Source: Cohnella algarum
Lineage (GTDB): Bacteria; Bacillota; Bacilli; Paenibacillales; Paenibacillaceae
Length of the DNA: 64,000 nt
Assembly (NCBI RefSeq): GCF_016937515.1
Contig: NZ_JAFHKM010000002.1
Coordinates: 3,777,001 to 3,841,000 of the forward strand
Reading direction: 5' to 3'
The notes below the pieces were generated by a model, which had not been told where the DNA came from, made no database searches, and saw nothing but the letters and a program-made list of their open reading frames with translations. This document shows positions 1-64,000 of this stretch, one piece after another; position 1 is the stretch's first letter; each line of letters opens with the position of its first letter. A program made the translations under genes and the position numbers.

Positions 1-30
1 GTGGCGACAGCGGAACCGAAAACAAAAAAC

Positions 31-72
31 GGCGACGCAGGGATATGCTCCCTGACGTCGCCAATCTTTTTT
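31..72. terminator. Bidirectional intrinsic terminator
   Basis: A near-perfect hairpin (arms GGCGACG and CAGGGA pairing with TCCCTG and CGTCGCC, one bulged A) is followed by a T-run on the + strand and preceded by an A-run that becomes a T-run on the - strand. It probably ends a + gene lying outside the window and the LysR transcript on the - strand. Positions 73-296 hold no gene I can support; two short inverted repeats (near 147-162 and 222-235) are the only structure seen. Confidence 0.75.
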
Positions 73-296
73 ATGCAGCAGCTCCTATGTGCGAAAATTG
101 CGGCTCGAGCTTACTCGAGAATGTACAGTTTAACGTTTTGGAAGCCGAAGATTTTCGCTTTTTCGCGCGATTCGGGGATGAAAATATCGGTGGTTTTGGC
201 AGATTAAGCTTGAATTTCCTGACTCGGAAGAGTCTATCCAGCTCCTAGTGAGGATAACATACTTTTTAACGGGCAATATACCGGAAACATTCGCCA

Positions 297-1223
297 TCAA
301 GGCGTCAAATGCTCGCTCGATTTGAAGCTGTTCCGGGAAAAATAGGCGATCGTCTCTTCGATGAGATACCGCGTGGACGGGACGAGCCAGCCCAAGTCTC
401 CGTAGATGAGCGACGTCGTGCGCTTGGTCACCTCCAGCTCCTTGAGCCGGACGACGTACAAGTCGTTGTCTTCCAGAAGCTGCGGGCGCAGATAGGACGT
501 CGGCAGCAGCGTGCCAGCGCGGCAAGCGGCGAGCAGGCGGACGATCGCTTCGAACGAATCGATTTCCATGCGGACGTCCGGTTTGATCCCATGGCGCCGG
601 AACAACTCGTCGGTAAGCGTGCGGTACCAGGTTCCGGGGGCGAATAAAATCATCGGCAGGCCGTTCAAATCCTTCATTTCGAGCTGGGTTTTTTCCAATA
701 TAAAATGCGTGCGCGGCAGCACGAGCATGAGGCTGTCGTCGAACAGGGGGACGCTCGTGACGGCCGGGTCGTCGTCGACGGCCGAGGCGACGATGCCGAA
801 GTCGACTTTCCGTTCTTTGACGAGCGTGGCGATTTCATGCGATTTTCCCGTGATCGCCTTGATTTCCAGGTTCGGATGCTTTTCGGTGATCGCCTTGACG
901 ATTTCCGGAAGCGTCGTTTGCAGCGACGTCAGGCTCGCGCCGATCGTCGTCACCGGCGCTTCCTCCGTTTTGAAAGCGTTCAAGCGCTGAAGGTATTCGC
1001 CGTGGAAGCGGCGCAGCTCCAGCGCGAATTCGTACGTGAGCTGGCCGGCCGGCGTCAGCTCGAGCCTTTTGCCGATCCGCCGGAACAGATCGACCTCCAG
1101 CTCCCGCTCCAGCCGGGCGATGCGGCGGGAAAGCGCGGGCTGCGTCAAATTGAGCCGTTCGGCGGCCCGGTTTAGGCTTGAATGCTCCACGACGGTGGCG
1201 AACAGCTTCATATCTTCCAGCAT
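297..1223 (-). CDS. LysR-family transcriptional regulator
   Basis: A 308-residue LysR-type regulator. The N-terminal winged helix (about residues 1-60) carries the classical signature around LNLTQPALSRRI, followed by a linker helix and a substrate-binding domain (about 90-295) that would sense a small effector. It starts at ATG 1223 behind a GGAAGGATGA ribosome site. It is transcribed away from sdhCAB with about 185 bp between them, the usual arrangement for a LysR protein controlling its divergent neighbour. A control role over succinate dehydrogenase is therefore likely but inferred. It could be a CcpC-like TCA-cycle regulator, but no CcpC-type ATAA-N7-TTAT box was found, so no gene name is given. 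Confidence 0.9.
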   Translation of the reverse strand: MLEDMKLFATVVEHSSLNRAAERLNLTQPALSRRIARLERELEVDLFRRIGKRLELTPAGQLTYEFALELRRFHGEYLQRLNAFKTEEAPVTTIGASLTSLQTTLPEIVKAITEKHPNLEIKAITGKSHEIATLVKERKVDFGIVASAVDDDPAVTSVPLFDDSLMLVLPRTHFILEKTQLEMKDLNGLPMILFAPGTWYRTLTDELFRRHGIKPDVRMEIDSFEAIVRLLAACRAGTLLPTSYLRPQLLEDNDLYVVRLKELEVTKRTTSLIYGDLGWLVPSTRYLIEETIAYFSRNSFKSSEHLTP

Positions 1224-1240
1224 AACAGGTCATCCTTCCG

Positions 1241-1261
1241 CTTATGCGTATTCGGTATAAG
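1241..1261. promoter_or_regulatory. LysR-type operator candidate (T-N11-A box)
   Basis: The inverted repeat CTTAT-N11-ATAAG lies between the divergent LysR gene and sdhC and fits the T-N11-A form of LysR recognition sites. It sits 17 nt ahead of the LysR start and just upstream of the proposed sdhC -35 box, so it could serve both autoregulation and sdh control. Assignment to this LysR protein is inference. Confidence 0.45.
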
Positions 1262-1263
1262 TG

Positions 1264-1293
1264 TTAATAAAAAATAAGCAGTTCCATTATAAG
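1264..1293 (+). promoter_or_regulatory. Candidate sigma-A promoter of sdhCAB
   Basis: TTAATA (1264-1269) and TATAAG (1288-1293) are separated by 18 nt. Transcription would begin near 1300 and leave a leader of about 110 nt before sdhC. The -10 matches consensus at 5 of 6 positions; the -35 is weaker. Confidence 0.45.
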
Positions 1294-1409
1294 CGAAAAT
1301 GCAGTAACCTTAGAAGAGTGACAAAATCGTGACGAAAAAGCGCTTCCGCGACAGTAGCGGCCGTTTTTCGTCCAAAACGTACGGATTCGAAAGGAGCAGG
1401 CACAACGAC

Positions 1410-2078
1410 ATGAGTGGAAATTCGTATTACCCCCGCAAGCTTCATTCGCTGCTCGGAGTCATTCCGCTCGGGCTGTTTTTCATCGAACACGCCCTGACGA
1501 ACTACTCCGCGTTTGAAGGCGGCCCGGAAGGCTTCAAGGATGCGGTAAATCTGCTGAACAGCCTTCCGCTCGTATTTTTCCTGGAGCTGTTCTTCATCTG
1601 GCTTCCGATCGCATTCCACGGCGTTTACGGGCTGTATCTGGCGTTCACCTCCGACCTGAACGTGAACCGTTACAGCTACGGCCGGAACTGGGCGTTCGCG
1701 CTGCAGCGGATTACAGGGGTGATCACCTTCATCTTCGTGATTTGGCACGTGTGGACGACTCGCGTTCAAATCGCGCTCGGCAACACGACTCATGAAGAGC
1801 TGGGCAACCATATGCACGGCATCGTCAGCAATCCGGTTTATTTTACGTTCTTTATTATCGGCGTTCTGGCCGCCTCGTTCCACTTCGCGAACGGCCTGTG
1901 GGCGTTTCTGGTCAGCTGGGGCATTACGGTCGGACCGCGCGCCCAACGCGTCTCCTCGAACATCTGCATGGGCATTTTCGTGATCGTAACCGCCTTGTTC
2001 CTGCTGTCGCTGTTCGCGTTCCGCGGAGAAGAGTTCGCGGCGGCCGCTTCGGCGCTCGGTTCGGTAACGATCAGTTAA
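1410..2078 (+). CDS. sdhC: Succinate dehydrogenase cytochrome b558 subunit
   Basis: The 222-residue membrane anchor of succinate:quinone oxidoreductase of the Bacillus type, binding haem b and passing electrons from SdhB to menaquinone. It has five hydrophobic segments with histidines in the expected helices (RKLHS near the N-terminus, IEH, FHGVYG, WHVW, FHFANG). I start it at ATG 1410, which follows GAAAGGAG; an open frame reaches back to GTG 1329 but has no ribosome site and no family similarity there. It is the first gene of sdhCAB, 15 bp ahead of sdhA. Confidence 0.95.
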   Translation: MSGNSYYPRKLHSLLGVIPLGLFFIEHALTNYSAFEGGPEGFKDAVNLLNSLPLVFFLELFFIWLPIAFHGVYGLYLAFTSDLNVNRYSYGRNWAFALQRITGVITFIFVIWHVWTTRVQIALGNTTHEELGNHMHGIVSNPVYFTFFIIGVLAASFHFANGLWAFLVSWGITVGPRAQRVSSNICMGIFVIVTALFLLSLFAFRGEEFAAAASALGSVTIS

Positions 2079-2093
2079 GGGGAGGAAACATCA

Positions 2094-3851
2094 ATGGCAA
2101 ATCAAAAAGTGATCGTCGTCGGCGGCGGCCTGGCAGGTTTGATGGCTACCGTCAAAGCTGCGGAAGCGGGCATGCGGGTCGACCTGTTCTCGCTCGTGCC
2201 GGTCAAGCGGTCGCACTCGGTGTGCGCGCAAGGCGGCATCAACGGCGCGGTAAATACGAAGGGCGAAGGCGACTCCCCATGGGAGCACTTTGACGATACG
2301 GTGTACGGCGGAGACTTCCTCGCGAATCAGCCGCAAGTCAAGGCGATGTGCGAAGCGGCTCCGGGCATCATCCATCTGATGGACCGGATGGGCGTCATGT
2401 TCAGCCGGACGCCGGAAGGCCTGCTCGACTTCCGCCGGTTCGGCGGCACGCAATATCACCGTACCGCGTTCGCGGGCGCCACGACGGGACAGCAGCTGCT
2501 GTACGCGCTGGACGAGCAGGTTCGCCGCTGGGAGGCCGCGGGGCTCGTGCAGAAGTTCGAGCACTGTGAATTTACCGGCGCGGTCGTCGACGAGGAAGGC
2601 ATTTGCCGCGGCATCGTGACGCAGGACCTGCGTTCGATGGAAGTGAAAACGTTCCGCGCGGACGCGGTCATTCTGGCGACGGGCGGCCCCGGCATCATTT
2701 TCGGCAAAACGACGAACTCCGTCATCAACACCGGCACGGCGGCAAGCGCCGTGTACCAGCAAGGCGTCTATTACGCGAACGGCGAATTCATCCAAATTCA
2801 CCCGACCGCGATTCCGGGCGACGACAAAAACCGTCTCATGAGCGAATCGGCCCGCGGCGAAGGCGGACGCATCTGGACGTACAAGGACGGCAAGCCGTGG
2901 TACTTCCTCGAAGAGAAATATCCGGCTTACGGCAACCTCGTGCCCCGCGACATCGCGACTCGCGAAATTTTTGACGTCTGCGTCAACCAGAAGCTCGGCA
3001 TCGACGGCGAGAACAAGGTTTATCTCGACCTTTCCCACAAGGATCCGAAGGAGCTGGACGTCAAGCTCGGCGGCATTATCGAGATCTACGAGAAGTTCAC
3101 CGGCGACGACCCGCGGAAAATTCCGATGAAGATTTTCCCGGCGGTTCACTATTCGATGGGCGGCCTGTGGGTCGATTACAACCAGATGACGAACATTCCG
3201 GGGCTTTTCGCTTGCGGCGAATGCGATTATCAATACCACGGAGCCAACCGTCTGGGCGCAAACTCGCTCCTTTCGGCGATCTACGGCGGCATGGTGACCG
3301 GACCGAAGGCGATCGAATACATCAAAGGCCTGAAAAAATCGGCCGAGGACGTGTCCGAGAGCGTATTCGAACGCGAGCGCGCGAAAGCGGCCGCCCAATA
3401 CGAATCGATCCTGAAATTGGACGGCAACGAGAACGCCTACGTCATGCACAAAGAGCTTGGCGAATGGATGACGAACAACATGACCGTCGTCCGTTTCAAC
3501 AAGAAACTCGAAGAGACGGTCGGCAAAATCAAGGAATTGAAAGAGCGCTACAACAAAATCAACATTAACGATACGGCGCGGTGGAACAACGCGGGCGCTT
3601 CGTTTACCCGCCAGCTGTGGAACATGCTGGAGCTTGCCGAAGCCATGACGGTCGGCGCCCTTCTGCGGAACGAAAGCCGCGGCGCGCACTATAAGCCGGA
3701 ATTCCCGGAACGCGACGACGAAAACTTCCTGAAGACGACGAAGGCGAAATGGACGCACGAAGGTCCGGAAATTTCGTACGAGGACGTGGATGTTTCGCTC
3801 ATCAAGCCCCGGAAGCGCGACTATTCCACCAACAAGAAGAAGGAGGGATAA
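2094..3851 (+). CDS. sdhA: Succinate dehydrogenase flavoprotein subunit
   Basis: The 585-residue catalytic subunit, which oxidises succinate to fumarate with covalently bound FAD. Visible are the N-terminal dinucleotide-binding motif VVGGGLAG, the flavin-attachment histidine in RSHSVCAQGG (about residue 43), the active-site segments FIQIHPT and ARGEGGRIW, and HYSMGGLW near residue 350. Length is normal for the Bacillus enzyme, which is slightly shorter than the enterobacterial one. The ATG follows GGGGAGG, and sdhB starts 3 bp after the stop, so the subunits are translationally linked. Confidence 0.97.
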   Translation: MANQKVIVVGGGLAGLMATVKAAEAGMRVDLFSLVPVKRSHSVCAQGGINGAVNTKGEGDSPWEHFDDTVYGGDFLANQPQVKAMCEAAPGIIHLMDRMGVMFSRTPEGLLDFRRFGGTQYHRTAFAGATTGQQLLYALDEQVRRWEAAGLVQKFEHCEFTGAVVDEEGICRGIVTQDLRSMEVKTFRADAVILATGGPGIIFGKTTNSVINTGTAASAVYQQGVYYANGEFIQIHPTAIPGDDKNRLMSESARGEGGRIWTYKDGKPWYFLEEKYPAYGNLVPRDIATREIFDVCVNQKLGIDGENKVYLDLSHKDPKELDVKLGGIIEIYEKFTGDDPRKIPMKIFPAVHYSMGGLWVDYNQMTNIPGLFACGECDYQYHGANRLGANSLLSAIYGGMVTGPKAIEYIKGLKKSAEDVSESVFERERAKAAAQYESILKLDGNENAYVMHKELGEWMTNNMTVVRFNKKLEETVGKIKELKERYNKININDTARWNNAGASFTRQLWNMLELAEAMTVGALLRNESRGAHYKPEFPERDDENFLKTTKAKWTHEGPEISYEDVDVSLIKPRKRDYSTNKKKEG

Positions 3852-3854
3852 GCG

Positions 3855-4619
3855 ATGGCCGAAACGGCAACCGCCAAACGCACAGTCAAATTCATTATCA
3901 CCCGTCGGGACAATCCGGACTCGGCTCCTTACACGGAAGAGTTCGATATCCCGTACCGTTCGAACATGAACGTCATCAGCGCGCTGATGGAAATTCAGCG
4001 GAATCCGGTCAAGGCGGACGGCTCGAAAACGAAGCCGGTCTGCTGGGAGTCGAACTGTCTGGAAGAAGTGTGCGGCGCCTGCTCGATGGTGATCAACGGC
4101 AAGCCGCGCCAGGCTTGCTCCGCGCTGATCGATCAGCTCGAGCAGCCGATCCGCCTCGAACCGATGACGACGTTCCCGGTCGTCCGCGACCTGGTCATCA
4201 ACCGTGAGCGCATGTTCAACGCTCTCAAGCGCGTCAAGGCGTGGATTCCGATCGACGGCACTTACGACCTCGGCCCGGGCCCGCGGATGGCGGAATCGAA
4301 GCGCCAATGGGCGTACGAACTGTCCAAATGCATGACGTGCGGCGTCTGCCTCGAGGCGTGCCCGAACGTCAACGATCGCTCCAGCTTTATCGGACCGGCC
4401 CCGATTTCGCAGGTCCGTCTGTTCAACGCTCACCCGACGGGCGAAATGAACGCCCACGAACGTCTGGAAGCGCTGATGGAGGACGGAGGCATCGAAGGCT
4501 GCGGCAACTCGCAAAACTGCGTGCGCTCCTGCCCGAAGGGCATTCCGCTGACGACTTCGATCGCGGCCATTAACCGCGACACGACGAAGCATATGTTCAA
4601 GCGCTGGCTGACCATTTAA
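3855..4619 (+). CDS. sdhB: Succinate dehydrogenase iron-sulfur subunit
   Basis: The 254-residue electron-transfer subunit linking the SdhA flavin to the SdhC haem and quinone site. The cysteine sets are complete: 2Fe-2S ligands in CWESNCLEEVCGAC near residue 63, a 4Fe-4S set CMTCGVCLEAC near 159, and the 3Fe-4S region CGNSQNCVRSCPKG near the C-terminus. It is the last gene of sdhCAB; a strong hairpin follows 46 bp downstream. No internal promoter was noticed. Confidence 0.97.
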   Translation: MAETATAKRTVKFIITRRDNPDSAPYTEEFDIPYRSNMNVISALMEIQRNPVKADGSKTKPVCWESNCLEEVCGACSMVINGKPRQACSALIDQLEQPIRLEPMTTFPVVRDLVINRERMFNALKRVKAWIPIDGTYDLGPGPRMAESKRQWAYELSKCMTCGVCLEACPNVNDRSSFIGPAPISQVRLFNAHPTGEMNAHERLEALMEDGGIEGCGNSQNCVRSCPKGIPLTTSIAAINRDTTKHMFKRWLTI

Positions 4620-4665
4620 GACATTTAGCTTTCGCTGCCGGGGGCTCGTCCTTCGGAGGCTGCTT

Positions 4666-4715
4666 GGGGCCGTCCCGAAAGGTCAAAATCGACCTGGGGG
4701 ACGGCCCCTTCTGTC
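4666..4715 (+). terminator. Terminator of sdhCAB
   Basis: An 11-bp GC-rich stem (GGGGCCGTCCC with GGGACGGCCCC) carrying a smaller inner stem in its loop is followed by a short, interrupted T-rich stretch. The position right after sdhB fits transcription termination. Confidence 0.65.
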
Positions 4716-4903
4716 TATCGATAGGCATACAGAACCGGTCAAGCAAGCGAACTTCCTTCGGACGTCTGGAAGCGATGCTGGCAAAGCGCCGAAGCGAGGA
4801 GTAAAATGGAACGAAGGCACGGGGCGGTTTTGCGAACGAATTGTCCGGTCGTTTGTAAACAGCACGAATCAAGCCGCGGGTGCGGAAGACCGGAGGGAAG
4901 CGA

Positions 4904-5497
4904 ATGGCGCAGCTGTACTTTAAATACGGAACGATGAACAGCGGCAAATCGATCGAAATCATTAAGGTCGCGCACAACTACGAGGAGCAAGGCAAGCCGG
5001 TATTGCTGTTCTCTCCTTCGATCGATACCCGGAGCGGGCACAACCGCATCGGTTCCCGCGCGGGTTTGACGCGCGAAGCGATCCCGGTCGAGGACGACAC
5101 CGATTTATTCGAAAGCGTGAAGTCGTTCTTGCCCAGGGAAGGCCGAAAACGCATCTACTGCGTGCTCGTGGACGAAGCCCAATTTTTGAACAAAAAGCAG
5201 GTGCTGGACCTCGCGAGAATCGTGGACGAGCTCGACATTCCGGTCATGGCGTTCGGCCTGAAAAACGATTTTCAAAACAACCTGTTCGAAGGAAGCTATT
5301 ATTTGCTTGCCTACGCGGACAAAATCGAAGAGATCAAAACGATCTGCTGGTACTGCGACCGCAAGGCGACGATGGTCATCCGGTATAAAGACGGACAGCC
5401 CGTCAACGAGGGGGACCAAATTCAAATCGGGGGAAACGAGGATTACAAGCCGGTTTGCAGGCGATGCTACAACGGGGCGTTCGAGGGTCCGAAGTGA
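4904..5497 (+). CDS. tdk: Thymidine kinase (type II)
   Basis: A 197-residue thymidine kinase, phosphorylating thymidine to dTMP in nucleoside salvage. The P-loop GTMNSGKS lies at residues 8-15, the Mg-binding LVDEAQFL near 84, and the C-terminal lasso domain has two CxxC zinc pairs (CWYC and CRRC). I use ATG 4904 behind GGAGGG; an in-frame GTG at 4880 has no ribosome site. Length is typical. An insertion sequence has landed 42 bp past its stop. Confidence 0.95.
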
Positions 5498-5530
5498 CGG
5501 TTGCACTGGCGACGTTGCATTGGCGGGTTC

Positions 5531-5539
5531 CCGGCTCTT
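5531..5539. repeat. Target-site duplication, left copy
   Basis: CCGGCTCTT directly abuts the left end of the insertion sequence and is repeated exactly at the right end (7131-7139). Nine base pairs is the duplication size I associate with ISLre2-family elements. Confidence 0.85.
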
Positions 5540-7130
5540 GATAGTGTAAAATCTCTGTGGGTGTAGGAATTGGAAAAAGCGGATATAGAAAAAGAGCTTC
5601 TCCCTTGGTAAAGTGATGTTTGCGCACAACACACCAAGAAGGAGGAAGCTCCTGTGAGCCACTTTACCACAACAATGCCGACGATGAAAGAGATTGAGCA
5701 ATGGATTTTCCGGAAAATGCAGGAGGAATTCGCTCGTGCGATGAAGCAGGTACTGGAGGCGCTGGATCAGCAGATCCTGGAGCAACGGGACCGAGAGCGT
5801 TATCGAGTAAAGGACGAGCGTGAAACAAGCGTCAACACAGTGTTCGGGAATGTGCGCTTTAAGCGGAGATTGTACTGTGACCGTAGAAGCGGCAAACACG
5901 TGTATCTGCTGGATCAGCTGTTGCAATTCGAAGGGCGCGGGAAAGTCAGTCCGCATTTGGAAGAGACAGCAATCGCATTCGCAAGCCAAGGACCGTCGTA
6001 CCGGGACAGCGCAAAGAGGCTGGAGCAGCTTTTGGGCTACAATGTGCTGAGCCACCAAGCGATCAGGGAAAAACTGATGGAGCGTGCGCAACAGCCGATG
6101 CCAGCGGTGAAACGGCGCGCTGCCCGCGTGCTGTTCGTGGAAGTGGATGGGCTGTACACGAAGCTGCAGCGGAGCAAAAAGCGCGGGATGGAGAACGCAA
6201 TTGCAGTCGTACACGAAGGCTGGGAGAAGAACGGCAAGCGGGTACAGCTGAAGAACAAACAGCATTACCTGCATACGAGCGGCGGCGACTTCTGGGAAGG
6301 GTTCGGGGACTTTCTGGTGGAGCGTTACGAAATCGACGAGAACACGTGGCTTGTGGTGAACGGAGACGGCGCGGCGTGGATCGGGGAATGTACATCCTAC
6401 TTTCACCAATGTCTGTACATGCTGGACCGCTTTCATGTGGCGCGTGATTTGAAACGCTTTGTTGGTCATTTGCCGCAGGTGTGGGAGACCGTGAGACGGT
6501 CTTTGGCCAAACAGGATGCAGCCGCGCTTATGGCGGTCCTGGAAGGCGTGTCGGAGCAAGAGATAGCGGAAGAGAACCGGAAGGATTGGAAGCCGTATAA
6601 AAGATTTCTAAAGCGGCATGAGAAGCATTTGGACGACTACCGAAAAACACTCCAGGCGAAGGGGATCGACACAAGCGGTATGCGCCCGATGGGAAGCGCG
6701 GAATCGCAGATGCGTATATTCGCCAAGCGGACGAAGCGTGGCGGGTACAGTTGGAGTGAGCGAGGCGTCAGGGCGATGCTGAGGACGATGATGAGGATTC
6801 AAGAAGCGGGCACGGTGGTAAGAACGGTTGAAGGACAAGCGAGTAAGCAGGCAACGCCGCAGCAGTCGATAAACATGCGGCAATTGCTCAAGAACGTGAC
6901 GCAACCGGTCAAGGGTTGTATCGCTGGAATGATTCGCATGCTGCAAGGACCGAAGCAAAGCAGCACAACGGGTATGGCACTCAAAGCACTTCGCGGATAA
7001 CGGCAAAAAATTCTGACAAATCACTTGTGTTTGATGAAAGAACGAAGCAAAGCGCTTACAAGGAAGAGGTTCCTTCGGGGTTCGCGTTCCAGGCATCTTA
7101 AATGACTGCCCACGCTAGCTTGACACTGAC
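5540..7130 (+). mobile_element. Complete ISLre2-family insertion sequence
   Basis: A 1,591-bp element with one transposase gene. The ends are imperfect inverted repeats: 5540-5561 matches the reverse complement of 7109-7130 at 13 of 22 positions, including the outer AGTGT and the inner GTGGG. It is bounded by identical 9-bp direct repeats, and the transposase frame is intact, so the insertion looks recent and the element potentially active. It separates tdk from the promoter of the Uma2 gene and disrupts no recognisable gene. Confidence 0.85.
5654..7000 (+). CDS. ISLre2-family transposase (UPF0236)
   Basis: A 448-residue transposase of the ISLre2/UPF0236 type. An N-terminal helical region is followed by a segment typical of the family (around VFGNVRFKRRLY, residues 58-70), a region with acidic residues in LFVEVDGLY and LVVNGDGAAWI that probably belong to the DDE catalytic core, and a basic C-terminal part with GSAESQMRIFAKR. 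It starts at GTG 5654 after a strong AGGAGG. It is the only gene of the element and shows no frameshift. Family placement is from memory of the conserved segments. Confidence 0.9.
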   Translation: MSHFTTTMPTMKEIEQWIFRKMQEEFARAMKQVLEALDQQILEQRDRERYRVKDERETSVNTVFGNVRFKRRLYCDRRSGKHVYLLDQLLQFEGRGKVSPHLEETAIAFASQGPSYRDSAKRLEQLLGYNVLSHQAIREKLMERAQQPMPAVKRRAARVLFVEVDGLYTKLQRSKKRGMENAIAVVHEGWEKNGKRVQLKNKQHYLHTSGGDFWEGFGDFLVERYEIDENTWLVVNGDGAAWIGECTSYFHQCLYMLDRFHVARDLKRFVGHLPQVWETVRRSLAKQDAAALMAVLEGVSEQEIAEENRKDWKPYKRFLKRHEKHLDDYRKTLQAKGIDTSGMRPMGSAESQMRIFAKRTKRGGYSWSERGVRAMLRTMMRIQEAGTVVRTVEGQASKQATPQQSINMRQLLKNVTQPVKGCIAGMIRMLQGPKQSSTTGMALKALRG

Positions 7131-7139
7131 CCGGCTCTT
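7131..7139. repeat. Target-site duplication, right copy
   Basis: An exact copy of the 9-bp CCGGCTCTT found at 5531-5539. It lies 7 bp upstream of the -35 box of the next promoter, so the insertion just spared that promoter. Confidence 0.85.
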
Positions 7140-7146
7140 CGCGGCG

Positions 7147-7175
7147 TTGACACGAAGGACGAACCGATAGATAAT
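7147..7175 (+). promoter_or_regulatory. Strong sigma-A promoter ahead of the Uma2 gene
   Basis: TTGACA (7147-7152) and GATAAT (7170-7175) are spaced by exactly 17 nt, 11 of 12 consensus positions matching. Transcription would start near 7182, producing a leader that folds into the hairpin at 7197-7244. Confidence 0.65.
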
Positions 7176-7196
7176 AAAAGCAACGAAAGACGGGGA

Positions 7197-7244
7197 AGCA
7201 CCTCACAAAGCCGATCACGATGCGTGCAGCTTTGATGAGGTGCT
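7197..7244 (+). promoter_or_regulatory. Leader hairpin upstream of the Uma2 gene
   Basis: A 9-bp perfect outer stem (AGCACCTCA with TGAGGTGCT) and a 6-bp inner stem (CAAAGC with GCTTTG) lie between the promoter at 7147 and the ribosome site at 7256. The following ATTTGC is a poor U-tract, so it may be a weak terminator or attenuator, or may protect the mRNA. It could also have been the original terminator of tdk before the insertion. Confidence 0.5.
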
Positions 7245-7272
7245 ATTTGCATGATGGAGGGCGAATGTTCGG

Positions 7273-7890
7273 ATGAACGGGGAAAAGCGGTCGAAAAGGA
7301 CGGCAAATGCCGGCGAGCGCGCGGCGACGATCCGGGAACAGCCGGTAACGTACGACGATTACGCCAACATGCCTGATGACGGAAAGCGGTACGAGATCGC
7401 GGACGGCGTGCTGGAGTCGATGTCTCCGGGGCCCACGCCCAAGCATCAAGTCATCAGCTATTTCATGCAAAATGTTCTTACGAACGGATGTCAGAACGAT
7501 TATATCGTCATTGCGTCTCCGGTCGATCTGATTTTGTCCCCGACGGAGGTCCGCCAGCCCGATATCGTCATGATTAACCGCAGCCGAATCGGGATTATCA
7601 CCCGCAGGGGGATCGAGGGCATTCCCGATCTCGTCGTGGAAATCCTTTCGCCTCATTCGGTCAAGCGGGACAGGTTCGACAAGCTGGACGTTTATTCCGC
7701 TTACCGGATTCCCGAATACTGGATCGCCGACCCCGGCAACGAAGCGCTGGAGCAGTACGTTTTGTCTGACGGAAGCTACGAGCTGCTCAACGTCTATGAG
7801 AGGGACGAGGCGGTCCGGTCCGAACGGCTGCCCTGCGTCTCTTTTACGATGGGGCAGATTTTGGACGCCGCGGCAGATTTGCCGGGGTGA
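7273..7890 (+). CDS. Uma2-family PD-(D/E)XK endonuclease-like protein
   Basis: A 205-residue member of the Uma2 (DUF820) family, which has a restriction-endonuclease-like fold; its cellular role is not established. The catalytic core shows as RQPDIVMI (about residue 97) and PDLVVEILSP (about 117-126), with the following KRDRFDKLDVY and the EYWIADP strand typical of the family. The N-terminal 25 residues are polar and poorly conserved. It is a single gene behind its own promoter and leader hairpin. Such genes are scattered and often multicopy in some bacteria; nothing around it suggests a partner. Confidence 0.85.
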   Translation: MNGEKRSKRTANAGERAATIREQPVTYDDYANMPDDGKRYEIADGVLESMSPGPTPKHQVISYFMQNVLTNGCQNDYIVIASPVDLILSPTEVRQPDIVMINRSRIGIITRRGIEGIPDLVVEILSPHSVKRDRFDKLDVYSAYRIPEYWIADPGNEALEQYVLSDGSYELLNVYERDEAVRSERLPCVSFTMGQILDAAADLPG

Positions 7891-7943
7891 AGCGGGCGGC
7901 TTAAACGGATGTCCGACGACCGCTTGAGAAAATGAATGGCCCC

Positions 7944-7970
7944 GGGGGTCGTGCTCGGAGCCCCTTTTTT
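7944..7970 (+). terminator. Terminator after the Uma2 gene
   Basis: GGGGGTC pairs with GAGCCCC with one mismatch around a short loop and is followed by six Ts. It lies 54 bp after the stop. Confidence 0.6.
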
Positions 7971-8027
7971 CCTTGCGCGGGCCCATCCATCTCATTTTGA
8001 GATGATATTGATAGGAATTGATTATTT

Positions 8028-8054
8028 TTAACATCGTCAAGGATATACTATAAT
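8028..8054 (+). promoter_or_regulatory. Candidate promoter of odhAB
   Basis: A perfect TATAAT (8049-8054) is preceded by TTAACA at 8028-8033, a 15-nt spacing that is shorter than ideal. It is the only good -10 in the AT-rich stretch ahead of odhA; the start would be about 65 nt upstream of the coding region. Confidence 0.4.
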
Positions 8055-8124
8055 TTCTAGGGTGACTTATTTACGTTTAAAAATTCATTTTATCGACAAA
8101 TCAATGAACTCGAGGGGTAGGACC

Positions 8125-10992
8125 ATGGCGACAGAAGAGTGTACCCAACGTGAATTCTGGGAAAAGTACTACGGCCACAATTTGGGCTACATCCAGGAGC
8201 AGTATGAATTGTATTTGAGCAATCCGGAGGCGGTAGAGCCGGAATATCGCGAACTGTTCGCGACAAAAGGAGCGCCGCCTCTTCGCTATGCCGGTTCGGC
8301 CGCGCAGGCGGCTCCTTCGGCGGCCGGAATCGACCCGCGGCAGCTGCGGAACGCCGTGCTTGCCGGCAAGCTTGTTTTCAATATTCGCGCTTACGGCCAT
8401 TTGGCTGCGGACATCGATCCGCTGGGCATCGGTCCGAAAGCGGATACGAACATTATGGAGCCTTCCGCGTTCGGACTGAGCGAAGCGGACCTGGCGGCTT
8501 TGCCGGCCGAGCTCGTATGGGAAGGCGCTCCGGCGGGCCTCGCGAACGGCTGGGAAGCGATCAAGAAGCTGCGCGAAACCTACACCGGAACGATCGCCTT
8601 CGACTTCGGCCACGTTCATTCCGAAGAGGAAAGAAAGTGGCTGAACCATTGGGCGGAGCAGGAAATTCCGTCCAAGAAGCCGAACGCCGCGGAACAGCGG
8701 AAGCTGCTGACCCGCCTGATCGAGGCGGAGCAGTTCGAAGATTTTCTGCACCGCACCTTCGTCGGCCAAAAACGGTTCTCCGTAGAGGGCAACGACGTGC
8801 TGGTCGCGCTCGTGGACGAAATCGTGCACGAGCTGACGAACGACGGCGTCCGCAACATCACGATGGGCATGGCTCACCGCGGCCGCCTGAATATTCTGGC
8901 CCACGTGCTGAATAAGCCGTATTCGAAAATTTTTTCCGAGTTCCATCATTCGCCGAACAAAAATCTGATCCCGTCCGAAGGCTCGATCGGCATCAATTAC
9001 GGCTGGACGGGGGATGTCAAATACCATCTCGGAGCGAACCGTTCGATCAAGACGGGCGAAGCCGTCGAAACGCGCATCACGCTGGCGAACAATCCGAGCC
9101 ATCTCGAGTACGTCAATCCGGTCGTGCAAGGCTTCGCGCGTGCCGCCCAGGAGGATCGGAGCCAACCGGGCTATCCGAAGCAAAATTTCGATCTCGCGGC
9201 ATCGATCGTCATGCACGGGGACGCGGCTTTCCCGGGCGAGGGCATCGTAACGGAAACGTTGAACCTCGGCCAGTTGCGGGGCTACGGAATCGGCGGCACG
9301 ATCCATATTATCGTCAATAACAAAATCGGCTTTACGACCGAGAGCGTCGATTCGCGTTCGACCCATTATGCGAGCGACGCGGCCAAAGGATATGAAATTC
9401 CGATCGTTCACGTCAACGCGGACGATCCTGAAGCCTGCATCGCCGCGGCGCGAATGGCCGCCGAATATCGCAAACTGTTCAAGAAGGATTTCCTGATCGA
9501 TCTGGTCGGCTACCGGAAATACGGCCACAACGAGGGCGACGATCCGGATGCGACCCAGCCGCTGATCTATAAGAAAGTGAAGGCTCACCCGTCGGTCAGC
9601 AAGATCTACTGGAACAAGCTTTCCGCAGCGGGCGCCCTGAGCGAGGGAACCTACGACGAAATCAAAAAATCCGTGCTCGACAAGCTGAAGGAAGCGTACG
9701 AGCAAGTGAAGCAGAACGAAGGGCAGGAAGCGGTGCACCAATCGCCGCCCGAGGCTGACGACAAGGAACCGGCGTTCCCGACGGCGGTGCCGCTCGAGAA
9801 GCTTCGCGAAATCAACGCCGAGCTGCTGCGGTGGCCGAACGGATTCAAGGTGTATCCGAAGCTGCAAAAGATTTTGGAACGCCGCGCGGACGCGCTGAAC
9901 GAAGGGGAAAAGGTGGACTGGAGCCACGCGGAAACGCTGGCGTTCGCCACGATTTTGTCCGAGGGCCGTCCGATCCGGATTACCGGGCAGGATGCCGAGC
10001 GCGCCACGTTCGCGCACCGGAACCTCGTGCTTCACGACCCGGAGACGGGCGACGTGTTCTGTCCGCTGCACCGCTTGCCGCAAGCCCGGGCATCGTTTGC
10101 GATTCATAACAGCCCGTTGTCCGAATCGGCCGTTTTGGGCTTCGAATACGGCTATAACGTGTTTTCTCCCGAAACGATGGTCATCTGGGAAGCGCAGTTC
10201 GGCGATTTCGCGAACGTGGCGCAGGTGCTGTTCGACCAGTTCATCGCGGCCGGACGCTCCAAATGGTCCGAAAAATCGAGCCTGGTCATGCTGCTTCCGC
10301 ACGGCTTCGAAGGCCAGGGGCCGGAGCACTCGAGCGCGCGGCTCGAACGGGTGCTGCAGCTCTCCGGCGAAGAAAACTGGATCGTGGCCAACGTTTCGAG
10401 CGCGGCACAGTATTTTCACCTGCTCCGCCGCCAAGCGTCCCTGCTGGGCACGGACAACGCGAGGCCGCTCGTGCTCATGAGCCCGAAAAGCCTGTTGCGG
10501 AACCCGCGCGTCGCTTCGGCGCCTGCGGAGTTCAGCGAAGGCTCGTTCCGCTCCGTGTTGGAGCATCCGGGCCTCGGAGGCAAGAAAGACCGCGTCGAAC
10601 GGCTCGTGCTCTGCTCGGGCAAAGTGTCGATCGATTTGGCCGAAGCGCTTGAGAAGGAAGAGAACGGCAAGACGGATTGGCTGCATATCGCCCGCGTCGA
10701 GCAGCTTTATCCTTTCCCGGCGAACGAAATCGCCGAAATTGCCGGACGCTACCCGAAACTGAAAGAAATCGTATGGGTTCAGGAAGAACCGCGCAATATG
10801 GGTGCTTGGAATTTCGTCGAGTCCCGGCTTCGCGATCTTGCCCCCGCCGGCGTCTCCGTTCAATATATCGGCCGCCCGGACCGTTCGAGCCCGGCTACCG
10901 GCTTCCAGCAGGTCCACGCGCTGGAACAGCAGTATATCATCTCGCAAACGTTGAAGCCGAGTCGTTCCTTGACTCTTAACTTGGGGAGGTAA
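8125..10992 (+). CDS. odhA: 2-Oxoglutarate dehydrogenase E1 component
   Basis: The 955-residue thiamine-diphosphate decarboxylase of the 2-oxoglutarate dehydrogenase complex (also called sucA), which forms the succinyl group passed to the E2 lipoyl domain. Recognisable are the N-terminal E2-interacting segment ([20 protein letters not shown]), [17 protein letters not shown] near residue 252, the cofactor region with [10 protein letters not shown] near 363, [12 protein letters not shown] near 472, and the C-terminal transketolase-like domain ending around [10 protein letters not shown] start at ATG 8125 behind GAGGGG rather than at GTG 8062. It is followed 5 bp later by odhB, as in Bacillus; E3 is not in the window. 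Confidence 0.96.
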
Positions 10993-10997
10993 CAACA

Positions 10998-12251
10998 GTG
11001 CAAGAAATCATCGTACCCGCTATGGGAGAATCGATCTCGGAAGGAACCATCGCCAGATGGGCCGTTAAAGTAGGCGATACGGTTCAGCAGGGCGACCTGC
11101 TGCTCGAACTGGAAACCGATAAAGTCAACCTGGAAATCAGCGCGGACCAAGGCGGCGTCATCGCCGAAATCATCCGCCAAGAAGGCGACACCGTGCAAAT
11201 CGGCGAAGTCGTCGGACGGATCGGCGAAGGCGGCGCTGCCGCGGCCCCTGCGCCCGCGGCCCCGGCCGCTTTGGCTCCCGCAGCTCCTGCAGCCGCACCG
11301 GCAGCCGCGCCGGCCGCACCGGCAGCCGCTCCCGCGGCCGCGGATTCCGCCGCGAACGTTCCGGCATCCCCGGCCGCCCGCAAGCTGGCGCGCGAGCAGG
11401 GCATCGACTTGAGCCGCACGCCGACCCGCGATCCGCTCGGCCGCGTCTATCCCGAGGACGTGCGCGCAGCCGGTTCCGCTCCGGCCTCCGCTGCCGCTCC
11501 GGCAGCCAAGCCTGCGGCGGCCGCAGCTCCGGCCGCCGTCAATCCGGCCAAGCCGTCGGAACGCAAGCGCATGTCGCGCCGTCGGCTGACGATCGCGAAT
11601 CGCCTCGTCGAAGCGCAGCACAACGCCGCGATGCTGACGACGTTTAACGAAGTCGACATGACCGCCATTCTCGACGTTCGCAAACGCCGCAAGCAATCGT
11701 TCCAAGAAAAATTCGAAGTCAACCTCGGCTTCATGTCGTTCTTCACGAAAGCCGTCGTAGGCGCGCTCAAGCGGTTCCCGCTGCTCAACGCGGAAATCGA
11801 CGGCGAAGACATCATCGAAAAGCACTACTATGACATCGGCATCGCCGTGGCCGCCAAGGAAGGCCTTGTCGTTCCGGTCGTACGCGACGCGGACCGTCTC
11901 GGCTTCGCCGAAATCGAGCGCACGATCGCCGATCTCGCGAAGAAAGCCCGTTCCAATACGCTGAGCCTGTCCGATCTGAGCGGCGGCACGTTCACGATCA
12001 CGAACGGCGGCGTGTTCGGCTCGCTGCTGTCGACGCCGATTCTGAACGCGCCGCAAGTCGGGATTCTCGGCATGCACAAAATCCAGTACCGTCCGGTCGC
12101 CATCAACAACGAGACGATGGAGATCCGCCCGATGATGTACCTTGCGCTCTCCTACGATCACCGGATCGTGGACGGCGCCGAAGCGGTCAGCTTCCTCGTC
12201 AAAGTCAAGGAACTGCTCGAAGATCCGGAATCGCTTCTGCTCGAAAGCTAA
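10998..12251 (+). CDS. odhB: Dihydrolipoyllysine succinyltransferase (E2)
   Basis: The 417-residue E2 core of the 2-oxoglutarate dehydrogenase complex (also called sucB). There is one N-terminal lipoyl domain with the lipoylation lysine in ETDKVNLE (residue 42-43), an Ala/Pro-rich swinging linker (about 78-116), a peripheral subunit-binding domain (about 119-155), a second Ala/Pro linker, and the acyltransferase domain ending with the catalytic DHRIVDG motif near residue 388. It starts with GTG 10998 after GGGGAGG. The low-complexity linkers give the DNA a strong CCG/GCC bias but the frame is intact. Confidence 0.96.
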
Positions 12252-12297
12252 GATCGCGCGTCCGCTTCGGACGTTGCCCGGTGCTTGTCGCCTTTCA

Positions 12298-12335
12298 AAC
12301 CGCCTCGCGGCCTCCTGGCCGGGGCGGTTTTTTTT
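12298..12335 (+). terminator. Terminator of odhAB
   Basis: AACCGCC pairs with GGCGGTT around an 18-nt loop that itself contains a GGCC pair, followed by a run of Ts. It lies 47 bp after odhB. Confidence 0.8.
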
Positions 12336-12430
12336 GGAGACGGCGCGGCTTGCGGGACAGCGGGAGATCCGCTCAGCCGGCGGAGGATCCGTTCGGCGGG
12401 GAGATCCCCTCCTGCAGCGGGGAGCCTATG

Positions 12431-12614
12431 TTGGATTTTATCCATTCGAACAAGCCGGAAACGGGGAAATCTCAATCTAGAGTGGATTTTATCCAACGAG
12501 GAACTGCCAATTCGGACGAAATCTCCGAAAGGGCTTCTCCAGATTGGACAAAATCCAATGAAGCCAGCGAGAATCGCGAAAAAGCCGATTTTGGTTGGAC
12601 AAAATCCAACGAAG
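12431..12614. repeat. Cluster of five small palindromic units
   Basis: This stretch lacks a credible gene. It carries units of the form TTGGA-N5-TCCAA(C/T)GAAG starting at 12431, 12482, 12512 (degenerate), 12544 and 12595. The centre is either CAAAA or TTTTA. Spacings of 51, 30, 32 and 51 bp are close to whole helical turns. The same unit recurs near 43031. A frame through the region would encode repeated WTKSNEA-like peptides, but it has no ribosome site and I judge the repeats to be non-coding. The remainder of 12336-12735 shows nothing else. Confidence 0.7.
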
Positions 12615-12735
12615 CTCCGCCGAACCCCGCGCAATTCGGTTTATTTCGGGGCGCGCTCGGCTGCCGATTTTTTTTCGCCGGATCAAAACCGTTTGCCCCG
12701 TTCCGAAGTCTAATTAAAGAATGGAGGGAGACGGC

Positions 12736-13272
12736 TTGACGACGGAGGAGCTCGAAGAGCGGGTACGCGCCGCGCAGGGAGGGGACGACGACGCCCTGTA
12801 CGAATTGATGCGAAGCGCCAAAACGAGGCTGTACGCGATCGCCTACGCTTACCTGCGGGATGAAACCGATGCGCTGGAAGCGATCCAGGAAACGACATGC
12901 CGCGCCTACATGAAGCTGAAAAAGTTGAAGGAGCCCCGATTTTTCCACACGTGGCTCATCCGCATTTTGATTCATTACTGTATGGACGAGCAGAAGCGCC
13001 GGCGCAAGACGCTGCCGCTTGCCCGGCTGCCGGAACCGCTGGCCGCCGAGCTGGCGATGGACGAACGCCTCACGCTGCGGGCGGCGATCGACAAGCTTGC
13101 GCCCAAATATCGGCACGTCATTATTTTGAAGTACGATCAGGATTTGACGGTGGGCGAAATCGCAAAGCTTCTGGAGAAACCGGAAGGCACGGTCAAGACA
13201 TGGCTGCATAAGGCGCTGAAAGAGTTAAAGCGGATGTGCGGCCGGGAAGGAGGCGGCTATGCCGGACGATAA
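12736..13272 (+). CDS. ECF-type RNA polymerase sigma factor
   Basis: A 178-residue sigma-70 family factor of the extracytoplasmic-function class. Region 2 spans about residues 20-85 (YAIAYAYLRDETDALEAIQETTCRAY) and region 4 about 115-165 (KYRHVIILKYDQDLTVGEIA followed by the recognition helix EGTVKTWLHKALKEL). I prefer TTG 12736 because GGAGGG lies 7 nt before it; ATG 12721 has no ribosome site. Its end overlaps the next gene by 14 bp, and that gene encodes a membrane protein likely to hold it inactive. It resembles SigV/SigX-like factors of Bacilli, but the exact group is not assigned. Confidence 0.9.
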   Translation: MTTEELEERVRAAQGGDDDALYELMRSAKTRLYAIAYAYLRDETDALEAIQETTCRAYMKLKKLKEPRFFHTWLIRILIHYCMDEQKRRRKTLPLARLPEPLAAELAMDERLTLRAAIDKLAPKYRHVIILKYDQDLTVGEIAKLLEKPEGTVKTWLHKALKELKRMCGREGGGYAGR

Positions 13273-14776
13273 GCGATGGGATCGCGAGAATGGGGAAGGT
13301 TCGGCGGACAGCGCGGAAGAAAACGGGCGGCAGAATCCGGCCGATCCGACGGTTTACGTTAATGCGAGGTTAACGCCGGAGTGGACGGATAAGGCGAATT
13401 CCGCGCCCGACAGCGTCGACCGTGCCATTCTGCAAGGAATCGAGCGGGGGAAAAAGCTCAAGAGCCGGCGCGCCGGCAAGCGGAGAAAACGGATGGCGGC
13501 AAGCGCGGCTACCGTGCTGCTGGTCGCCGCCTGCCTGTTTACGATCCGCGTGTCGCCCGTTTTCGCCGCGATCGTGCGGGAAATTCCGGGGATGGAAGCG
13601 TTCGTCGATCTGATCGGAGGCTGGAACGACAAAGGGCTTGAGCTGGCGATGGACGCCGACTTGATGCAGCCGATCGGCTTGTCCGACGAGAAGAACGGCA
13701 TCAAGCTGACCGTTCGGGGCATTATCGCCGACGATCAGCGGCTCGTCATTTTTTATGAAATCAGGGCCGAAGGAGAAGGGGAGCGGGTCGTTCGCCTGTT
13801 GGAGCCCAACCTGTCCCGAGCGAACGGAGAATCTCTTGAAGCGATGATCGCGTACGGTTCCCTCGACGAAAAGGAGCAGGAGGATTACGCGAAAGGAGTT
13901 CTCCGCGGCGTGATCGATGCCCAATTGCAGGAAGGTTCCGCCATGCCGGAAGAGGCGGTTTTCGCTCCGGAGGTCATCGTCGTTCCTTACGACGGTTTGC
14001 AGAAGCGTCTCGTTCGGGCCGGACTGGAGCCGACCGCGGAAGAGGATGCGGAAGGAACCCGGCTTAGCGTGAGGTTTCCGATCGATCGCGAAAAATTCGC
14101 CGGCTTGACCCGAAACTACGAACTGAACGAGACGATCGTCGCCGAAGGGCAGAAAATCACGTTCGCGAGCGCGACCGTTTCGCCATTGCGGGTTTACGTA
14201 CAGCTTGATTACGAGGAATCGAACGCCAAGCGGATTACGGGACCGGGAGATATTCGGCTTCTCGACGAAAACGGCACGGAGTGGCAGTACAAGGGAGGCT
14301 TCGGGCAGGACCGGATCTATTTCGAAAGTCCCTACTACCGGCAGCCGAAGGAGCTTTACCTGGAAGGCTCCTGGTTTCGGGCGCTCGATAAGAACAAGTC
14401 GAAGCTCGTTATCGATACGGAACGGAAAAAGTTGATTCAGGCGCCGGACGAAAATGTGCAGCTTTCAGGCATATCGGAGACGGGGAACCGCTTGAATATC
14501 GGGTTGACGCTAAACAAGACATTGCCCGAGGACAACATGATTTACGGACTGCTTCTGAACGATACGTTTACGGACGCTTCCGGCGCCGAATACTCAAGCG
14601 TGAACCGCTCCGGCAGTTTCGCTTCGTTCACGTCCGGCGAGCCTTCGAAACAATCCGTCTCCTTCAACATCGAAAACGAGCTTTACGCGCAGCCGTTAAC
14701 GTTCGACATTTACGATTATCCGAATTACATTTCGCAGCCTTACCGGATCCAGATCGCGGGCCCGAGCAAACCGTGA
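13259..14776 (+). CDS. DUF4179 membrane protein, probable anti-sigma factor
   Basis: A 505-residue protein with a charged cytoplasmic N-terminus (about residues 1-80, very basic just before the membrane), one transmembrane segment (about 81-103) and a large outside domain matching DUF4179 in its start (VREIPGMEAFVDLI and following). Overlap with the sigma-factor gene and the single-span topology point to an anti-sigma factor that receives an envelope signal; this is inferred from genomic context, as direct work on DUF4179 proteins is limited. GTG or ATG choices near the start do not alter the domains; the ATG overlaps the sigma stop behind GGGAAGGAGG. Confidence 0.85.
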   Translation: MPDDKRWDRENGEGSADSAEENGRQNPADPTVYVNARLTPEWTDKANSAPDSVDRAILQGIERGKKLKSRRAGKRRKRMAASAATVLLVAACLFTIRVSPVFAAIVREIPGMEAFVDLIGGWNDKGLELAMDADLMQPIGLSDEKNGIKLTVRGIIADDQRLVIFYEIRAEGEGERVVRLLEPNLSRANGESLEAMIAYGSLDEKEQEDYAKGVLRGVIDAQLQEGSAMPEEAVFAPEVIVVPYDGLQKRLVRAGLEPTAEEDAEGTRLSVRFPIDREKFAGLTRNYELNETIVAEGQKITFASATVSPLRVYVQLDYEESNAKRITGPGDIRLLDENGTEWQYKGGFGQDRIYFESPYYRQPKELYLEGSWFRALDKNKSKLVIDTERKKLIQAPDENVQLSGISETGNRLNIGLTLNKTLPEDNMIYGLLLNDTFTDASGAEYSSVNRSGSFASFTSGEPSKQSVSFNIENELYAQPLTFDIYDYPNYISQPYRIQIAGPSKP

Positions 14777-14913
14777 TGCGTACCGCCGTGAGCCGAAGGC
14801 CTAAACGGCATTTCTCCCGCTTGACTTTGAGGCGGATCCGGTTGATCGCAAAAAAAAGCATCTCGACGGCGCGGGGCAACCGGTGGTAACATTATCCATA
14901 GTTTGTTCGATGA

Positions 14914-14938
14914 AAAGAGCCTGCAAGGGCTCTTTTTT
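14914..14938 (+). terminator. Terminator after the sigma/DUF4179 pair
   Basis: AAGAGCC pairs with GGCTCTT around a short loop and runs into six Ts. Its position supports starting the following kinase gene downstream at 14994 rather than at an earlier in-frame ATG (14883). Confidence 0.8.
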
Positions 14939-14993
14939 GCACTGTCGACAGCCGGTCCTTATTTCAAGCGGGCCGACCGAAGGGGGAATCGCT

Positions 14994-16286
14994 ATGCTCG
15001 CGCGGCTTCGACCGCCCGCTCCGCTGCGCTTTCGCAGCATTCAAACGAAGCTTACGTTCTGGTTCTCGCTCGTCATGCTCGTTACCATTACGTCAGTCGG
15101 CTTCGTCTATTACTGGACGATGATTCGCGAAATCAAAGCGCAGGCGCTGTTTTTGAGCGAAAATACGGTGGATCAAATGAACCGAAGCGTCGGCTTTTTT
15201 CTGGACAACGCGGAACGGCTGTCTCTGTCGATCTTCGGCGATCCGAGCGTCCAGCGCATTTTGCGCGCGAAAAGCGGCGACTCGGAAAGCGACCGGCAAA
15301 GCGACACGAACGAGATGAACTACCGCCTTCTCAGCTACGCCTCGCCCTGGAATCAGGTGCAGGGCATTTACGTTTTTTCCACGGACGGCCGCCTGTACTA
15401 TGCATCCAAAGAAAAAAGCCCGCGCCTCCACTACAAGCTCGCAGAGGAGCCCTGGTACGGATTGATCGCCAACGGCGAATTGAAAGCGCTTGAAATCTGG
15501 CCGTCCGGACCGGAGACGACCGTCTTCGGCAAGTCGGAAACCGTGTTTTCGCTCATTCGCCCGATCAACGATTTTCCGGTTCCGAGCGTGCTCGGCTATC
15601 TCAAAATCGACATCAAGGCCCAAAGCCTCGACTATGCCCTCGGCCAGGAAGAATCCGGCTTGCGGTCGTTTTCGCATTTTTATATCGCGGACCGGAACGG
15701 CCACGTCATCTACGATGCTGAAGGCGCCGCGACCGGCCGCGCGATGCCGGAGCTTGCGGCGTATGCCGGCGCCGGGCTTCGTTCCGGGGAAACGGAGTGG
15801 GCCGGGGAGCGCTCGCTGTTTGTCACCCGCCCGGTGAACGGGGCCGATTGGCAGATGGTTGCGTTCGTTCCGTACGACAGCGTTGTCGGCAAAATCAAGC
15901 AAACGCGCAACGTTACGCTGCTGATCGCCGCGGCGGCGCTGCTGGCCGTCATCGTCGTCTCCTACATGATCTCGACCGGCATTACCCGGCCGCTGCGGCT
16001 GCTCATGCGGAACATGCAGAAGGTGGAGATGGGGAATTTCAAGGTGCGGTTAAGGCCCGAACGGAACGACGAGGTGGGGCACCTCGGCCAAATGTTCAAT
16101 GAGATGGTCCAAAACCTGGACGTGCTGATCAAGGAGGCGTACGAATCGAAGCTCCGCGAAAAGGATACCCGGCTGCTGGCGCTACAGGCGCAAATCAACC
16201 CGCACTTTTTGTTCAACACGCTCAACATGATCAAGGCGATCGGCCGCAAGCGCGAAGCGCCGGAAATCGTCGGCGTCGTGCGCTGA
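14994..16286 (+). pseudogene. YesM-type sensor histidine kinase lacking its ATPase domain
   Basis: A 430-residue reading frame starting at ATG 14994 behind AGGGGG. It has a transmembrane helix (about 24-45), an extracellular Cache-like sensor domain, a second helix (about 300-322), a HAMP domain (about 323-375) and the phospho-acceptor region INPHFLFNTLNMI near residue 405. Translation stops shortly after, at the sequence EIVGVVR, so the whole HATPase domain (about 165 residues in relatives) is missing. It runs directly into the remnant of its cognate response regulator. The product could sense and perhaps dimerise but could not phosphorylate itself. Confidence 0.8.
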
Positions 16287-17674
16287 GAAAGGCGGCCGAG
16301 TGCCCCCCGGACGTCGTCGTGACCGATATCCGGATGCCGGGGCTCGACGGGCTGGAAACGATCGAGCGGCTGCTGGCGTCGGACGAAGGCGTCGTTTGCC
16401 TCATCCTGAGCGGATATGACGAATTTCAATATGCCCGAACGGGCCTGCGGCTTGGCGTCAAGGATTTTTTGCTGAAGCCGGTTCCGACGGAAACGCTGCT
16501 CGCCAGCGCGGAGCAGGCGCTGCGCGAGCGGGAGGAACGATTGCGTTTCCGGAGACGGAGCGAAGACGCCGCCTGGGTGGACGCGATGACGGGGGCTTCT
16601 TCCCCCGCCGAGCGAAGCCGGCTGCTCCCGGAAGGCAGCTGGAGCACGCTGTGGCTGCTGCTGGAAAATTGGGACGGCCCGCGCGCATGGCCGGACCGCG
16701 ACATCCGGGAGCTGGAAGCGGAGGCTGCCGCGCTCGCGGGCGGCTCGGCGCGCCTGCTTCGCGTGGAGCCGCGGCTGCTCGCGGCGGTTTGGCCGGCGGC
16801 GGAGAAGGGGAAAGCGCAGGCCGCGCGGACGGCGGCGGAGCTCCACCGGCGGGCCGGACGGACCGGGACGGCGCACGGGGCGTTCGTCGCGGAGCGGGGG
16901 AACGGCGATGTGCTGCGGCCCGCCTACTTGCGCGCCATGAAGATGCTGGAGGAGACGCTTGCGATCGGCCATCCGACGTTTGCGGGGGCCGGGGGCGAGG
17001 GAACGCAAGCCGCGAGCGACTGGAGCGGCTTCTGGGACGCGGCTCGGCTGATCGAAGCGTATGTGCGGAACGGAAGCCGGGCCGAAACGAGCAAGGGAAT
17101 CGACAAGCTGCTGAAGGCGCTGCACGAGCGGAAGGCGACGGCGCGCGAGGCGAAGACCCAACTGGTGAATTTGTTTTATGCGCTTCAATACAACTTGGCT
17201 TCGACCGCTTCGAACGCGGGCGTTGCCCAGGCCATGGATACGGAATCGCTGAACGGCCCTTTGCGCCGCGCCGTCCGATATGCGGAGCTGAAGCCCTGGC
17301 TGGAGGGATGGATTTCGACGCTGATGGAGCGGGAGGGCGGGCGGCCGACGGCCGACACGCGCCATCTGGTGCAGCAATTGATCGGGCAAGTAAAGCTTCA
17401 TTACGGAGAAGGCTTGTCGCTGCAGGAGTTCGCCTCCCGCCATCACATCAGCGTCGGGCACATGTCCCGCCTGTTCAAAAACGAGACGGGCGTCTCTTTT
17501 TCCGATTATTTGACGGATTTCCGGCTGGAGAAGGCGCGAAGCCTGCTGCTCGAGGATCGGCTTAGCCTGAGCGAGATCGGCGCCATGGTCGGCTACGAGG
17601 ACCCGAAATATTTCAGCCAGCTGTTCAAGAAAAAATACGGCGCATCCCCGAACAAATGGCGCATGGAAAAATAA
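16280..17674 (+). pseudogene. AraC-type response regulator lacking the start of its receiver domain
   Basis: The frame opens inside a receiver domain: ALRKAAECPPDVVVTDIRMPGLDG contains the phosphorylatable Asp (TDIRMP), but about 45-50 N-terminal residues, including the acidic DDE pocket, are absent. The remaining receiver part has the Ser/Lys switch region (ILSGYDEF, KDFLLKPV), then a long divergent linker and an intact AraC/HTH_18 DNA-binding domain (about the last 100 residues, ending PNKWRMEK). A GTG at 16319 could start a shortened protein, but no ribosome site precedes it. It would have controlled the ABC transporter that follows. Confidence 0.8.
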
Positions 17675-17714
17675 TCCCCCCCAATACGCAAAATCGTCCG
17701 CATTCAAGGGGGAG

Positions 17715-17730
17715 CGGAAGCGCTTATAAT
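17715..17730 (+). promoter_or_regulatory. cre-like catabolite site overlapping a -10 box
   Basis: CGGAAGCGCTTATA (17715-17728) fits the CcpA cre consensus with two mismatches, and the perfect -10 TATAAT (17725-17730) overlaps it. Binding of CcpA here would block transcription of the following sugar transporter. No convincing -35 box is visible. Confidence 0.45.
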
Positions 17731-17768
17731 GAGCAGCGGAAGCCAAATTCAAGGAGGTACGAACCGCT

Positions 17769-19076
17769 ATGCAAATCAGAAAAAAAGGGGCCGGTCTCCT
17801 GGCGCTGGCGCTCGGGTTCGCGCTCGTTGCAAGCGCTTGCGGATCGAACGGAGAAGGCGGAGCTTCGCCGTCCGCGGCGGGCGGAAGCCCGTCTTCGTCC
17901 GCATCGGGAAAAACGGAAACGGTTACGCTGAAAGCGTATACGACCTCGGGCAGCGAAAAGGAAGCGCTCGACCAGTTGAACCAGAAGTTCAGCGAAGAGA
18001 ATCCGAACATCAAAATCGAGCTGGAGGTCGCCCCGGAGGATCAATATTCGACGGTCATCAAAACGCGTCTCGCGGCCGGCGACGCGCCGGATTTGTTCAC
18101 CGTCTGGCCGGGAAAAAAGAAGGATCCGTTCGCGAGCGCCGGCTACCTGCTGGACCTATCCGGGGAAAGCTGGGTATCGAGGCTGCCGGACTCGGCCAAA
18201 TCGGTCGCTTCCTATGACGGCAAAGTTTACGGCATGCCGGCGGATCAGCACGTCATCGGCGTCATTTACAATAAGGCGCTGTTCAAGGAACTGAATCTGG
18301 AAATCCCCAAAACGTGGGAGCAATTTCTCGATACGGCGAAAAAGATCAAGGACGCGGGCAAAATTCTGCTTGCGGTCGGCTTCAAGGACCTGTGGATTAC
18401 GCAGCTGATCGCGTATCCGATGATCGCGAATTCGATTTACGCGAATACGCCGGACTTCGACCGGCAAATGTACGACGGCAAGGCGACGTTCGCGGACTCC
18501 GCGTGGAAGCAAACGATGGAGGATTACGTGGCGCTCAAGGAATACTTCAACGACGGCCTGATGGGCACGACCTACGACCAGACGGCGCAGCTGATCGCTT
18601 CCGGGCAAGCGGCGATGGTCGTCAACGGTTCGTTCATGATTCCGAACCTGCGGGCGCTGAAGGAAGACCTGGACCTGGGCATGTTCCCGCTCCCGTATAC
18701 GGACGGCAGCAAGGAAGCGTGGATTTCCGTCGGCCCGGGCGCGTTCTGGGCGGTCAACGCGAAGACGGCTTACCCCGAAGAGGCGAAAACCTATTTGGAA
18801 TTCATGTCCCGGCCGGAAAACAACCGGATCTGGCTGAACGGCAAAAAAGCGTTCCCGGTGTTTACGGACGCCTCGGTCGAGCTCGACCCCGCCCTCAAGG
18901 ATATGGAGCCGTACATGAGCGGCGGCACCTACCCGTTTTTGGACATCAACTGGCCGGCTGGCGTTCAGGATACGCTGTTCACGGAAATCCAGAGCGTGTT
19001 CTCCGGAGGGGAGAGCATCGACGGCATGCTGAAGAAGCTGGACGAAGCCTTCCAGCGAAACAAGGATAAGGTCTAA
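17769..19076 (+). CDS. Sugar ABC transporter substrate-binding lipoprotein
   Basis: A 435-residue family 1 extracellular solute-binding protein. A lipoprotein signal peptide ends at a lipobox ASAC (Cys about residue 24), followed by a Gly/Ser-rich tether and the two-lobed binding fold (TVWPGKKKDPF, GVIYNKALFKELN, PKTWEQFLD, and VNGSFMIPN are typical). The ATG follows AAGGAGGT. It heads a transporter with two permeases downstream and no ATPase, so a shared MsmX-type ATPase is expected. The adjacent damaged kinase/regulator pair is of the sort that induces such operons. The substrate is probably an oligosaccharide, otherwise unknown. Confidence 0.9.
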   Translation: MQIRKKGAGLLALALGFALVASACGSNGEGGASPSAAGGSPSSSASGKTETVTLKAYTTSGSEKEALDQLNQKFSEENPNIKIELEVAPEDQYSTVIKTRLAAGDAPDLFTVWPGKKKDPFASAGYLLDLSGESWVSRLPDSAKSVASYDGKVYGMPADQHVIGVIYNKALFKELNLEIPKTWEQFLDTAKKIKDAGKILLAVGFKDLWITQLIAYPMIANSIYANTPDFDRQMYDGKATFADSAWKQTMEDYVALKEYFNDGLMGTTYDQTAQLIASGQAAMVVNGSFMIPNLRALKEDLDLGMFPLPYTDGSKEAWISVGPGAFWAVNAKTAYPEEAKTYLEFMSRPENNRIWLNGKKAFPVFTDASVELDPALKDMEPYMSGGTYPFLDINWPAGVQDTLFTEIQSVFSGGESIDGMLKKLDEAFQRNKDKV

Positions 19077-19164
19077 AGAGAGAACGGAATAGGCGAAGGA
19101 CAGCGGCGCAGGAATCCGCCGGACGCGGCGCGGCGCTGTCCTTTTCGGGATGGAGGGCGACCGT

Positions 19165-20058
19165 ATGGCAAGTCGAAAAAGAACGGGCAAGCTCGCGTTC
19201 AAAGCCTCGGACCTGCTGTTTCTGCTGCCGGGCTTGCTCGTTTACACGATTTTTCTCAGTTATCCTGCGCTTAGCAGCTTCTACTACAGCATGACCGACT
19301 GGAACGGGCTGTCGCCGGAATTGTCGTTTATCGGATTGGACAACTTCCGGCGCTTGTGGGCGGACGACGCCTTCTGGCGCACGCTGCGCAACACGCTCGC
19401 GTTCGCGCTCGGACTCGTCGTTTTTTTGAACCTTATCGCCTTTTTGGCCGCCCTGGCGCTGGACGGAAACGGACGGATCCGCAAGACGCTTCGCGTGCTC
19501 TTCCTGATCCCGACCCTGCTCAGCGGCTTGTCGATCGGCTATATGTGGAGCTATATGTACTCCCCGATTTTCGGGGTCATCAATTCGGCGCTCGACGCGG
19601 TCGGACTCGGCGCGCTCAAGCAGGACTGGCTCGGAGATCCGAAGCTGGCGTTGCCGAGCGTCATCTTCGCGCATATGTGGCAGTGGACCGGCTTTCATAT
19701 GATTATTTTTCTCGGGGCGCTGCAAAGCGTGTCCAAGGAGCTTCTCGAAGCGGCGGAAATCGACGGCGCGGGTCCGTGGAAGCGGCTGCTGAACGTCACC
19801 GTTCCCCAGGTGCGGCCGGCGTTTACGGTCAGCGTCATTCTGGCGACGATCGGAGGGCTTAAAGTGTTCGACACGATCATGATCATGACGCAGGGCGGGC
19901 CGGGCGGCGCGACCGATTCGCTCAGCACGCTTCTGTACCGGATGGCGTTCAATTTCAACGACATGGGCTACGCTTCGGCCATCGGGCTCGTCATGCTGGC
20001 CTTCATCATGCTGATTTCATACGCGCAGCTTCGCGTGCTGCGGGCGGGAGGCGAATGA
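19165..20058 (+). CDS. Sugar ABC transporter permease (MalF type)
   Basis: A 297-residue inner permease with six predicted membrane spans. The ATPase-contacting EAA loop is visible at ELLEAAEIDGAGPWKRLLNVTVP (about residues 193-215). I start at ATG 19165, placed 7 nt after GGAGGG; an ATG at 19150 overlaps that ribosome site and is unlikely. It shares its last bases with the next permease gene. The 88-bp gap after the binding protein contains a GC-rich inverted repeat that may adjust expression of the permeases relative to the binding protein. Confidence 0.92.
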   Translation: MASRKRTGKLAFKASDLLFLLPGLLVYTIFLSYPALSSFYYSMTDWNGLSPELSFIGLDNFRRLWADDAFWRTLRNTLAFALGLVVFLNLIAFLAALALDGNGRIRKTLRVLFLIPTLLSGLSIGYMWSYMYSPIFGVINSALDAVGLGALKQDWLGDPKLALPSVIFAHMWQWTGFHMIIFLGALQSVSKELLEAAEIDGAGPWKRLLNVTVPQVRPAFTVSVILATIGGLKVFDTIMIMTQGGPGGATDSLSTLLYRMAFNFNDMGYASAIGLVMLAFIMLISYAQLRVLRAGGE

Positions 20059-20888
20059 CGATGACCGCAAAAGGCTGGATAGGCGGAGTCCGCCTCGTTT
20101 TTTTGGCAATTTGGTCGGTCGTCGTGCTGGTGCCGCTCTGGATGCTGCTGTCGATCGCCTTCAAGACGCCGTCGGAGTTTCTCGAAAATCCGTTCGGCTT
20201 GCCGGCCTCGATCCGGCTCGACAATTTCGTCTCCTCCTGGACGCAGGCCTCGCTCGGCCTTGCGCTCGGCAACAGCCTGCTCGTCACCGCGATCTCCCTC
20301 GCGGCGCTCGTGCTGTTCGGCTCCGCGGCGGCTTACGCGCTGGCGCGCGGCAGCTCCCGGATCCACCGGGCGCTGTATGCATACTTTTTGCTCGGCTTGA
20401 TGGTGCCGTTCCAGATCGCCATGATCCCGCTGTACAAAGTTTTCCGGACGTTCGAACTGATCAACAAAATTCCGGGAGGCGCCCTCGCTTACGTGGCGGT
20501 GACGATTCCGTTCGTCGTCTTCCTGTTTTTCGAATTCGTCCGCGCGCTGCCGGCCGATCTGGAGGAGGCGGCGTCCATCGACGGCTGCGGGCGCGTCCGC
20601 GCGTTCGCGCTGATCGTGTTTCCGCTGCTGAAGCCGGTTACGGCGACGGTCGTCATCACGAACTGCATCAGCATCTGGAACGACTTCATGGTTCCTCTGC
20701 TGTTTTTGCAGAAGTCGTCGGTCCGCACGATCCCGATCGCCATCTATTCCTTTACCGGCGAGTACAACAACCAATGGCCGCTCATTTTCGCCGGCGTCGT
20801 CATCTCTTCCCTGCCGATGGTCATCGCCTTCCTGCTGCTGCAAAAGCAGTTCATCAAGGGGATGGTCAGCGGCGCGGTCAAAGGGTGA
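20055..20888 (+). CDS. Sugar ABC transporter permease (MalG type)
   Basis: A 277-residue partner permease with six predicted spans. The EAA loop reads DLEEAASIDGCGRVRAFALI near residues 170-190, and the conserved NDFM/PL segment follows. The ATG overlaps the stop of the preceding permease (ATGA type), so the two subunits are made together. It ends the operon; a terminator follows about 45 bp later. Confidence 0.92.
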   Translation: MTMTAKGWIGGVRLVFLAIWSVVVLVPLWMLLSIAFKTPSEFLENPFGLPASIRLDNFVSSWTQASLGLALGNSLLVTAISLAALVLFGSAAAYALARGSSRIHRALYAYFLLGLMVPFQIAMIPLYKVFRTFELINKIPGGALAYVAVTIPFVVFLFFEFVRALPADLEEAASIDGCGRVRAFALIVFPLLKPVTATVVITNCISIWNDFMVPLLFLQKSSVRTIPIAIYSFTGEYNNQWPLIFAGVVISSLPMVIAFLLLQKQFIKGMVSGAVKG

Positions 20889-20933
20889 GCGGCGGGCCCC
20901 CGGATTTCCCGGACCCGTTATCCGTGCGAATTG

Positions 20934-20968
20934 AACTCCCTCGGGTTCTTTCCGAAGGGAGTTTTTTT
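20934..20968 (+). terminator. Terminator of the sugar ABC operon
   Basis: AACTCCCT-CGG pairs with CCG-A-AGGGAGTT and is followed by seven Ts. Confidence 0.85.
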
Positions 20969-21068
20969 CGTTTCATTCGCTATAGGCGCTTTGTCGGCGC
21001 CGTTCAGGGGAAATAAAAAGACGCCCCGGGACACGCGGCCAGACAAATGGCCGCGATGTCGGCGCGTC

Positions 21069-21713
21069 TTACAGCATTTCCGAGTCGATGATTCGCCAAT
21101 GGTATTTCAGCAAGGCGTCGAGGGCGTCTTTATCCTTCGCGCGAAAATGTTCGAGAATTTGGTGGTGCTCGTTGTTCACTTCTTGAAGAACCCTGGCCAT
21201 CCGTTCCTTGTCTTCGCTTAGGTAGGACTGGCGGATAAAGCTGTTCTTGAGCAGATGCAGCGTTTCGATCAGCGTAGGGTTATCGCATTTTTGGATATAG
21301 ACTTCATGGAAGCGGTATTGATCGTTGTAATAATGAGAAAAGTCGCCGCGCCGGATGTCCTCGTCGATCTTGACGGCAATGGCGGTCATTTCGGCCATAT
21401 CCGCATCGGCGAGATGCTCGATCGCCAACGAGGCGGCCAATGCTTCCAAAGAGCCGATGATTTGGGAGACGTCGAGTTTTTTCTTGGCATCGAGCGGTTT
21501 TACGATAAAACCTCTTCTGGGAATATACTCAAGCAGATTGTCCGAGGTCAGTTGAAACAGCGCTTCGCGGGTCGGCGTCCGGCTGATGTCCAGCTTTTTG
21601 CAGATTTCGGCTTCGTTTATTTTCTGGTTCGGCAGAAGGGCCCCGTCCTGGATTTTATTAACGATATAGTTATAGACATGGTCCTTCAAGGATTGATATC
21701 TAGGAGCCTGCAA
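21069..21713 (-). CDS. GntR-family regulator with FCD domain
   Basis: A 214-residue regulator of the FadR subgroup. An N-terminal winged helix (about residues 8-72; ICKKLDISRTPTREALFQL is the recognition region) precedes an all-helical FCD ligand domain with metal-binding-type residues (DQYRFHEVY and NEHHQILEH). It is divergent from the amino-acid ABC transporter. Three nearby transcription units carry a common GTATATT-GTATAC element of the kind FadR-type proteins bind, so it is the best candidate for the controller of the arginine module; that link is inferred. The ATG at 21713 lies in a purine-poor context with only a weak ribosome site. Confidence 0.9.
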   Translation of the reverse strand: MQAPRYQSLKDHVYNYIVNKIQDGALLPNQKINEAEICKKLDISRTPTREALFQLTSDNLLEYIPRRGFIVKPLDAKKKLDVSQIIGSLEALAASLAIEHLADADMAEMTAIAVKIDEDIRRGDFSHYYNDQYRFHEVYIQKCDNPTLIETLHLLKNSFIRQSYLSEDKERMARVLQEVNNEHHQILEHFRAKDKDALDALLKYHWRIIDSEML

Positions 21714-21957
21714 ACAGTTCCCCCCTTAAGCCGATATGCGGCATGTTGTCCAGCTTTCGGCCCGCTTTAAACGGCGGGAAACCGAAAGGGAACCGACAAG
21801 TCGCTTTCCGTTCGTCTTTTGCCCCAGCAAACAGGCAAAATCAATCATGATAAATTCTAACATCGGCATTGCATATTTTCAAGAAAGGAGTTTCGATCAT
21901 GAATGTTATGTTTATTGACGTTAATTAGTAGGCAATTGCATGAATTGCATATTTCTG

Positions 21958-21986
21958 TTGTCGTAGCCGAGAATGGATGTTATAAT
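21958..21986 (+). promoter_or_regulatory. Promoter of the amino-acid ABC operon
   Basis: TTGTCG (21958-21963) and a perfect TATAAT (21981-21986) are separated by 17 nt. The start would be near 21993, which puts the operator at 22016-22035 about 20-40 nt into the transcript, where a bound repressor could block elongation. The rest of 21714-22092 contains one tiny leader-like frame (21899-21928) and no gene. Confidence 0.55.
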
Positions 21987-22015
21987 ATTTCACATACATA
22001 ATAATTATATTGTGT

Positions 22016-22035
22016 ATTGTATATTGTATACAAAT
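22016..22035. promoter_or_regulatory. Shared operator of the arginine module, copy 1
   Basis: ATTGTATATTGTATACAAAT contains the perfect palindrome TTGTATACAA. The identical 20 bases occur at 24431-24450 and a near copy at 26825-26844. It lies between the promoter and the ABC transporter genes. Confidence 0.7.
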
Positions 22036-22092
22036 TTGAGGATCGAAAGGATCATCTCAAAAAAACGGGATCGAATGGGAGAGATGGAAAAG

Positions 22093-22977
22093 ATGAACAA
22101 GATGAAAAAGTTGCTCCTCACGGGCATCGTATCCGTAATGGCGATCGGCGGCCTCGCCGCCTGCGGCAACGGCAACAACAATTCGGGAGGCAGCTCGTCC
22201 GCGGCTCCGTCGGCCTCGGCGACTTCTCCGTCTACCGCGAGCGCCTCCCCCGCGGAGAGTTCGGCTCCCGCTTCCGAGGCCGCCTCCAAAATCGTGCTCG
22301 GAACGAGCGCGGACTACGCCCCGTTTGAATTCCACAAGCTGATCGACGGCAAGGACACGATCGTCGGCTTCGATATCGAGATCGCCAAGGAGATCGCCAA
22401 TGATCTGGGCGCGGAGCTGGAAATCCAGGACTCCGATTTTGACGGATTGCTGCTGGCGCTGGATACGGGGAAAGTGGACTTTGTCATTTCCGGCATGAAT
22501 CCGACCGAGGATCGCAAACAGCAGGTCGATTTTTCGGACATTTACTATAATGCATCGCAAGGCGTACTCGTCAAAAAAGAGGCCGCCGATCAGTTCAAGA
22601 CGCCGGCGGATCTGGAAGGCAAGAAGATCGGCGTGCAAAAGGGTTCCATCCAGGAAGGATTGGCCCAGGAAATCGAAGGCGCAACGCTCACCTCGCTCGC
22701 TAAAATCCCGGAGCTCGTCATGGAGCTGACGACCGGACGGGTGGACGCGATTATTCTCGAGCGGCCGGTTGCGGACCAATATGCGAGAACGCAGGCGGAC
22801 ACCGTCGTGTCGGATGTCGTCATCGAACAGCCTCCGGAAGAAACGGGCTTTGCGATCGCCGTCAAAAAAGGCAACACGGAGCTGCTTGACAGCATTAACG
22901 CCACGCTGAAACGCCTGATCGAGAACGGAGACATCGAACGCTTCGTCGTGGAAGCAAACGAACTGGCAGGAGAATAA
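22093..22977 (+). CDS. Amino-acid ABC transporter substrate-binding lipoprotein
   Basis: A 294-residue family 3 solute-binding protein. A signal peptide with lipobox LAAC (Cys about residue 20) leads into a Ser/Ala-rich tether, then the polar-amino-acid-binding fold starting at IVLGTSADYAPFEF, with GFDIEIAKEIA and GMNPTEDRKQQVDFSDIYY as family signatures. Several in-frame ATGs exist; I choose 22093 because GGGAGAG lies 9 nt before it, and 22084 or 22102 remain possible. Position beside rocD-rocF and sharing their operator suggests arginine, ornithine or lysine as substrate. Confidence 0.88.
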   Translation: MNKMKKLLLTGIVSVMAIGGLAACGNGNNNSGGSSSAAPSASATSPSTASASPAESSAPASEAASKIVLGTSADYAPFEFHKLIDGKDTIVGFDIEIAKEIANDLGAELEIQDSDFDGLLLALDTGKVDFVISGMNPTEDRKQQVDFSDIYYNASQGVLVKKEAADQFKTPADLEGKKIGVQKGSIQEGLAQEIEGATLTSLAKIPELVMELTTGRVDAIILERPVADQYARTQADTVVSDVVIEQPPEETGFAIAVKKGNTELLDSINATLKRLIENGDIERFVVEANELAGE

Positions 22978-22998
22978 CGATCGGATGGAGCGGCGGTA

Positions 22999-23709
22999 AT
23001 GGATTTTTCTTTCCTTCAGGACTATTGGCCCATGTTCGCGAAGGGGGCGTGGATGACGCTGAAGCTGTCGTTCTTCGGCGTTCTTCTCGGCACGCTGTTC
23101 GGCGTCCTCTTCGCGCTCATGCGCATTTCGCGGATCTGGATTCTTAAAGCGGTCGCCTCGATTTATATCGAGGTGATTCGGGGAACTCCTCTCTTGGTGC
23201 AAATTCTGGTCATCTATTACGGTCTTACCGAATTCGGCATCAACATGTCGGCTTTCATGGCCGGGGTAACGGCTCTTACGATCAACAGCGCCGCTTACAT
23301 GGCGGAAGTGTTCCGGGCGGGAATTCAAGCGATCGACAAAGGACAGACGGAGGCGGCCCGCTCCCTCGGCATGCCCAAAGGCATGACGATGCGGTATATC
23401 GTGCTGCCCCAGGCTTTTCGCAATATGCTTCCCGCAATCGGCAACGAATTCATCATTATTCTAAAAGACTCCTCGCTCGTTTCTACGGTCGGAATCGCGG
23501 AATTGCTCTACAATGCACGCACTCTGCAAGGTTCGTTGTTTTTGCCCTTTGAACCGTTAATCGTCGTGTCCGTCTGTTATTTTGTCATGACTTTTACGCT
23601 ATCGAAACTGCTCGGCGCGCTGGAGAGGAAGTTGAGTAACCGTGATTCAAGTTCAGGGATTAAAAAAATCTTTCGGAAAAAACGAGATTCTGAAAGGCAT
23701 CGACTATGA
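22999..23709 (+). CDS. Amino-acid ABC transporter permease
   Basis: A 236-residue His/Glu/Gln/Arg-type permease with about five membrane spans. The EAA loop reads [25 protein letters not shown] (about residues 114-138). The final 20 or so residues are charged and extend 68 bp into the ATPase gene, an unusually long overlap, perhaps because an older stop was lost. It follows the binding protein by 21 bp. Confidence 0.92.
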
Positions 23710-24364
23710 GATCCGCGGCGGCGAGGTTGTCGTCATTATCGGACCGAGCGGCTCCGGAAAGAGTACCTTTCTGCGTTGCTTGAACCGTCTCGAGGAGCCG
23801 ACCGCCGGCGTTATCCGGTTTCGCGGCCGCGAGGTAACGGGCAAGCAGTCGGATTTGAACGAAATTCGCCAGAAAATGGGCATGGTGTTTCAGCATTTCA
23901 ACCTGTTTCCCCACATGAAAGTGATCGACAATCTTACGTTGGCCCCGCGAAAGCTGAAAAAGATGAAGCCGGCCGAAGCCGAGAGCGTCGCGCTCGATTT
24001 GCTGCGCGCGGTCGGGCTGGAGAACAAGAAAGATGTTTATCCCGACAGCCTGTCGGGCGGCCAGAAGCAGCGGATCGCCATTGCGCGAGCGCTCGCGATG
24101 CAGCCGGACGTGATTTTGTTCGACGAGCCCACGTCGGCCCTCGATCCCGAGATGGTCGGCGAAGTGCTGGACGTCATGAAAGGCTTGGCCGAGCGGGGCA
24201 TGACGATGGTCATCGTTACGCACGAAATGGGATTCGCGCGCGAGGTCGGCGACCGGCTGCTGTTCATGGACGGCGGTCTCATCGTGGAAGAGGGCGAGCC
24301 GAAGGCCGTATTCGCCGATCCCGCCCACGCGAGGACAAAGGAGTTTTTGTCCAAGATTTTGTAG
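23642..24364 (+). CDS. Amino-acid ABC transporter ATP-binding protein
   Basis: A 240-residue ATPase of the GlnQ/ArtM type. Walker [10 protein letters not shown] (about residues 33-41), Q-loop at VFQHFNLFP, signature LSGGQKQR (about 135), Walker [14 protein letters not shown] and the switch His in VTHEMGF are all intact. It starts at GTG 23642 inside the end of the permease gene behind GAGAGGAAG. It completes a dedicated importer, in contrast to the two sugar systems in this window, which lack an ATPase. Confidence 0.95.
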
Positions 24365-24430
24365 CTCGAAAAATGGGTTCGGAAAACGGCCGGGAACGCG
24401 CACCCCGGCAAAGGCGATCTCATACTCTAC

Positions 24431-24450
24431 ATTGTATATTGTATACAAAT
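24431..24450. promoter_or_regulatory. Shared operator of the arginine module, copy 2
   Basis: An exact 20-base repeat of the element at 22016-22035, 28 bp upstream of the rocD start. No strong promoter lies between the ABC ATPase gene and this site, so it may control a rocDF promoter or read-through from the transporter genes. Confidence 0.7.
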
Positions 24451-24478
24451 CAAGGCGCGCAAAAGGAAGTGTTCCCGC

Positions 24479-25677
24479 TTGATATCGCAAACGCAAATGA
24501 TGGAGAAGTCGGAACGGTACGGCGCCCGCAATTATCATCCGCTGCCCGTCGTCGTCGCCAGGGCGGAAAGGGTTTGGGTGGAGGATCCCGAAGGGAACCG
24601 TTACATGGACATGCTTAGCGCTTATTCCGCCCTGAATCAAGGGCATCGTCATCCGAAAATCATAAGGGCGCTCAAGGAGCAAGCCGACCGGGTGACGCTG
24701 ACTTCCCGCGCCTTCCACAACGAAGCTCTGGGCAGCTTTTGCGAGAAGCTCGCCGCATATGCCGGAAAACCGAAAATTTTGACGATGAACACGGGAGCGG
24801 AAGCGGTGGAGACGGCAATCAAGGCCGTTCGGCGTTGGGCTTACCGCATCAAGGGCGTCCCCGCCGGGAAGGCGGACGTTATCGTTTGCGCCGGCAATTT
24901 TCACGGAAGAACGATAACGGCGACGTCCTTTTCTTCGACGGAAGAATACAAACGGGATTTCGGACCGTTTACGCCGGGCTTCACCGTCGTGCCCTACGGC
25001 GATCTTGCGGCGTTGGAACAAGCGATGACGCCGAATACGGCGGCTTTTCTCGTCGAGCCGATCCAGGGCGAAGCGGGCATCGTGATTCCGCCGGACGGAT
25101 ATCTCGCGGCCGCCTACGAGCTCTGCTCAAGCCGCAACGTTCTGTTCGTCGCGGATGAAATCCAGACGGGCTTCGGACGAACCGGCCGCAAGTTCGCCTG
25201 CGACTGGGAGGGCGTCGTCCCCGATGTGCTCGTGATGGGCAAAGCGCTCGGCGGCGGCGTCATGCCGATTTCCGCCGTAGCGGCGAACGACGAAATCATG
25301 GGCGTTTTCGAGCCCGGGTCGCATGGCTCCACCTTCGGCGGCAACCCGCTTGCCTGCGCGGTCGCGACCGCCGCCCTGGAAGTGACGGAGGAGGAAGGGC
25401 TGGCTGAACGGTCGGAGCGGCTGGGGAATTTTTTTATCGAACGGTTAAGGGAGTTGCGCAGCGAGAACATCCGCGAAGTCCGGGGACGGGGGCTGTTTAT
25501 CGGAGTGGAGCTGTACGGCGAGGCGCGTCCCTATTGCGAGAAGCTGATGGCTCGCGGCTTGCTGTGCAAGGAAACCCACGAAACGACCATTCGCTTTGCT
25601 CCCCCCTCGTCATCGAACAGCAAGAGATCGAATGGGCTTTGGAAAAAATCCGGGAGGTGCTGAGCGATGGCGATTGA
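24479..25677 (+). CDS. rocD: Ornithine aminotransferase, frameshifted near the C-terminus
   Basis: A class III PLP enzyme converting ornithine and 2-oxoglutarate to glutamate semialdehyde and glutamate. The family signatures [45 protein letters not shown], the PLP lysine in GKALGGGV (about residue 258) and [13 protein letters not shown] are all present. After IRFAPP the frame leaves homology: a run of six Cs (25601-25606) appears one base short. As read, translation ends at 25663 with an unrelated tail. Adding one C restores [19 protein letters not shown] and a stop at 25677, overlapping rocF by 11 bp. Start is TTG 24479 after AAAGGAAG. Confidence 0.9.
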
Positions 25678-26620
25678 AAAAACGGCGGCAAGCGATCCGT
25701 CCGCATGGGCCGGCACGGACGCCCGGGAGAAAAAAGTCCGTCTTATACGCGTGCCGTTTTGGCTGGGAGGAGGCCGTTCGGGCGTCGAGTTCGGACCGGA
25801 AAGCATCATGAAAGCCGGTTTGCTGGCGCAATTGAAAACGATCGGCATTCGGCTCGTCGGCGACAGCGAGGTCGAATGTCCGAGACATCCGCTGCAGGAA
25901 GCGGGAGAAGGCAAGGTGAAATATTTGCCCGAGGTGCGCGAAATGAGCCGGCAGGTCAGCGAACACGTGTCTAAAGCCGTCTCCGCGAATTTTTTCCCGC
26001 TTATTCTCGGCGGGGATCACAGCATCTCCATCGGCTCGCTTGCCGGGCTGACGCAGCATCGCCGCAATCTCGGCGTCATCTGGTTCGACGCTCATTGCGA
26101 TATCAATACGGAGGAAACGACCCCCTCCGGCAACATGCACGGCATGCCTCTCGCCGTTGCCCTCGGCAAGTCCAGGTTCAAGCTGTCCGATATTCCGAAC
26201 GCTTCGCTGATCGGCAAGGAGAAGCTTGTCATTGTCGGGGCGAGGGATATCGACGAAGGCGAAAAGGAACTGATCCGCTCGGAAGGCATCGCCTGTTTCA
26301 CGATGCACGATATCGACCGTTTCGGCATGAGGGCCGTCGTCGAGAAAGCGATAGCCATCGCCTGCGAGGGAACGGACGGCGTTCATGTAAGCTTCGATAT
26401 GGATTGCCTCGATCCGCTCGAAGCGCCCGGGGTGGGAACGCCGGTTCCGGGAGGAATCAATTACCGGGAGGCGCATTTTGCGATGGAAATGCTGGCCGAA
26501 ACCGGTCGGGTGACGTCGATGGATCTGGTGGAGGTGAATGCCGTCCTGGATTACAATCGGCGAACGTCCCGATTGGGCGTGGAGCTGATCGCTTCCTTGC
26601 TCGGCAAACGAATTTTGTGA
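25667..26620 (+). CDS. rocF: Arginase
   Basis: A 317-residue ureohydrolase that splits arginine to ornithine and urea with a binuclear manganese centre. All metal-binding motifs are present: GGDHS (about residue 111), DAHCDIN (about 140) and SFDMDCLDP (about 246). The N-terminus is some 20 residues longer than in the B. subtilis enzyme. It is translationally coupled to rocD, so the pair would turn imported arginine into glutamate semialdehyde. An agmatinase cannot be fully excluded from motifs alone, but rocD linkage and SGNMHGMPLA favour arginase. Confidence 0.92.
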   Translation: MAIEKTAASDPSAWAGTDAREKKVRLIRVPFWLGGGRSGVEFGPESIMKAGLLAQLKTIGIRLVGDSEVECPRHPLQEAGEGKVKYLPEVREMSRQVSEHVSKAVSANFFPLILGGDHSISIGSLAGLTQHRRNLGVIWFDAHCDINTEETTPSGNMHGMPLAVALGKSRFKLSDIPNASLIGKEKLVIVGARDIDEGEKELIRSEGIACFTMHDIDRFGMRAVVEKAIAIACEGTDGVHVSFDMDCLDPLEAPGVGTPVPGGINYREAHFAMEMLAETGRVTSMDLVEVNAVLDYNRRTSRLGVELIASLLGKRIL

Positions 26621-26626
26621 CAAGCG

Positions 26627-26671
26627 CAGCCTCAAGCCCGCAGCAGCGGGGGAGCGGCGGCTGGATTTTTT
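26627..26671 (+). terminator. Probable terminator of rocDF
   Basis: CAGCC pairs with GGCTG around an inner CCCGC/GCGGG stem, followed by a T-run. The stem is interrupted, so the strength is uncertain. Confidence 0.5.
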
Positions 26672-26755
26672 ATGGAACATTCATGATGGAAGCCGGCGAA
26701 CAAAGGAGCATTTTGACGAAAGTTCTTAATAAATAAGATATGGATACGCAAGTTA

Positions 26756-26784
26756 TTGTTGAAATGTAAAGTCGATGTTATACT
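26756..26784 (+). promoter_or_regulatory. Candidate promoter of the surface peptidase gene
   Basis: TTGTTG (26756-26761) and TATACT (26779-26784) are separated by 17 nt. The following AT-rich 60 bp hold several GTATAT half-sites, including operator copy 3. The rest of 26672-26957 shows no gene. Confidence 0.45.
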
Positions 26785-26824
26785 ACCTAACAAAATATAA
26801 TATACAAAATATAGTATATGGTAT

Positions 26825-26844
26825 TTTGTATATTATATACATAG
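26825..26844. promoter_or_regulatory. Shared operator of the arginine module, copy 3
   Basis: TTTGTATATTATATACATAG matches copies 1 and 2 at 16 of 20 positions and keeps the GTATATT core and TATAC half. It lies just downstream of the proposed promoter of the peptidase gene, the same relative placement as copy 1. Confidence 0.55.
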
Positions 26845-26957
26845 ACAAGCGCAGATGACGGGATTTGGAGGGATGAAGGATGACATAGATGGGTTTTGCA
26901 GCTGGAGAACGTCTTCTAATCTATCATTCGTCGTCATAATAAAAAAGGAGGAACACC

Positions 26958-29900
26958 ATGTTCAAGAAGAAGGCGACCAACAAACTGGTTTCCCTGCTGA
27001 TGGCGCTCCTGCTGCTGTTCTCCGCGGCAGCTCCGACGGTCTTCGCAGAGGAAACGAACGGAACGGAGGCAAGTTCCGTTGCCGAGTCCGTCTATGCGAC
27101 GGAAACCGGCGAATCGGAAATTTCGCTTGCCGCCCAGGCGGAAACCTCGCTGCTGCCCGGTTCCCCGGGGTATTTGGCTTACGAGTTCCTGGAATATTTG
27201 TCTTCGACAATCGGCACGCGCGTCGCCGGCAGCGTCCAGGACGTCTACGCCCGGGATTATATCGCGGAGCAATTTGCCGCGATGGGGTTGGACGTTGCGA
27301 GACAGGATTTCAGCTACACCCGTTCGGGCACGACGGTGCAAACGCAGAATATTGTCGCAACGAAGCCCGGCGCTTCCCCTAAAGTCCTGATTGTCGGAGC
27401 GCATTTCGATTCCGTCAGCGCCGGAAAGGGAACGGACGACAACGCTTCGGGCGTAGCCGTCATGCTCGAGACGGCGAAAAACGTAGCGCAGCTGCCGACG
27501 CCGTACACGGTCAAGTTCGTCGCATTCGGGGCCGAGGAGCAAGGCTTGCGCGGGTCGAATTATTACGTTTCCCAGATGAGCGACGAGGACAAGAAAAACA
27601 CGGTCGCCATGATCAATCTTGACAGCCTGGCCGTCGGCGATCACATGTATATTTACGGCGGGGCCGGCGAGCAAGGCTTCGTGCGCGATCAGGGGCTTGC
27701 CATTGCGGAGCGCCTCGGCTTGAACCTTCAAACGAACCCGGGGATCAATCCCGATTATCCGGCCGGAACGACGGGAGACTGGAGCGACCATGCCCCGTTC
27801 AAAAGAGCCGGCATCCCTTATGGCTACCTTGAAGCAACCAACTGGACGCTGGGGGATTTGGACGGGTACACGCAAACCGAGCAGGACGGGGAAATTTGGC
27901 ATACGCCCAAGGATAATCTCGAGTACATTTCCGCCAACTATCCCGGACGAATCGAAGAGCGGTTAAGCACGTTTACGCAAGTTTTGACCCATCTCGTGCT
28001 GGAGCTCGAGGTTCCGGTTCAGGAACTGCAAGTAAGCACCGACAAGGCGTCCATGACCGAAAAACGGACCATCGACGTCGAATTCCAACTGCTCAACGCC
28101 TCGACCTTGAACGATTTGCAATGGACGTTCGGAGGCAAGCCGCTGTCGGAATGGAAAAGCTGGAGCACCTCTCCCTCTCCCGCCGGCTATAACGGAGCTC
28201 CATTCATTTATTTGGAGGAGCCGCCGACCGTTAACGGAACGACGGTAACCGCGAAGGTCACCTTCGACTTGGTCTACGGGACAAGCAATCTGTCCGGATC
28301 CTTCCGTTCCCGGTATCCGGCGCTCATCGGAACGTACGATCTGGCCGTGCTTGACGGCGCAGGGGAAACGATCGCCAAAGCCCCCGTCAAGCTGAACGTA
28401 TACGACGATTACCATACGTACGACGAGATCAAGCCGGCGATCGACGCCATTGCCGAAAGCCCCGACCGGGTGGACGGACGGTATGCGGAGTACAAAGTCA
28501 TCGGCAAGTCCGGCCAGGGCCGCGATATCCACTTCTCGATCGTGGCCAGGGACAAAGCATCGGTCGACCAGTATTTGAACGAAACGATGCCGATGATGCT
28601 CAATAACCCGGAAGCCCTTCAGGAGAAAGTAAAAAGCGGTTCGCTCGGCGACTATAAAGTGCCGATCTGGATCAACAATATCCATCCCGACGAAGCGCCG
28701 GGCGTGGACGCCATCATTACGATGTTCGATACGCTGCTTACCGATGAATACGTAACGTACGAAACGACGGACGCTTCCGGCACTCCGCAAACGGTTGTGC
28801 TGGACATCGACAAGGCGCTCGACAACGTCATTTTCCTGCTCGATTATACGGAAAACCCGGACGGACGCTATTTGAACACCCGCGCGAATGCGGCCGGATT
28901 CGACCTCAACCGGGATAACTCCTATCAGACGCAGCCGGAAACGCAACAGGTGATGGAAGAGCTCGCCAAGTGGACGCCGCTCAGCTTCCTGGATCTGCAC
29001 GGTTTTGTCGGCGAATTCCTGATCGAGCCATGCACGCCGCCGCACGATCCCAATTTCGAATACGACCTGCTGATCGACAACATGCTGGAGCAGGCGAACG
29101 CGATGGGCCGGGCCGGGGTGGCCAACACGAAGTACGATTCCTATTTGATTCCGTACGAAGAGCATCAAAGGGGAACGGATTCCGGCTATGCAACCGGCTG
29201 GGACGACGCTTCCCCGGCTTATACCGCCGTATTCGCCATGCACCACGGCGCGCTGGGTCACACGATCGAAATTCCGGAGCTGAACCAGGATTCCGCGGAT
29301 GCCCTATATTACACGCTTCTGGCCGCGACGAATTACGTCGTGGAAAATAAGGACAAGCTTTTCCTGAATCAGCTTGAAGTGTTCAAGCGGGGCATCGAAA
29401 ACGAAGACAACCGTAACGTCGACCAATATCTGATCAACGCTTCCGACGAAGTAATCGGTCGCCCGAGAGGCGAGCACGAAAACTTCTTCCCGGAATATTA
29501 CGTCCTCCCGGTTAACTCCGAGCTGCAGAAGAATCCCGTGGAGGTTTATAAAATGGTGCAGTACCTGCTTCGAAACGGAGTCAAGGTCGAACAAACGATC
29601 GAGCCCGTCGCGTTGGAGGGCGTTCCCTATCCGGCCGGTACCTATGTCGTCAACATGCATCAGGCGAAACGCGGGTTTGCGAACCTTGTGCTGTACGACG
29701 GGATCGACGTTTCCGATTTTTCGGCGATGTATTCGGACATCATTCAGGATTTTCCGGTAATGAGAGGCTTTGATCTCGTCGCGGTTCGTCAATCGGGCGT
29801 ATTTTCGGGAAGGACGAGCCAGGTGAACGCCGTATCCGTTCCGGAAACGTCTTTCCCCGGCAACTCGACGCATTACATTATCCGCAACAACGGCAACGCG

Positions 29901-31364
29901 GCCATTCAAGCGGTCAACGAATTGATCGCGGCCGGCAAATCCGTTACGCTTCTGAGCGAGGGCGGGGAAGGATACGAAAAGGGCGACTTCCTCGTATCCT
30001 ATGCGAACTTGAAGGGTCTGAAAGCGAAATATTTGCTGACTCTCGTTCCGTTTCCGGATGACGGAGGCAAAGAAGGCAAAGTGCTGAAGGCGCCCGTCGT
30101 GGGCACTTCCGACCGGGTAACCGATTTCGTGCTCAGACAGCTCGGATTCACCGTTTCCTCCGACGCGTCTGCAAGCGGCGTATTGGTCAATTCGGTCAAC
30201 AAGAACGAAATTCTGGCCGGCAAGCCGTACGTCGGCTTCGGCAGAACGGGCATGAACGCCTTGAGGAACAACAGTCTGCTGACGGAGGAAGGATTCGCCT
30301 TCACCTCCCAAAGCTCGTACGAAGGGCTGTACAAAGCCGTTTTCGCCCAGGACAACGTCATCACGGCGCCATACGCGGAAACCGATTATTTGTACACGAA
30401 CACCGGCTCATACATTACCTCTTTGCCGGAAGGCGCAATCGAACTGGCGCGGATCGGAGACGGCGAAGATTTCTTCAAGGCCGGCTGGTGGCCGACCCGC
30501 GACAATGCGAAAGGACAATATGCAGGCTTCCTGTATAAGCAAAACGGCCTTAACATTACCGTATTCGCTTCCGATTCCTTGAACAAGGATCATCCGCAAG
30601 CCCAGTTCCGCCTGCTGGCCAATGCCATCTACGCCGCGGCTCCGGAGCTTGGGGAAAACGAAACGATGGACGACGGCGTGACGGAACGCCCGTACAATTA
30701 TAATCCGATTCCGACGAATCCGGGCACGCCGACGAGTCCGGAAACGCCTGCGGATCCGGAAGCGCCGGCCGAGCCGGAAACGCCGACCGACCCCGGAACG
30801 CCTGAGCCGCCCGAGTTCAACGATCTGGACTCCGTGCCTTGGGCCGCGGACGCCATCTTGGAACTTGCGGCCAAAGGCATCGTGAACGGAGTCGGCGACG
30901 GCACCTTCGCGCCTCAACGCGAAGTCACCCGCGCCGAATTCCTGGCGATGCTGATTCGGGCATTCGATCTGCTGGACGAAGAGGCAACCGTATCGTTCGG
31001 CGACGTGAGCTCGTCTTCGTGGAGCTATCCGTATATCGCCTCGGCGGTCAAGCTCGGCCTGGTTCAAGGGGTAGGCGGAGGCAAGTTCGATCCGGCCCGT
31101 CCGATTACCCGCGAGGAAATAACCGTAATGGCGGCCAACGTCCTGAAGTTTGTCGCCGGCGCGCAAACAGCCGACGGCGAAGCCGCGCTGAGCAAGTTCA
31201 AGGACGGCGGCAGCATCGCTTCCTTCGCCAAAGAAGCCGTCGCGCTTCTGACGGAGAACGGCGTCATTACCGGCGTCGGCGCGGACCTGTTCCTGCCGAA
31301 AGGCGTGGCAAGCAGAGCCCAGGCTGCCGTCGTGATCAGCCGACTGCTGAACCTGAAGCTGTAA
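26958..31364 (+). CDS. Secreted M28 + M14 metallopeptidase with SLH anchor
   Basis: A 1,468-residue exported protein with a signal peptide (about 1-30). An M28 aminopeptidase-like domain (about 65-350) shows the zinc ligands in AHFDS (148-150), GTDDNASG, AEEQG (192-193), NLDS and SDHAPF. An M14 carboxypeptidase-like domain (about 485-800) shows IHPDEAPG (near 575), FDLNRDNS, FLDLHGF and HTIEIPEL. A further region of unknown fold is followed by a Pro/Glu/Thr linker (about 1255-1290) and three SLH repeats that bind the cell wall. Amino- and carboxypeptidase on one chain could release free amino acids at the surface. It starts after AAGGAGG and carries operator copy 3. Confidence 0.88.
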   Translation: MFKKKATNKLVSLLMALLLLFSAAAPTVFAEETNGTEASSVAESVYATETGESEISLAAQAETSLLPGSPGYLAYEFLEYLSSTIGTRVAGSVQDVYARDYIAEQFAAMGLDVARQDFSYTRSGTTVQTQNIVATKPGASPKVLIVGAHFDSVSAGKGTDDNASGVAVMLETAKNVAQLPTPYTVKFVAFGAEEQGLRGSNYYVSQMSDEDKKNTVAMINLDSLAVGDHMYIYGGAGEQGFVRDQGLAIAERLGLNLQTNPGINPDYPAGTTGDWSDHAPFKRAGIPYGYLEATNWTLGDLDGYTQTEQDGEIWHTPKDNLEYISANYPGRIEERLSTFTQVLTHLVLELEVPVQELQVSTDKASMTEKRTIDVEFQLLNASTLNDLQWTFGGKPLSEWKSWSTSPSPAGYNGAPFIYLEEPPTVNGTTVTAKVTFDLVYGTSNLSGSFRSRYPALIGTYDLAVLDGAGETIAKAPVKLNVYDDYHTYDEIKPAIDAIAESPDRVDGRYAEYKVIGKSGQGRDIHFSIVARDKASVDQYLNETMPMMLNNPEALQEKVKSGSLGDYKVPIWINNIHPDEAPGVDAIITMFDTLLTDEYVTYETTDASGTPQTVVLDIDKALDNVIFLLDYTENPDGRYLNTRANAAGFDLNRDNSYQTQPETQQVMEELAKWTPLSFLDLHGFVGEFLIEPCTPPHDPNFEYDLLIDNMLEQANAMGRAGVANTKYDSYLIPYEEHQRGTDSGYATGWDDASPAYTAVFAMHHGALGHTIEIPELNQDSADALYYTLLAATNYVVENKDKLFLNQLEVFKRGIENEDNRNVDQYLINASDEVIGRPRGEHENFFPEYYVLPVNSELQKNPVEVYKMVQYLLRNGVKVEQTIEPVALEGVPYPAGTYVVNMHQAKRGFANLVLYDGIDVSDFSAMYSDIIQDFPVMRGFDLVAVRQSGVFSGRTSQVNAVSVPETSFPGNSTHYIIRNNGNAAIQAVNELIAAGKSVTLLSEGGEGYEKGDFLVSYANLKGLKAKYLLTLVPFPDDGGKEGKVLKAPVVGTSDRVTDFVLRQLGFTVSSDASASGVLVNSVNKNEILAGKPYVGFGRTGMNALRNNSLLTEEGFAFTSQSSYEGLYKAVFAQDNVITAPYAETDYLYTNTGSYITSLPEGAIELARIGDGEDFFKAGWWPTRDNAKGQYAGFLYKQNGLNITVFASDSLNKDHPQAQFRLLANAIYAAAPELGENETMDDGVTERPYNYNPIPTNPGTPTSPETPADPEAPAEPETPTDPGTPEPPEFNDLDSVPWAADAILELAAKGIVNGVGDGTFAPQREVTRAEFLAMLIRAFDLLDEEATVSFGDVSSSSWSYPYIASAVKLGLVQGVGGGKFDPARPITREEITVMAANVLKFVAGAQTADGEAALSKFKDGGSIASFAKEAVALLTENGVITGVGADLFLPKGVASRAQAAVVISRLLNLKL

Positions 31365-31427
31365 AGTCCCGAAAGCGGCCCGCGGGCTCGATAGGCGGCC
31401 GGCAGCGAATAATAGGGAAAAATAAAG

Positions 31428-31466
31428 AAACGGCGGCGCTTGGGAGCTTTCCCGGCGCCGCCGTTT
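31428..31466. terminator. Bidirectional terminator
   Basis: A perfect 12-bp stem (AAACGGCGGCGC with its complement) separates the convergent peptidase and VanY-like genes. The flanking A- and T-rich bases can act as a U-tract in either direction, more convincingly for the - strand. Confidence 0.75.
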
Positions 31467-31525
31467 CATTTGAACAGATATTTTGAAGCTTTGCGGGCCG
31501 GAAATCCGGCCGTTCGGTCTGCTTC

Positions 31526-32494
31526 TCAGGACGCCGATACTTCGACCGCTCCCGAAAATTGCTCCATATATTGCTCCAGCGTAACGCCTTGCTCCATGAC
31601 GTCCCGAGCGATTTCCTTGCCGACGTAACGGATATGCCAAGGCTCGTACGTGTAGCCCGTAATATCCTCCGTGCCTTTCAAATACCGGATAATAAAGCCG
31701 TAATCCGCGGCATGCTCCTTCAGCCACTGGCCTTCCTTCGTGTCGCCGAACGATGTTTCCAGCGCGTAGCCGGCGCTTTTGCTGGATACGTCCATCGCGA
31801 GCCCCGTTTGATGCTCGCTCTGGCCGGGCTTCGCGCTTGTCCGGTTCGCGACTTCCTCGCCTTTCTGCTCGGCGTTGCGCTCGAAGATCGATTTTTGCGT
31901 CGCGTACGAGCGATATCCGGATACGGCTTTAAGCTCGATGCCGTCCGCCTCCGCTCCCGCGAACAGCTCCTCCAGCGCTTCGGCCGCCGGCTTGCGAAGC
32001 TTCTTCTTCGGCGAATCGCCGGAGAACGAAAACGCGACGTCCGGAACGACGAGGTCGTCCGGCACGTAGTCCGACGGCAGGTTTCGCTTTTTGTTGACGA
32101 GCACGAGGAGGCTGGATTCGTTGGTTACGACCGCCAGGCCGTCGTTTCCGGTCGCGATCGTCGCGTCCGGCGCGTTCTCGCGGAGCATAGCTTCGACGGC
32201 CTCCGAGAGCGAGCCGCCTGCGGACGTTTGCGTATCGCCGTCCGAGCCGGCTTGTCCGCCGCCGGCTTGTTCTTCCCCGGCCGTAGCGCCGGATCCCGGG
32301 GAAGCCGCCGGCCCTTCCGTCGCCGCGCCGTCAGCCGTTCCCGACGGAGCCGCCGAACCTCCGGTTTGCGCCGGCTTGGAAGACGGCGCCGTTTCCGAAA
32401 CGCTTCCCCATACGTTCCATTTGCCGTATTCGGACGCTCCCCAAATGCCGGCGGCCACGACCACCGCGAGAATGCCCCATTGTCTAAGTTTCAT
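31526..32494 (-). CDS. VanY-type D-Ala-D-Ala carboxypeptidase
   Basis: A 322-residue exported M15B peptidase that trims the terminal D-alanine of peptidoglycan stems. It has an N-terminal membrane anchor or signal (about 7-27), a long low-complexity Ser/Gly/Ala/Pro region (about 35-95) and a C-terminal VanY domain with GYRSYATQ, the zinc-binding SEHQTGLAMD and the catalytic EPWH motif. I begin at ATG 32494, 8 nt after GGAGG. It sits alone between convergent genes. A lytic D,D-peptidase role in wall turnover rather than vancomycin resistance is likely. Confidence 0.92.
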   Translation of the reverse strand: MKLRQWGILAVVVAAGIWGASEYGKWNVWGSVSETAPSSKPAQTGGSAAPSGTADGAATEGPAASPGSGATAGEEQAGGGQAGSDGDTQTSAGGSLSEAVEAMLRENAPDATIATGNDGLAVVTNESSLLVLVNKKRNLPSDYVPDDLVVPDVAFSFSGDSPKKKLRKPAAEALEELFAGAEADGIELKAVSGYRSYATQKSIFERNAEQKGEEVANRTSAKPGQSEHQTGLAMDVSSKSAGYALETSFGDTKEGQWLKEHAADYGFIIRYLKGTEDITGYTYEPWHIRYVGKEIARDVMEQGVTLEQYMEQFSGAVEVSAS

Positions 32495-32640
32495 TAAATT
32501 CGCCTCCAAAGAAATGACGACCAAGCGACCGTACAAGTTGCATGCATGTGTCGAATGATAGCCGAAAAAAGCGAAAAAGAAAAGGGCCGAATAGCGCAAT
32601 TCCTGCCAGTTTGGCCGAAACGGCGGAATTTGAAACAACA

Positions 32641-32675
32641 AAGCCCGAGAGCCGCTTCGTTTCGGCTTCGGGCTT
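32641..32675 (-). terminator. Terminator of the hxlR-like gene
   Basis: Read on the - strand, AAGCCCGA and AGCCG pair with CGGCT and TCGGGCTT (one bulge), followed by TGTTGTTTC. Confidence 0.65.
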
Positions 32676-32681
32676 ATCCGC

Positions 32682-32990
32682 TTATATCCATTTCTCGGCC
32701 CAGATTTGGATCGAGTTGGTCACGTCTTCAAGGTCTTGACCCTTTTCGGTTAATTCATACTCGATTCGCACGGGCATTTCGGGATAAACGGTTCGTTTGA
32801 CGATTCCGAGCGATTCCAGCTCCTTCATGCGGTCGGTCAGCATTTTGTCGCTCATATCGGGGATTTGTTCCTTGATATCCTTGAACCGTTTCGGACCTCC
32901 CATCAGTACGCGAATGATGAGCCCCGTCCACTTCTTGCCGAGCAATTCCGCGGCGGCTTCGTACTTGGGGCACATTTTGGAGTAGTCCAT
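32682..32990 (-). CDS. HxlR-family transcriptional regulator
   Basis: A 102-residue winged-helix regulator of the HxlR/YodB type. CPKYEAAAELLGKKWTGLII is the family start, and the Cys at residue 7 (MDYSKMC) is at the position used for thiol or quinone sensing in YodB/CatR-like members. FKDIKEQIPDMSDKMLTDRM is the recognition region. A 19-bp inverted repeat about 75 bp upstream could be its own operator. The adjacent EamA transporter is read in the same direction from upstream. Which signal it senses is unknown. Confidence 0.9.
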   Translation of the reverse strand: MDYSKMCPKYEAAAELLGKKWTGLIIRVLMGGPKRFKDIKEQIPDMSDKMLTDRMKELESLGIVKRTVYPEMPVRIEYELTEKGQDLEDVTNSIQIWAEKWI

Positions 32991-33063
32991 CCGAATCCCC
33001 CCTCTCTTTAGGCATTATAGCATATCCATCACCGAAAAGAAAGAAGATACAATACAACGAATA

Positions 33064-33082
33064 TTAACTTAACAAAAGTTAG
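33064..33082. promoter_or_regulatory. Inverted repeat, candidate HxlR operator
   Basis: TTAACTT-N5-AAGTTAG is a near-perfect dyad in the 108-bp gap between the EamA transporter and the HxlR gene; its edge overlaps nothing coding. On the - strand a TATAAT at 33014-33019 lies between it and the HxlR start, which fits autoregulation. Confidence 0.4.
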
Positions 33083-33098
33083 TAAATGCCGATCGGAA

Positions 33099-33983
33099 TT
33101 AAATCCGAACGAGCGCGAGGCCTGCCATCAAAAGCAAAAAGGCGACGCGCTGGAGGGGACCGAGCTTTTCCTTGAAAATCAGCAACGAGCCCAGCGCGAC
33201 GACGAGGCTGTTCGTGGCGAAAATCGGCGCGACGAGGTGGGAGGGGCCTGCCAGCAGAGCGGCCGAATACAATTGCAAGCCTCCGTACGAGCCTATTCCC
33301 GCCGCCAGCCCCCATGCAAGTCCCGTCCGAACGGAGGATGAGCCGAAAGACGCGGCGGCGCTTCGGCCTGCGGAGCTCCGTCTCGAACCTGCGGCCGTCG
33401 CGGCGGCAAACCAGAGAAACGACAGCAAGTACCCCGACCATAGCACGGACGCATTGTCGAGTCCCATTTCCGCCGTTACCTTGAGCCCTCCGTTGCGGAA
33501 CGCGAACAAAAGCGTGGCCGCGATCACGAGCGCGAACCAGCGCTTGCCGGCTTCGGCGCTCGCTGCTCCGGGCTTTACGGACAGCAAGACGACGGCGGCA
33601 AGCAAGGAAACGACGCCGGCGATGCCGGCCAAGCTTACGGCTTCTTCGTAAAAGAAGGCGCCCATCGCGACGACAAGAACGATGTTGCTGTTGGTAAGAG
33701 GCGAAGTGAGACTGGCGGGGCCGCAATCCAGCGCCTTCATGAACAGCAGGTTTCCCCAGGCCGAACCCAGCCCGATGACGGCGCCGGCGATCCATATGCG
33801 GTAATCGAACGGGGTCCAACCGCCGGAACCGGCGGCTTGAAGCCAAAAGCCGCAAGTGCCGGAAGCGTACAAGCCAAGCAGCATGGCGGTCGTCGAGCCC
33901 CGCCGCATTTGACTGACCTTCATGAACAACCCGGCCAACCCGAACACGAGCGCGCTGCCTACGGCAAGCGTAAACCACCACAC
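33099..33983 (-). CDS. EamA/DMT-family transporter
   Basis: A 294-residue drug/metabolite-superfamily permease with ten predicted membrane helices in two EamA repeats (about 1-140 and 150-290). Each repeat ends with a typical segment (TNSNIVLVVAMGAFFYEE and TNSLVVALGSLLIFKEKL). The substrate is not predictable. It starts at GTG 33983 behind AAAGGTGAT. It could be read through into the HxlR gene on the same strand, although that gene seems to have its own promoter. Confidence 0.9.
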   Translation of the reverse strand: MWWFTLAVGSALVFGLAGLFMKVSQMRRGSTTAMLLGLYASGTCGFWLQAAGSGGWTPFDYRIWIAGAVIGLGSAWGNLLFMKALDCGPASLTSPLTNSNIVLVVAMGAFFYEEAVSLAGIAGVVSLLAAVVLLSVKPGAASAEAGKRWFALVIAATLLFAFRNGGLKVTAEMGLDNASVLWSGYLLSFLWFAAATAAGSRRSSAGRSAAASFGSSSVRTGLAWGLAAGIGSYGGLQLYSAALLAGPSHLVAPIFATNSLVVALGSLLIFKEKLGPLQRVAFLLLMAGLALVRI

Positions 33984-34116
33984 GACAAGATCACCTTTCC
34001 GGGTTGCGATTCACTTTCGATAGGAGCTTTGTCATACAAATGAAATGTGACTGTTACGATTTTGTCGTATTCCGGGGCTATAATGAACCTCAAGACCCCC
34101 TTTTTCATTTCTTGAC

Positions 34117-34148
34117 GAGCCTGTCTGCCTGGACGGGTTCTTTTTTTT
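34117..34148 (+). terminator. Intrinsic terminator with no obvious + strand gene
   Basis: GAGCCTGTC pairs with GACGGGTTC (two G-U pairs) and is followed by eight Ts on the + strand. Both neighbouring genes are on the - strand, so this terminator has no known gene to end. Confidence 0.6.
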
Positions 34149-34158
34149 GGGAATAAGG

Positions 34159-34974
34159 TTACAGAGCGACGACGACTTTGCTTTTTTGACGATAATAGAC
34201 CCAGCGGGAAAACCCGATTTCCTTGAGCCGCTTGCGGACTTCCTCCCATTCGTCCCCGACCCGCTTCGGCACGTGGGCGTCCGAACCGAACGTAACGTCG
34301 ACCCCGAAATGCAGCGCCCGTTCCAAAATTTCGTCGGAAGGATACCAGCCGCCGCAATCCTTCGTCTTTCCGCTTGTGTTGATTTCGATGGCGATATCGT
34401 GCTCGGCGACGGCTTTCAGCGCCTCGTCGATTTCCTTTTTCGCGCCGGGAATTTCGGAAAATACCGGGTAGTAGCCTTTCATCGCGTCGATATGGCCGAG
34501 CGCCTGGAACAGGCCGCTTTTGGCCGAGTGGCGGATGAGTTCGTAGTAGTGGCGTTTTTCCTCCGTTTTTCGCGCTTCGTCCAGGTTCTTCCAGCGGTTT
34601 CGGTTAAAAATGCTGACGCCCCTCGTTTGGTGCACCGAGCCGATAATATAGTCGAACGGGTAGGGGGCGTAGCTCGAGCGATACAAGTCGATCTGATCGG
34701 GATAAAAGTCCGACTCCACGCCGAGCAGCACTTCGATTTTTCCTTCGTATCGTTTTTTGAGCTCCAGCACTTCCTTGACGTAGTTCGGGAATTCGCTTTT
34801 GGCCATGCAAATGCCGGGCTGGGGGTGATCTTCCTCTCTTGCGAAATAAGGCGAATGGTCGGAAATTCCGATGGCCGAAAGACCGGCTTCAATCGCCGCT
34901 TCGATGTAATCCTCGATAGTGCCCTCGGCGTGGCCGCAGCGGTAATGGTGGGTGTGCAGATCGAATTTTTCCAT
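34159..34974 (-). CDS. Histidinol-phosphatase of the PHP family (HisJ-like)
   Basis: A 271-residue PHP-domain phosphoesterase. Metal ligands are visible as DLHTHHYRCGH (residues 5-15), GISDHSPY (about 37), GVESD (about 85), GSVHQ (about 110), GHID (about 160) and GSDAH (about 230). This fits HisJ, which removes phosphate from histidinol phosphate, though related PHP proteins act on other phosphoesters and no other his gene is nearby. It lies 28 bp after the LysR gene on the same strand and is probably co-transcribed with it. Ribosome site AAGGAGG. Confidence 0.85.
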   Translation of the reverse strand: MEKFDLHTHHYRCGHAEGTIEDYIEAAIEAGLSAIGISDHSPYFAREEDHPQPGICMAKSEFPNYVKEVLELKKRYEGKIEVLLGVESDFYPDQIDLYRSSYAPYPFDYIIGSVHQTRGVSIFNRNRWKNLDEARKTEEKRHYYELIRHSAKSGLFQALGHIDAMKGYYPVFSEIPGAKKEIDEALKAVAEHDIAIEINTSGKTKDCGGWYPSDEILERALHFGVDVTFGSDAHVPKRVGDEWEEVRKRLKEIGFSRWVYYRQKSKVVVAL

Positions 34975-35002
34975 CCGAATTCCTCCTTGAAATGAGCGCT
35001 TG

Positions 35003-35905
35003 TTATTCGCTGCCGATAAATTGATCTTCCGGCATGCCCTTCAAATCGCTAATAAATTGCCGCATCGCGCTGTTCATGTAACGACCCGATTTCGTGATGA
35101 CCCCGACCGGGTGGGTGGCGTCGAATTCCCGCACCGCGATCATCTTCAGGCTTCCCCGCTTCAATTCGGCGGCGATGGAAAGCTTGGAGACGACGGCGGC
35201 GCCGAGGTTGAGCTCGGCCATCCGCTTCACTTCCTCGCTGCTGCCGAGCTCCATCACGACGTTCGGCTGAATATGGTATGCGCCGAAAACCCGGTCGACA
35301 AACCTGCGGCCTTGCGTGTCCGGGGAGAGCAGAATCATCGGCACGTCCTTCAGCATGCCCACGTTGATGACGTCGAAGGATGCGAGCGGATGATCCGGAG
35401 AGACGACGAGCTCGAACGTATCGTAGTAGAGCGTCGACGTTTCCACTTGCGCGCTTCGCTCCGACAAGTAGCCGATTCCGACGTCGATCGTCCCGTTTTC
35501 CACGCTCGCAAGCACTTGAGACGAGGGCATGGACATAATCGTCGTCTTGATCAGCGGAAACTGGTTTTGAAAATAAGAAAGGACGCGGGGCAAAATTTGG
35601 ATGGCGATCGAGGCGGTCGTGCCGAGCACGATATGCCCTTGGGGAATATGGTCGAGATCGGCGAGCTTCTGCTTCAGCTCCTCGACGATGGCCAGTATTC
35701 GCTCCGCATGCTCCAGAAAAACTTTGCCCCGGTCCGTCAGCGCGACCGGATGGTTGCGGTCAACCAGCACGACCTTGAATTCGTCTTCCAGGCTTTTGAT
35801 TTGCGCGGAAACGGCGGGCTGCGTCAGATTGAGCCATTCACCGGCTTTCCGAAAGCTTAGCGTTTTGGAAATCGTAAGCATCGTTTCCAGCTGGCTGATG
35901 TTCAA
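35003..35905 (-). CDS. LysR-family transcriptional regulator
   Basis: A 300-residue LysR regulator. The winged helix (about residues 1-60, LNLTQPAVSAQIKSLE) is followed by a periplasmic-binding-like effector domain (LGTTASIAIQILPRVL onward). It resembles the CysL/YwfK-type or CbbR-like group in its domain start but I cannot assign an effector. A clear promoter lies upstream on its strand, and the PHP phosphatase gene follows closely. No divergent partner is convincing, because the + strand neighbour cheX is 350 bp away. Confidence 0.9.
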   Translation of the reverse strand: MNISQLETMLTISKTLSFRKAGEWLNLTQPAVSAQIKSLEDEFKVVLVDRNHPVALTDRGKVFLEHAERILAIVEELKQKLADLDHIPQGHIVLGTTASIAIQILPRVLSYFQNQFPLIKTTIMSMPSSQVLASVENGTIDVGIGYLSERSAQVETSTLYYDTFELVVSPDHPLASFDVINVGMLKDVPMILLSPDTQGRRFVDRVFGAYHIQPNVVMELGSSEEVKRMAELNLGAAVVSKLSIAAELKRGSLKMIAVREFDATHPVGVITKSGRYMNSAMRQFISDLKGMPEDQFIGSE

Positions 35906-35943
35906 TGGAAGCGCCTCCCTAAATTTAAATTATTTATCAGGTT

Positions 35944-35972
35944 AATAAAGAGGCATAAAATCCTTTTGTCAA
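35944..35972 (-). promoter_or_regulatory. Promoter of the LysR-hisJ unit
   Basis: On the - strand TTGACA (35967-35972) and TTTATT (35944-35949) are spaced by 17 nt. The start would fall about 30 nt before the coding region. The rest of the 350-bp gap to cheX holds a TATAAT at 36184-36189 on the + strand without a good -35 box, and no gene. Confidence 0.6.
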
Positions 35973-36256
35973 CAAACCTATTATAGGCCATTTGTGCCTG
36001 ACCTGCAAAACCGTTCCAACTGTACAATCGAAGGGTTAGGGTTCGAAGCGCGAATAGGGATAAACGACTATTTTTGCATATTCATCCATTTGTCTTCGAC
36101 AATATTCATGCGGGTTCGAGCCGATTTTCGTCCATGCGGACTATTTTTTCCCGAATAAGAGTATACTTGTCCAATTGATTACAGTATAATAAAGGAAATC
36201 GTATCGGACCTAAGCAGGATGTCGGGCAAACGAGATGAGGGGCGGCGTTCAAACTT

Positions 36257-36715
36257 ATGAAGGCAGAATTCATCAACCCATTTTTGGAATCCGCGAGCAA
36301 TGTCATCGAACAGATGGTACAAATTCGGCCTAGCACCGGCCAGCTTACGTTGAAGGACATTCAGTTGATCGACCACCACGTATGGATTCATATCGGGATG
36401 ACGGGCCAGGTTAACGGCAATATTGTATTCGGATTAAGCGAAGCGGTCGCGTTGCGGATGATTTCGGCGATGATGGGCGGATTCGTCATAACGGAAATCG
36501 ACGAAATGGGGAAAAGCGCCATCTCCGAACTCGGCAACATGATCAGCGGGAACGCGAGCACGCTTCTGTTCAACCAGGGCGTGCGGGTGGACATCACGCC
36601 GCCTCGCGTTCTGCAGTCCGACGCCGTGCGGGATTTTTCGCCGGGCCGGGCGTTGACGGTGCCGCTTATTATGGACGGGATCGGCGAATTGGAAATTCAG
36701 GTTTTGATCGCTTGA
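36257..36715 (+). CDS. cheX: CheX-family chemotaxis phosphatase
   Basis: A 152-residue CheC/CheX/FliY-family protein that dephosphorylates CheY-P. The catalytic E-x-x-N signature appears as SELGNMISGNAS (about residues 94-105), and only one such motif is present, as in CheX. An alpha/beta fold with the FGLSEAVALRMISAMMGG helix is typical. It stands alone, not in a chemotaxis cluster. In Bacilli lacking a clustered CheX, such stand-alone copies can serve other response regulators, which is open here. Confidence 0.88.
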   Translation: MKAEFINPFLESASNVIEQMVQIRPSTGQLTLKDIQLIDHHVWIHIGMTGQVNGNIVFGLSEAVALRMISAMMGGFVITEIDEMGKSAISELGNMISGNASTLLFNQGVRVDITPPRVLQSDAVRDFSPGRALTVPLIMDGIGELEIQVLIA

Positions 36716-36753
36716 CGGCATTTTCGGAGAGATGGCTTCAAGGCGATTGTCGC

Positions 36754-36776
36754 GCCCTTCGGGGCTATTTTTTTTT
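36754..36776 (+). terminator. Probable terminator after cheX
   Basis: A short GCCC-TTCG-GGGC hairpin with a stable UUCG loop is followed by a run of Ts after two bases. Confidence 0.5.
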
Positions 36777-36854
36777 GCTTTCGGGAAGCGCGATTACCGG
36801 ATGGCGGCCCGATTGGTGTATGATGGAAAGAAGAACGTTCCGGGAGTGATCCGA

Positions 36855-37640
36855 ATGGTGAGACAATCGCTTGAAGGGCGCGTCGTATGGATTACCGGCG
36901 CGTCGAGCGGCATCGGCGCGCTGACCGCCCGCAAGCTTGCGGAAAAAGGCGCGATCCCCGTGCTGACCGCGAGGTCCGCGGACAAGCTGTCCGACGTTTC
37001 CGCTTCGATCCGAAGCGAGCATGCGGCGTTCCCGCTGGACGTGACCGACCCGGAGGCGGTTAGCGCCGCGGCCGAGCGGGTTTGGGAGCGGTTCGGACGC
37101 ATGGACATTTTGCTCAACAATGCCGGCTACGGCGAATTCGTGCCGTTTGACGAAGCGACGCTGTCCCATTTCCAGAATATGATGGACGTCAATTATATGG
37201 GGGCCGTCCGGTGCGTCAAAGCGGCCCTTCCTTATATGCGAAAAGCCGGCGGAGGGCATATTGTAAACGTCGCCTCGATCGCCGGGAAGCTCGGAACGGC
37301 CAAGTCGACCGCTTACACCGCCTCGAAGCATGCGCTGCTCGGATTTACGTCCGCGCTTCGGCAAGAGCTGAGCGGGGAAGGCATCGCCGTGTCGGCCGTC
37401 AATCCGGGGCCGATCGACACGCCGTTTTTTCAGCGCGCCGATCCCGGCGGCACCTATGTCAGCAATGTCCGGTGGTTTATGATGAAGCCGGAAAAAGTGG
37501 CCAACGCGATCATAAGCGTAATGGAAAGCAGGAGGGCGGAGAAGGATTTGCCGCTGCTCGGATCGGCCGGGGCCCGGATCGTCCAGCTGTTTCCGGGATG
37601 GACGAGCGGCATCGTCGCTCGCCTGACGAATAAGAAATGA
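36855..37640 (+). CDS. Short-chain dehydrogenase/reductase
   Basis: A 261-residue classical SDR oxidoreductase. The NAD(P) motif TGASSGIG (about residues 14-21), NNAGYG (about 90), the catalytic Ser in VASIAGK, the YTASK motif (Tyr about 155, Lys 159) and NPGPIDTPF are all present. It resembles the YqjQ/DltE-like group of Bacilli whose substrates are unknown. ATG 36855 follows GGGAG; longer frames upstream run through the cheX terminator and are rejected. The helicase gene follows after 62 bp. Confidence 0.9.
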   Translation: MVRQSLEGRVVWITGASSGIGALTARKLAEKGAIPVLTARSADKLSDVSASIRSEHAAFPLDVTDPEAVSAAAERVWERFGRMDILLNNAGYGEFVPFDEATLSHFQNMMDVNYMGAVRCVKAALPYMRKAGGGHIVNVASIAGKLGTAKSTAYTASKHALLGFTSALRQELSGEGIAVSAVNPGPIDTPFFQRADPGGTYVSNVRWFMMKPEKVANAIISVMESRRAEKDLPLLGSAGARIVQLFPGWTSGIVARLTNKK

Positions 37641-37702
37641 CCGCCGCCGCCCGGCTCCATGACCGGGCGGAAGCGGTTCAACGCGATGAAGGAGCAAACG
37701 AA

Positions 37703-39298
37703 ATGAACGAAAAGGAAATGCCTTTTAACGAACCTCGGGCCGGCGAAGCGGAAAAGCGGGAAGCCCGTTCGGCGTCTTCGCTGGGCATCGATTCGAGACT
37801 GGCCGATAAACTGGCCGAGGCGGGCATCGCGGAGCCGACGGAAGTCCAGGCGGAAGCATGGCCGCCGCTGCTTGCCGGGCGGGACGCCGTGCTGCGCTCG
37901 CCGACGGGTTCCGGCAAGACGCTTGCATACTTGCTGCCGCTGCTGCAGCGGCTCGACCCGGACAGACGCGAGACGCAAGCGATCGTGCTGGCGCCGACCC
38001 AGGAATTGGCGATGCAAATCGTGCGCGTCGCCGAACATTACGGAGAGCCGCTCGGCATCAAGACGGTCGCCCTGATCGGCGGCGCCGCGCTGTCGCGTCA
38101 ACTGGAACGGATGAAAAACCGTCCCGCGCTCGTCGTCGGAACGCCGGGCCGGGTACGGGAAATCGTCCTGCGCAAAAAGCTCCCGCTGCCGGCGGTGCGC
38201 ATGGTCGTCGTCGACGAGACGGATCGCGTTTTTTCGCTCGGAGGCAAAAAAGACGTGGAGGCGATCCTGCACGGAACGTCGAGGGAACGACAAACGGTAT
38301 TCGTTTCCGCCACCCGGACGGAAGCGATGCGGGAAGCGGAAAGCCGATGGCTGAAGGAGCCGTTCGTCGCGGAGGCGGCGAACAACGGTACGGCTGCGGG
38401 ACTTCCGGACACGATCGGACATTGGGTTTTCGTCTGCGATCGCCGGGACAAGATCGATACGGTGCGCCGGATCGCAAGATCCGTCAAGCCGTCCTCCGCC
38501 ATGATCTTCGTCAACGATACGGAGAAAATCGCCGAGCTGGTCGCCAAGCTGAAATACGAAGGCTTTACGGTGGAAGCCCTATACGGCGACACGGGCGGAA
38601 ACGACCGCAGCGAAGCGCTGCGCAAGTTCCGGGAGGGCCGCACGAAGCTGCTCGTCGCGACCGATGTGGCCGCGAGGGGGCTCGACATTCCGTCGTTGCC
38701 GCTCGTCATTCAATTCGAGCCGGCTCTCGATGCCGACCATTATGTCCACCGCGCGGGACGGACCGGCCGGATGGGACGGTCGGGCGTTTCGGTTACGCTC
38801 GTTTCGCCGCAGGAAAGATTCATTATCGGCAAGCTTGCGAAGAAGCTCGGCGTCGATTTCGAGGAAAAGGCGCTGCGCGAGGGGCAAGTGATCGGGGCGG
38901 GCGAAGCCGAACGCAAACGCGCGCCGGCGAAACAAGCGGATCGTCCGCGCAACAACGAAGCGAACGTCCGGCCGCGCAACGAAGCCGCCTTCTCCGGCAA
39001 AGGCGAGAAGGCGGCCCCGGCTCGTGAAGCGAGCAGGGGGAGCGGCTTTTCGGGCGGCAGGGCGAACGGGAAAGCGGATGGCACGATGAAAGGCAAAGCG
39101 GCTAGCATGATGAACGGCAAGGCAACGGACGGCAGCATGCACGGCAAGCCGGACAGCGCTCCGCCGAAGCCGAAGCCGGCCCGCGCGCCGTCCGGCCCGG
39201 CGAAAGCCAAGACCGATCGGGCAAAGAAGAATAAAGACAAAGGCGCGCCGCGCTGGCTGAAGGAAAAGCGGGAGCAGTCCCGGCCTCCGGCGGAATAA
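37703..39298 (+). CDS. DEAD-box RNA helicase with DETD motif
   Basis: A 531-residue ATP-dependent RNA helicase. Q-motif region GIAEPTEVQ, motif I SPTGSGKT (about residue 68), Ia APTQELA, GTPGRV, motif II VVVDETDRV (about 170), SAT (about 200), motif IV IFVNDTEK, V ATDVAARGLDIP and VI HRAGRTGRMGRSG are present. Motif II is DETD rather than DEAD. The C-terminal 110 residues are basic, Lys/Ala/Pro/Gly-rich and probably bind RNA. It starts at ATG 37703 behind AAGGAG. Such helicases act in ribosome assembly or mRNA turnover, often in the cold. Confidence 0.92.
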   Translation: MNEKEMPFNEPRAGEAEKREARSASSLGIDSRLADKLAEAGIAEPTEVQAEAWPPLLAGRDAVLRSPTGSGKTLAYLLPLLQRLDPDRRETQAIVLAPTQELAMQIVRVAEHYGEPLGIKTVALIGGAALSRQLERMKNRPALVVGTPGRVREIVLRKKLPLPAVRMVVVDETDRVFSLGGKKDVEAILHGTSRERQTVFVSATRTEAMREAESRWLKEPFVAEAANNGTAAGLPDTIGHWVFVCDRRDKIDTVRRIARSVKPSSAMIFVNDTEKIAELVAKLKYEGFTVEALYGDTGGNDRSEALRKFREGRTKLLVATDVAARGLDIPSLPLVIQFEPALDADHYVHRAGRTGRMGRSGVSVTLVSPQERFIIGKLAKKLGVDFEEKALREGQVIGAGEAERKRAPAKQADRPRNNEANVRPRNEAAFSGKGEKAAPAREASRGSGFSGGRANGKADGTMKGKAASMMNGKATDGSMHGKPDSAPPKPKPARAPSGPAKAKTDRAKKNKDKGAPRWLKEKREQSRPPAE

Positions 39299-39355
39299 AT
39301 CCCGGTTTTTCGCAGGCCCGATTCGGGTTCGGAAGGCATCGGGATACGACAATAG

Positions 39356-39408
39356 TACCGCCGTCAACCAAGACGGCGGTATTTTTTAAGGCTTGAGCCT
39401 TATTTTTA
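39356..39408 (+). terminator. Tandem terminators after the helicase gene
   Basis: A perfect 10-bp stem (TACCGCCGTC with its complement, 39356-39381) runs into six Ts. A second small hairpin (AAGGC-TTGA-GCCTT, 39388-39401) with another T-rich tail follows at once. Confidence 0.85.
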
Positions 39409-39516
39409 ATCGCGTACCCAACCAATCTTCCCGAAGTCCCCGAACGGTATAAATAGCGGCGAACGGCCGAGCGGCCGGCAAGCGCCGAAAATTCGGAAAT
39501 AAGGGGATGGATGGAC

Positions 39517-40743
39517 ATGAACATGCCTTTCGAAGAAACGAAAAAACGGAAATTCCGCTCCGTCCTGCGGAAAACGACCGTTGCGACGCTCGCGGTGGGG
39601 CTGGCGGCCGGAAGCTTGTCCGGCGTCTATGCGGATGCCAAAGGCAAGGATAACGGCAACGGCAACGGCAAACGGCAATCGGCCAAAGGGGAAATCAACC
39701 TTCGCTACAGCGATTTGAGCGAAAAGGAATGGAAATGGGCGTACAAGCACATTATCCGGCTCGCCTCCAGGCAAGTGTTCAACGGCTACGAAGACGGAAG
39801 CTTCAAACCGGCCAGCAGCATTACGCGCATCGAAGCGATCGTGGCGTCCGTCCGGCTGCTCGGCTTGAAGGACGAAGCGGAAAAAGCCGAAAACATGAAT
39901 GCGGCGTTGAACTTTAAAGATTTCGACAAAGTGAAGAAAAAATTTCCGTGGGCGATCGGCTACCTGAAGGTGGCGCTGGAAAACGATCTCCTTGCGGAAA
40001 CCGAAACGTCGGTGCAGGCGGAAAAAGCCGCCGATCGGCTGTGGGCGTCGATTTTGCTGGTGAAAGCGCTCAAGCTGGAAGACGAAGCGCTTGCCAAGAT
40101 GAATACGCAGTTGACGTTCAAGGATGCGAAGGAAATTCCGGCGGGAGCGGTCGGATACGTTGCGGTGGCGCTGGAAAAAGGGCTGATCACCGGTTACGGG
40201 GACAACACGTTCAAGCCGAACAAGCCGGTGACGCGGGCGGAGCTCGCCACGCTGCTGGACCGCGCGGGCGAGCAGCTTCCGGAAGAAGAAGCGCAGGCGG
40301 TTGTCGGCTCGGTTCAGTCCGTAACTTACGGAACGCTGACGTTGACCAAGCCGGACGGCAGCTCCGTCGCGCTCGCGCTCGGCACGGACGTCTTCGTGTT
40401 CCGCGAAGACAAGAAAGTCGACGTATCGGCCGTGCAGGTCGGCGATACCGTGCTCGCCCGCACGTACGGGGGCAAAGTCGTGTTCATCGAAGTGACGAAA
40501 ACGGCGCAGCAGACGATCGAAACGACCGACTACGGCACGGTCGGATCGTTCACCTTGAACGCGCAAGGCAAAATAGCGACGCTGTCGCTCTCGAAAACGG
40601 TGAACGGCTCCGCGGCGATTACCGTTTACAATGTGGCGGATAACGTCGTCATTTCGGGCGGGAACGGAGCGCTTTCGCCCAACCAATCCGTCATCGTCAC
40701 GATTGCAGCCAACGCCGTCACCAAAATCGCGATTCAATCGTAA
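39517..40743 (+). CDS. Secreted protein with three SLH domains
   Basis: About 408 residues. A signal peptide (about 15-42, cleaved near VYADA) is followed by a short Gly/Asn/Lys segment and three SLH repeats (about 63-118, 130-190 and 200-255), the last one canonical (GLITGYGDNTFKPNKPVTRAE). A C-terminal part of about 150 residues is rich in Thr/Val beta structure and resembles a small OB- or KOW-like repeat (DTVLARTYGGKVVFIEV) without a family I recognise. It would attach to secondary wall polymer. Several ATGs are close together; 39517 has AAGGGG 10 nt upstream. Confidence 0.85.
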   Translation: MNMPFEETKKRKFRSVLRKTTVATLAVGLAAGSLSGVYADAKGKDNGNGNGKRQSAKGEINLRYSDLSEKEWKWAYKHIIRLASRQVFNGYEDGSFKPASSITRIEAIVASVRLLGLKDEAEKAENMNAALNFKDFDKVKKKFPWAIGYLKVALENDLLAETETSVQAEKAADRLWASILLVKALKLEDEALAKMNTQLTFKDAKEIPAGAVGYVAVALEKGLITGYGDNTFKPNKPVTRAELATLLDRAGEQLPEEEAQAVVGSVQSVTYGTLTLTKPDGSSVALALGTDVFVFREDKKVDVSAVQVGDTVLARTYGGKVVFIEVTKTAQQTIETTDYGTVGSFTLNAQGKIATLSLSKTVNGSAAITVYNVADNVVISGGNGALSPNQSVIVTIAANAVTKIAIQS

Positions 40744-40809
40744 CGGTCGCGCCCGTCGCCAAGCCGCCGCAGGATCGCGGCCCAACCGTTCTGGACATGG
40801 CAAAATGGA

Positions 40810-40847
40810 AAACCGGCCCCGCTGGAGTTAGCGGGGGCCGGTTTTTT
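40810..40847 (+). terminator. Terminator after the SLH protein gene
   Basis: A long GC-rich stem (AACCGGCCCCGCT with AGCGGGGGCCGGTT, one bulge) is followed by six Ts. Confidence 0.85.
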
Positions 40848-40914
40848 AGATTTTCCCTTTTTGTGCCTGCGTTTTCGCTCGAGTATAATTTGATATAAAG
40901 AAGGGGGAAGGGAC

Positions 40915-41673
40915 ATGACGCCAGTGTTGAAAATAGAACGGCTGACGGGAGGCTACAGCCGGCGCAAGCCGGTGCTTCACGAGGTGTCGTTCGACGTCGG
41001 AGCGGGCGAAATGCTCGGCCTTATCGGCTTGAACGGAGCCGGCAAGAGCACGACGATCAAGCATATTCTCGGCCTGATGATGCCCCACGAAGGCGAAGTG
41101 CGCATTTCGGGCGTGCGACTCGAGGAAGACCGCGACAAATACCGTTCCTCCTGCGCTTACGTGCCGGAACAGCCTTCCCTGTTTCCGAATCTAACGGTGG
41201 GCGAGCACTTAAGGTGGACGGCGATGGCTTACGGCCTCGATCCCGGGGAAGCGGACCGGAGAACCGCCAGGCTGTCGGCCACGTTTCGGATGGACAAGGC
41301 GATGAACGCTTTGCCGGACACCCTTTCCAAAGGGATGAAACAAAAGGTTATGCTGATGAACGCGCTGCTTGTGGCTCCTCCATTGCTTATTATCGACGAG
41401 CCTTTTCTCGGCTTGGACCCGCTGGCGACGCGGGCGCTGATCGACGCGCTCGACGACGTTCGCGAGCAAGGCACGGCCATTTTGCTCAGCTCGCACATTT
41501 TGCCCGCGCTGGAACGGCGCGCCGACCGGATCGTCGTGCTGCATCAGGGCCGCGTCCTCGCGGCGGGGACGCCGGATGCGGTGAAGGCCGCGGCGGACGG
41601 CGCCGATTCGTTGGACGACGCATTCGAAACGCTTGTTTTGTCGGCCGAAGAAAGGGGCAAGCCCGGTGAATAA
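40915..41673 (+). CDS. ecsA: ABC transporter ATP-binding protein EcsA
   Basis: A 252-residue ATPase. Walker A GLNGAGKST (about residues 37-45), signature LSKGMKQKV (degenerate from LSGGQ, as usual in EcsA), Walker B LLIIDEPFLGLDP and the H-loop SSHI are visible. With EcsB it forms an ABC system needed in B. subtilis for secretion, competence and regulated proteolysis through RasP. The gene follows GAAGGGGGAAGGG and overlaps ecsB by 8 bp. EcsC is not present. Confidence 0.92.
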   Translation: MTPVLKIERLTGGYSRRKPVLHEVSFDVGAGEMLGLIGLNGAGKSTTIKHILGLMMPHEGEVRISGVRLEEDRDKYRSSCAYVPEQPSLFPNLTVGEHLRWTAMAYGLDPGEADRRTARLSATFRMDKAMNALPDTLSKGMKQKVMLMNALLVAPPLLIIDEPFLGLDPLATRALIDALDDVREQGTAILLSSHILPALERRADRIVVLHQGRVLAAGTPDAVKAAADGADSLDDAFETLVLSAEERGKPGE

Positions 41674-42922
41674 GGAGCGGCGTTCCCGCGAGGAGCTGCC
41701 CGCCCTTCGCGCCAGGCGGGCAGACGAGTTCCGCAAAGAAGTCGTGCCCTATTTCCGCTATGTTCTTCAGAGCGGCGGGCTTGTTTTTTCGGCTATCGCC
41801 ATTTTTCTCATATCGGGTTACGTCGGCTTGCTGACCGATATGCCGGCCGGTTGGCCGGCCGCCGCCGTCGGGGTGGCAGGGCTTGCGATCGTCGCCGTTT
41901 ATACGCCGTTGCGCACTTATTTGCAGCCGTCGGATACGATCTTTTTGCTGCCGCTGGAGACGGATTTGGCGGATACGGTCATCCGGCCGCGGCTTCGGCG
42001 GGCGATCGTCGCCGCCGCAGCTCGTTTGCTTGTCGCGTTTGCGGCGTTTGCGCCGCTTTACGTCCGCGCGCCGGAAACCGCCTCCGCTGCCGAAGCGCGG
42101 CCGTTATGGGCGGTTGGGCTCGCGTTCGTCCTGCTGGGCGGCTGCAGCTCCTGGCTTGCGTGGCAGGAACGCCGGATCGTCGCCGCCGCCTTGCGGCGCT
42201 TTCTCCGCCTTCTTCGCTGGCTCGCCGTTGCCGTCATGACGGCTGCGCTGCTGCTCAAGCCGTTCTGGCCGGCGGCGGCGTTCGCCGCGCTCTGCTGCCT
42301 TCTGCTGGCGCTGGTCGTTCGCTTGCCGGCGCGCTACGAGGTCCCGTGGGAAGCGCTGATAGCCGAGGAAGGCGCGACCCGCCGGAGATGGATGCGGTTT
42401 TTGGGCTGGTTTGTCGACGTGAAGACGGAGCAGGCGAAACCGGCCAAGCGGGATTGGATCGCGTGGACGGCGGATTTGCTTCCGCGGCGCAGCCGATCGG
42501 CGTGGACGTACTTGTATGCGAAAACGTTGGTGCGGGGAGAGGCGTTCGGGGCTTTTTGGCGGTGGAACGCGCTCATGGCCGCGCTTGCCCTGTTCGTGCA
42601 ACAGCCGACGATCGACCTGATCATTTATGCGGTCGGCGTGGCGGCCGGCGGCCTTCAGCTCACCGAGCTGGGCCGGGTACGTTTCGCGGAGAGCGCGGCT
42701 GCGGTGCCGCTTTCGGCGGACAAGCGCCGGCCGGCGGCTGCGGCCGTTTCCCGCGCTGCCGGCACGGCCGCTGCGCTGCTGTTGTGGCTCGCCGCCGCGC
42801 TTCCCGTCCGGCCGTTTTCGGCCGGCGCATGGCTGATCGCGCTCGCCGCGGGCCTGCTATGGTCGGGCTGGCTGCTGCCGCGCCGGACGGCCCGACCGGA
42901 CGAGGACGACGACGAGGACTGA
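41666..42922 (+). CDS. ecsB: ABC transporter membrane protein EcsB
   Basis: A 418-residue membrane partner of EcsA. The N-terminal soluble stretch (RREFRKEVVPYFRYVLQSGG-like region, here RADEFRKEVVPYFRYV) is the EcsB signature, followed by about eight to nine hydrophobic segments and an acidic C-terminus (DEDDDED). I start at GTG 41666, which overlaps the ecsA stop and has AAGGGG ahead; an upstream ATG in the same frame lies well inside ecsA. The sequence is very Ala/Arg-rich, reflecting local high GC. Confidence 0.9.
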   Translation: MNKERRSREELPALRARRADEFRKEVVPYFRYVLQSGGLVFSAIAIFLISGYVGLLTDMPAGWPAAAVGVAGLAIVAVYTPLRTYLQPSDTIFLLPLETDLADTVIRPRLRRAIVAAAARLLVAFAAFAPLYVRAPETASAAEARPLWAVGLAFVLLGGCSSWLAWQERRIVAAALRRFLRLLRWLAVAVMTAALLLKPFWPAAAFAALCCLLLALVVRLPARYEVPWEALIAEEGATRRRWMRFLGWFVDVKTEQAKPAKRDWIAWTADLLPRRSRSAWTYLYAKTLVRGEAFGAFWRWNALMAALALFVQQPTIDLIIYAVGVAAGGLQLTELGRVRFAESAAAVPLSADKRRPAAAAVSRAAGTAAALLLWLAAALPVRPFSAGAWLIALAAGLLWSGWLLPRRTARPDEDDDED

Positions 42923-42972
42923 CGGGATCTAGACGGTCTTCGAGCCCATTTCCATTAAACGACGTCGCTTGA

Positions 42973-43052
42973 TCGGATGAAATCGAACGAAAACGGGTAA
43001 ACGGTGATTTTGCGAAAGCCCGGTTCTTTGTCGGACAAAATCCAACGAAGGC
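42973..43052. repeat. Second cluster of small palindromic units
   Basis: TCGGATGAAATCGAACGAA (42973-42991) and TCGGACAAAATCCAACGAAG (43031-43050) are 58 bp apart in the gap between ecsB and the convergent aminotransferase gene. The second shares GGACAAAATCCAACGAAG exactly with the unit at 12597-12614, showing that this is a dispersed intergenic repeat family. Confidence 0.65.
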
Positions 43053-43060
43053 GGAATATG

Positions 43061-43119
43061 AAAAAGGGGTTGCCCGCGCCGCGGCGGAATGCTTCCGCCG
43101 GACGGGACAACCCCTTTTT
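43061..43119. terminator. Bidirectional terminator between ecsB and the aminotransferase gene
   Basis: AAAAAGGGGTTG pairs with CAACCCCTTTTT around a large GC-rich loop containing its own hairpin; five Ts are present on both strands. Confidence 0.85.
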
Positions 43120-43128
43120 CATGCCGGA

Positions 43129-44430
43129 TCAGGCGCCGTTTTTCACGTCGAGCACGGCTTGATGAATGCGGTCGAACAAATCTTCGAGATAGGGCTCCTC
43201 GATGCAGGAGAAGGCGACGCGCAAATCGGTGGAGCCGAGCGCGATCGTCCCGACCTGATACTTCTCGAGCAGGCGTTGGCGAACCGCTTCGGCATCCGCC
43301 GATTGCAGCTTCAGGCACATGAAGTACCCCGAATTAAACGGATAATACGTCCAATCGTCGCCGTATTTGCCGCTGTCGAGCAGCTGCTTCACCTTGTTGG
43401 CGCGGCCCTTCATGATCGCGAACTTCTCGGCTTTCTGGACTTCGAAATCCGGCGATTTCAGCGCGTCCAGCACGAACGTTTGCGAAGGATGCGGACCGCT
43501 GGAAATCGTCGCGCGGATAATGCCGAGCGTCTTTTGCTCGAGGGCGGCCAGCACCGCCTCCGACGCTCCGCCGTACGTAATGAAACCGACGCGGAAACCC
43601 CACACGTACTCTTCCTTCGTCGCTCCGTCGACTTTGACCGGAAGCACCCGTTCGTGCAGCCCGCACAGCCGTCCGAACAGCGATTCGTGCACGGAATCTT
43701 CGAAGAACAAGCCGAAATAAGCGTCGTCCGTTACGGCGACCACGTTGATCCCGGCTTCGGCGGCCTCCCGGATGGCGGACACGATCGCCTTGCCTTCTTC
43801 CGGCCCAGGCGTGTAGCCCGTCGGATTGTTCGGGAAGTTCAGCAGGACGATGGCTTTGCCCTTGCCCTTCTGCGACAGGAGGGCATCGCGCAAGCCCGCC
43901 GCGTTGAACCGGTTGTCGTTGTCGTACAACGGATATTCGACCATGACGGCTCCCCGGCGAATGCCGAACGTCAATTCGTAATTTTCCCAGTTTTTGTCGG
44001 GTAAAATAACGGCGTCCCCCGCGTCCGCGAACAGATCGGCTACGATGCTCAGGCCGTGCGTCAGCGCGTTCGTCGCGATCGGAAGGCTGATCGTCTTGCC
44101 CGCGATCGACGGATTTTCCTTCAGCATTTTCTCGCGCCATACGGCGCGAAGCTCCGGTTTGCCCGCGGGAGGGGCGTATTCGTAAATGTCCTTCGGATCG
44201 TAGGCGGACAGTTTATCCTGGATGACCTTAAGGTGCATCGGCTTGCCGTTCTCCGTCGCGATGCCGATGGTAGCGTTGTACGTTTTCGCCTTTTGCTTCG
44301 CTTCCGCGGACTGGCTTAAAATGCCTTCTTTCGGAAAATAAATCGCTTTGCCCAGCCCCGAGAGCATTTCGGCAACACGCGGATGCTCCCGCTCGATCGT
44401 TTCGTTCAACTGCTGTGCGAGGGGGTTCAT
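43129..44430 (-). CDS. Class I/II PLP-dependent aminotransferase
   Basis: A 433-residue fold-type I aminotransferase. Segments include FPKEGILSQSAEAK, YAPPAGKPELRAVWREK, the Asn/Pro/Asp triad in LNFPNNPTGY and VTDDAYFG, the PLP lysine region DGATKEEYVWGFRVGFITYG (Lys about 268) and the final carboxylate-binding Arg in DLRVAFSC. The amino donor is not predictable; it resembles aromatic or aspartate-type enzymes of Bacilli. I start at ATG 44430 after GGAAGGAAGG; a longer frame lacks similarity. It is monocistronic and shares a terminator with ecsAB. Confidence 0.9.
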   Translation of the reverse strand: MNPLAQQLNETIEREHPRVAEMLSGLGKAIYFPKEGILSQSAEAKQKAKTYNATIGIATENGKPMHLKVIQDKLSAYDPKDIYEYAPPAGKPELRAVWREKMLKENPSIAGKTISLPIATNALTHGLSIVADLFADAGDAVILPDKNWENYELTFGIRRGAVMVEYPLYDNDNRFNAAGLRDALLSQKGKGKAIVLLNFPNNPTGYTPGPEEGKAIVSAIREAAEAGINVVAVTDDAYFGLFFEDSVHESLFGRLCGLHERVLPVKVDGATKEEYVWGFRVGFITYGGASEAVLAALEQKTLGIIRATISSGPHPSQTFVLDALKSPDFEVQKAEKFAIMKGRANKVKQLLDSGKYGDDWTYYPFNSGYFMCLKLQSADAEAVRQRLLEKYQVGTIALGSTDLRVAFSCIEEPYLEDLFDRIHQAVLDVKNGA

Positions 44431-44614
44431 AATGTCCTTCCTTCCAATGGTCGTGTGTCGGCGCCCGATATAAGCGGATATCTTCCGTCCTTGGGGACGA
44501 CGCCCGCATTTTCTTGGCCGTTTTTCATTCGCAGTTATTATACACCATTGCGAAGGGGGAGTCATCGAATCGAAGTCACATTTCGGGAAAATGACGGCGA
44601 CTCCGTTACATTTT

Positions 44615-45247
44615 TCAAGTTTGCCGCTTTACCCGATCGTCCTTTTGAGGAATCCGCGCGCGGATTTCCGCGGCGGCGCGTTCGTCTCCGGGCCGATCGC
44701 GCTGCTCGAGCCCTTCCAGCACGCGGTCGCGCTTCGGTTCCGACAGGTTCTGCCCGAATTTGAACTTGCCGGTCGTTTCCTTCGCCACAAGCCGCATCAG
44801 CGCGACGCCCCGCAGCGAGGCCGCGTATCGGGGGTCGCCCGCGTCGATCGGGGCGTGCCCGCCTTCCGGCTGCATGCTGCGCATGAGAGCGCCAAGCGCG
44901 GCCGCCTTCTCCGCGGCGTCTTCAACCTGCTCGATCTCGCCCCGAATCCGGACCGACCGGAAAAACACGGTCGCGGGGCAGGCGAGATAAGGGTCGGAAA
45001 AGTAGGAAGGAATGAAGGCATGCGCTTCATACACGACGAACTCGGCGCGGGGGTCGGCCGCAAGCCCGTTCATTTTTTCCCCTTTTTTACTGCCGTGAAA
45101 ATAGACCGACCCGTTATGCCAAACGTAATTGAGGGGAACCGCTTTGGGCCAGCCGTCCTCCCCCGCGAACGCAAGCACGCCGTCGTTTCGCTCCGCAAGA
45201 AAAGCCTCGCACTCGGCGATATTCGCTTCGAATTCCGATCTGCGCAT
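44615..45247 (-). CDS. Pyridoxamine 5'-phosphate oxidase-family flavoprotein
   Basis: A 210-residue split-barrel FMN-binding protein of the NimA/PNPOx-like group (GVLAFAGEDGWPKAVPLNYVWHNGSVYFHGSKKGEK is the FMN-binding start in outline). Typical true PdxH motifs are not seen, so it may reduce or bind another small molecule. ATG 45247 is preferred over 45253 because AAGGTG lies 7 nt before it. It is divergent from a MocR-type regulator, an arrangement in which the regulator often controls the flavoprotein; a link to vitamin B6 is suggested but not shown. Confidence 0.85.
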   Translation of the reverse strand: MRRSEFEANIAECEAFLAERNDGVLAFAGEDGWPKAVPLNYVWHNGSVYFHGSKKGEKMNGLAADPRAEFVVYEAHAFIPSYFSDPYLACPATVFFRSVRIRGEIEQVEDAAEKAAALGALMRSMQPEGGHAPIDAGDPRYAASLRGVALMRLVAKETTGKFKFGQNLSEPKRDRVLEGLEQRDRPGDERAAAEIRARIPQKDDRVKRQT

Positions 45248-45332
45248 CGTCATGCACCTTCTTTATCCACGAGATTTGCCGCCCGTTCGATTCGAGCGGC
45301 GCAGGGAATGCCGCTTCATTTTACGTCGTTTA

Positions 45333-45361
45333 TTGACAATAAAAAAGATCCAATTTACATT
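45333..45361 (+). promoter_or_regulatory. Promoter of the MocR-araC unit
   Basis: A perfect TTGACA (45333-45338) is followed after 17 nt by TACATT (45356-45361). It lies in the AT-rich 145-bp gap shared with the divergent flavoprotein gene. Confidence 0.6.
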
Positions 45362-45392
45362 AAAAATATTAGTCCAATGTTGAGGTGTTCGC

Positions 45393-46886
45393 ATGACGTT
45401 CCAGGTGCCTTACGAGCTGCGGCTGCGAGAGTGCGGGTCCAAGCATCTTGCGATGTACAGGGCCATCCGGGACAGCGTCGCTTCCGGCGCCCTTTCTCCG
45501 GGGGAACGATTGCCGTCCTCGCGAACGCTAGCGGCGATGTACGGCCTGTCGCGGGGCAGCGTCAGCCTCGCTTACGATATGCTCGCGGCGGAAGGCTACG
45601 TGCGGACCGGAATCGGACAAGGCACGTTCGTCTGCGGCGAGCCGAAGGATGCCGGCTTCCGGCCGCAAGGCGCGGCCGCCCGGCCGGAATTGCCGGAACT
45701 GTCCGCTTGGGGCAGACGCATGATGGCGAAGGAAGAAGCTTTCGGCGACGAGTCCGAGCCTGCCGATCCGGGTTCGTTCGTGCCGAGGGGAATGGGCAGA
45801 CGTTCCTTTCCCTGGGCGGAGTGGCGGGCAGCCGTCGCGGCGCAGCTGCGCCGCATCGGCGAGCGGGCGGAGGACGGAGGGACGGAAGGCAGCCTCGCGC
45901 TTCGTCAAGCCGTCGCCGCCCGGCTGCGCAGGGAACGCGGCATCGTTTGCGGACCCGAACAAATCGTCATGACCGGCGGCTCGATGCAGGCCATCGCCTT
46001 GCTCGCCCAACTGCTGCTGGAGGAAGGCCAGTCCGCCGTCGTGGAGGATCCGTGCTACCCGGGCACCCGCCTTGCCGCTCAAGCCGCCGGCGCCCGCGTC
46101 ATTCCCGCGGCCGTCGACCGGCAGGGAATCGTTCCCGCCGCCTGGGACGCCCGGCTGCTGTTCGTCACGCCGACGCGTCATTTTCCGACGGGAGCCGTGC
46201 TCAAATTGGAGCGCAGGCTCGAACTGCTCGCATGGGCGTCGAAAAACGAGGCGTGGATCGTCGAGGACGACTTCGACAGCGATTTTCGCTGGGGAGGGCG
46301 TCCGATCGAGCCGCTCAAATCCCTCGACCGGGAAGACCGGGTCATTTACGTAGGCACGTTTTCCCGCACGATGCATCGGGAAGTCCGGATCGGCTACGCG
46401 GTGCTGCCGGAAACGCTTCGCGAGCCGTTCAAGCGGGCCAAGCGGCTGTACGATCCGTATCCCGCCGGGTTCGCGGAGCAGCTGGCGCTCGCCGGCTGGA
46501 TCTCCGAGGGCGGATACGACCGGCATTTAAGGCGGATGCGGCGCGGTTTCCACAAGCTCCAGCTCTGTTTGGCGGAAGGCCTGCGGAGCGAATTGGGCGA
46601 GCTGTTCGAGGCGCTGCCTTCCGATTCGGGCCTGCTGCAGTTCGCGTATTGGAAAAAAAGCCGGGAAGAATACGCCTTGTTGTACGACAGCTGCAAACGG
46701 CAGGGGGTCGTCTGGGGCGATGGCGCGCGCTGCGCGGCCGCGGGCCCGGCGGCTCCGCCTTCGGCTTTGTTCGGTTTTGCCCATTTGGAGGAGGAGAGCA
46801 TTCGGAGCGGCCTGATCCGCATTCGGACGGCCGCCGAGACTTTGGGGCTGATCGCTCCCGGGAAAGGAGGAAACGACCATGCTTAA
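45393..46886 (+). CDS. MocR/PdxR-type regulator with Arg replacing the PLP lysine
   Basis: A 497-residue fusion of a GntR-type winged helix (about residues 10-80; LPSSRTLAAMYGLSRGSVSLAY) and a fold-type I aminotransferase-like domain (about 110-485). MTGGSMQAIALLAQLL, VEDPCYPGTR, FVTPTRHFPTG and VEDDFDSDFRW follow the family. At the position where the family has GTFSK, this protein reads GTFSRTMHREVRIGY, so the lysine that forms the PLP Schiff base is Arg (about residue 327). It may bind PLP non-covalently or another ligand. It overlaps the araC gene by 8 bp. Confidence 0.9.
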   Translation: MTFQVPYELRLRECGSKHLAMYRAIRDSVASGALSPGERLPSSRTLAAMYGLSRGSVSLAYDMLAAEGYVRTGIGQGTFVCGEPKDAGFRPQGAAARPELPELSAWGRRMMAKEEAFGDESEPADPGSFVPRGMGRRSFPWAEWRAAVAAQLRRIGERAEDGGTEGSLALRQAVAARLRRERGIVCGPEQIVMTGGSMQAIALLAQLLLEEGQSAVVEDPCYPGTRLAAQAAGARVIPAAVDRQGIVPAAWDARLLFVTPTRHFPTGAVLKLERRLELLAWASKNEAWIVEDDFDSDFRWGGRPIEPLKSLDREDRVIYVGTFSRTMHREVRIGYAVLPETLREPFKRAKRLYDPYPAGFAEQLALAGWISEGGYDRHLRRMRRGFHKLQLCLAEGLRSELGELFEALPSDSGLLQFAYWKKSREEYALLYDSCKRQGVVWGDGARCAAAGPAAPPSALFGFAHLEEESIRSGLIRIRTAAETLGLIAPGKGGNDHA

Positions 46887-47664
46887 CGCTCAGCCGGACT
46901 CGTTCAAACTGCTGCCCTCTTTTGCCAAAATCGTATGCGAGCCGGGGTGGAAATGGCAGAAACGCGAAATTCCGCTCGTCAATTACGATTTGTTTTACGT
47001 CTGGAGCGGCGAAGGAGAGGTCGTGCTGAACGGGAAAACGTACGCCGTAGGCAAAGGAAGCTGCTTTCTGTTCCGGCCGGGCGAGCATCCGACGGCGACG
47101 CACAATCCGCAGAAGCCGCTCGTGCTCACCTACATTCATTTCGACGTGGACGAGCCGGTAACGCTCATACCCGAATCGTATCGGGTGCTGGAGGAAACGC
47201 TGGAATTTGAAAATTTGCTGTCCCGTTACGTCCGGCTTTGTCTCGTTCCTTCGTTCGGCTCGGAGGAGGAAGCCCGGCTTATTCTGAAGCAGCTGCTGAT
47301 CCGGATGCTCCGCCAGGACCGCGAAGAACCGGTGGAACGCAAAGCGTCCAACCAGCTGACGGAAAGCATTCGGGAAGTGGCGAACTTTATCCGCCAGCAT
47401 CCGGGGCTTCCGCACCGGGTCGACGACCTGGCGGCCAGGGCGGGACTGTCGTCGCGATATTTTTCCATCAAATTCAAGGAATTGATCGGGGTTTCCGTTC
47501 AGTCGTACATGATCCGGATGCGGATCGAGCGGGCTCAGCATCTGCTGACGCACGCCGGCATGAACGTGACGGAAGTGGCGGAGACGCTCGGCTACCGGGA
47601 CATCTTTTTTTTCAGCCGGCAGTTCAAGCAATATACGGGCAAAAGCCCGTCCGAGCTGCGCTGA
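46879..47664 (+). CDS. AraC-family transcriptional regulator
   Basis: A 261-residue regulator with an N-terminal cupin-like sensing domain (about 30-140; DLFYVWSGEGEVVLNGKTY, FLFRPGEHPTA) and a C-terminal pair of helix-turn-helix motifs (about 165-261; VDDLAARAGLSSRYFSIKFKE and VTEVAETLGYRDIFFFSRQF). The cupin plus HTH layout is that of regulators answering to sugars. It is translationally coupled to the MocR gene. No sugar gene is adjacent, so its target is unknown. Confidence 0.9.
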   Translation: MLNAQPDSFKLLPSFAKIVCEPGWKWQKREIPLVNYDLFYVWSGEGEVVLNGKTYAVGKGSCFLFRPGEHPTATHNPQKPLVLTYIHFDVDEPVTLIPESYRVLEETLEFENLLSRYVRLCLVPSFGSEEEARLILKQLLIRMLRQDREEPVERKASNQLTESIREVANFIRQHPGLPHRVDDLAARAGLSSRYFSIKFKELIGVSVQSYMIRMRIERAQHLLTHAGMNVTEVAETLGYRDIFFFSRQFKQYTGKSPSELR

Positions 47665-47685
47665 CGAAAACGCCGGCAAAAACGG

Positions 47686-47732
47686 CGACAGGCCGCTTTC
47701 CTTCGCGGGAAGGAACGACGGCCTGTCGTTTT
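47686..47732. terminator. Bidirectional terminator between araC and psd
   Basis: CGACAGGCCG pairs exactly with CGGCCTGTCG; the loop holds an inner stem. T-runs occur on both sides for the convergent genes. Confidence 0.8.
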
Positions 47733-48556
47733 CATTTTTCGTCCGAAAGCTCCCTGGCCTTCCGGTTGCCGTCAAGCACGCCCAGAAGCTCGCCCATTTT
47801 GACTCTGTCGCCGGCTTTGAGGCCGCTTCTCGCCCGGCAAGTCTGATTTTCCGCCAGCAGGACGACGGTCGAGCCGAATTCGAAATACGCCAGCTCCTGG
47901 CCGCGATCGACGTTTGTGGGCCGCGGGGTTACGTACCGGATGCTGCTGACGTTAAGGGCTCCGACCTTGACGACTGCCACTTCGCCGAATTCATGGCGGA
48001 TGTAGGTGACGAGCCTTTCGTTGCGCGACAGGACGCGCCGCATCGACGTCAAGCCGAAGTCGTTCACCGGATATACCCGGCCGGGAATATGCTCGCTTTC
48101 CGCAATCGTTCCTTCGCAGGGAGAATGAATTCGATGATAATCTTTGGGACTCAAGTACAGAACCCAATACAGCCCGTTCTCATACAATGTAGTTCGAGGC
48201 GAACGGTTGAGCAGCTCTTCCAGCGAGTAATCCTGGCCTTTGATTTTCAACAGCATTCCGTTTTCGATTGAGCCGCATGCCGTGACGAGCGCATCGACCG
48301 GACTGACGAGCGCTTGGGCGGTTTCGTCCACGAGACGGCAACCCGGCTTCAGCCTCCGGGTAAAAAATTCATTCAACGAGCCGTATTCCTCCAGCTTCTT
48401 CTCCGCCTCTTCCGCCGGAATGCCGTACAGGGCGACGAAACGCGGAATGTAGCGGCGGCTGAAGGCGGATTTGGCGAGCCGTCCCGTCAGCCGGGAAACG
48501 AATTTGCGCGAGGACAATTCCGTCATGGCGCGCAGCAGCCAACGATTCATTCGCAT
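47732..48556 (-). CDS. psd: Phosphatidylserine decarboxylase
   Basis: A 274-residue membrane-associated enzyme that makes phosphatidylethanolamine from phosphatidylserine. The self-cleavage site occurs as EFGSTVVLL (Gly-Ser near residue 236), from which the pyruvoyl group is formed. LKIKGQDYSLEELL and YLSPKDYHRIHSPC with the catalytic-site histidines are typical. The cleavage motif is FGST instead of the common LGST. I start at ATG 48556 behind AAGGAG. pssA, the usual partner, is not adjacent. Confidence 0.92.
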   Translation of the reverse strand: MRMNRWLLRAMTELSSRKFVSRLTGRLAKSAFSRRYIPRFVALYGIPAEEAEKKLEEYGSLNEFFTRRLKPGCRLVDETAQALVSPVDALVTACGSIENGMLLKIKGQDYSLEELLNRSPRTTLYENGLYWVLYLSPKDYHRIHSPCEGTIAESEHIPGRVYPVNDFGLTSMRRVLSRNERLVTYIRHEFGEVAVVKVGALNVSSIRYVTPRPTNVDRGQELAYFEFGSTVVLLAENQTCRARSGLKAGDRVKMGELLGVLDGNRKARELSDEK

Positions 48557-48714
48557 GGCCACTCCTTTTGCCTCAATTTGATTTCGCTTGAACGATGGCT
48601 TGGCAGGCAAAGCCGTGCCGATTTCAGTGTGACATATCGCCGTCCAAAGTTCAACTTTTTCGCGGGGCCGGCTTGGCGAACGATGCGGCTTAAGGGGGGA
48701 TCGACATCGTAAAA

Positions 48715-49848
48715 GTGGCGTTTGTCACGCCGGGGGCCTACGCCGTGCCTTCTCCGAGGGGAGGGTCGGTCGAACGGGTCGTCGAAAAAGTCGTTCCGCT
48801 GCTCGCGCCTGCCATCGAAGCCCGAATCTACGGCAGGGTCCGCCGGGGCTTGCCGGCCCGGGAACGGTGGCGGGGCGCGGAATGCGTGCGATATCCCGCA
48901 TCCGACAAGGCGGCTTACGCCGCGCGGGTATTTCGAAGCCTGGCTTCGTACCGGCCGGATCTGATCCAGGTGGAAAACAGGCCTCTGTTCGTGCGGGAGC
49001 TCCGCAAACGGTTTCCGGATAAGCCGATCTGGCTCAGCTTGCAATCGACGACGTTTATTTCGCGTCCGTATCTCGGACCGAAAACGACGCGGGCGTGTTT
49101 GCGGCTTGCCGACCGGATCTTGGTCAACAGCCGTTATTTGGCGTCGCAGGTAAGGGCACGGGCGCCCGAAACGGCCGATAAAATCAGCGTCGTGCATCTG
49201 GGCGTCGAACCGGAAAGGTTCGGCTTGTGGAATCCGGAGGAGGAACGAGCGCGCCGAGGCTGGGCGGACAGGCGGATCGTGCTGTACGTCGGGCGGCTTA
49301 TTCCGCTCAAGGGCGTGCATCACCTCCTCGCGGCAATGCCGGAGCTGGTCCGGGCCGTTCCGAACGTTCTGGTCGTGATCGTCGGAGGCGCTTTTTACGG
49401 TTCGTCCCGGCGCACCGCTTACGTCGAACGCCTGCACAAATTGGCGAAGCCCTGGAAGCGGCACGTTCATTTCCAATCGTACGTTTCGCATACCGACATT
49501 CCCCGCTGGTTCGGCCTGGCTCACGCGGTCGCCGTTCCTTCCGGGGAAAGGGAAGCTTTCGGACTCGTGAACGTAGAGGCGATGGCGAGCGGGCTTCCCG
49601 TCGTCGCGGCCCGATCGGGCGGCATTTCCGAAATCGTGGAAGACGGCGTTACCGGCTTCCTCGTGGACCGGCAATGCCTGCGAAGCGGACTCGCCTCCCG
49701 GCTGTCCCTGCTTCTGCAGAACGAGAGTTTGCGAGAGGAGATGGGGCGCAGGGGGCGGGAAAGAGCGCTGTCCTTGTTCACTTGGGAGCATACCGCCGGC
49801 AGATGGCTGGACGAAGCGAAGCGGGCGGGCATTCTGAACGGCGACTAA
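48715..49848 (+). CDS. Family 4 glycosyltransferase, CotSA-like
   Basis: A GT-B-fold glycosyltransferase of about 377 residues. The N-terminal acceptor half begins with AFVTPGAYAVPSPRGGSVERVV, close to the pattern of spore coat protein SA (CotSA), and the donor half has LYVGRLIPLKGVHHLL and the nucleotide-sugar motif EAFGLVNVEAMASGLPVVA. GTG 48715 lies 15 nt after the ribosome site AAGGGGGG; an ATC codon at 48706 has ideal spacing and may be the real start. A spore-coat glycan or surface-polysaccharide role is possible; the sugar is unknown. Confidence 0.88.
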   Translation: MAFVTPGAYAVPSPRGGSVERVVEKVVPLLAPAIEARIYGRVRRGLPARERWRGAECVRYPASDKAAYAARVFRSLASYRPDLIQVENRPLFVRELRKRFPDKPIWLSLQSTTFISRPYLGPKTTRACLRLADRILVNSRYLASQVRARAPETADKISVVHLGVEPERFGLWNPEEERARRGWADRRIVLYVGRLIPLKGVHHLLAAMPELVRAVPNVLVVIVGGAFYGSSRRTAYVERLHKLAKPWKRHVHFQSYVSHTDIPRWFGLAHAVAVPSGEREAFGLVNVEAMASGLPVVAARSGGISEIVEDGVTGFLVDRQCLRSGLASRLSLLLQNESLREEMGRRGRERALSLFTWEHTAGRWLDEAKRAGILNGD

Positions 49849-49870
49849 ATATTTGCGTATGTCGGATTGC

Positions 49871-49908
49871 GCGGCTTTTCCGCCCATGAGCGGGATGGCC
49901 GCCTTTTT
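49871..49908 (+). terminator. Terminator after the glycosyltransferase gene
   Basis: GCGGC pairs with GCCGC and an inner CCGC with GCGG, followed by five Ts. Between here and 50088 nothing gene-like is seen. Confidence 0.65.
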
Positions 49909-50088
49909 GTGTCGTCTCCTTTCCCAAGCCTGTTGCGATATCCGCTCCATGGCGCTCCGACCCGGAAGCCTGCGCAATTGCAGTTTTTGTCGCTGCCGGA
50001 AGTAAAGAGAAAGTCTAAGGGTACCGCTTATTTTTTTAAATTACAGTTTATAGTTATTTAACCGACCTAGCTCCCAAACAATCGGGTG

Positions 50089-50116
50089 ACGTGCCTATGG
50101 GTGAATGCATATGATA
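50089..50116 (+). promoter_or_regulatory. Sigma-K-type sporulation promoter
   Basis: AC (50089-50090), 17 nt, then CATATGATA (50108-50116) matches the classical sigma-K form AC-N17-CATANNNTA completely. The start would be near 50123, 25 nt before the coding region and just ahead of the ribosome site GGAAGGAGAGG. No sigma-A promoter is visible in the gap. Confidence 0.55.
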
Positions 50117-50147
50117 CGTTAGATTATCCGTTGGGAAGGAGAGGAAC

Positions 50148-53100
50148 ATGAAAAAAGGCAAAACGAAAAAAGCGCCCAAAACGCGCCGGCCGCTTTATTT
50201 TGTCGACAATCCGAACACTTCCGAACTTCATTGGCTGGATGATATAAAAAAGCAAAATGCCAAACCGGTCAGCGTGCACGGGGCTTCCGCCGTCGCGGAC
50301 CCTCCCCGCGAGGCGCAGGAAACGGCAACGGTCGAAACGCCGGCGGAAGCGGGAAGTGCGCCTTACGATGCGTTCTCCGGCTTGACTTCCGATTTTGCAT
50401 CAGCCCAGGAAACCTTTGAAACCGCCGATCTGTTTGCGGCGTATGGCGATGCGGATTCGGACGCCCCGAAGATTTCCGAACAGGCGGAAGAGATCGCCAC
50501 CGTCGTTTCGTATGCCGAACGCAACCGATACGAAGCGGCGGAAGCGCTCGCGGACCTGCTGTATAATCCCGATGTCCCGAATCCGGCCGCAGAGGAATCC
50601 GCGTCGGAGGAAGAGGCGGAGCCGGCCGAACGGGAGCCAAGAAGCAAGCGTCATGAAAAGCTGGCCGAAAAACGGATGCCGGTGCCGGAGCCGATCGTGT
50701 ACACGGACGATTTGGCGAACGAATCCGTCACCGGCGACAAACTGGCCCCGTTCTCGGTCGGTTCCCGGCATCTGCAGGCGGAAGCGGTGACGACGGAAGC
50801 GCTCGCCGACTTTTCGGTCACGGCGATCAAGCTGGCGGACGGTTCGGTCACGTCCTCCAAGTACGCTCCCGAATCCATAACGGGCGAGCATCTGACGAAA
50901 AACGCGATTTCCGGACAAAAAATCCGGGACCGCTCGATTACGAGCGAAAAGCTGAAGGATGGCAGCGTGACGTCGGAGAAGCTGGCGGACCGGACGATCA
51001 GCGCGGACAAGATCGCGGAAGGCTCGATTCAGCCTAAACATTTGAGCCAATCGATCATTACGACGGAGCTGCTGAAGGACCAGGCGGTTACGGCGGAGAA
51101 AATCCGCAGCGGGGCTATTCGCAGAGAAAATCTGAGCAATGAAATTATCGACACCTCCAAGCTGGCGGACGGTTCGGTGACGGTTTCCAAGCTGCGGGAC
51201 GAATCCGTCGGCCCGGATAAAGTGGCCCGCGAAGCGATCGAGACCCGCCACCTGAAGCCGGGACTCATTCTCGCGGATCACGTCGCTCCCGGAGTCATCT
51301 CGGGAAAGCATATCGCTCTGCAGGCCATCACCTCGGGCCATCTGAACAAAGGCGCCGTGGGCGCGGACGAATTGGCCGATCAATCGGTAATCGGAAGCAA
51401 GCTGGCCCGCGGGGCGATTCAAACCGAGCACCTGCAAAACGCGGCCGTCCGCGGCGCCCAACTCGCTTCGGAAGCCGTTGAGAATCAGCATATCGCGGAG
51501 GGGGCCGTTACGGCTCCGAAGCTTGCGGAGCAGTCGGTTACGACAGTCAAACTCGTCGATCACGCGGTCACGTCCATGAAAATCGCGGATCAAAGCGTAA
51601 CGTCGGGCAAAATCGCAAGCGAATCGGTGCTTTCCCGCCATTTGGGGAAAGGGGCGGTCGAGGCGGAACATTTGGCGGACTATTCGATCGAACGCCGGCA
51701 TTTGACCGACGGGGCGGTGGACGGCCGGCATCTGGCTTACGAATCGGTCCGGAGGGAGCATTTGCAGGAGCAAAGCATCGGTTCGACCCAGCTCGCGTCA
51801 GAAGCGGTCATTCGCCGGCATATCGCGGGCGGGGCGATCGGCGAAGAGCAGCTGGCAAGCGGCGCGGTTCAATCCGGGCATATTGCCGACGGAGCCATTG
51901 GCCAGCAGCATCTGGCTCCGGCCGCCGTTCGAAGCGAGCATCTGACGGAAGGCAGCATAACGGCAAGCAAGCTGGCTGCGGGACAACTCAAGACGTTCCA
52001 CTTTGCCGAAGAATCGGTGACGGGAGAAGCCATCGCCGACCGGACGCTCGAGGGGCGGCATTTGCGCGAACGCTCGATCGAGTCCGGCCATCTGGCCGAT
52101 CAATCGGTCGGGACCGCGGCGCTTAAACCCGAGTCCGTGACTTCCGACATTATCGCTCCCGGCGCCGTCGGCGAGCGGCAGCTCGGCATCCGTTCGGTAT
52201 TTTCGCATCATTTGTCGGATCATTTGATCACATCGCTAAAGTTGTCGCCGGAAAGCGTTTCGACCGACAAGCTGGCGGATATGTCGGTGACGACCGCCAA
52301 GCTGGCCGAAAAAAGCGTGGGCGGGCGCCAACTGCAGGCGTCGAGCGTCGATAATTCTCACTTGACGGAGCGTTCCGTCGGTCCGAATCAGCTGCAGATG
52401 GGGGCCGTCGGGACGGAGCATCTGAAGCCGAACACGGTCAAAGCGGCTCATCTGACCGCTAACAGCGTCGGGGAAGCGGCGCTCGCCGAAAATGCCGTCA
52501 CGGAAAAAAAACTGGCGGACGGAAGCGTAACTTTGTCGAAGATGGCTCCGGGAAGCGTCGGCGGCGAGCAGCTGCTAAGCGACAGCGTCGGCGGAAAACA
52601 CGTGAGACCGGACTCGATTCAAGGCTATCACCTCCATAAGGGCGCCGTATCCGTGCCGCATCTCGCTCCGGATATGCTTCATTTCGTGAAGCTTGCCGAA
52701 CGGCGAATCGATTCCGAGCGGCTCGAACCGGGATCGGTCGCCCAGGTTCACCTGCGGGATCTCGCGGTCACGGAAGCGAAGCTGGCGGCGGCCAGCGTAT
52801 CGGAGGATAAAATCGCCAACGAAGCCGTTTCGGCCGACAAGCTGGCGGCGGGCAGCGTGGTCACGAGCAAGATCGGCAACGGCGCGGTGACGAAGGAAAA
52901 GCTGGCGGACGGCGCGGTGACCGAGTGGAAGCTGGCGGACGGGGTCGTTACGGAAGGAAAGCTTTCCGTCGGAGCCGTCTCGGAACTGAAGCTCGCCGAC
53001 GGCAGCGTGACCGCCCGCAAGCTGTCGGGCCAATTGCTCGATTACATGTCGGCGATCGGGAAGCCGATCTCGACGGATAGGCTGGTCGACGGCAGCGTGA

Positions 53101-54608
53101 CTTCATCCAAATTGGCCGCTTTTAGCGTAGGTTCGAACCAGCTTGCGGACGGTTCGGTCGCGTCGAATAAACTCGCCGCGCAAAGCGTTGGAACGGATCA
53201 GCTCGCGGCGGGCGCGGTAAGCGGAGAAAAGCTTTCGGCCCGGAGCGTCGGTCCTTCGCACGTGATGGTCCGGTCGATTTTGACGGAGCACTTGGCGGAC
53301 GGAACGGTCACCGAATCGAAACTTGCGGCGGGCGCGGTTGGAACGGAGCAGCTGGCCGCAGGTTCTGTCACGACGGATAAATTGGCCGATAACAGCGTAG
53401 GAACCGCGCAGCTTGCGAACGGGGCGGTCGGAACCGCGCAATTGGCGACGGGAGCGGTCGGCCGGAGACAGTTGGCGTTGGACGCGGTAGGTACGGAACA
53501 ATTGTTGGAAGGCAGCGTGACGTACAGCCGGCTGTCGCAGGAATTGCAAGTGGCCGTCGATAAGGCGGTTGCGCCGGTAGATCCGGCGAGCCTTCCGGAT
53601 GAAAGCATTCCGTCCGCGAAGCTGGCGACGGGATCGATCGGCACGGACCGGCTCGCGAACAGAGCCGTCACCTCCGACAAACTGGCCGGAGGCAGCGTAG
53701 GGACCGCACAGCTTGCGAACGGGGCGGTCGGGACCGCGCAATTGGCGACGGGAGCGGTCGGTGCCAAACAGATCGCCTCCGGCGCGGTCGGTACGGAGCA
53801 GCTGTCCGAAGGGAGCGTGACGTACAGCCGCTTGTCCCCGGATCTGCAAGGGGCCGTCGACAAGGCACTTGCGCCGATCGACGCGGCGGAAATTCCGGAC
53901 GAAAGCATTTCGGCGGCGAAGCTGGCGGCGGGATCGATCGGCACGGACCGGCTGTCGAACGGAGCCGTTACCGCCGAGAAGCTGGCCGAAGGAAGCGTAG
54001 GCGCGGCCCAACTCCAGGTAGGAGCTGTCCAGTCGGAAAAGCTCGGACTGCACAGCGTCACTTCGCTGCATATCGTGCCGGGCTCGATCGTCACCGGCCA
54101 TATAGCGGAAAAAGCCGTGCTTGGCGTCAATCTCGCCGACGGCAGCGTGACGGCCGAAAAGCTGTCCGGAGATATCGTCGAGATGCTGGACGAATTGCGA
54201 ACCTCCGCCCGCGACAGCCGCGTCTTCGAGCCGGCGGACGGCAGCGTAGACGGCTCGAAGCTGGCACACGGAAGCGTGACCGGAGAGAAGCTGGCCGACG
54301 GAAGCGTAGATGGGGCAAAGCTGGCTTTTCTCCCCGTAGCGGCATCGCTTCCAAACGTAACCCTTCTGTTCGGAAACGAGCCTTATCAATTTCCGGGACC
54401 GGTGGAAAGCATCAGCATTACGTTAAAGTTCAGTCAACCTTTCGCCGATGCCTCTTACGTCGTCGTCGCGCTTTCCGACCACCCGTCCTGCATTTGCATT
54501 GTCAAAAGCAAGCAGCCGGAAGAAGCCGTCCTGGAAATGATTCGGACTCGACTCGGTCCCGATCCGCAAGGCGCGATTCAATGGATCGCCGTAGGGGCCA
54601 AAGCGTAA
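50148..54608 (+). CDS. Giant decapeptide-repeat protein
   Basis: A 1,486-residue protein without signal peptide or membrane segment. Residues 1-190 are polar (basic start, then RPLYFVDNPNTSELHWLDD and an acidic stretch). Residues about 190-1395 form over 100 near-tandem ten-residue units, consensus (G/E)(S/A)(V/I)(T/G)xxK/H/Q-L-A-D, with hydrophobic positions 3 and 8. Two short breaks contain LQ.AVDKA. The last 90 residues form a beta-rich domain ending in IQWIAVGAKA, resembling what I recall as WIAG-tail proteins of Paenibacillus. The pattern suggests a long fibre or beta-solenoid. The sigma-K promoter points to the spore surface. Function unknown. Confidence 0.9.
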   Translation: MKKGKTKKAPKTRRPLYFVDNPNTSELHWLDDIKKQNAKPVSVHGASAVADPPREAQETATVETPAEAGSAPYDAFSGLTSDFASAQETFETADLFAAYGDADSDAPKISEQAEEIATVVSYAERNRYEAAEALADLLYNPDVPNPAAEESASEEEAEPAEREPRSKRHEKLAEKRMPVPEPIVYTDDLANESVTGDKLAPFSVGSRHLQAEAVTTEALADFSVTAIKLADGSVTSSKYAPESITGEHLTKNAISGQKIRDRSITSEKLKDGSVTSEKLADRTISADKIAEGSIQPKHLSQSIITTELLKDQAVTAEKIRSGAIRRENLSNEIIDTSKLADGSVTVSKLRDESVGPDKVAREAIETRHLKPGLILADHVAPGVISGKHIALQAITSGHLNKGAVGADELADQSVIGSKLARGAIQTEHLQNAAVRGAQLASEAVENQHIAEGAVTAPKLAEQSVTTVKLVDHAVTSMKIADQSVTSGKIASESVLSRHLGKGAVEAEHLADYSIERRHLTDGAVDGRHLAYESVRREHLQEQSIGSTQLASEAVIRRHIAGGAIGEEQLASGAVQSGHIADGAIGQQHLAPAAVRSEHLTEGSITASKLAAGQLKTFHFAEESVTGEAIADRTLEGRHLRERSIESGHLADQSVGTAALKPESVTSDIIAPGAVGERQLGIRSVFSHHLSDHLITSLKLSPESVSTDKLADMSVTTAKLAEKSVGGRQLQASSVDNSHLTERSVGPNQLQMGAVGTEHLKPNTVKAAHLTANSVGEAALAENAVTEKKLADGSVTLSKMAPGSVGGEQLLSDSVGGKHVRPDSIQGYHLHKGAVSVPHLAPDMLHFVKLAERRIDSERLEPGSVAQVHLRDLAVTEAKLAAASVSEDKIANEAVSADKLAAGSVVTSKIGNGAVTKEKLADGAVTEWKLADGVVTEGKLSVGAVSELKLADGSVTARKLSGQLLDYMSAIGKPISTDRLVDGSVTSSKLAAFSVGSNQLADGSVASNKLAAQSVGTDQLAAGAVSGEKLSARSVGPSHVMVRSILTEHLADGTVTESKLAAGAVGTEQLAAGSVTTDKLADNSVGTAQLANGAVGTAQLATGAVGRRQLALDAVGTEQLLEGSVTYSRLSQELQVAVDKAVAPVDPASLPDESIPSAKLATGSIGTDRLANRAVTSDKLAGGSVGTAQLANGAVGTAQLATGAVGAKQIASGAVGTEQLSEGSVTYSRLSPDLQGAVDKALAPIDAAEIPDESISAAKLAAGSIGTDRLSNGAVTAEKLAEGSVGAAQLQVGAVQSEKLGLHSVTSLHIVPGSIVTGHIAEKAVLGVNLADGSVTAEKLSGDIVEMLDELRTSARDSRVFEPADGSVDGSKLAHGSVTGEKLADGSVDGAKLAFLPVAASLPNVTLLFGNEPYQFPGPVESISITLKFSQPFADASYVVVALSDHPSCICIVKSKQPEEAVLEMIRTRLGPDPQGAIQWIAVGAKA

Positions 54609-54616
54609 AAAGCCTA

Positions 54617-54658
54617 AACGGTTCGACAGTGCGCTTTGCTGTCGAACCGTTTTTTTTC
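54617..54658 (+). terminator. Terminator after the repeat protein gene
   Basis: A perfect stem (AACGGTTCGACAG with its complement) around a 9-nt loop ends in eight Ts. Confidence 0.9.
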
Positions 54659-54745
54659 TAGTACGGATCGAAAGGCGATCATGATCGTCAATCTTATCGG
54701 GAATCCGGACTATGGAAGGAGATAAGCGAGCTGCTTATTCAACTC

Positions 54746-54792
54746 ATGAAATAAAATTACAAAAAAATATTTACATAATGAAATAATATTAT
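54746..54792. promoter_or_regulatory. Two direct-repeat boxes, candidate MurR operator
   Basis: ATGAAATAAAATTAC (54746-54760) and ATGAAATAATATTAT (54778-54792) are 32 bp apart, about three helical turns. The second overlaps the promoter spacer and -10 region of the regulator gene, where bound protein would block RNA polymerase. Confidence 0.5.
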
Positions 54793-54797
54793 ATAAT
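54770..54797 (+). promoter_or_regulatory. Promoter of the MurNAc operon
   Basis: TTTACA (54770-54775) and TATAAT (54792-54797) with a 16-nt spacer; 11 of 12 consensus positions match. It is the only strong promoter seen before mgtC. Confidence 0.65.
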
Positions 54798-54857
54798 GAG
54801 TGTGTAAGTAAATCTGTCATCGCGTAAGAATGCCGAACCGAAAGAAGGGGATGGGGA

Positions 54858-55706
54858 ATGCTTAAAGGCGGCCTGGTCAGTTTGAAAGCTGCGATTTCAA
54901 GCCTGAAGCCGACCGAGCGAAAGGCGGCCCAGTTCATTGCGGAACATCCGGAGGAGGTCGTCAATTCTTCCGTGCAAAGGGTGGCGATGCTGGCTGAAGT
55001 GAGCGAAGCGACGATTATCCGATTGTGCCGCTCGCTTAATTTCAAAGGTTTTCAGGAATTGAAGCTCCGCATAGCGGCTGATTTATCGGAAAATTCTGAT
55101 CAAACCGACTCGTATCACGAAATTCAGATCGACGGTCCCATTTCCGACCTGGTCACATCGATCTCGCACAACAATATGAGATCGATCCAGGATACGTTGA
55201 CCGTTTTGTCTGAAGAAGAACTGGAAAAGGCGATCGATGCAATGAGCGGGGCCAAAAAAATCGCCATATTCGGCGTGGGAGCTTCGGCGGTCATCGCCAT
55301 GGACTTGAAGCAGAAGCTGACCCGGATCAATTATTGGTGCGAAACCGGCCTTGGCCTCGATGAACAGACAACGCTCGCGGCCAATATGGACGAGCGGGAC
55401 GTCGCCTTCGGAATCTCCTATTCCGGGCAAACGTTGGATGTCATCGATTCCCTCTCGCTCGCGAAGGAAAACGGAGCGAAGACGATTTCGTTGACGCGGT
55501 TCGGAAGCAATCCGGTCGCTGGCGTTGCCGAAATCAATTTGTTTACGAGCTCGTTGGAAAACAGCATACGCAGCGGAGCGATGGCGTCCCGGATCGCCCA
55601 ACTCAACGTGATCGATATCTTGTATGTCGGCATTGCCAGAAAAGATCACGAGCGCCACGTCCGCGCCCTCGAAAAAACCCGCAAAGCGGTCCGAAACAAA
55701 AAATGA
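54858..55706 (+). CDS. murR: RpiR/MurR-type regulator
   Basis: A 282-residue regulator with an N-terminal HTH_6 domain (about 1-75; VQRVAMLAEVSEATIIRLCRSL) and a C-terminal SIS sugar-phosphate isomerase-like domain (about 105-255; IAIFGVGASAVIAMD and ISYSGQTLDVIDSL). Members next to murQ bind MurNAc 6-phosphate and repress the pathway, and this gene heads an operon ending in murQ, so MurR is the natural assignment. It has two direct-repeat boxes in its promoter. The symbol rests on context as well as family. Confidence 0.85.
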   Translation: MLKGGLVSLKAAISSLKPTERKAAQFIAEHPEEVVNSSVQRVAMLAEVSEATIIRLCRSLNFKGFQELKLRIAADLSENSDQTDSYHEIQIDGPISDLVTSISHNNMRSIQDTLTVLSEEELEKAIDAMSGAKKIAIFGVGASAVIAMDLKQKLTRINYWCETGLGLDEQTTLAANMDERDVAFGISYSGQTLDVIDSLSLAKENGAKTISLTRFGSNPVAGVAEINLFTSSLENSIRSGAMASRIAQLNVIDILYVGIARKDHERHVRALEKTRKAVRNKK

Positions 55707-55768
55707 CTTGCTTCTTTCGGCTTCAACCTATTGGTTTTCTATACAAATCATCTTGGGAGGACATTCGA

Positions 55769-57079
55769 ATGAAGAAATGGATGTTTGGGGCAAGTTTGCT
55801 GCTGCTGTCGAGCGTATTGATATCCGCCTGCGGGGGAAGCGGAGGCGGCAATTCCTCTCCGCCCAGCCAAGGCGCCTCAGGCGGTCCCGCCTCAGTCGAA
55901 GAGGCCGGCGATCCGGTAACGCTGACGATGTACAGCTGGCGGCCGGAAGACGCGGAAGGCTACAGGGTTCTGATCGAGGAGTTCAACAAGACCAACCCCA
56001 ATATCAACATCGAATTCAAGCCGTTCAAGTCGACGGAATACAACACGATCCTCAACAATACCCTCCATTCGGGAACGGGAGTCGACATCCTGCAACTTCG
56101 TCCTTATGACGCGGCCATTGCCCTTGCGGACGCGGGCTTTTTGACGCCGCTGGACGGCCTTGCCGGGCTGGACCAGATTCCGGATGTCTACCAGGAAGCG
56201 GCGAAGGGAAGCGACGGCAACGTGTACGGCGTTCCGTTCATGCTGAATAACGCGGTCATTTTTTATAACAAGGAAATGTTCGATGAGCTCGGTCTGGAAG
56301 TGCCGGAAACGTACGAAGAGTTTTTGGCCGTATGCGAGCAATTGCTGAACAACGGCATCACCCCGATTGCCCAGTCGGGCAAGGCCGGGTATTTGCTGTC
56401 CATGACGCATGCGGTCATCGGCGAAAGCGCGTACGGCGGAAACGAATTCGCGCAAGCCGTCGTCGCAGGGGAAACCGACTTCAACGATCCGCGGTTCGTC
56501 GAATCGATTGCCCGGATGAAGCAATTGGAAGCGTTCTTCCCGAAAGACTTTATCGCCATTGAAGACAAGGACGCCCAGGCGATGTTTTATAACCGCGATG
56601 CGGCTATGTACATTAATGGAAGCCACCGCCTGGAAACGTTCAGCGAGAACGATCTCGACTTTACGGTAGACTTCTTCACCGGTTTTGCGGAGAACAAGGG
56701 AGAATCGGCCGACATCGTAACCTGGGTCGACGGCTCGTACGCGGTAGCAAAAAGCTCGGAACATCAGGAACAGGCGCTAAAATTCCTTGAATTCGTCGCG
56801 TCCGAATCGTTCGGCCAAACGTTCAGCGAAAAGCTGACCCGGGTAAGTCCGATTTCCGGCGTTGAGCCCGCCAATCCTCTGCTGCAAAGAATGGCTCAAG
56901 CGAACAGCGAGCGTTCGACGCCATATTTGATTCTGACCAACTTTAATCAGGGCGCTCCGACCTCAAAATCCATCTTCGAGGATTCGCTTCAAGGGATGTA
57001 TTTGAACAAGCTGACCCCGGAAGAAGTCGCAAGCACGTTCCAGGCTTCGGTGAACAAGTGGTTTAAACCGAAGCCGTAA
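55769..57079 (+). CDS. ABC transporter sugar-binding lipoprotein (MurNAc operon)
   Basis: A 436-residue family 1 solute-binding protein. A lipoprotein signal ends at LISAC (Cys about residue 21), then a Gly/Ser tether and the binding fold (LTMYSWRPEDAEGYR, FKSTEYNTILNNTLHSGTGVD, AVIFYNKEMFDELGLEVPETYEEF). I start at ATG 55769 behind GGGAGGA. Its place between murR and an amidase/murQ set suggests that it binds MurNAc, GlcNAc-MurNAc or a MurNAc-peptide. Its two permeases follow after the amidase gene. Confidence 0.9.
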   Translation: MKKWMFGASLLLLSSVLISACGGSGGGNSSPPSQGASGGPASVEEAGDPVTLTMYSWRPEDAEGYRVLIEEFNKTNPNINIEFKPFKSTEYNTILNNTLHSGTGVDILQLRPYDAAIALADAGFLTPLDGLAGLDQIPDVYQEAAKGSDGNVYGVPFMLNNAVIFYNKEMFDELGLEVPETYEEFLAVCEQLLNNGITPIAQSGKAGYLLSMTHAVIGESAYGGNEFAQAVVAGETDFNDPRFVESIARMKQLEAFFPKDFIAIEDKDAQAMFYNRDAAMYINGSHRLETFSENDLDFTVDFFTGFAENKGESADIVTWVDGSYAVAKSSEHQEQALKFLEFVASESFGQTFSEKLTRVSPISGVEPANPLLQRMAQANSERSTPYLILTNFNQGAPTSKSIFEDSLQGMYLNKLTPEEVASTFQASVNKWFKPKP

Positions 57080-57110
57080 ACGTAAAACGCGCAAACGGGG
57101 AGCTGTTGGC

Positions 57111-58136
57111 ATGTACTCGTTCGATGCTCTGATTGCAGGCTGGGTACGGGAAAAGGTCATTCCCGGAGCGGTGCTGGACGTTCGAATCGGCGATCGCTTC
57201 CGGTTTGCACAAGCCTACGGAGCCTACTCGGACAACGAGAGGGCGCGGGAGGTTCGACTCGATACGCCGTTCGATCTGGCATCGCTGACGAAAGTCGTCG
57301 CAACGCTTCCGACCGCGTTGGCCCTGGTCAAAGACGGGCGCATGGCTTTGGACGATCCCGTTAGTCTTTACGTTGATGAATTCCGGCACCGCCAGGTGAC
57401 GATTCGTCACTTGTTGCAGCACGCTTCGGGATTGCCGCCGGATCTTGCGGGCGTTTCCAGAGGAAGCGACGGAGCCGAAGTGTTGAGGACGATATGGGAG
57501 ACCGGCCTGGATTCCGCGCCGGGAAGCAAGGTCGCATACAGCGATCTGGGCATGATCGTTCTGGGCGAGCTGATTCGGCGCGTTGCCGGAGAGTCGCTTG
57601 ACCAAACGGCAAAAAAACGCGTATTCGACCCGCTTGGCATGAAATCGACCGGCTTTGGTCCTACGCTCTCCGGGCTGCCGCTGCGGGCGGCAGCTACCGA
57701 AAGCGTAAACGGAACATATATTGTGGGCGAAGTGCACGATGAAAAAAGCGCTGCCCTCGGAGGCGTTTCCGGCAGCGCCGGCTTGTTCGGCACCGCCGCG
57801 GATCTTGCGCGGTACGCCGGATACTGGCTTTATCCCGATCGGTCCGGACCGCTTTCTCCCGAGCTGGTTTCCGAATGTTTGCTTCACCCGATCCAGGGCA
57901 GGGGACTCGGATGGGAAGTGGTCCACGACCGAAACCATATGCCGCTCGGCTGCGGATCGACCTGGACCGATGGCAGCTTCGGGCACACGGGCTTTACGGG
58001 AACGAGCCTCTGGATCGATCCGCAAGCCGAGTTGATCGTCGTTTGGCTGACCAATGCCGTTCATTTCGGACGTCATACGCCGATACGGGCTCTTCGCCGC
58101 AGGCTGCACGACCGGATCCGAACGGATCTGGTCTGA
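57111..58136 (+). CDS. Beta-lactamase-fold serine hydrolase, AmiE-like
   Basis: A 341-residue serine hydrolase of the class C beta-lactamase/penicillin-binding fold. The active-site SLTK lies near residue 58, the YSD counterpart of Y-x-N near 144, and HTGFTG near 288. In the B. subtilis MurNAc operon the beta-lactamase-fold AmiE removes peptides from MurNAc, and this gene sits at the equivalent place. Unlike AmiE it shows no signal peptide, which would put the reaction in the cytoplasm after uptake. A D,D-peptidase or esterase cannot be excluded. Start ATG 57111. Confidence 0.85.
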   Translation: MYSFDALIAGWVREKVIPGAVLDVRIGDRFRFAQAYGAYSDNERAREVRLDTPFDLASLTKVVATLPTALALVKDGRMALDDPVSLYVDEFRHRQVTIRHLLQHASGLPPDLAGVSRGSDGAEVLRTIWETGLDSAPGSKVAYSDLGMIVLGELIRRVAGESLDQTAKKRVFDPLGMKSTGFGPTLSGLPLRAAATESVNGTYIVGEVHDEKSAALGGVSGSAGLFGTAADLARYAGYWLYPDRSGPLSPELVSECLLHPIQGRGLGWEVVHDRNHMPLGCGSTWTDGSFGHTGFTGTSLWIDPQAELIVVWLTNAVHFGRHTPIRALRRRLHDRIRTDLV

Positions 58137-58164
58137 ACGATTAGGACTCTAGGAGGCGGAACCG

Positions 58165-59073
58165 GTGAAAGGCCATTTTTCAAAGCATTCGATCCATCTG
58201 TTTTTGCTTCCGGCGCTTGCTTTTTATGTCGGATTCATGATCTATCCGATCCTCTCGGCGCTGCTCAACAGTTTTTTTTCCTGGAACGGGCTGCTTCGCG
58301 GGGACTTTATCGGGTTGCGCAATTTTATTCGGCTGTTTACCGAAACGCCTTATAAGGAAACATTCAACACCGCCCTTAGGCATAATGTCGTATTCTTCCT
58401 CGTGCTGGTACCGGCCAAGCTGATGGTGGCGTATGCGCTGGCCCTCGTCATTAACAGCAAGCTGAAAGGCAAGGAATTTTTCAAGACGGTATTTTTCCTT
58501 CCTAAGCTGCTGTCCGTCATCGTCGTAGGGTATTTATTCAGCCTAATCTTGAATCCGACCTACGGTGCCTTGAACACGGCGCTGAAGGCCGTCGGTCTGG
58601 CCGATTGGGCAAGACCGTGGCTGGGCGATCCGGATACGGCGCTGTTATCGATCATTCTGATCGACAGCTGGTACGAGTTCGGTTTTGCCGTTCTCATTTT
58701 TCTCGTCGGACTGCAATCGATTTCCAGCGAAATTTACGACGCGGCCAAGATCGACCGGGCCGAAGGTCTGACTTTATTGTTCCGGGTAACGGTTCCGCTT
58801 TCGATGCCGTCCATTATGATCATGACGATTCTGACGTTTATTTCCGCGTTCGAATCGTTCGAATTGATCTATGCGATGCAGGGCACGTCCGGCGGTCCGT
58901 ATTACTCGACCGACGTGCTGGCGCTCTTTTTTTACCGGCTGATGTTCGGCACCGCGGGCGGAGGAGACTCCATCGGACTCGGGTCCGCGCTTGCCGTCGT
59001 GCTGTTGCTTCTCATTTCCGGGGCCACCGCGATTTCGATGTTCCTGTTCAAGCGCAAAGAGGTGGACTACTGA
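58165..59073 (+). CDS. ABC transporter permease (MalF type, MurNAc operon)
   Basis: A 302-residue permease with six predicted spans. The ATPase-contacting loop reads EIYDAAKIDRAEGLTLLFRVTVP (about residues 190-212). It starts at GTG 58165 behind AGGAGG and overlaps the second permease gene by one base. No ATPase gene is present in the operon. Confidence 0.92.
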   Translation: MKGHFSKHSIHLFLLPALAFYVGFMIYPILSALLNSFFSWNGLLRGDFIGLRNFIRLFTETPYKETFNTALRHNVVFFLVLVPAKLMVAYALALVINSKLKGKEFFKTVFFLPKLLSVIVVGYLFSLILNPTYGALNTALKAVGLADWARPWLGDPDTALLSIILIDSWYEFGFAVLIFLVGLQSISSEIYDAAKIDRAEGLTLLFRVTVPLSMPSIMIMTILTFISAFESFELIYAMQGTSGGPYYSTDVLALFFYRLMFGTAGGGDSIGLGSALAVVLLLLISGATAISMFLFKRKEVDY

Positions 59074-59885
59074 TGAAGCAATTTTTCAAATATGTCTTTG
59101 TGAGCATGTTCGCGTTCCTGTCGCTGTATCCGATTTTTCTGATGTTCATGTCGTCTTTCAAGACGAAAAAAGAAATTACGTCCTCGCCGCTCGCGTTGCC
59201 CAGCCGATTTTCGCTGGACAACTTCATCGAGGTGTGGCAGAAGGTCAATTATGCGGAATATCTCGTAAACAGCGTGTTCGTAAGCGCCATTTCGGTCATC
59301 GTCATCTTGCTCATCTCCTCGATGGCGGCCTTCTATTTGGCGAGGTTCAAATTTCGCTGGAACGGCGCGATTCTGTTCTTTTTCATGCTAGGCCTGATGC
59401 TGCCGATGAAGCTTGCGATTTCGCCGCTTTACATGCAGCTTCTCAAGCTGAACTTGCTGGATACGCTGACGGGACTTATCGTTGTGTTCGTCGCGGGCCA
59501 TATTTCCTTCGCGGTGTTTTTGTTCTACGGCTTTTTCGGGACGCTGCCGAAGGATCTGGATCAGAGCGCGCGGATCGACGGCTGCAGCAATTTCCAGGTG
59601 TACTATAAAATCGTGCTGCCGCTTATGCGCCCGGCCATGGCGACGGTGGCGATTACGGATTTGATCAAAGTGTGGAACGATTTTTTCTACCCGCTTATTT
59701 TTATCAAATCGACGCATAAGGGAACGATTCCTCTCGGCATGCTGAGCCTGTTCGGCGAATACGATACGCAGTGGAACTTGCTGTTCAGCGGCTTGACGCT
59801 GTCGTCCTTGCCAATGATTATCGCCTTTCTGTTCGCGTCGCGGCAATTTATCGAAGGCTTGACAGCCGGGGCGGTGAAATCATGA
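59073..59885 (+). CDS. ABC transporter permease (MalG type, MurNAc operon)
   Basis: A 270-residue partner permease with six predicted spans; loop DLDQSARIDGCSNFQVYYKIVLP near residues 165-187, followed by the NDFFYPL segment. I start at ATG 59073 (TGATG junction with the first permease); a longer frame reading back to 58605 overlaps the upstream gene and is rejected. It ends in an ATGA overlap with the HAD gene. Confidence 0.92.
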   Translation: MKQFFKYVFVSMFAFLSLYPIFLMFMSSFKTKKEITSSPLALPSRFSLDNFIEVWQKVNYAEYLVNSVFVSAISVIVILLISSMAAFYLARFKFRWNGAILFFFMLGLMLPMKLAISPLYMQLLKLNLLDTLTGLIVVFVAGHISFAVFLFYGFFGTLPKDLDQSARIDGCSNFQVYYKIVLPLMRPAMATVAITDLIKVWNDFFYPLIFIKSTHKGTIPLGMLSLFGEYDTQWNLLFSGLTLSSLPMIIAFLFASRQFIEGLTAGAVKS

Positions 59886-60703
59886 AGCGCTGGATTACGT
59901 TCGATCTGGACGGCACGCTGATGCAAAATCCGTTCAGCGGTTCGATATTTCCCGAACTCGAAGAGCTCGTGTCCGCCGATTTGAACGAGCCTTGCGGATT
60001 GAAGCGCAAATTGCTGGAAGAGCACGAGCGGCTGTTGGCGAGCGGGCAAATCGTGTCGGCATACGACTGGGACGAAATCGTCGGACGTTTGCTGCGGGAA
60101 TTGGGCGTTCGCCGAAAGGTCGATATTTTGGAAATGGTTCGCCGGCACTCCGTGCCTCCCAACATTTTTTTGCTGGACGAGACGATCCTTCCCTCTCTAA
60201 AACGGTTGAAACGAAGCGGTTTTTCGCTCGCCGCGGTCACCAACGGGTTTTACAAATATCAATATCCGGTGATGAAAGCGCTTGGGTTAACGGATCAGCT
60301 CGATGAAATCGTCACCCCCGACCGCGTCGGCTGCGCGAAGCCGGACGCTCGGATGGCAGACGGATTGCGGCTTGAAGGAGCAGTTGCCGTCCATGTCGGG
60401 GACCGTCTGGATCACGACATGGTGTTCGCGCATGCCATTGGCGTTCCGGCCGTGCTCATTCACCGCCGGCTGCCGGACGCGCTTCTGCCGCTTTCGCCGG
60501 GAGAACGGGCGGAAAGCGAAAACCTTCTTCCCGTGCTGCGACGTCTGGCTTCGCAAGAGAACCTTCTGCCGGAGGACGCGGCATCGTTGCCGGATCGCTT
60601 TATGCCGTCTTACGTCATCCGGGACTTGCGGGAGTTGTTCGCCTGTCTGGAAGCGGAGAAGAACCGCGAAAGAGGCGGAGAACGGGGAGGAAGCGGGACA
60701 TGA
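59882..60703 (+). CDS. HAD-superfamily hydrolase
   Basis: A 273-residue haloacid dehalogenase-type phosphatase. Motif I is TFDLDGTL (Asp about residue 8), motif II AVTNGFY, motif III Lys in CAKPD, and motif IV HVGDRLDHDMV. An alpha-helical cap lies between motifs I and II. It is tightly embedded in the MurNAc operon with overlaps on both sides, so a sugar phosphate is a likely substrate; Pseudomonas uses a HAD phosphatase (MupP) on MurNAc 6-phosphate, but there is no evidence that this is the same enzyme. The C-terminal 70 residues are extra and charged. Confidence 0.88.
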   Translation: MKRWITFDLDGTLMQNPFSGSIFPELEELVSADLNEPCGLKRKLLEEHERLLASGQIVSAYDWDEIVGRLLRELGVRRKVDILEMVRRHSVPPNIFLLDETILPSLKRLKRSGFSLAAVTNGFYKYQYPVMKALGLTDQLDEIVTPDRVGCAKPDARMADGLRLEGAVAVHVGDRLDHDMVFAHAIGVPAVLIHRRLPDALLPLSPGERAESENLLPVLRRLASQENLLPEDAASLPDRFMPSYVIRDLRELFACLEAEKNRERGGERGGSGT

Positions 60704-61725
60704 TGCCAAAGAGAAGCAGGCGGTTTCTTGCCGTCGACGGGGGAGGAACGAAGACAGTTTTGCTTGTCGGGGATGACAAGGGCCGGGTGCTGTCCGTTTC
60801 CGGCGGAGCGTCGACCAACCTGAAATCCAGGCGATGGGAAGAGGTGAGAACGGAACTGTCCGCTCTTATCCGCGACGGACTGGAGCGTTCGGCTTCTTCC
60901 CCGGAACAAGTGGCAGGAATCGCGCTAGGCCTTGCCGGAAGCGATCGGCCGGAGGATAAAAGACGCGTTAAAGAGCATCTGGCGGCGGAGTTGCCGTCCC
61001 ATGCCGAGATAGCCGTTTACAACGACGCCGTGACAGCGTTAGCGGCCGGAACCTTCGGCGAGAAGGGCATGGTGCTGATCTCGGGCACCGGCTCGATTTG
61101 CTGCGGCTTCGATCCCGCCACGGGAAAATACGTGCGGGCAGGCGGATGGGGATATTTGTTCGGCGACGAGGGAAGCGGCTTCGACCTCGGAAAAAAAGCC
61201 CTGCAAGCCGTCATGAAAGCTTTCGACGGTCGGGCCGAAGCGACGCTGCTTACGAATAAAATCTTGGCCAGGTTTGGGCTGGAGCGTCCAGACCAGTTGA
61301 TTACCGCCATCTACGAAGAGGAGAATGCGCGGTCGACGATCGCTTCGCTCGCCCCGGTACTTTTCGAGGCCGTGCGGGAAGGCGACGAGCAGGCCCGGCG
61401 CATCGCGGAAGAGGCCGCGCGGGATTTGGCTTCTCTGGCCGCATCGGTCTTTGCCGAACTCGCCTCCGATGCGGCGGGCTTGCCGCTGATCGTCAGCGGC
61501 GGCGTGTTCCGGGAGCCTTATTTCCTTCGGCTGTTCGAAGAGCAGCAGCAGATTCGCGCGCCGGGACTCGCGGTCCGCCCTTTGGACGTGGCTCCCGTAG
61601 CGGGAAGCTATTACATGGCTGTAAAGCAGGCGGGCATCGTCGTGTCGCCCGACATGATCGAACGAGTACGACAACATTGCGGAATAGAAGGGGAATGCAG
61701 CGATGAAACGACCACAACCCGTTAA
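60700..61725 (+). CDS. BadF/BcrA-type N-acetylhexosamine kinase, likely MurNAc kinase
   Basis: A 341-residue sugar kinase of the actin-like ATPase superfamily. The phosphate motifs AVDGGGTKTVLLVGD (about residues 11-25) and ISGTGSICCGFD (about 127) and the adenosine motif IVSGGVFREPYF (about 262) are present, as is GGWGYLFGDEGSGFDLG, diagnostic of the GlcNAc/MurNAc kinase group. Clostridial MurK, from this family, phosphorylates MurNAc and GlcNAc. With an ABC importer, which delivers free sugar, such a kinase is needed to feed MurQ. It overlaps murQ by 23 bp. Confidence 0.88.
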   Translation: MMPKRSRRFLAVDGGGTKTVLLVGDDKGRVLSVSGGASTNLKSRRWEEVRTELSALIRDGLERSASSPEQVAGIALGLAGSDRPEDKRRVKEHLAAELPSHAEIAVYNDAVTALAAGTFGEKGMVLISGTGSICCGFDPATGKYVRAGGWGYLFGDEGSGFDLGKKALQAVMKAFDGRAEATLLTNKILARFGLERPDQLITAIYEEENARSTIASLAPVLFEAVREGDEQARRIAEEAARDLASLAASVFAELASDAAGLPLIVSGGVFREPYFLRLFEEQQQIRAPGLAVRPLDVAPVAGSYYMAVKQAGIVVSPDMIERVRQHCGIEGECSDETTTTR

Positions 61726-62617
61726 CGATACGCCGATAACCGAACAGGCCAATGAGCGCTCCCGTCATTTGGACCGTTTGACCGTCCGGGAAATCGTTGA
61801 ATTGATGAACGAAGAGGACCGGACCGTGGCTGCGTCCGTAAGCCGGGCGCTTCCCGAAATCGCCGCGGCGATCGAGGAGATTGTCGGGGTCATTGAAAAC
61901 GGGGGACGATTATTTTATATCGGGGCGGGAACGAGCGGACGTCTGGGCATATTGGACGCTTCCGAATGTCCGCCGACGTTCGGGGTTTCTCCGGAGCTGG
62001 TCGTCGGCGTGATCGCCGGAGGCGAGGGGGCCATTACGCGATCGATCGAAAATGCGGAGGACGATGCCGACGCGGGACGCGGCGAGGCGGCTCGGCGGGT
62101 CACGCCGCGAGACGCGGTCGTCGGAATCGCCGCGAGCGGTCGCACCCCGTTCGTCATCGGAGCTCTGCAAGAAGCTTCGCGCATCGGAGCGCTGACGGTA
62201 AGCCTGAGCTGCAACAAAGGCGCGCCGATGAGCAGGGAAGCGCGGTATCCGATCGAAATTCCGGTCGGTCCGGAAATCGTAACCGGCTCGACGCGGTTGA
62301 AGGCCGGTACCGCGACCAAAATGGTGCTGAACATGATCACGACGACTCTGATGATTCGTCTCGGCAAAGTTTACGGCAATTTAATGGTTAACGTTCAGGC
62401 GACGAATTCGAAGCTGAGGGAGCGCGTTGTCCGCATCGTGCAGAAGGGAACGGACCGCGACGAAGAAACGGCAAGGGCGTATGCCGAATTCGCCGGAGGA
62501 GACGCCCGGGTGGCGATTTTGATGCTGAAATACAACGTCGGAGCCGGGGAAGCGGCCCGGGCGCTGGAGGAATCGGGCGGCCATTTCGGAAAGGCGATCG
62601 AGCGGCTGGGCCGGTAG
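61703..62617 (+). CDS. murQ: N-acetylmuramic acid 6-phosphate etherase
   Basis: A 304-residue lyase that splits the D-lactyl ether of MurNAc 6-phosphate to GlcNAc 6-phosphate and lactate. The SIS domain contains FYIGAGTSGRLGILDASECPPTFG (about residues 70-93), the catalytic Glu within ASECPPT and the second region ENAEDDADAG; PVGPEIVTGSTRLKAGTATKMVLN follows. A C-terminal UBA-like helical segment (VGAGEAARALEESGGHFGKAI) completes the normal family length. It is translationally coupled to the kinase. Confidence 0.97.
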   Translation: MKRPQPVNDTPITEQANERSRHLDRLTVREIVELMNEEDRTVAASVSRALPEIAAAIEEIVGVIENGGRLFYIGAGTSGRLGILDASECPPTFGVSPELVVGVIAGGEGAITRSIENAEDDADAGRGEAARRVTPRDAVVGIAASGRTPFVIGALQEASRIGALTVSLSCNKGAPMSREARYPIEIPVGPEIVTGSTRLKAGTATKMVLNMITTTLMIRLGKVYGNLMVNVQATNSKLRERVVRIVQKGTDRDEETARAYAEFAGGDARVAILMLKYNVGAGEAARALEESGGHFGKAIERLGR

Positions 62618-62639
62618 AGAGAAAGGGGGGAATTCGGGC

Positions 62640-63383
62640 ATGACGGCCGGCACGGGAAGCGTTTGGGAACTTTCGCAGGCGGATTTGGCGATTCGCATGA
62701 TACTTGCCGCCGCGTTGGGGGGCTTGATCGGAATCGAACGGGAGTGGAGCAACCATGCGGCCGGCTTCCGCACCCATATATTGGTTTGCCTCGGCTCGGC
62801 GACGATCATGCTGATGTCGCTCTACGGGTTTTCGCAATTCGTGAACGAACCGAACGTTCAGGTCGATCCGGCCCGGCTGGCCGCCCAAGTGATCAGCGGA
62901 ATCGGATTTCTCGGGGCCGGGGCCATTCTCCGCAACGGGGACGTCATCAAAGGGCTGACGACGGCCGCGTCGATCTGGACGGTAGCCGCCATCGGACTTT
63001 GCGTGGGGGCCGGATTTTTTACCGGCGCGCTAATTTGCACGTTCCTGGTCCTGGTCAGTTTGTACATGCTCAACAAATGGGAGAAGCGCCTCCTGAGGCA
63101 TCGCAGATTTTGCTCGGTAGAGATCACGTTCTCGAACGATCACGGATCGCTGGGAGCGATTGCATCCGTATTCATGGAGCGACGCATGCAAATTTCCGCC
63201 CTGAAAATCAATCCGGTCTCCGGAGGGACCGGCAACGAGCGGGAATTAAGGTTGGAAATCAAGCTGAAAAGCGTCCGGCAGGATGCGCTAGTGGAAGCCG
63301 TCGAGGAAATCGGCATGCTGGACTTCGTCAAAAAGATCGAAACGGCCGGCCTGAACGCGGCCGAAGCCAAGCGCGCCGGATAG
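62640..63383 (+). CDS. MgtC/SapB-family membrane protein
   Basis: A 247-residue protein with a MgtC domain (about 17-140, four to five membrane helices; ALGGLIGIEREW and VISGIGFLGAGAI are signatures) and a soluble C-terminal ACT-like domain (about 150-235). The family is tied to magnesium limitation and membrane energy, but its biochemical role is unresolved. It lies 22 bp after murQ with a good ribosome site (AAAGGGGGG) and no promoter or terminator between, so it appears to be the last gene of the MurNAc operon, an uncommon neighbour. Confidence 0.92.
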   Translation: MTAGTGSVWELSQADLAIRMILAAALGGLIGIEREWSNHAAGFRTHILVCLGSATIMLMSLYGFSQFVNEPNVQVDPARLAAQVISGIGFLGAGAILRNGDVIKGLTTAASIWTVAAIGLCVGAGFFTGALICTFLVLVSLYMLNKWEKRLLRHRRFCSVEITFSNDHGSLGAIASVFMERRMQISALKINPVSGGTGNERELRLEIKLKSVRQDALVEAVEEIGMLDFVKKIETAGLNAAEAKRAG

Positions 63384-63505
63384 GGCGGGCTCGGGCCGGG
63401 CCGGGACGCTCAAGCAAGAACGTAACGGGGCGCTGCCGGAACGGCCGTCCCGGACTGCCGGAAAAACGGGGCTAAACCGAAAATCCAAAAGCCGATCACA
63501 TGCTG

Positions 63506-63530
63506 AAAACGCCTTCGAGGCGTTTTTTTT
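63506..63530 (+). terminator. Terminator of the MurNAc operon
   Basis: AAAACGCCT pairs with AGGCGTTTT around a tight loop and runs into eight Ts. Confidence 0.85.
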
Positions 63531-63656
63531 ATGGAAAACCGCCTCGGCTCGGAATCCGATTCGCCGGCCGCGGCTTAGTACAGATGCCGTTGCGCATGGA
63601 CACGTTACACATACAATGTCATGTGCATACCGTTGCCCGAGTCGGGGGTGAGAGGG

Positions 63657-64000
63657 TTGGCTGGAAAAAGGGGCAACATCCGTCCGAAACGAAGGCCGGT
63701 CAGGAAAACCGGAGGCTACGCTTCTCGCGGGAAGCGGCCCGCAAGCGAAGAGAGGGCGGCGGGGAAGCCCGCCGTTTCGGTCATCATTCCCGTCATGAAC
63801 GAAAAGCGGAGGCTGGCTCGCGTCATTCGGGAAGCGTTTCGCATCCGTCCCCGAACCGAAGTGATCGCGGTCGTCAACGGTTCGACCGACGGTTCGCTGG
63901 ACATCGCCCGCAACAGCGGGGCGAGGGTCATCGTTTTCGACCGGCCGTTAGGCCACGATGTCGGGCGGTCGGTAGGAGCGATGGAGGCGCAGGGCCGGGT
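63657..64000 (+). CDS. Family 2 glycosyltransferase, 3' end outside the window
   Basis: The N-terminal 114 residues of a GT-A-fold glycosyltransferase. After a basic leader of about 38 residues comes [20 protein letters not shown], then [27 protein letters not shown], the nucleotide-sugar binding half, and a Gly/Arg-rich continuation typical of this branch. I start at TTG 63657, which has GGGGGTGA and AGAGGG just upstream; the frame is open from there to the window edge. The acceptor cannot be judged from the part present. Confidence 0.8.

Follow-up and report, generated by a model that had tools for sequence, protein, structure and literature searches.

The window, a 64,000-nucleotide stretch of the Cohnella algarum genome, harbours a gene for a giant decapeptide-repeat protein of 1,486 amino acids that is probably an undescribed spore-surface fibre. 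Judged from sequence, the probability is put at roughly 0.65 that this is a late mother-cell sporulation protein forming long fibres outside the spore. Three results of genome comparison tie the gene to sporulation: its order-wide presence, its co-occurrence with spoIVA and a promoter of the sigma-K type. Already known is the C-terminal WIAG-tail domain as a named NCBIfam family, by name only.

Layout of the giant protein

The gene, its parts and its conserved neighbours in the window are the following.

47732..48610, minus strand: phosphatidylserine decarboxylase, conserved neighbour (Pfam PF02666)
48715..49848, plus strand: GT4 glycosyltransferase, conserved upstream neighbour (Pfam PF00534)
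50086..50090, plus strand: -35-like GTGAC of the sigma-K-type promoter, conserved in orthologues
50093..50102, plus strand: palindrome GCCTATGGGT in the promoter spacer, presumably resembling a GerE half-site pair
50108..50116, plus strand: -10-like CATATGATA of the sigma-K-type promoter, conserved in orthologues
50136..50144, plus strand: ribosome-binding site AAGGAGAGG, from sequence
50148..54608, plus strand: gene for the giant decapeptide-repeat WIAG-tail protein, 1,486 aa (ORF and profile match)
50184..50252, plus strand: conserved N-terminal motif RRPLYFVDNPNTSELHWLDDIKK, residues 13-35, proposed spore anchor (alignment A2)
50256..50705, plus strand: low-complexity linker, residues 37-186 (unit parse)
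50706..54332, plus strand: decad shaft, residues 187-1395, about 117 units (autocorrelation, unit parse)
53317..53916, plus strand: 300-nt in-frame tandem duplication within the shaft (76% identity, TRF)
54366..54596, plus strand: WIAG-tail domain, residues 1407-1483, proposed tip (NF012201; alignment A1 of 41)
54620..54658, plus strand: intrinsic-terminator-like hairpin and T run directly 3' of the gene, read from sequence

The reading frame starts with ATG, and the protein ends in IQWIAVGAKA. A first-pass annotation had described a protein of this length with more than 100 ten-residue repeats, in agreement with a loose-criteria parse that finds 117 units within residues 187-1395 and 126 in the whole protein. 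Behind a basic conserved N-terminal motif come the linker, the shaft and the C-terminal domain. Both ends are fixed among orthologues while the shaft between them varies, from its absence in some relatives (frames of 203-213 aa) to a longest open frame of 4,588 aa. A Pfam scan of the 1,486-aa protein returned zero families at E up to 1. The absence of a signal peptide was borne out, the highest 19-residue Kyte-Doolittle mean in residues 1-100 being 0.20, and a surface anchor of the usual type was found neither in the Pfam scan nor by hydropathy. V19, D20, P22, E26 and L27 of the N-terminal motif are invariant in the 38 sequences of alignment A2. The N-terminal set comprised 41 loci (the window and 40 fetched loci), of which 40 were left since L068 was missed by the start pattern; L055 and L062, the latter with a degenerate motif, were omitted from the alignment. 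The motif is unrecognisable in several genes of more distant families, at loci L213-L250, where the parse recovered 17 of 38 genes.

It had been claimed that the ten-residue period is fixed, with hydrophobic residues at positions 3 and 8. These positions indeed carry V/I/L and L/V/I, respectively, and the regularity of the repeat was confirmed by periodicity analysis, the longest unbroken chain running to 89 decads, where 500 shuffles of the protein gave 6 at most. Ten is, however, not the underlying period. The hydrophobic autocorrelation of residues 191-1395 peaks at lags 5 (0.72) and 10 (0.71) and lies between -0.14 and -0.20 at lags other than multiples of five, so that the true period is five and the decad consists of two unlike pentads. 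The two copies of the duplication (53317-53616 and 53617-53916) are 76% identical, and TRF finds the same repeat. This duplication, the N-terminal motif and the conserved upstream block are additions to the first-pass annotation. Phage tail-fibre families (PHROG 892 and others) match the repeats, and the only match to a solved structure, orf16 of entry 9eg4 (E 0.0026), was set aside. From the earlier suggestion of a solenoid or a trimeric fibre the regular fibre is retained, as the unbroken period and the tail-fibre matches support such a fold for the repeats; both the solenoid and the trimer stay putative. Together, the roughly 117 decapeptides would make the shaft stiff, probably as a beta fibre of intertwined chains like those of phage tail fibres. 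A PADLOC match to PD-Lambda-5_A spans residues 873-958 only, within the repeats, and was rejected as a defence system.

The separate C-terminal domain noticed earlier corresponds to NCBIfam NF012201 (WIAG-tail), which residues 1407-1483 match with 86.3 bits (cut-off 33). In the literature searched no function for the domain was found, and WIAG occurs only as the label of an algal-virus gene. With alignment A1 as query 21 proteins were found (9 named WIAG-tail, 5 'hypothetical' and 7 unnamed); residues 1397-1486 as query gave 54 candidates, none of them significant. The window's own domain has zero family matches in Pfam and PHROG, and a PDB profile search with the C-terminal domain (E up to 10) gave no match. 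The Gp53-like C-terminal domain PF21882 matches 12 of the 41 orthologous C-terminal domains weakly (best E 0.0021), and the Pfam model of the H-type lectin (PF09458) none of the 41 at E up to 1. An hhalign comparison with PF09458, a single-sequence target, scored 25.6 over 62 columns (probability 35%), against control maxima of 15.0 (60 shuffles) and 18.8 (98 control segments), and its alignment takes in the last W-I-A-[IV]-G strand. This profile likeness to a lectin is suggestive only. One H-lectin gene was present among 200 genomes of the class, with no usable family around it. At the far end of the shaft the WIAG-tail domain would register the chains, probably three, and form the exposed tip, perhaps as a lectin.

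Distribution and promoter

The WIAG gene is present as a single copy in 37 of 37 genomes sampled from the genus; of 149 genomes drawn from the order, 134 carry it. Relatives occur in Paenibacillus, as stated in the first-pass annotation, and a search of the B. subtilis control genome gave zero matches. In a draw of 299 genomes from the class, 79 were WIAG-positive and 211 SpoIVA-positive; all 79 carried spoIVA as well, and WIAG occurred in none of the 88 genomes lacking it. The check suggested earlier, whether the terminal domain tracks with sporulation, thus had a positive outcome, and the promoter adds to it. The link is weaker than its p-value (Fisher, 6e-15, uncorrected for kinship) because the genomes are related. 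Within the order the six genomes lacking SpoIVA, all of one genus, also lack WIAG, and the association at this level rests on that genus, probably on a single loss. WIAG is missing from nine of 143 SpoIVA-positive genomes in the order draw and, among those of the class draw, from 132 of 211, so the protein is dispensable for sporulation.

yabG is a sigma-K gene and spoIVA a sigma-E gene. Upstream of the giant gene, TGAC-N17-CATANNNTA is found as an exact match at 50087-50116. The strict form AC-N16/17-CATANNNTA precedes 17 of 40 orthologues, against 0.1-0.2% of shuffles; it also precedes 30/30 yabG genes and 0/30 spoIVA genes. The relaxed form (AC|GC|TC)-N16/17-CATANNNT precedes 39 of these 40 (shuffles 2-4%) and again 30/30 yabG and 0/30 spoIVA genes. 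Among 78 named loci, taken from the best 80 of 109 relatives and overlapping with the 40, the strict form occurs in 28, the relaxed form in 76 (shuffles 3.4%) and GCCYATRGGY-N5-CATA in 51; genome-wide, the latter has its only exact match at the palindrome at 50093. We take this palindrome, GCCTATGGGT, to resemble two GerE half-sites. Just upstream of GTGAC conservation is at most 0.5 bits (position profile, 75 of the 78 rows). L059 and L159 were both scored on another gene, located further downstream and carrying this motif too; that gene and L170 account for the misses of the promoter count. For L147 and L202, where no ribosome-binding site was parsed, the match start was used. A sigma-E-like -10 was also matched in 3 of the 40 orthologues. 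At the distant loci L213-L250 the CATANNNT block lies upstream of 5 of the 17 parsed genes, and L228 has a sigma-E-like CATACAAT upstream. By its form, like yabG and unlike spoIVA in the same genus, the promoter is of the sigma-K type, and it is kept by the Cohnella and Paenibacillus orthologues.

These data also bear on the idea of a vegetative protein, a cell-surface adhesin or a cytoplasmic protein, whose link with sporulation would be a by-product of shared ancestry. The majority of WIAG-positive genomes are related, adhesins are common among long repeat proteins, and the upstream block could be another regulatory element. However, this block is shaped like the yabG promoter of the same genomes, the 88 SpoIVA-negative genomes of the class draw are devoid of WIAG, and the protein has neither a signal peptide nor a usual anchor. 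This reading is considered improbable.

For a spore fibre, sigma-K RNA polymerase would transcribe the gene late in sporulation and the protein would be synthesised inside the mother cell, in the cytoplasm that surrounds the forespore, which would explain why it has no export signal. The N-terminal motif would then dock it in an outer spore layer. Distribution and promoter speak for late sporulation, not for exposure, and the lack of a signal peptide would equally fit a mother-cell protein that acts as a long spacer, in a scaffold of the coat interior or as a cross-linker. Conservation of both ends and not of the middle is likewise what a two-ended linker would display. The tail-fibre-like repeats and the weak likeness of the C-terminal domain to tail tips and lectins suggest an exposed fibre instead, and the scaffold reading is regarded as fairly unlikely.

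Phage fibres and known spore surfaces

A possible source of the tail-fibre-like repeats would be a phage tail or tailocin fibre left by a degraded prophage. Besides the PHROG families, 99 phage records hold similar repeats, mostly of 22-35% identity among the matches listed. However, none of the 20 ORFs that a Pfam scan covered at 37,637-63,383 of the window matched a phage-type family, so that the tail fibre inside a prophage, which would have overturned the earlier proposal, is absent from this region. The gene is moreover a single-copy chromosomal core gene, nearly universal in genus and order, with its own conserved N-terminal motif and promoter, and a tblastn search with the WIAG domain of one orthologue found nothing among 50,697 phage records. 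The resemblance to phage fibres thus lies in the decapeptide repeats and, weakly, in the PF21882 tip likeness of 12 of 41 domains. A prophage or tailocin fibre was rejected on gene context and conservation and is held to be very improbable.

To our knowledge, BclA lacks an export signal. As far as the descriptions in the cited sources go, BclA is a collagen-like nap glycoprotein of the exosporium in the Bacillus cereus group, with a short N-terminal part, a repeat shaft that varies in length and a C-terminal domain that does not, and bclA has a sigma-K-type promoter with CATATGNTA as -10 (PMC10470788, PMC4750369). Matched against these descriptions, the giant protein is alike in its three-part layout and promoter type, with a spacing of N17 in the window gene versus N16 in bclA. 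Its N-terminal part is a conserved motif without signal peptide, for which attachment is putative. It differs in having decads, in which no collagen-like repeat was found, and a WIAG-tail as C-terminal domain, for which a jelly roll or trimer is only putative. The best reading by analogy is that the giant protein may work like BclA, minus the collagen repeat. For the F-ENA endospore appendages, fibres on Paenibacillus spores and DUF4183 genes in Cohnella are reported, the fibres being polymers of subunits of about 10 kDa (PMC11952670), whereas the giant protein is a single giant chain in which DUF4183, the mark of F-ENA, was not found (Pfam, E up to 1). A Brevibacillus spore-surface proteome lists four other proteins, which came from two bands of about 28 and 16 kDa, and therefore speaks neither for nor against the giant protein (PMC5335551).

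Tentatively, the spores of Paenibacillales, perhaps also of further Bacilli families, may wear a fibre on the plan of phage tail fibres, composed of an N-terminal anchor, a beta shaft of decapeptides and a tip resembling a lectin, and encoded by one giant sigma-K-controlled gene per genome. If so, the spore nap known from BclA would have been achieved a second time with an unrelated protein, one that is part of the core spore surface in a major lineage of spore-formers and is invisible to surveys based on B. subtilis genes. In 2025, sporulation genes were surveyed across 1,460 Paenibacillus genomes with 741 B. subtilis proteins as queries (PMC12826061); such a survey would miss a protein that lacks a relative in B. 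subtilis, and searching the B. subtilis control genome for WIAG gave no match. Being single-copy in the genus and nearly universal in the order, with a late-type promoter, the gene would offer a direct handle on the outer spore surface. Were the protein a filament of the tail-fibre type with a lectin at its tip, phages and spores would have a building plan in common, and the natural spread of shaft lengths, from zero to open frames of over 4,000 residues, would make it directly testable whether fibre length follows repeat number.

The two neighbouring genes are often retained. The upstream region of the GT4 glycosyltransferase gene has no clear shared sigma-K block, and no NCBIfam equivalog above its cut-off identified the enzyme as the spore protein CotSA. 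It is a possible glycosylation partner of the giant protein, accompanying it in 19 of 40 fetched loci and in 49 of 78 named loci (from the best 80 of 109 relatives), and in 31 of 69 loci of the latter set it lies on the same strand within 6 kb upstream. Phosphatidylserine decarboxylase is found beside the gene in 23 of the 40 fetched loci and in 36 of the 78 named loci, again from the best 80 of 109 relatives.

Repeat shaft and terminal domains

The decad protein is likely a spore-surface fibre, with a putative fold.

50148-54608, forward strand: decad-repeat WIAG-tail protein, 1,486 residues, 154 kDa, pI 5.4

The first-pass annotation had described a 1,486-residue repeat protein, and this was confirmed: a loose parse found 126 decads in the whole protein, 117 of them within residues 187-1395, and the longest uninterrupted run was 89 decads compared to a maximum of 6 among 500 shuffles. 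Hydrophobic autocorrelation was 0.67-0.72 at every multiple of five up to 40. Hydrophobic residues thus recur with period five, and each decad therefore pairs two different pentads, approximately G-[SA]-V-T-x and x-[KH]-L-A-D. Within the shaft a 300-nt segment is duplicated in frame, with copies 76% identical, which indicates that the shaft grew through segment duplication. Ser and Thr make up 17% of the shaft. After the stop codon, the sequence reads as a hairpin followed by a T run, resembling a terminator.

The N-terminus is Lys/Arg-rich and carries the motif R[RK]PLYYVDNPNxxELxWLDD, in which V19, D20, P22, E26 and L27 are invariant among 38 aligned sequences; the second-best hit of the motif within the own genome had an E value of 0.39. 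A signal peptide is absent, as noted earlier, and would not be expected if the protein is made in the mother-cell cytoplasm and assembled from there onto the forespore. The length of the middle part varies: some orthologues lack it, and the longest open frame has 4,588 aa. The orthologues L234-L237 (genus g27, family f9) are repeat-less frames of 203-213 aa retaining the basic start and the WIAG end, and represent a natural shaftless variant; CATATGTTA or CATATGCTA was present upstream of three of the four.

Residues 1407-1483 match NCBIfam WIAG-tail, while a Pfam search with the whole protein gave no match. G26, F45, Y54, W96 and G100 are kept in 41/41 C-terminal domains. Hhalign of this domain against one H-type lectin scored above 158 controls, at a probability of only 35%; a trimer with a lectin tip is speculative.

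Promoter pattern

The strict form AC-N16/17-CATANNNTA was found upstream in 17 of 40 genes (the window's gene and fetched orthologues; shuffles 0.13%) and the loose form AC-N15-18-CATANNNT in 29 (shuffles 1.6%). The strict form precedes yabG, the sigma-K comparison, in 30/30 cases and spoIVA, the sigma-E comparison, in 0/30; a sigma-E-like -10 occurs in 20/30 spoIVA upstream regions. Relaxing the -35 to AC, GC or TC, a choice made once the sequences were known, gave 39/40 genes and 76 of 78 named loci (from the best 80 of 109 relatives, overlapping the 40; shuffles 2-4%), again with yabG at 30/30 and spoIVA at 0/30. The AGC -35 variant also occurs in B. thuringiensis at the bclB promoter, which depends on sigma-K, according to an excerpt of PMC4750369.

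In the named loci, the G, T and C positions of GTGAC had an information content of 1.9-2.0 bits, CATA and the T of CATANNNT had 2.0 bits, and positions 5' of GTGAC had at most 0.5 bits. The palindrome GCCYATRGGY lies five bases ahead of CATA in 51/78 named loci and resembles a pair of GerE half-sites. Combined with CATA, its single exact match in the own genome is the decad protein gene, with zero matches at one mismatch.

The pattern is weaker in more distant loci: 17 genes were recovered from 38, and CATANNNT was upstream of five (L227, L234, L236, L237 and L244), with a sigma-E-like block upstream of L228. In Paenibacillus prosopidis (L059 / L159) there is a second gene with the same N-terminal motif, in L059 beginning ~0.5 kb past the WIAG domain of the first; the promoter block is absent upstream of this second gene. 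In the own genome one 23-base stretch, matching the promoter pattern with two mismatches, occurs in seven identical copies and probably belongs to a repeat or a mobile element.

Distribution and sporulation

WIAG is present in one copy in the own genome and in each of 37/37 genomes of the genus, in 173/197 of the family, 134/149 of the order and 79/299 of the class, there spread over 12 families. SpoIVA, searched in identical order and class draws, is present in 143/149 and 211/299. All 79 WIAG-positive class genomes have SpoIVA, and WIAG occurs in 0/88 SpoIVA-negative ones; the six SpoIVA-less genomes of the order, all of one genus, also lack WIAG, probably reflecting a single loss event. Fisher p values were 3.6e-7 (order) and 5.7e-15 (class), although the genomes are related to one another. 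The converse fails, as WIAG is missing from 9/143 and 132/211 SpoIVA-positive genomes, respectively. The named loci, from the N-terminal motif search, belong to Cohnella, Paenibacillus, two 'Bacillus sp.' and one Paenibacillaceae bacterium, which makes Cohnella the most probable genus for the window. The predicted late-sporulation role in Cohnella and Paenibacillus is well supported at the sequence level, and a reading as an adhesin of vegetative cells is disfavoured.

Neighbourhood and proposed fibre model

39511-40743: SLH-domain (S-layer homology) protein, ~10 kb upstream of the decad protein gene
47732-49848: phosphatidylserine decarboxylase (reverse strand) and GT4 glycosyltransferase (forward strand), upstream of the decad protein gene

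Further neighbours include an RpiR regulator and ABC-transporter genes. In many loci of Cohnella and some of Paenibacillus, the decarboxylase and GT4 stay upstream, and a same-strand GT4 lies within 6 kb upstream in 31/69 named loci having 10 kb of upstream sequence; downstream genes are conserved in 0/40 loci. The repeats match tail-fibre PHROGs and resemble genes in 99 phage records, as a prophage origin might predict, and the closest Pfam family of the C-terminal domain is a tail-fibre C-terminal domain (weak, 12/41 copies), to which the window's own domain had no match. The WIAG domain of one orthologue had no match among 50,697 phage records. A prophage origin is disfavoured, since Pfam scanning of 20 ORFs between 37.6 and 63.4 kb gave zero phage-type families.

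BclA, as outlined in an excerpt of PMC10470788, combines an attaching N-terminal domain, a collagen shaft and a trimer-promoting C-terminal domain. By analogy, the decad protein would form an anchored fibre whose tip is exposed. Most tentatively, the GT4 product might glycosylate its Ser/Thr-bearing shaft.

Outside these loci, the algal-virus gene BQ1_177 is tabulated as 'tail fiber protein containing WIAG-tail domain' (table label in PMC12085832). A partial WIAG-tail protein labelled Clostridioides difficile (P0022), on a 432-base contig, is possibly a contaminant. A few genomes have two WIAG copies; in three of genus g5 (G040, G058, G070) the second match lies in a short frame of 274-309 aa.
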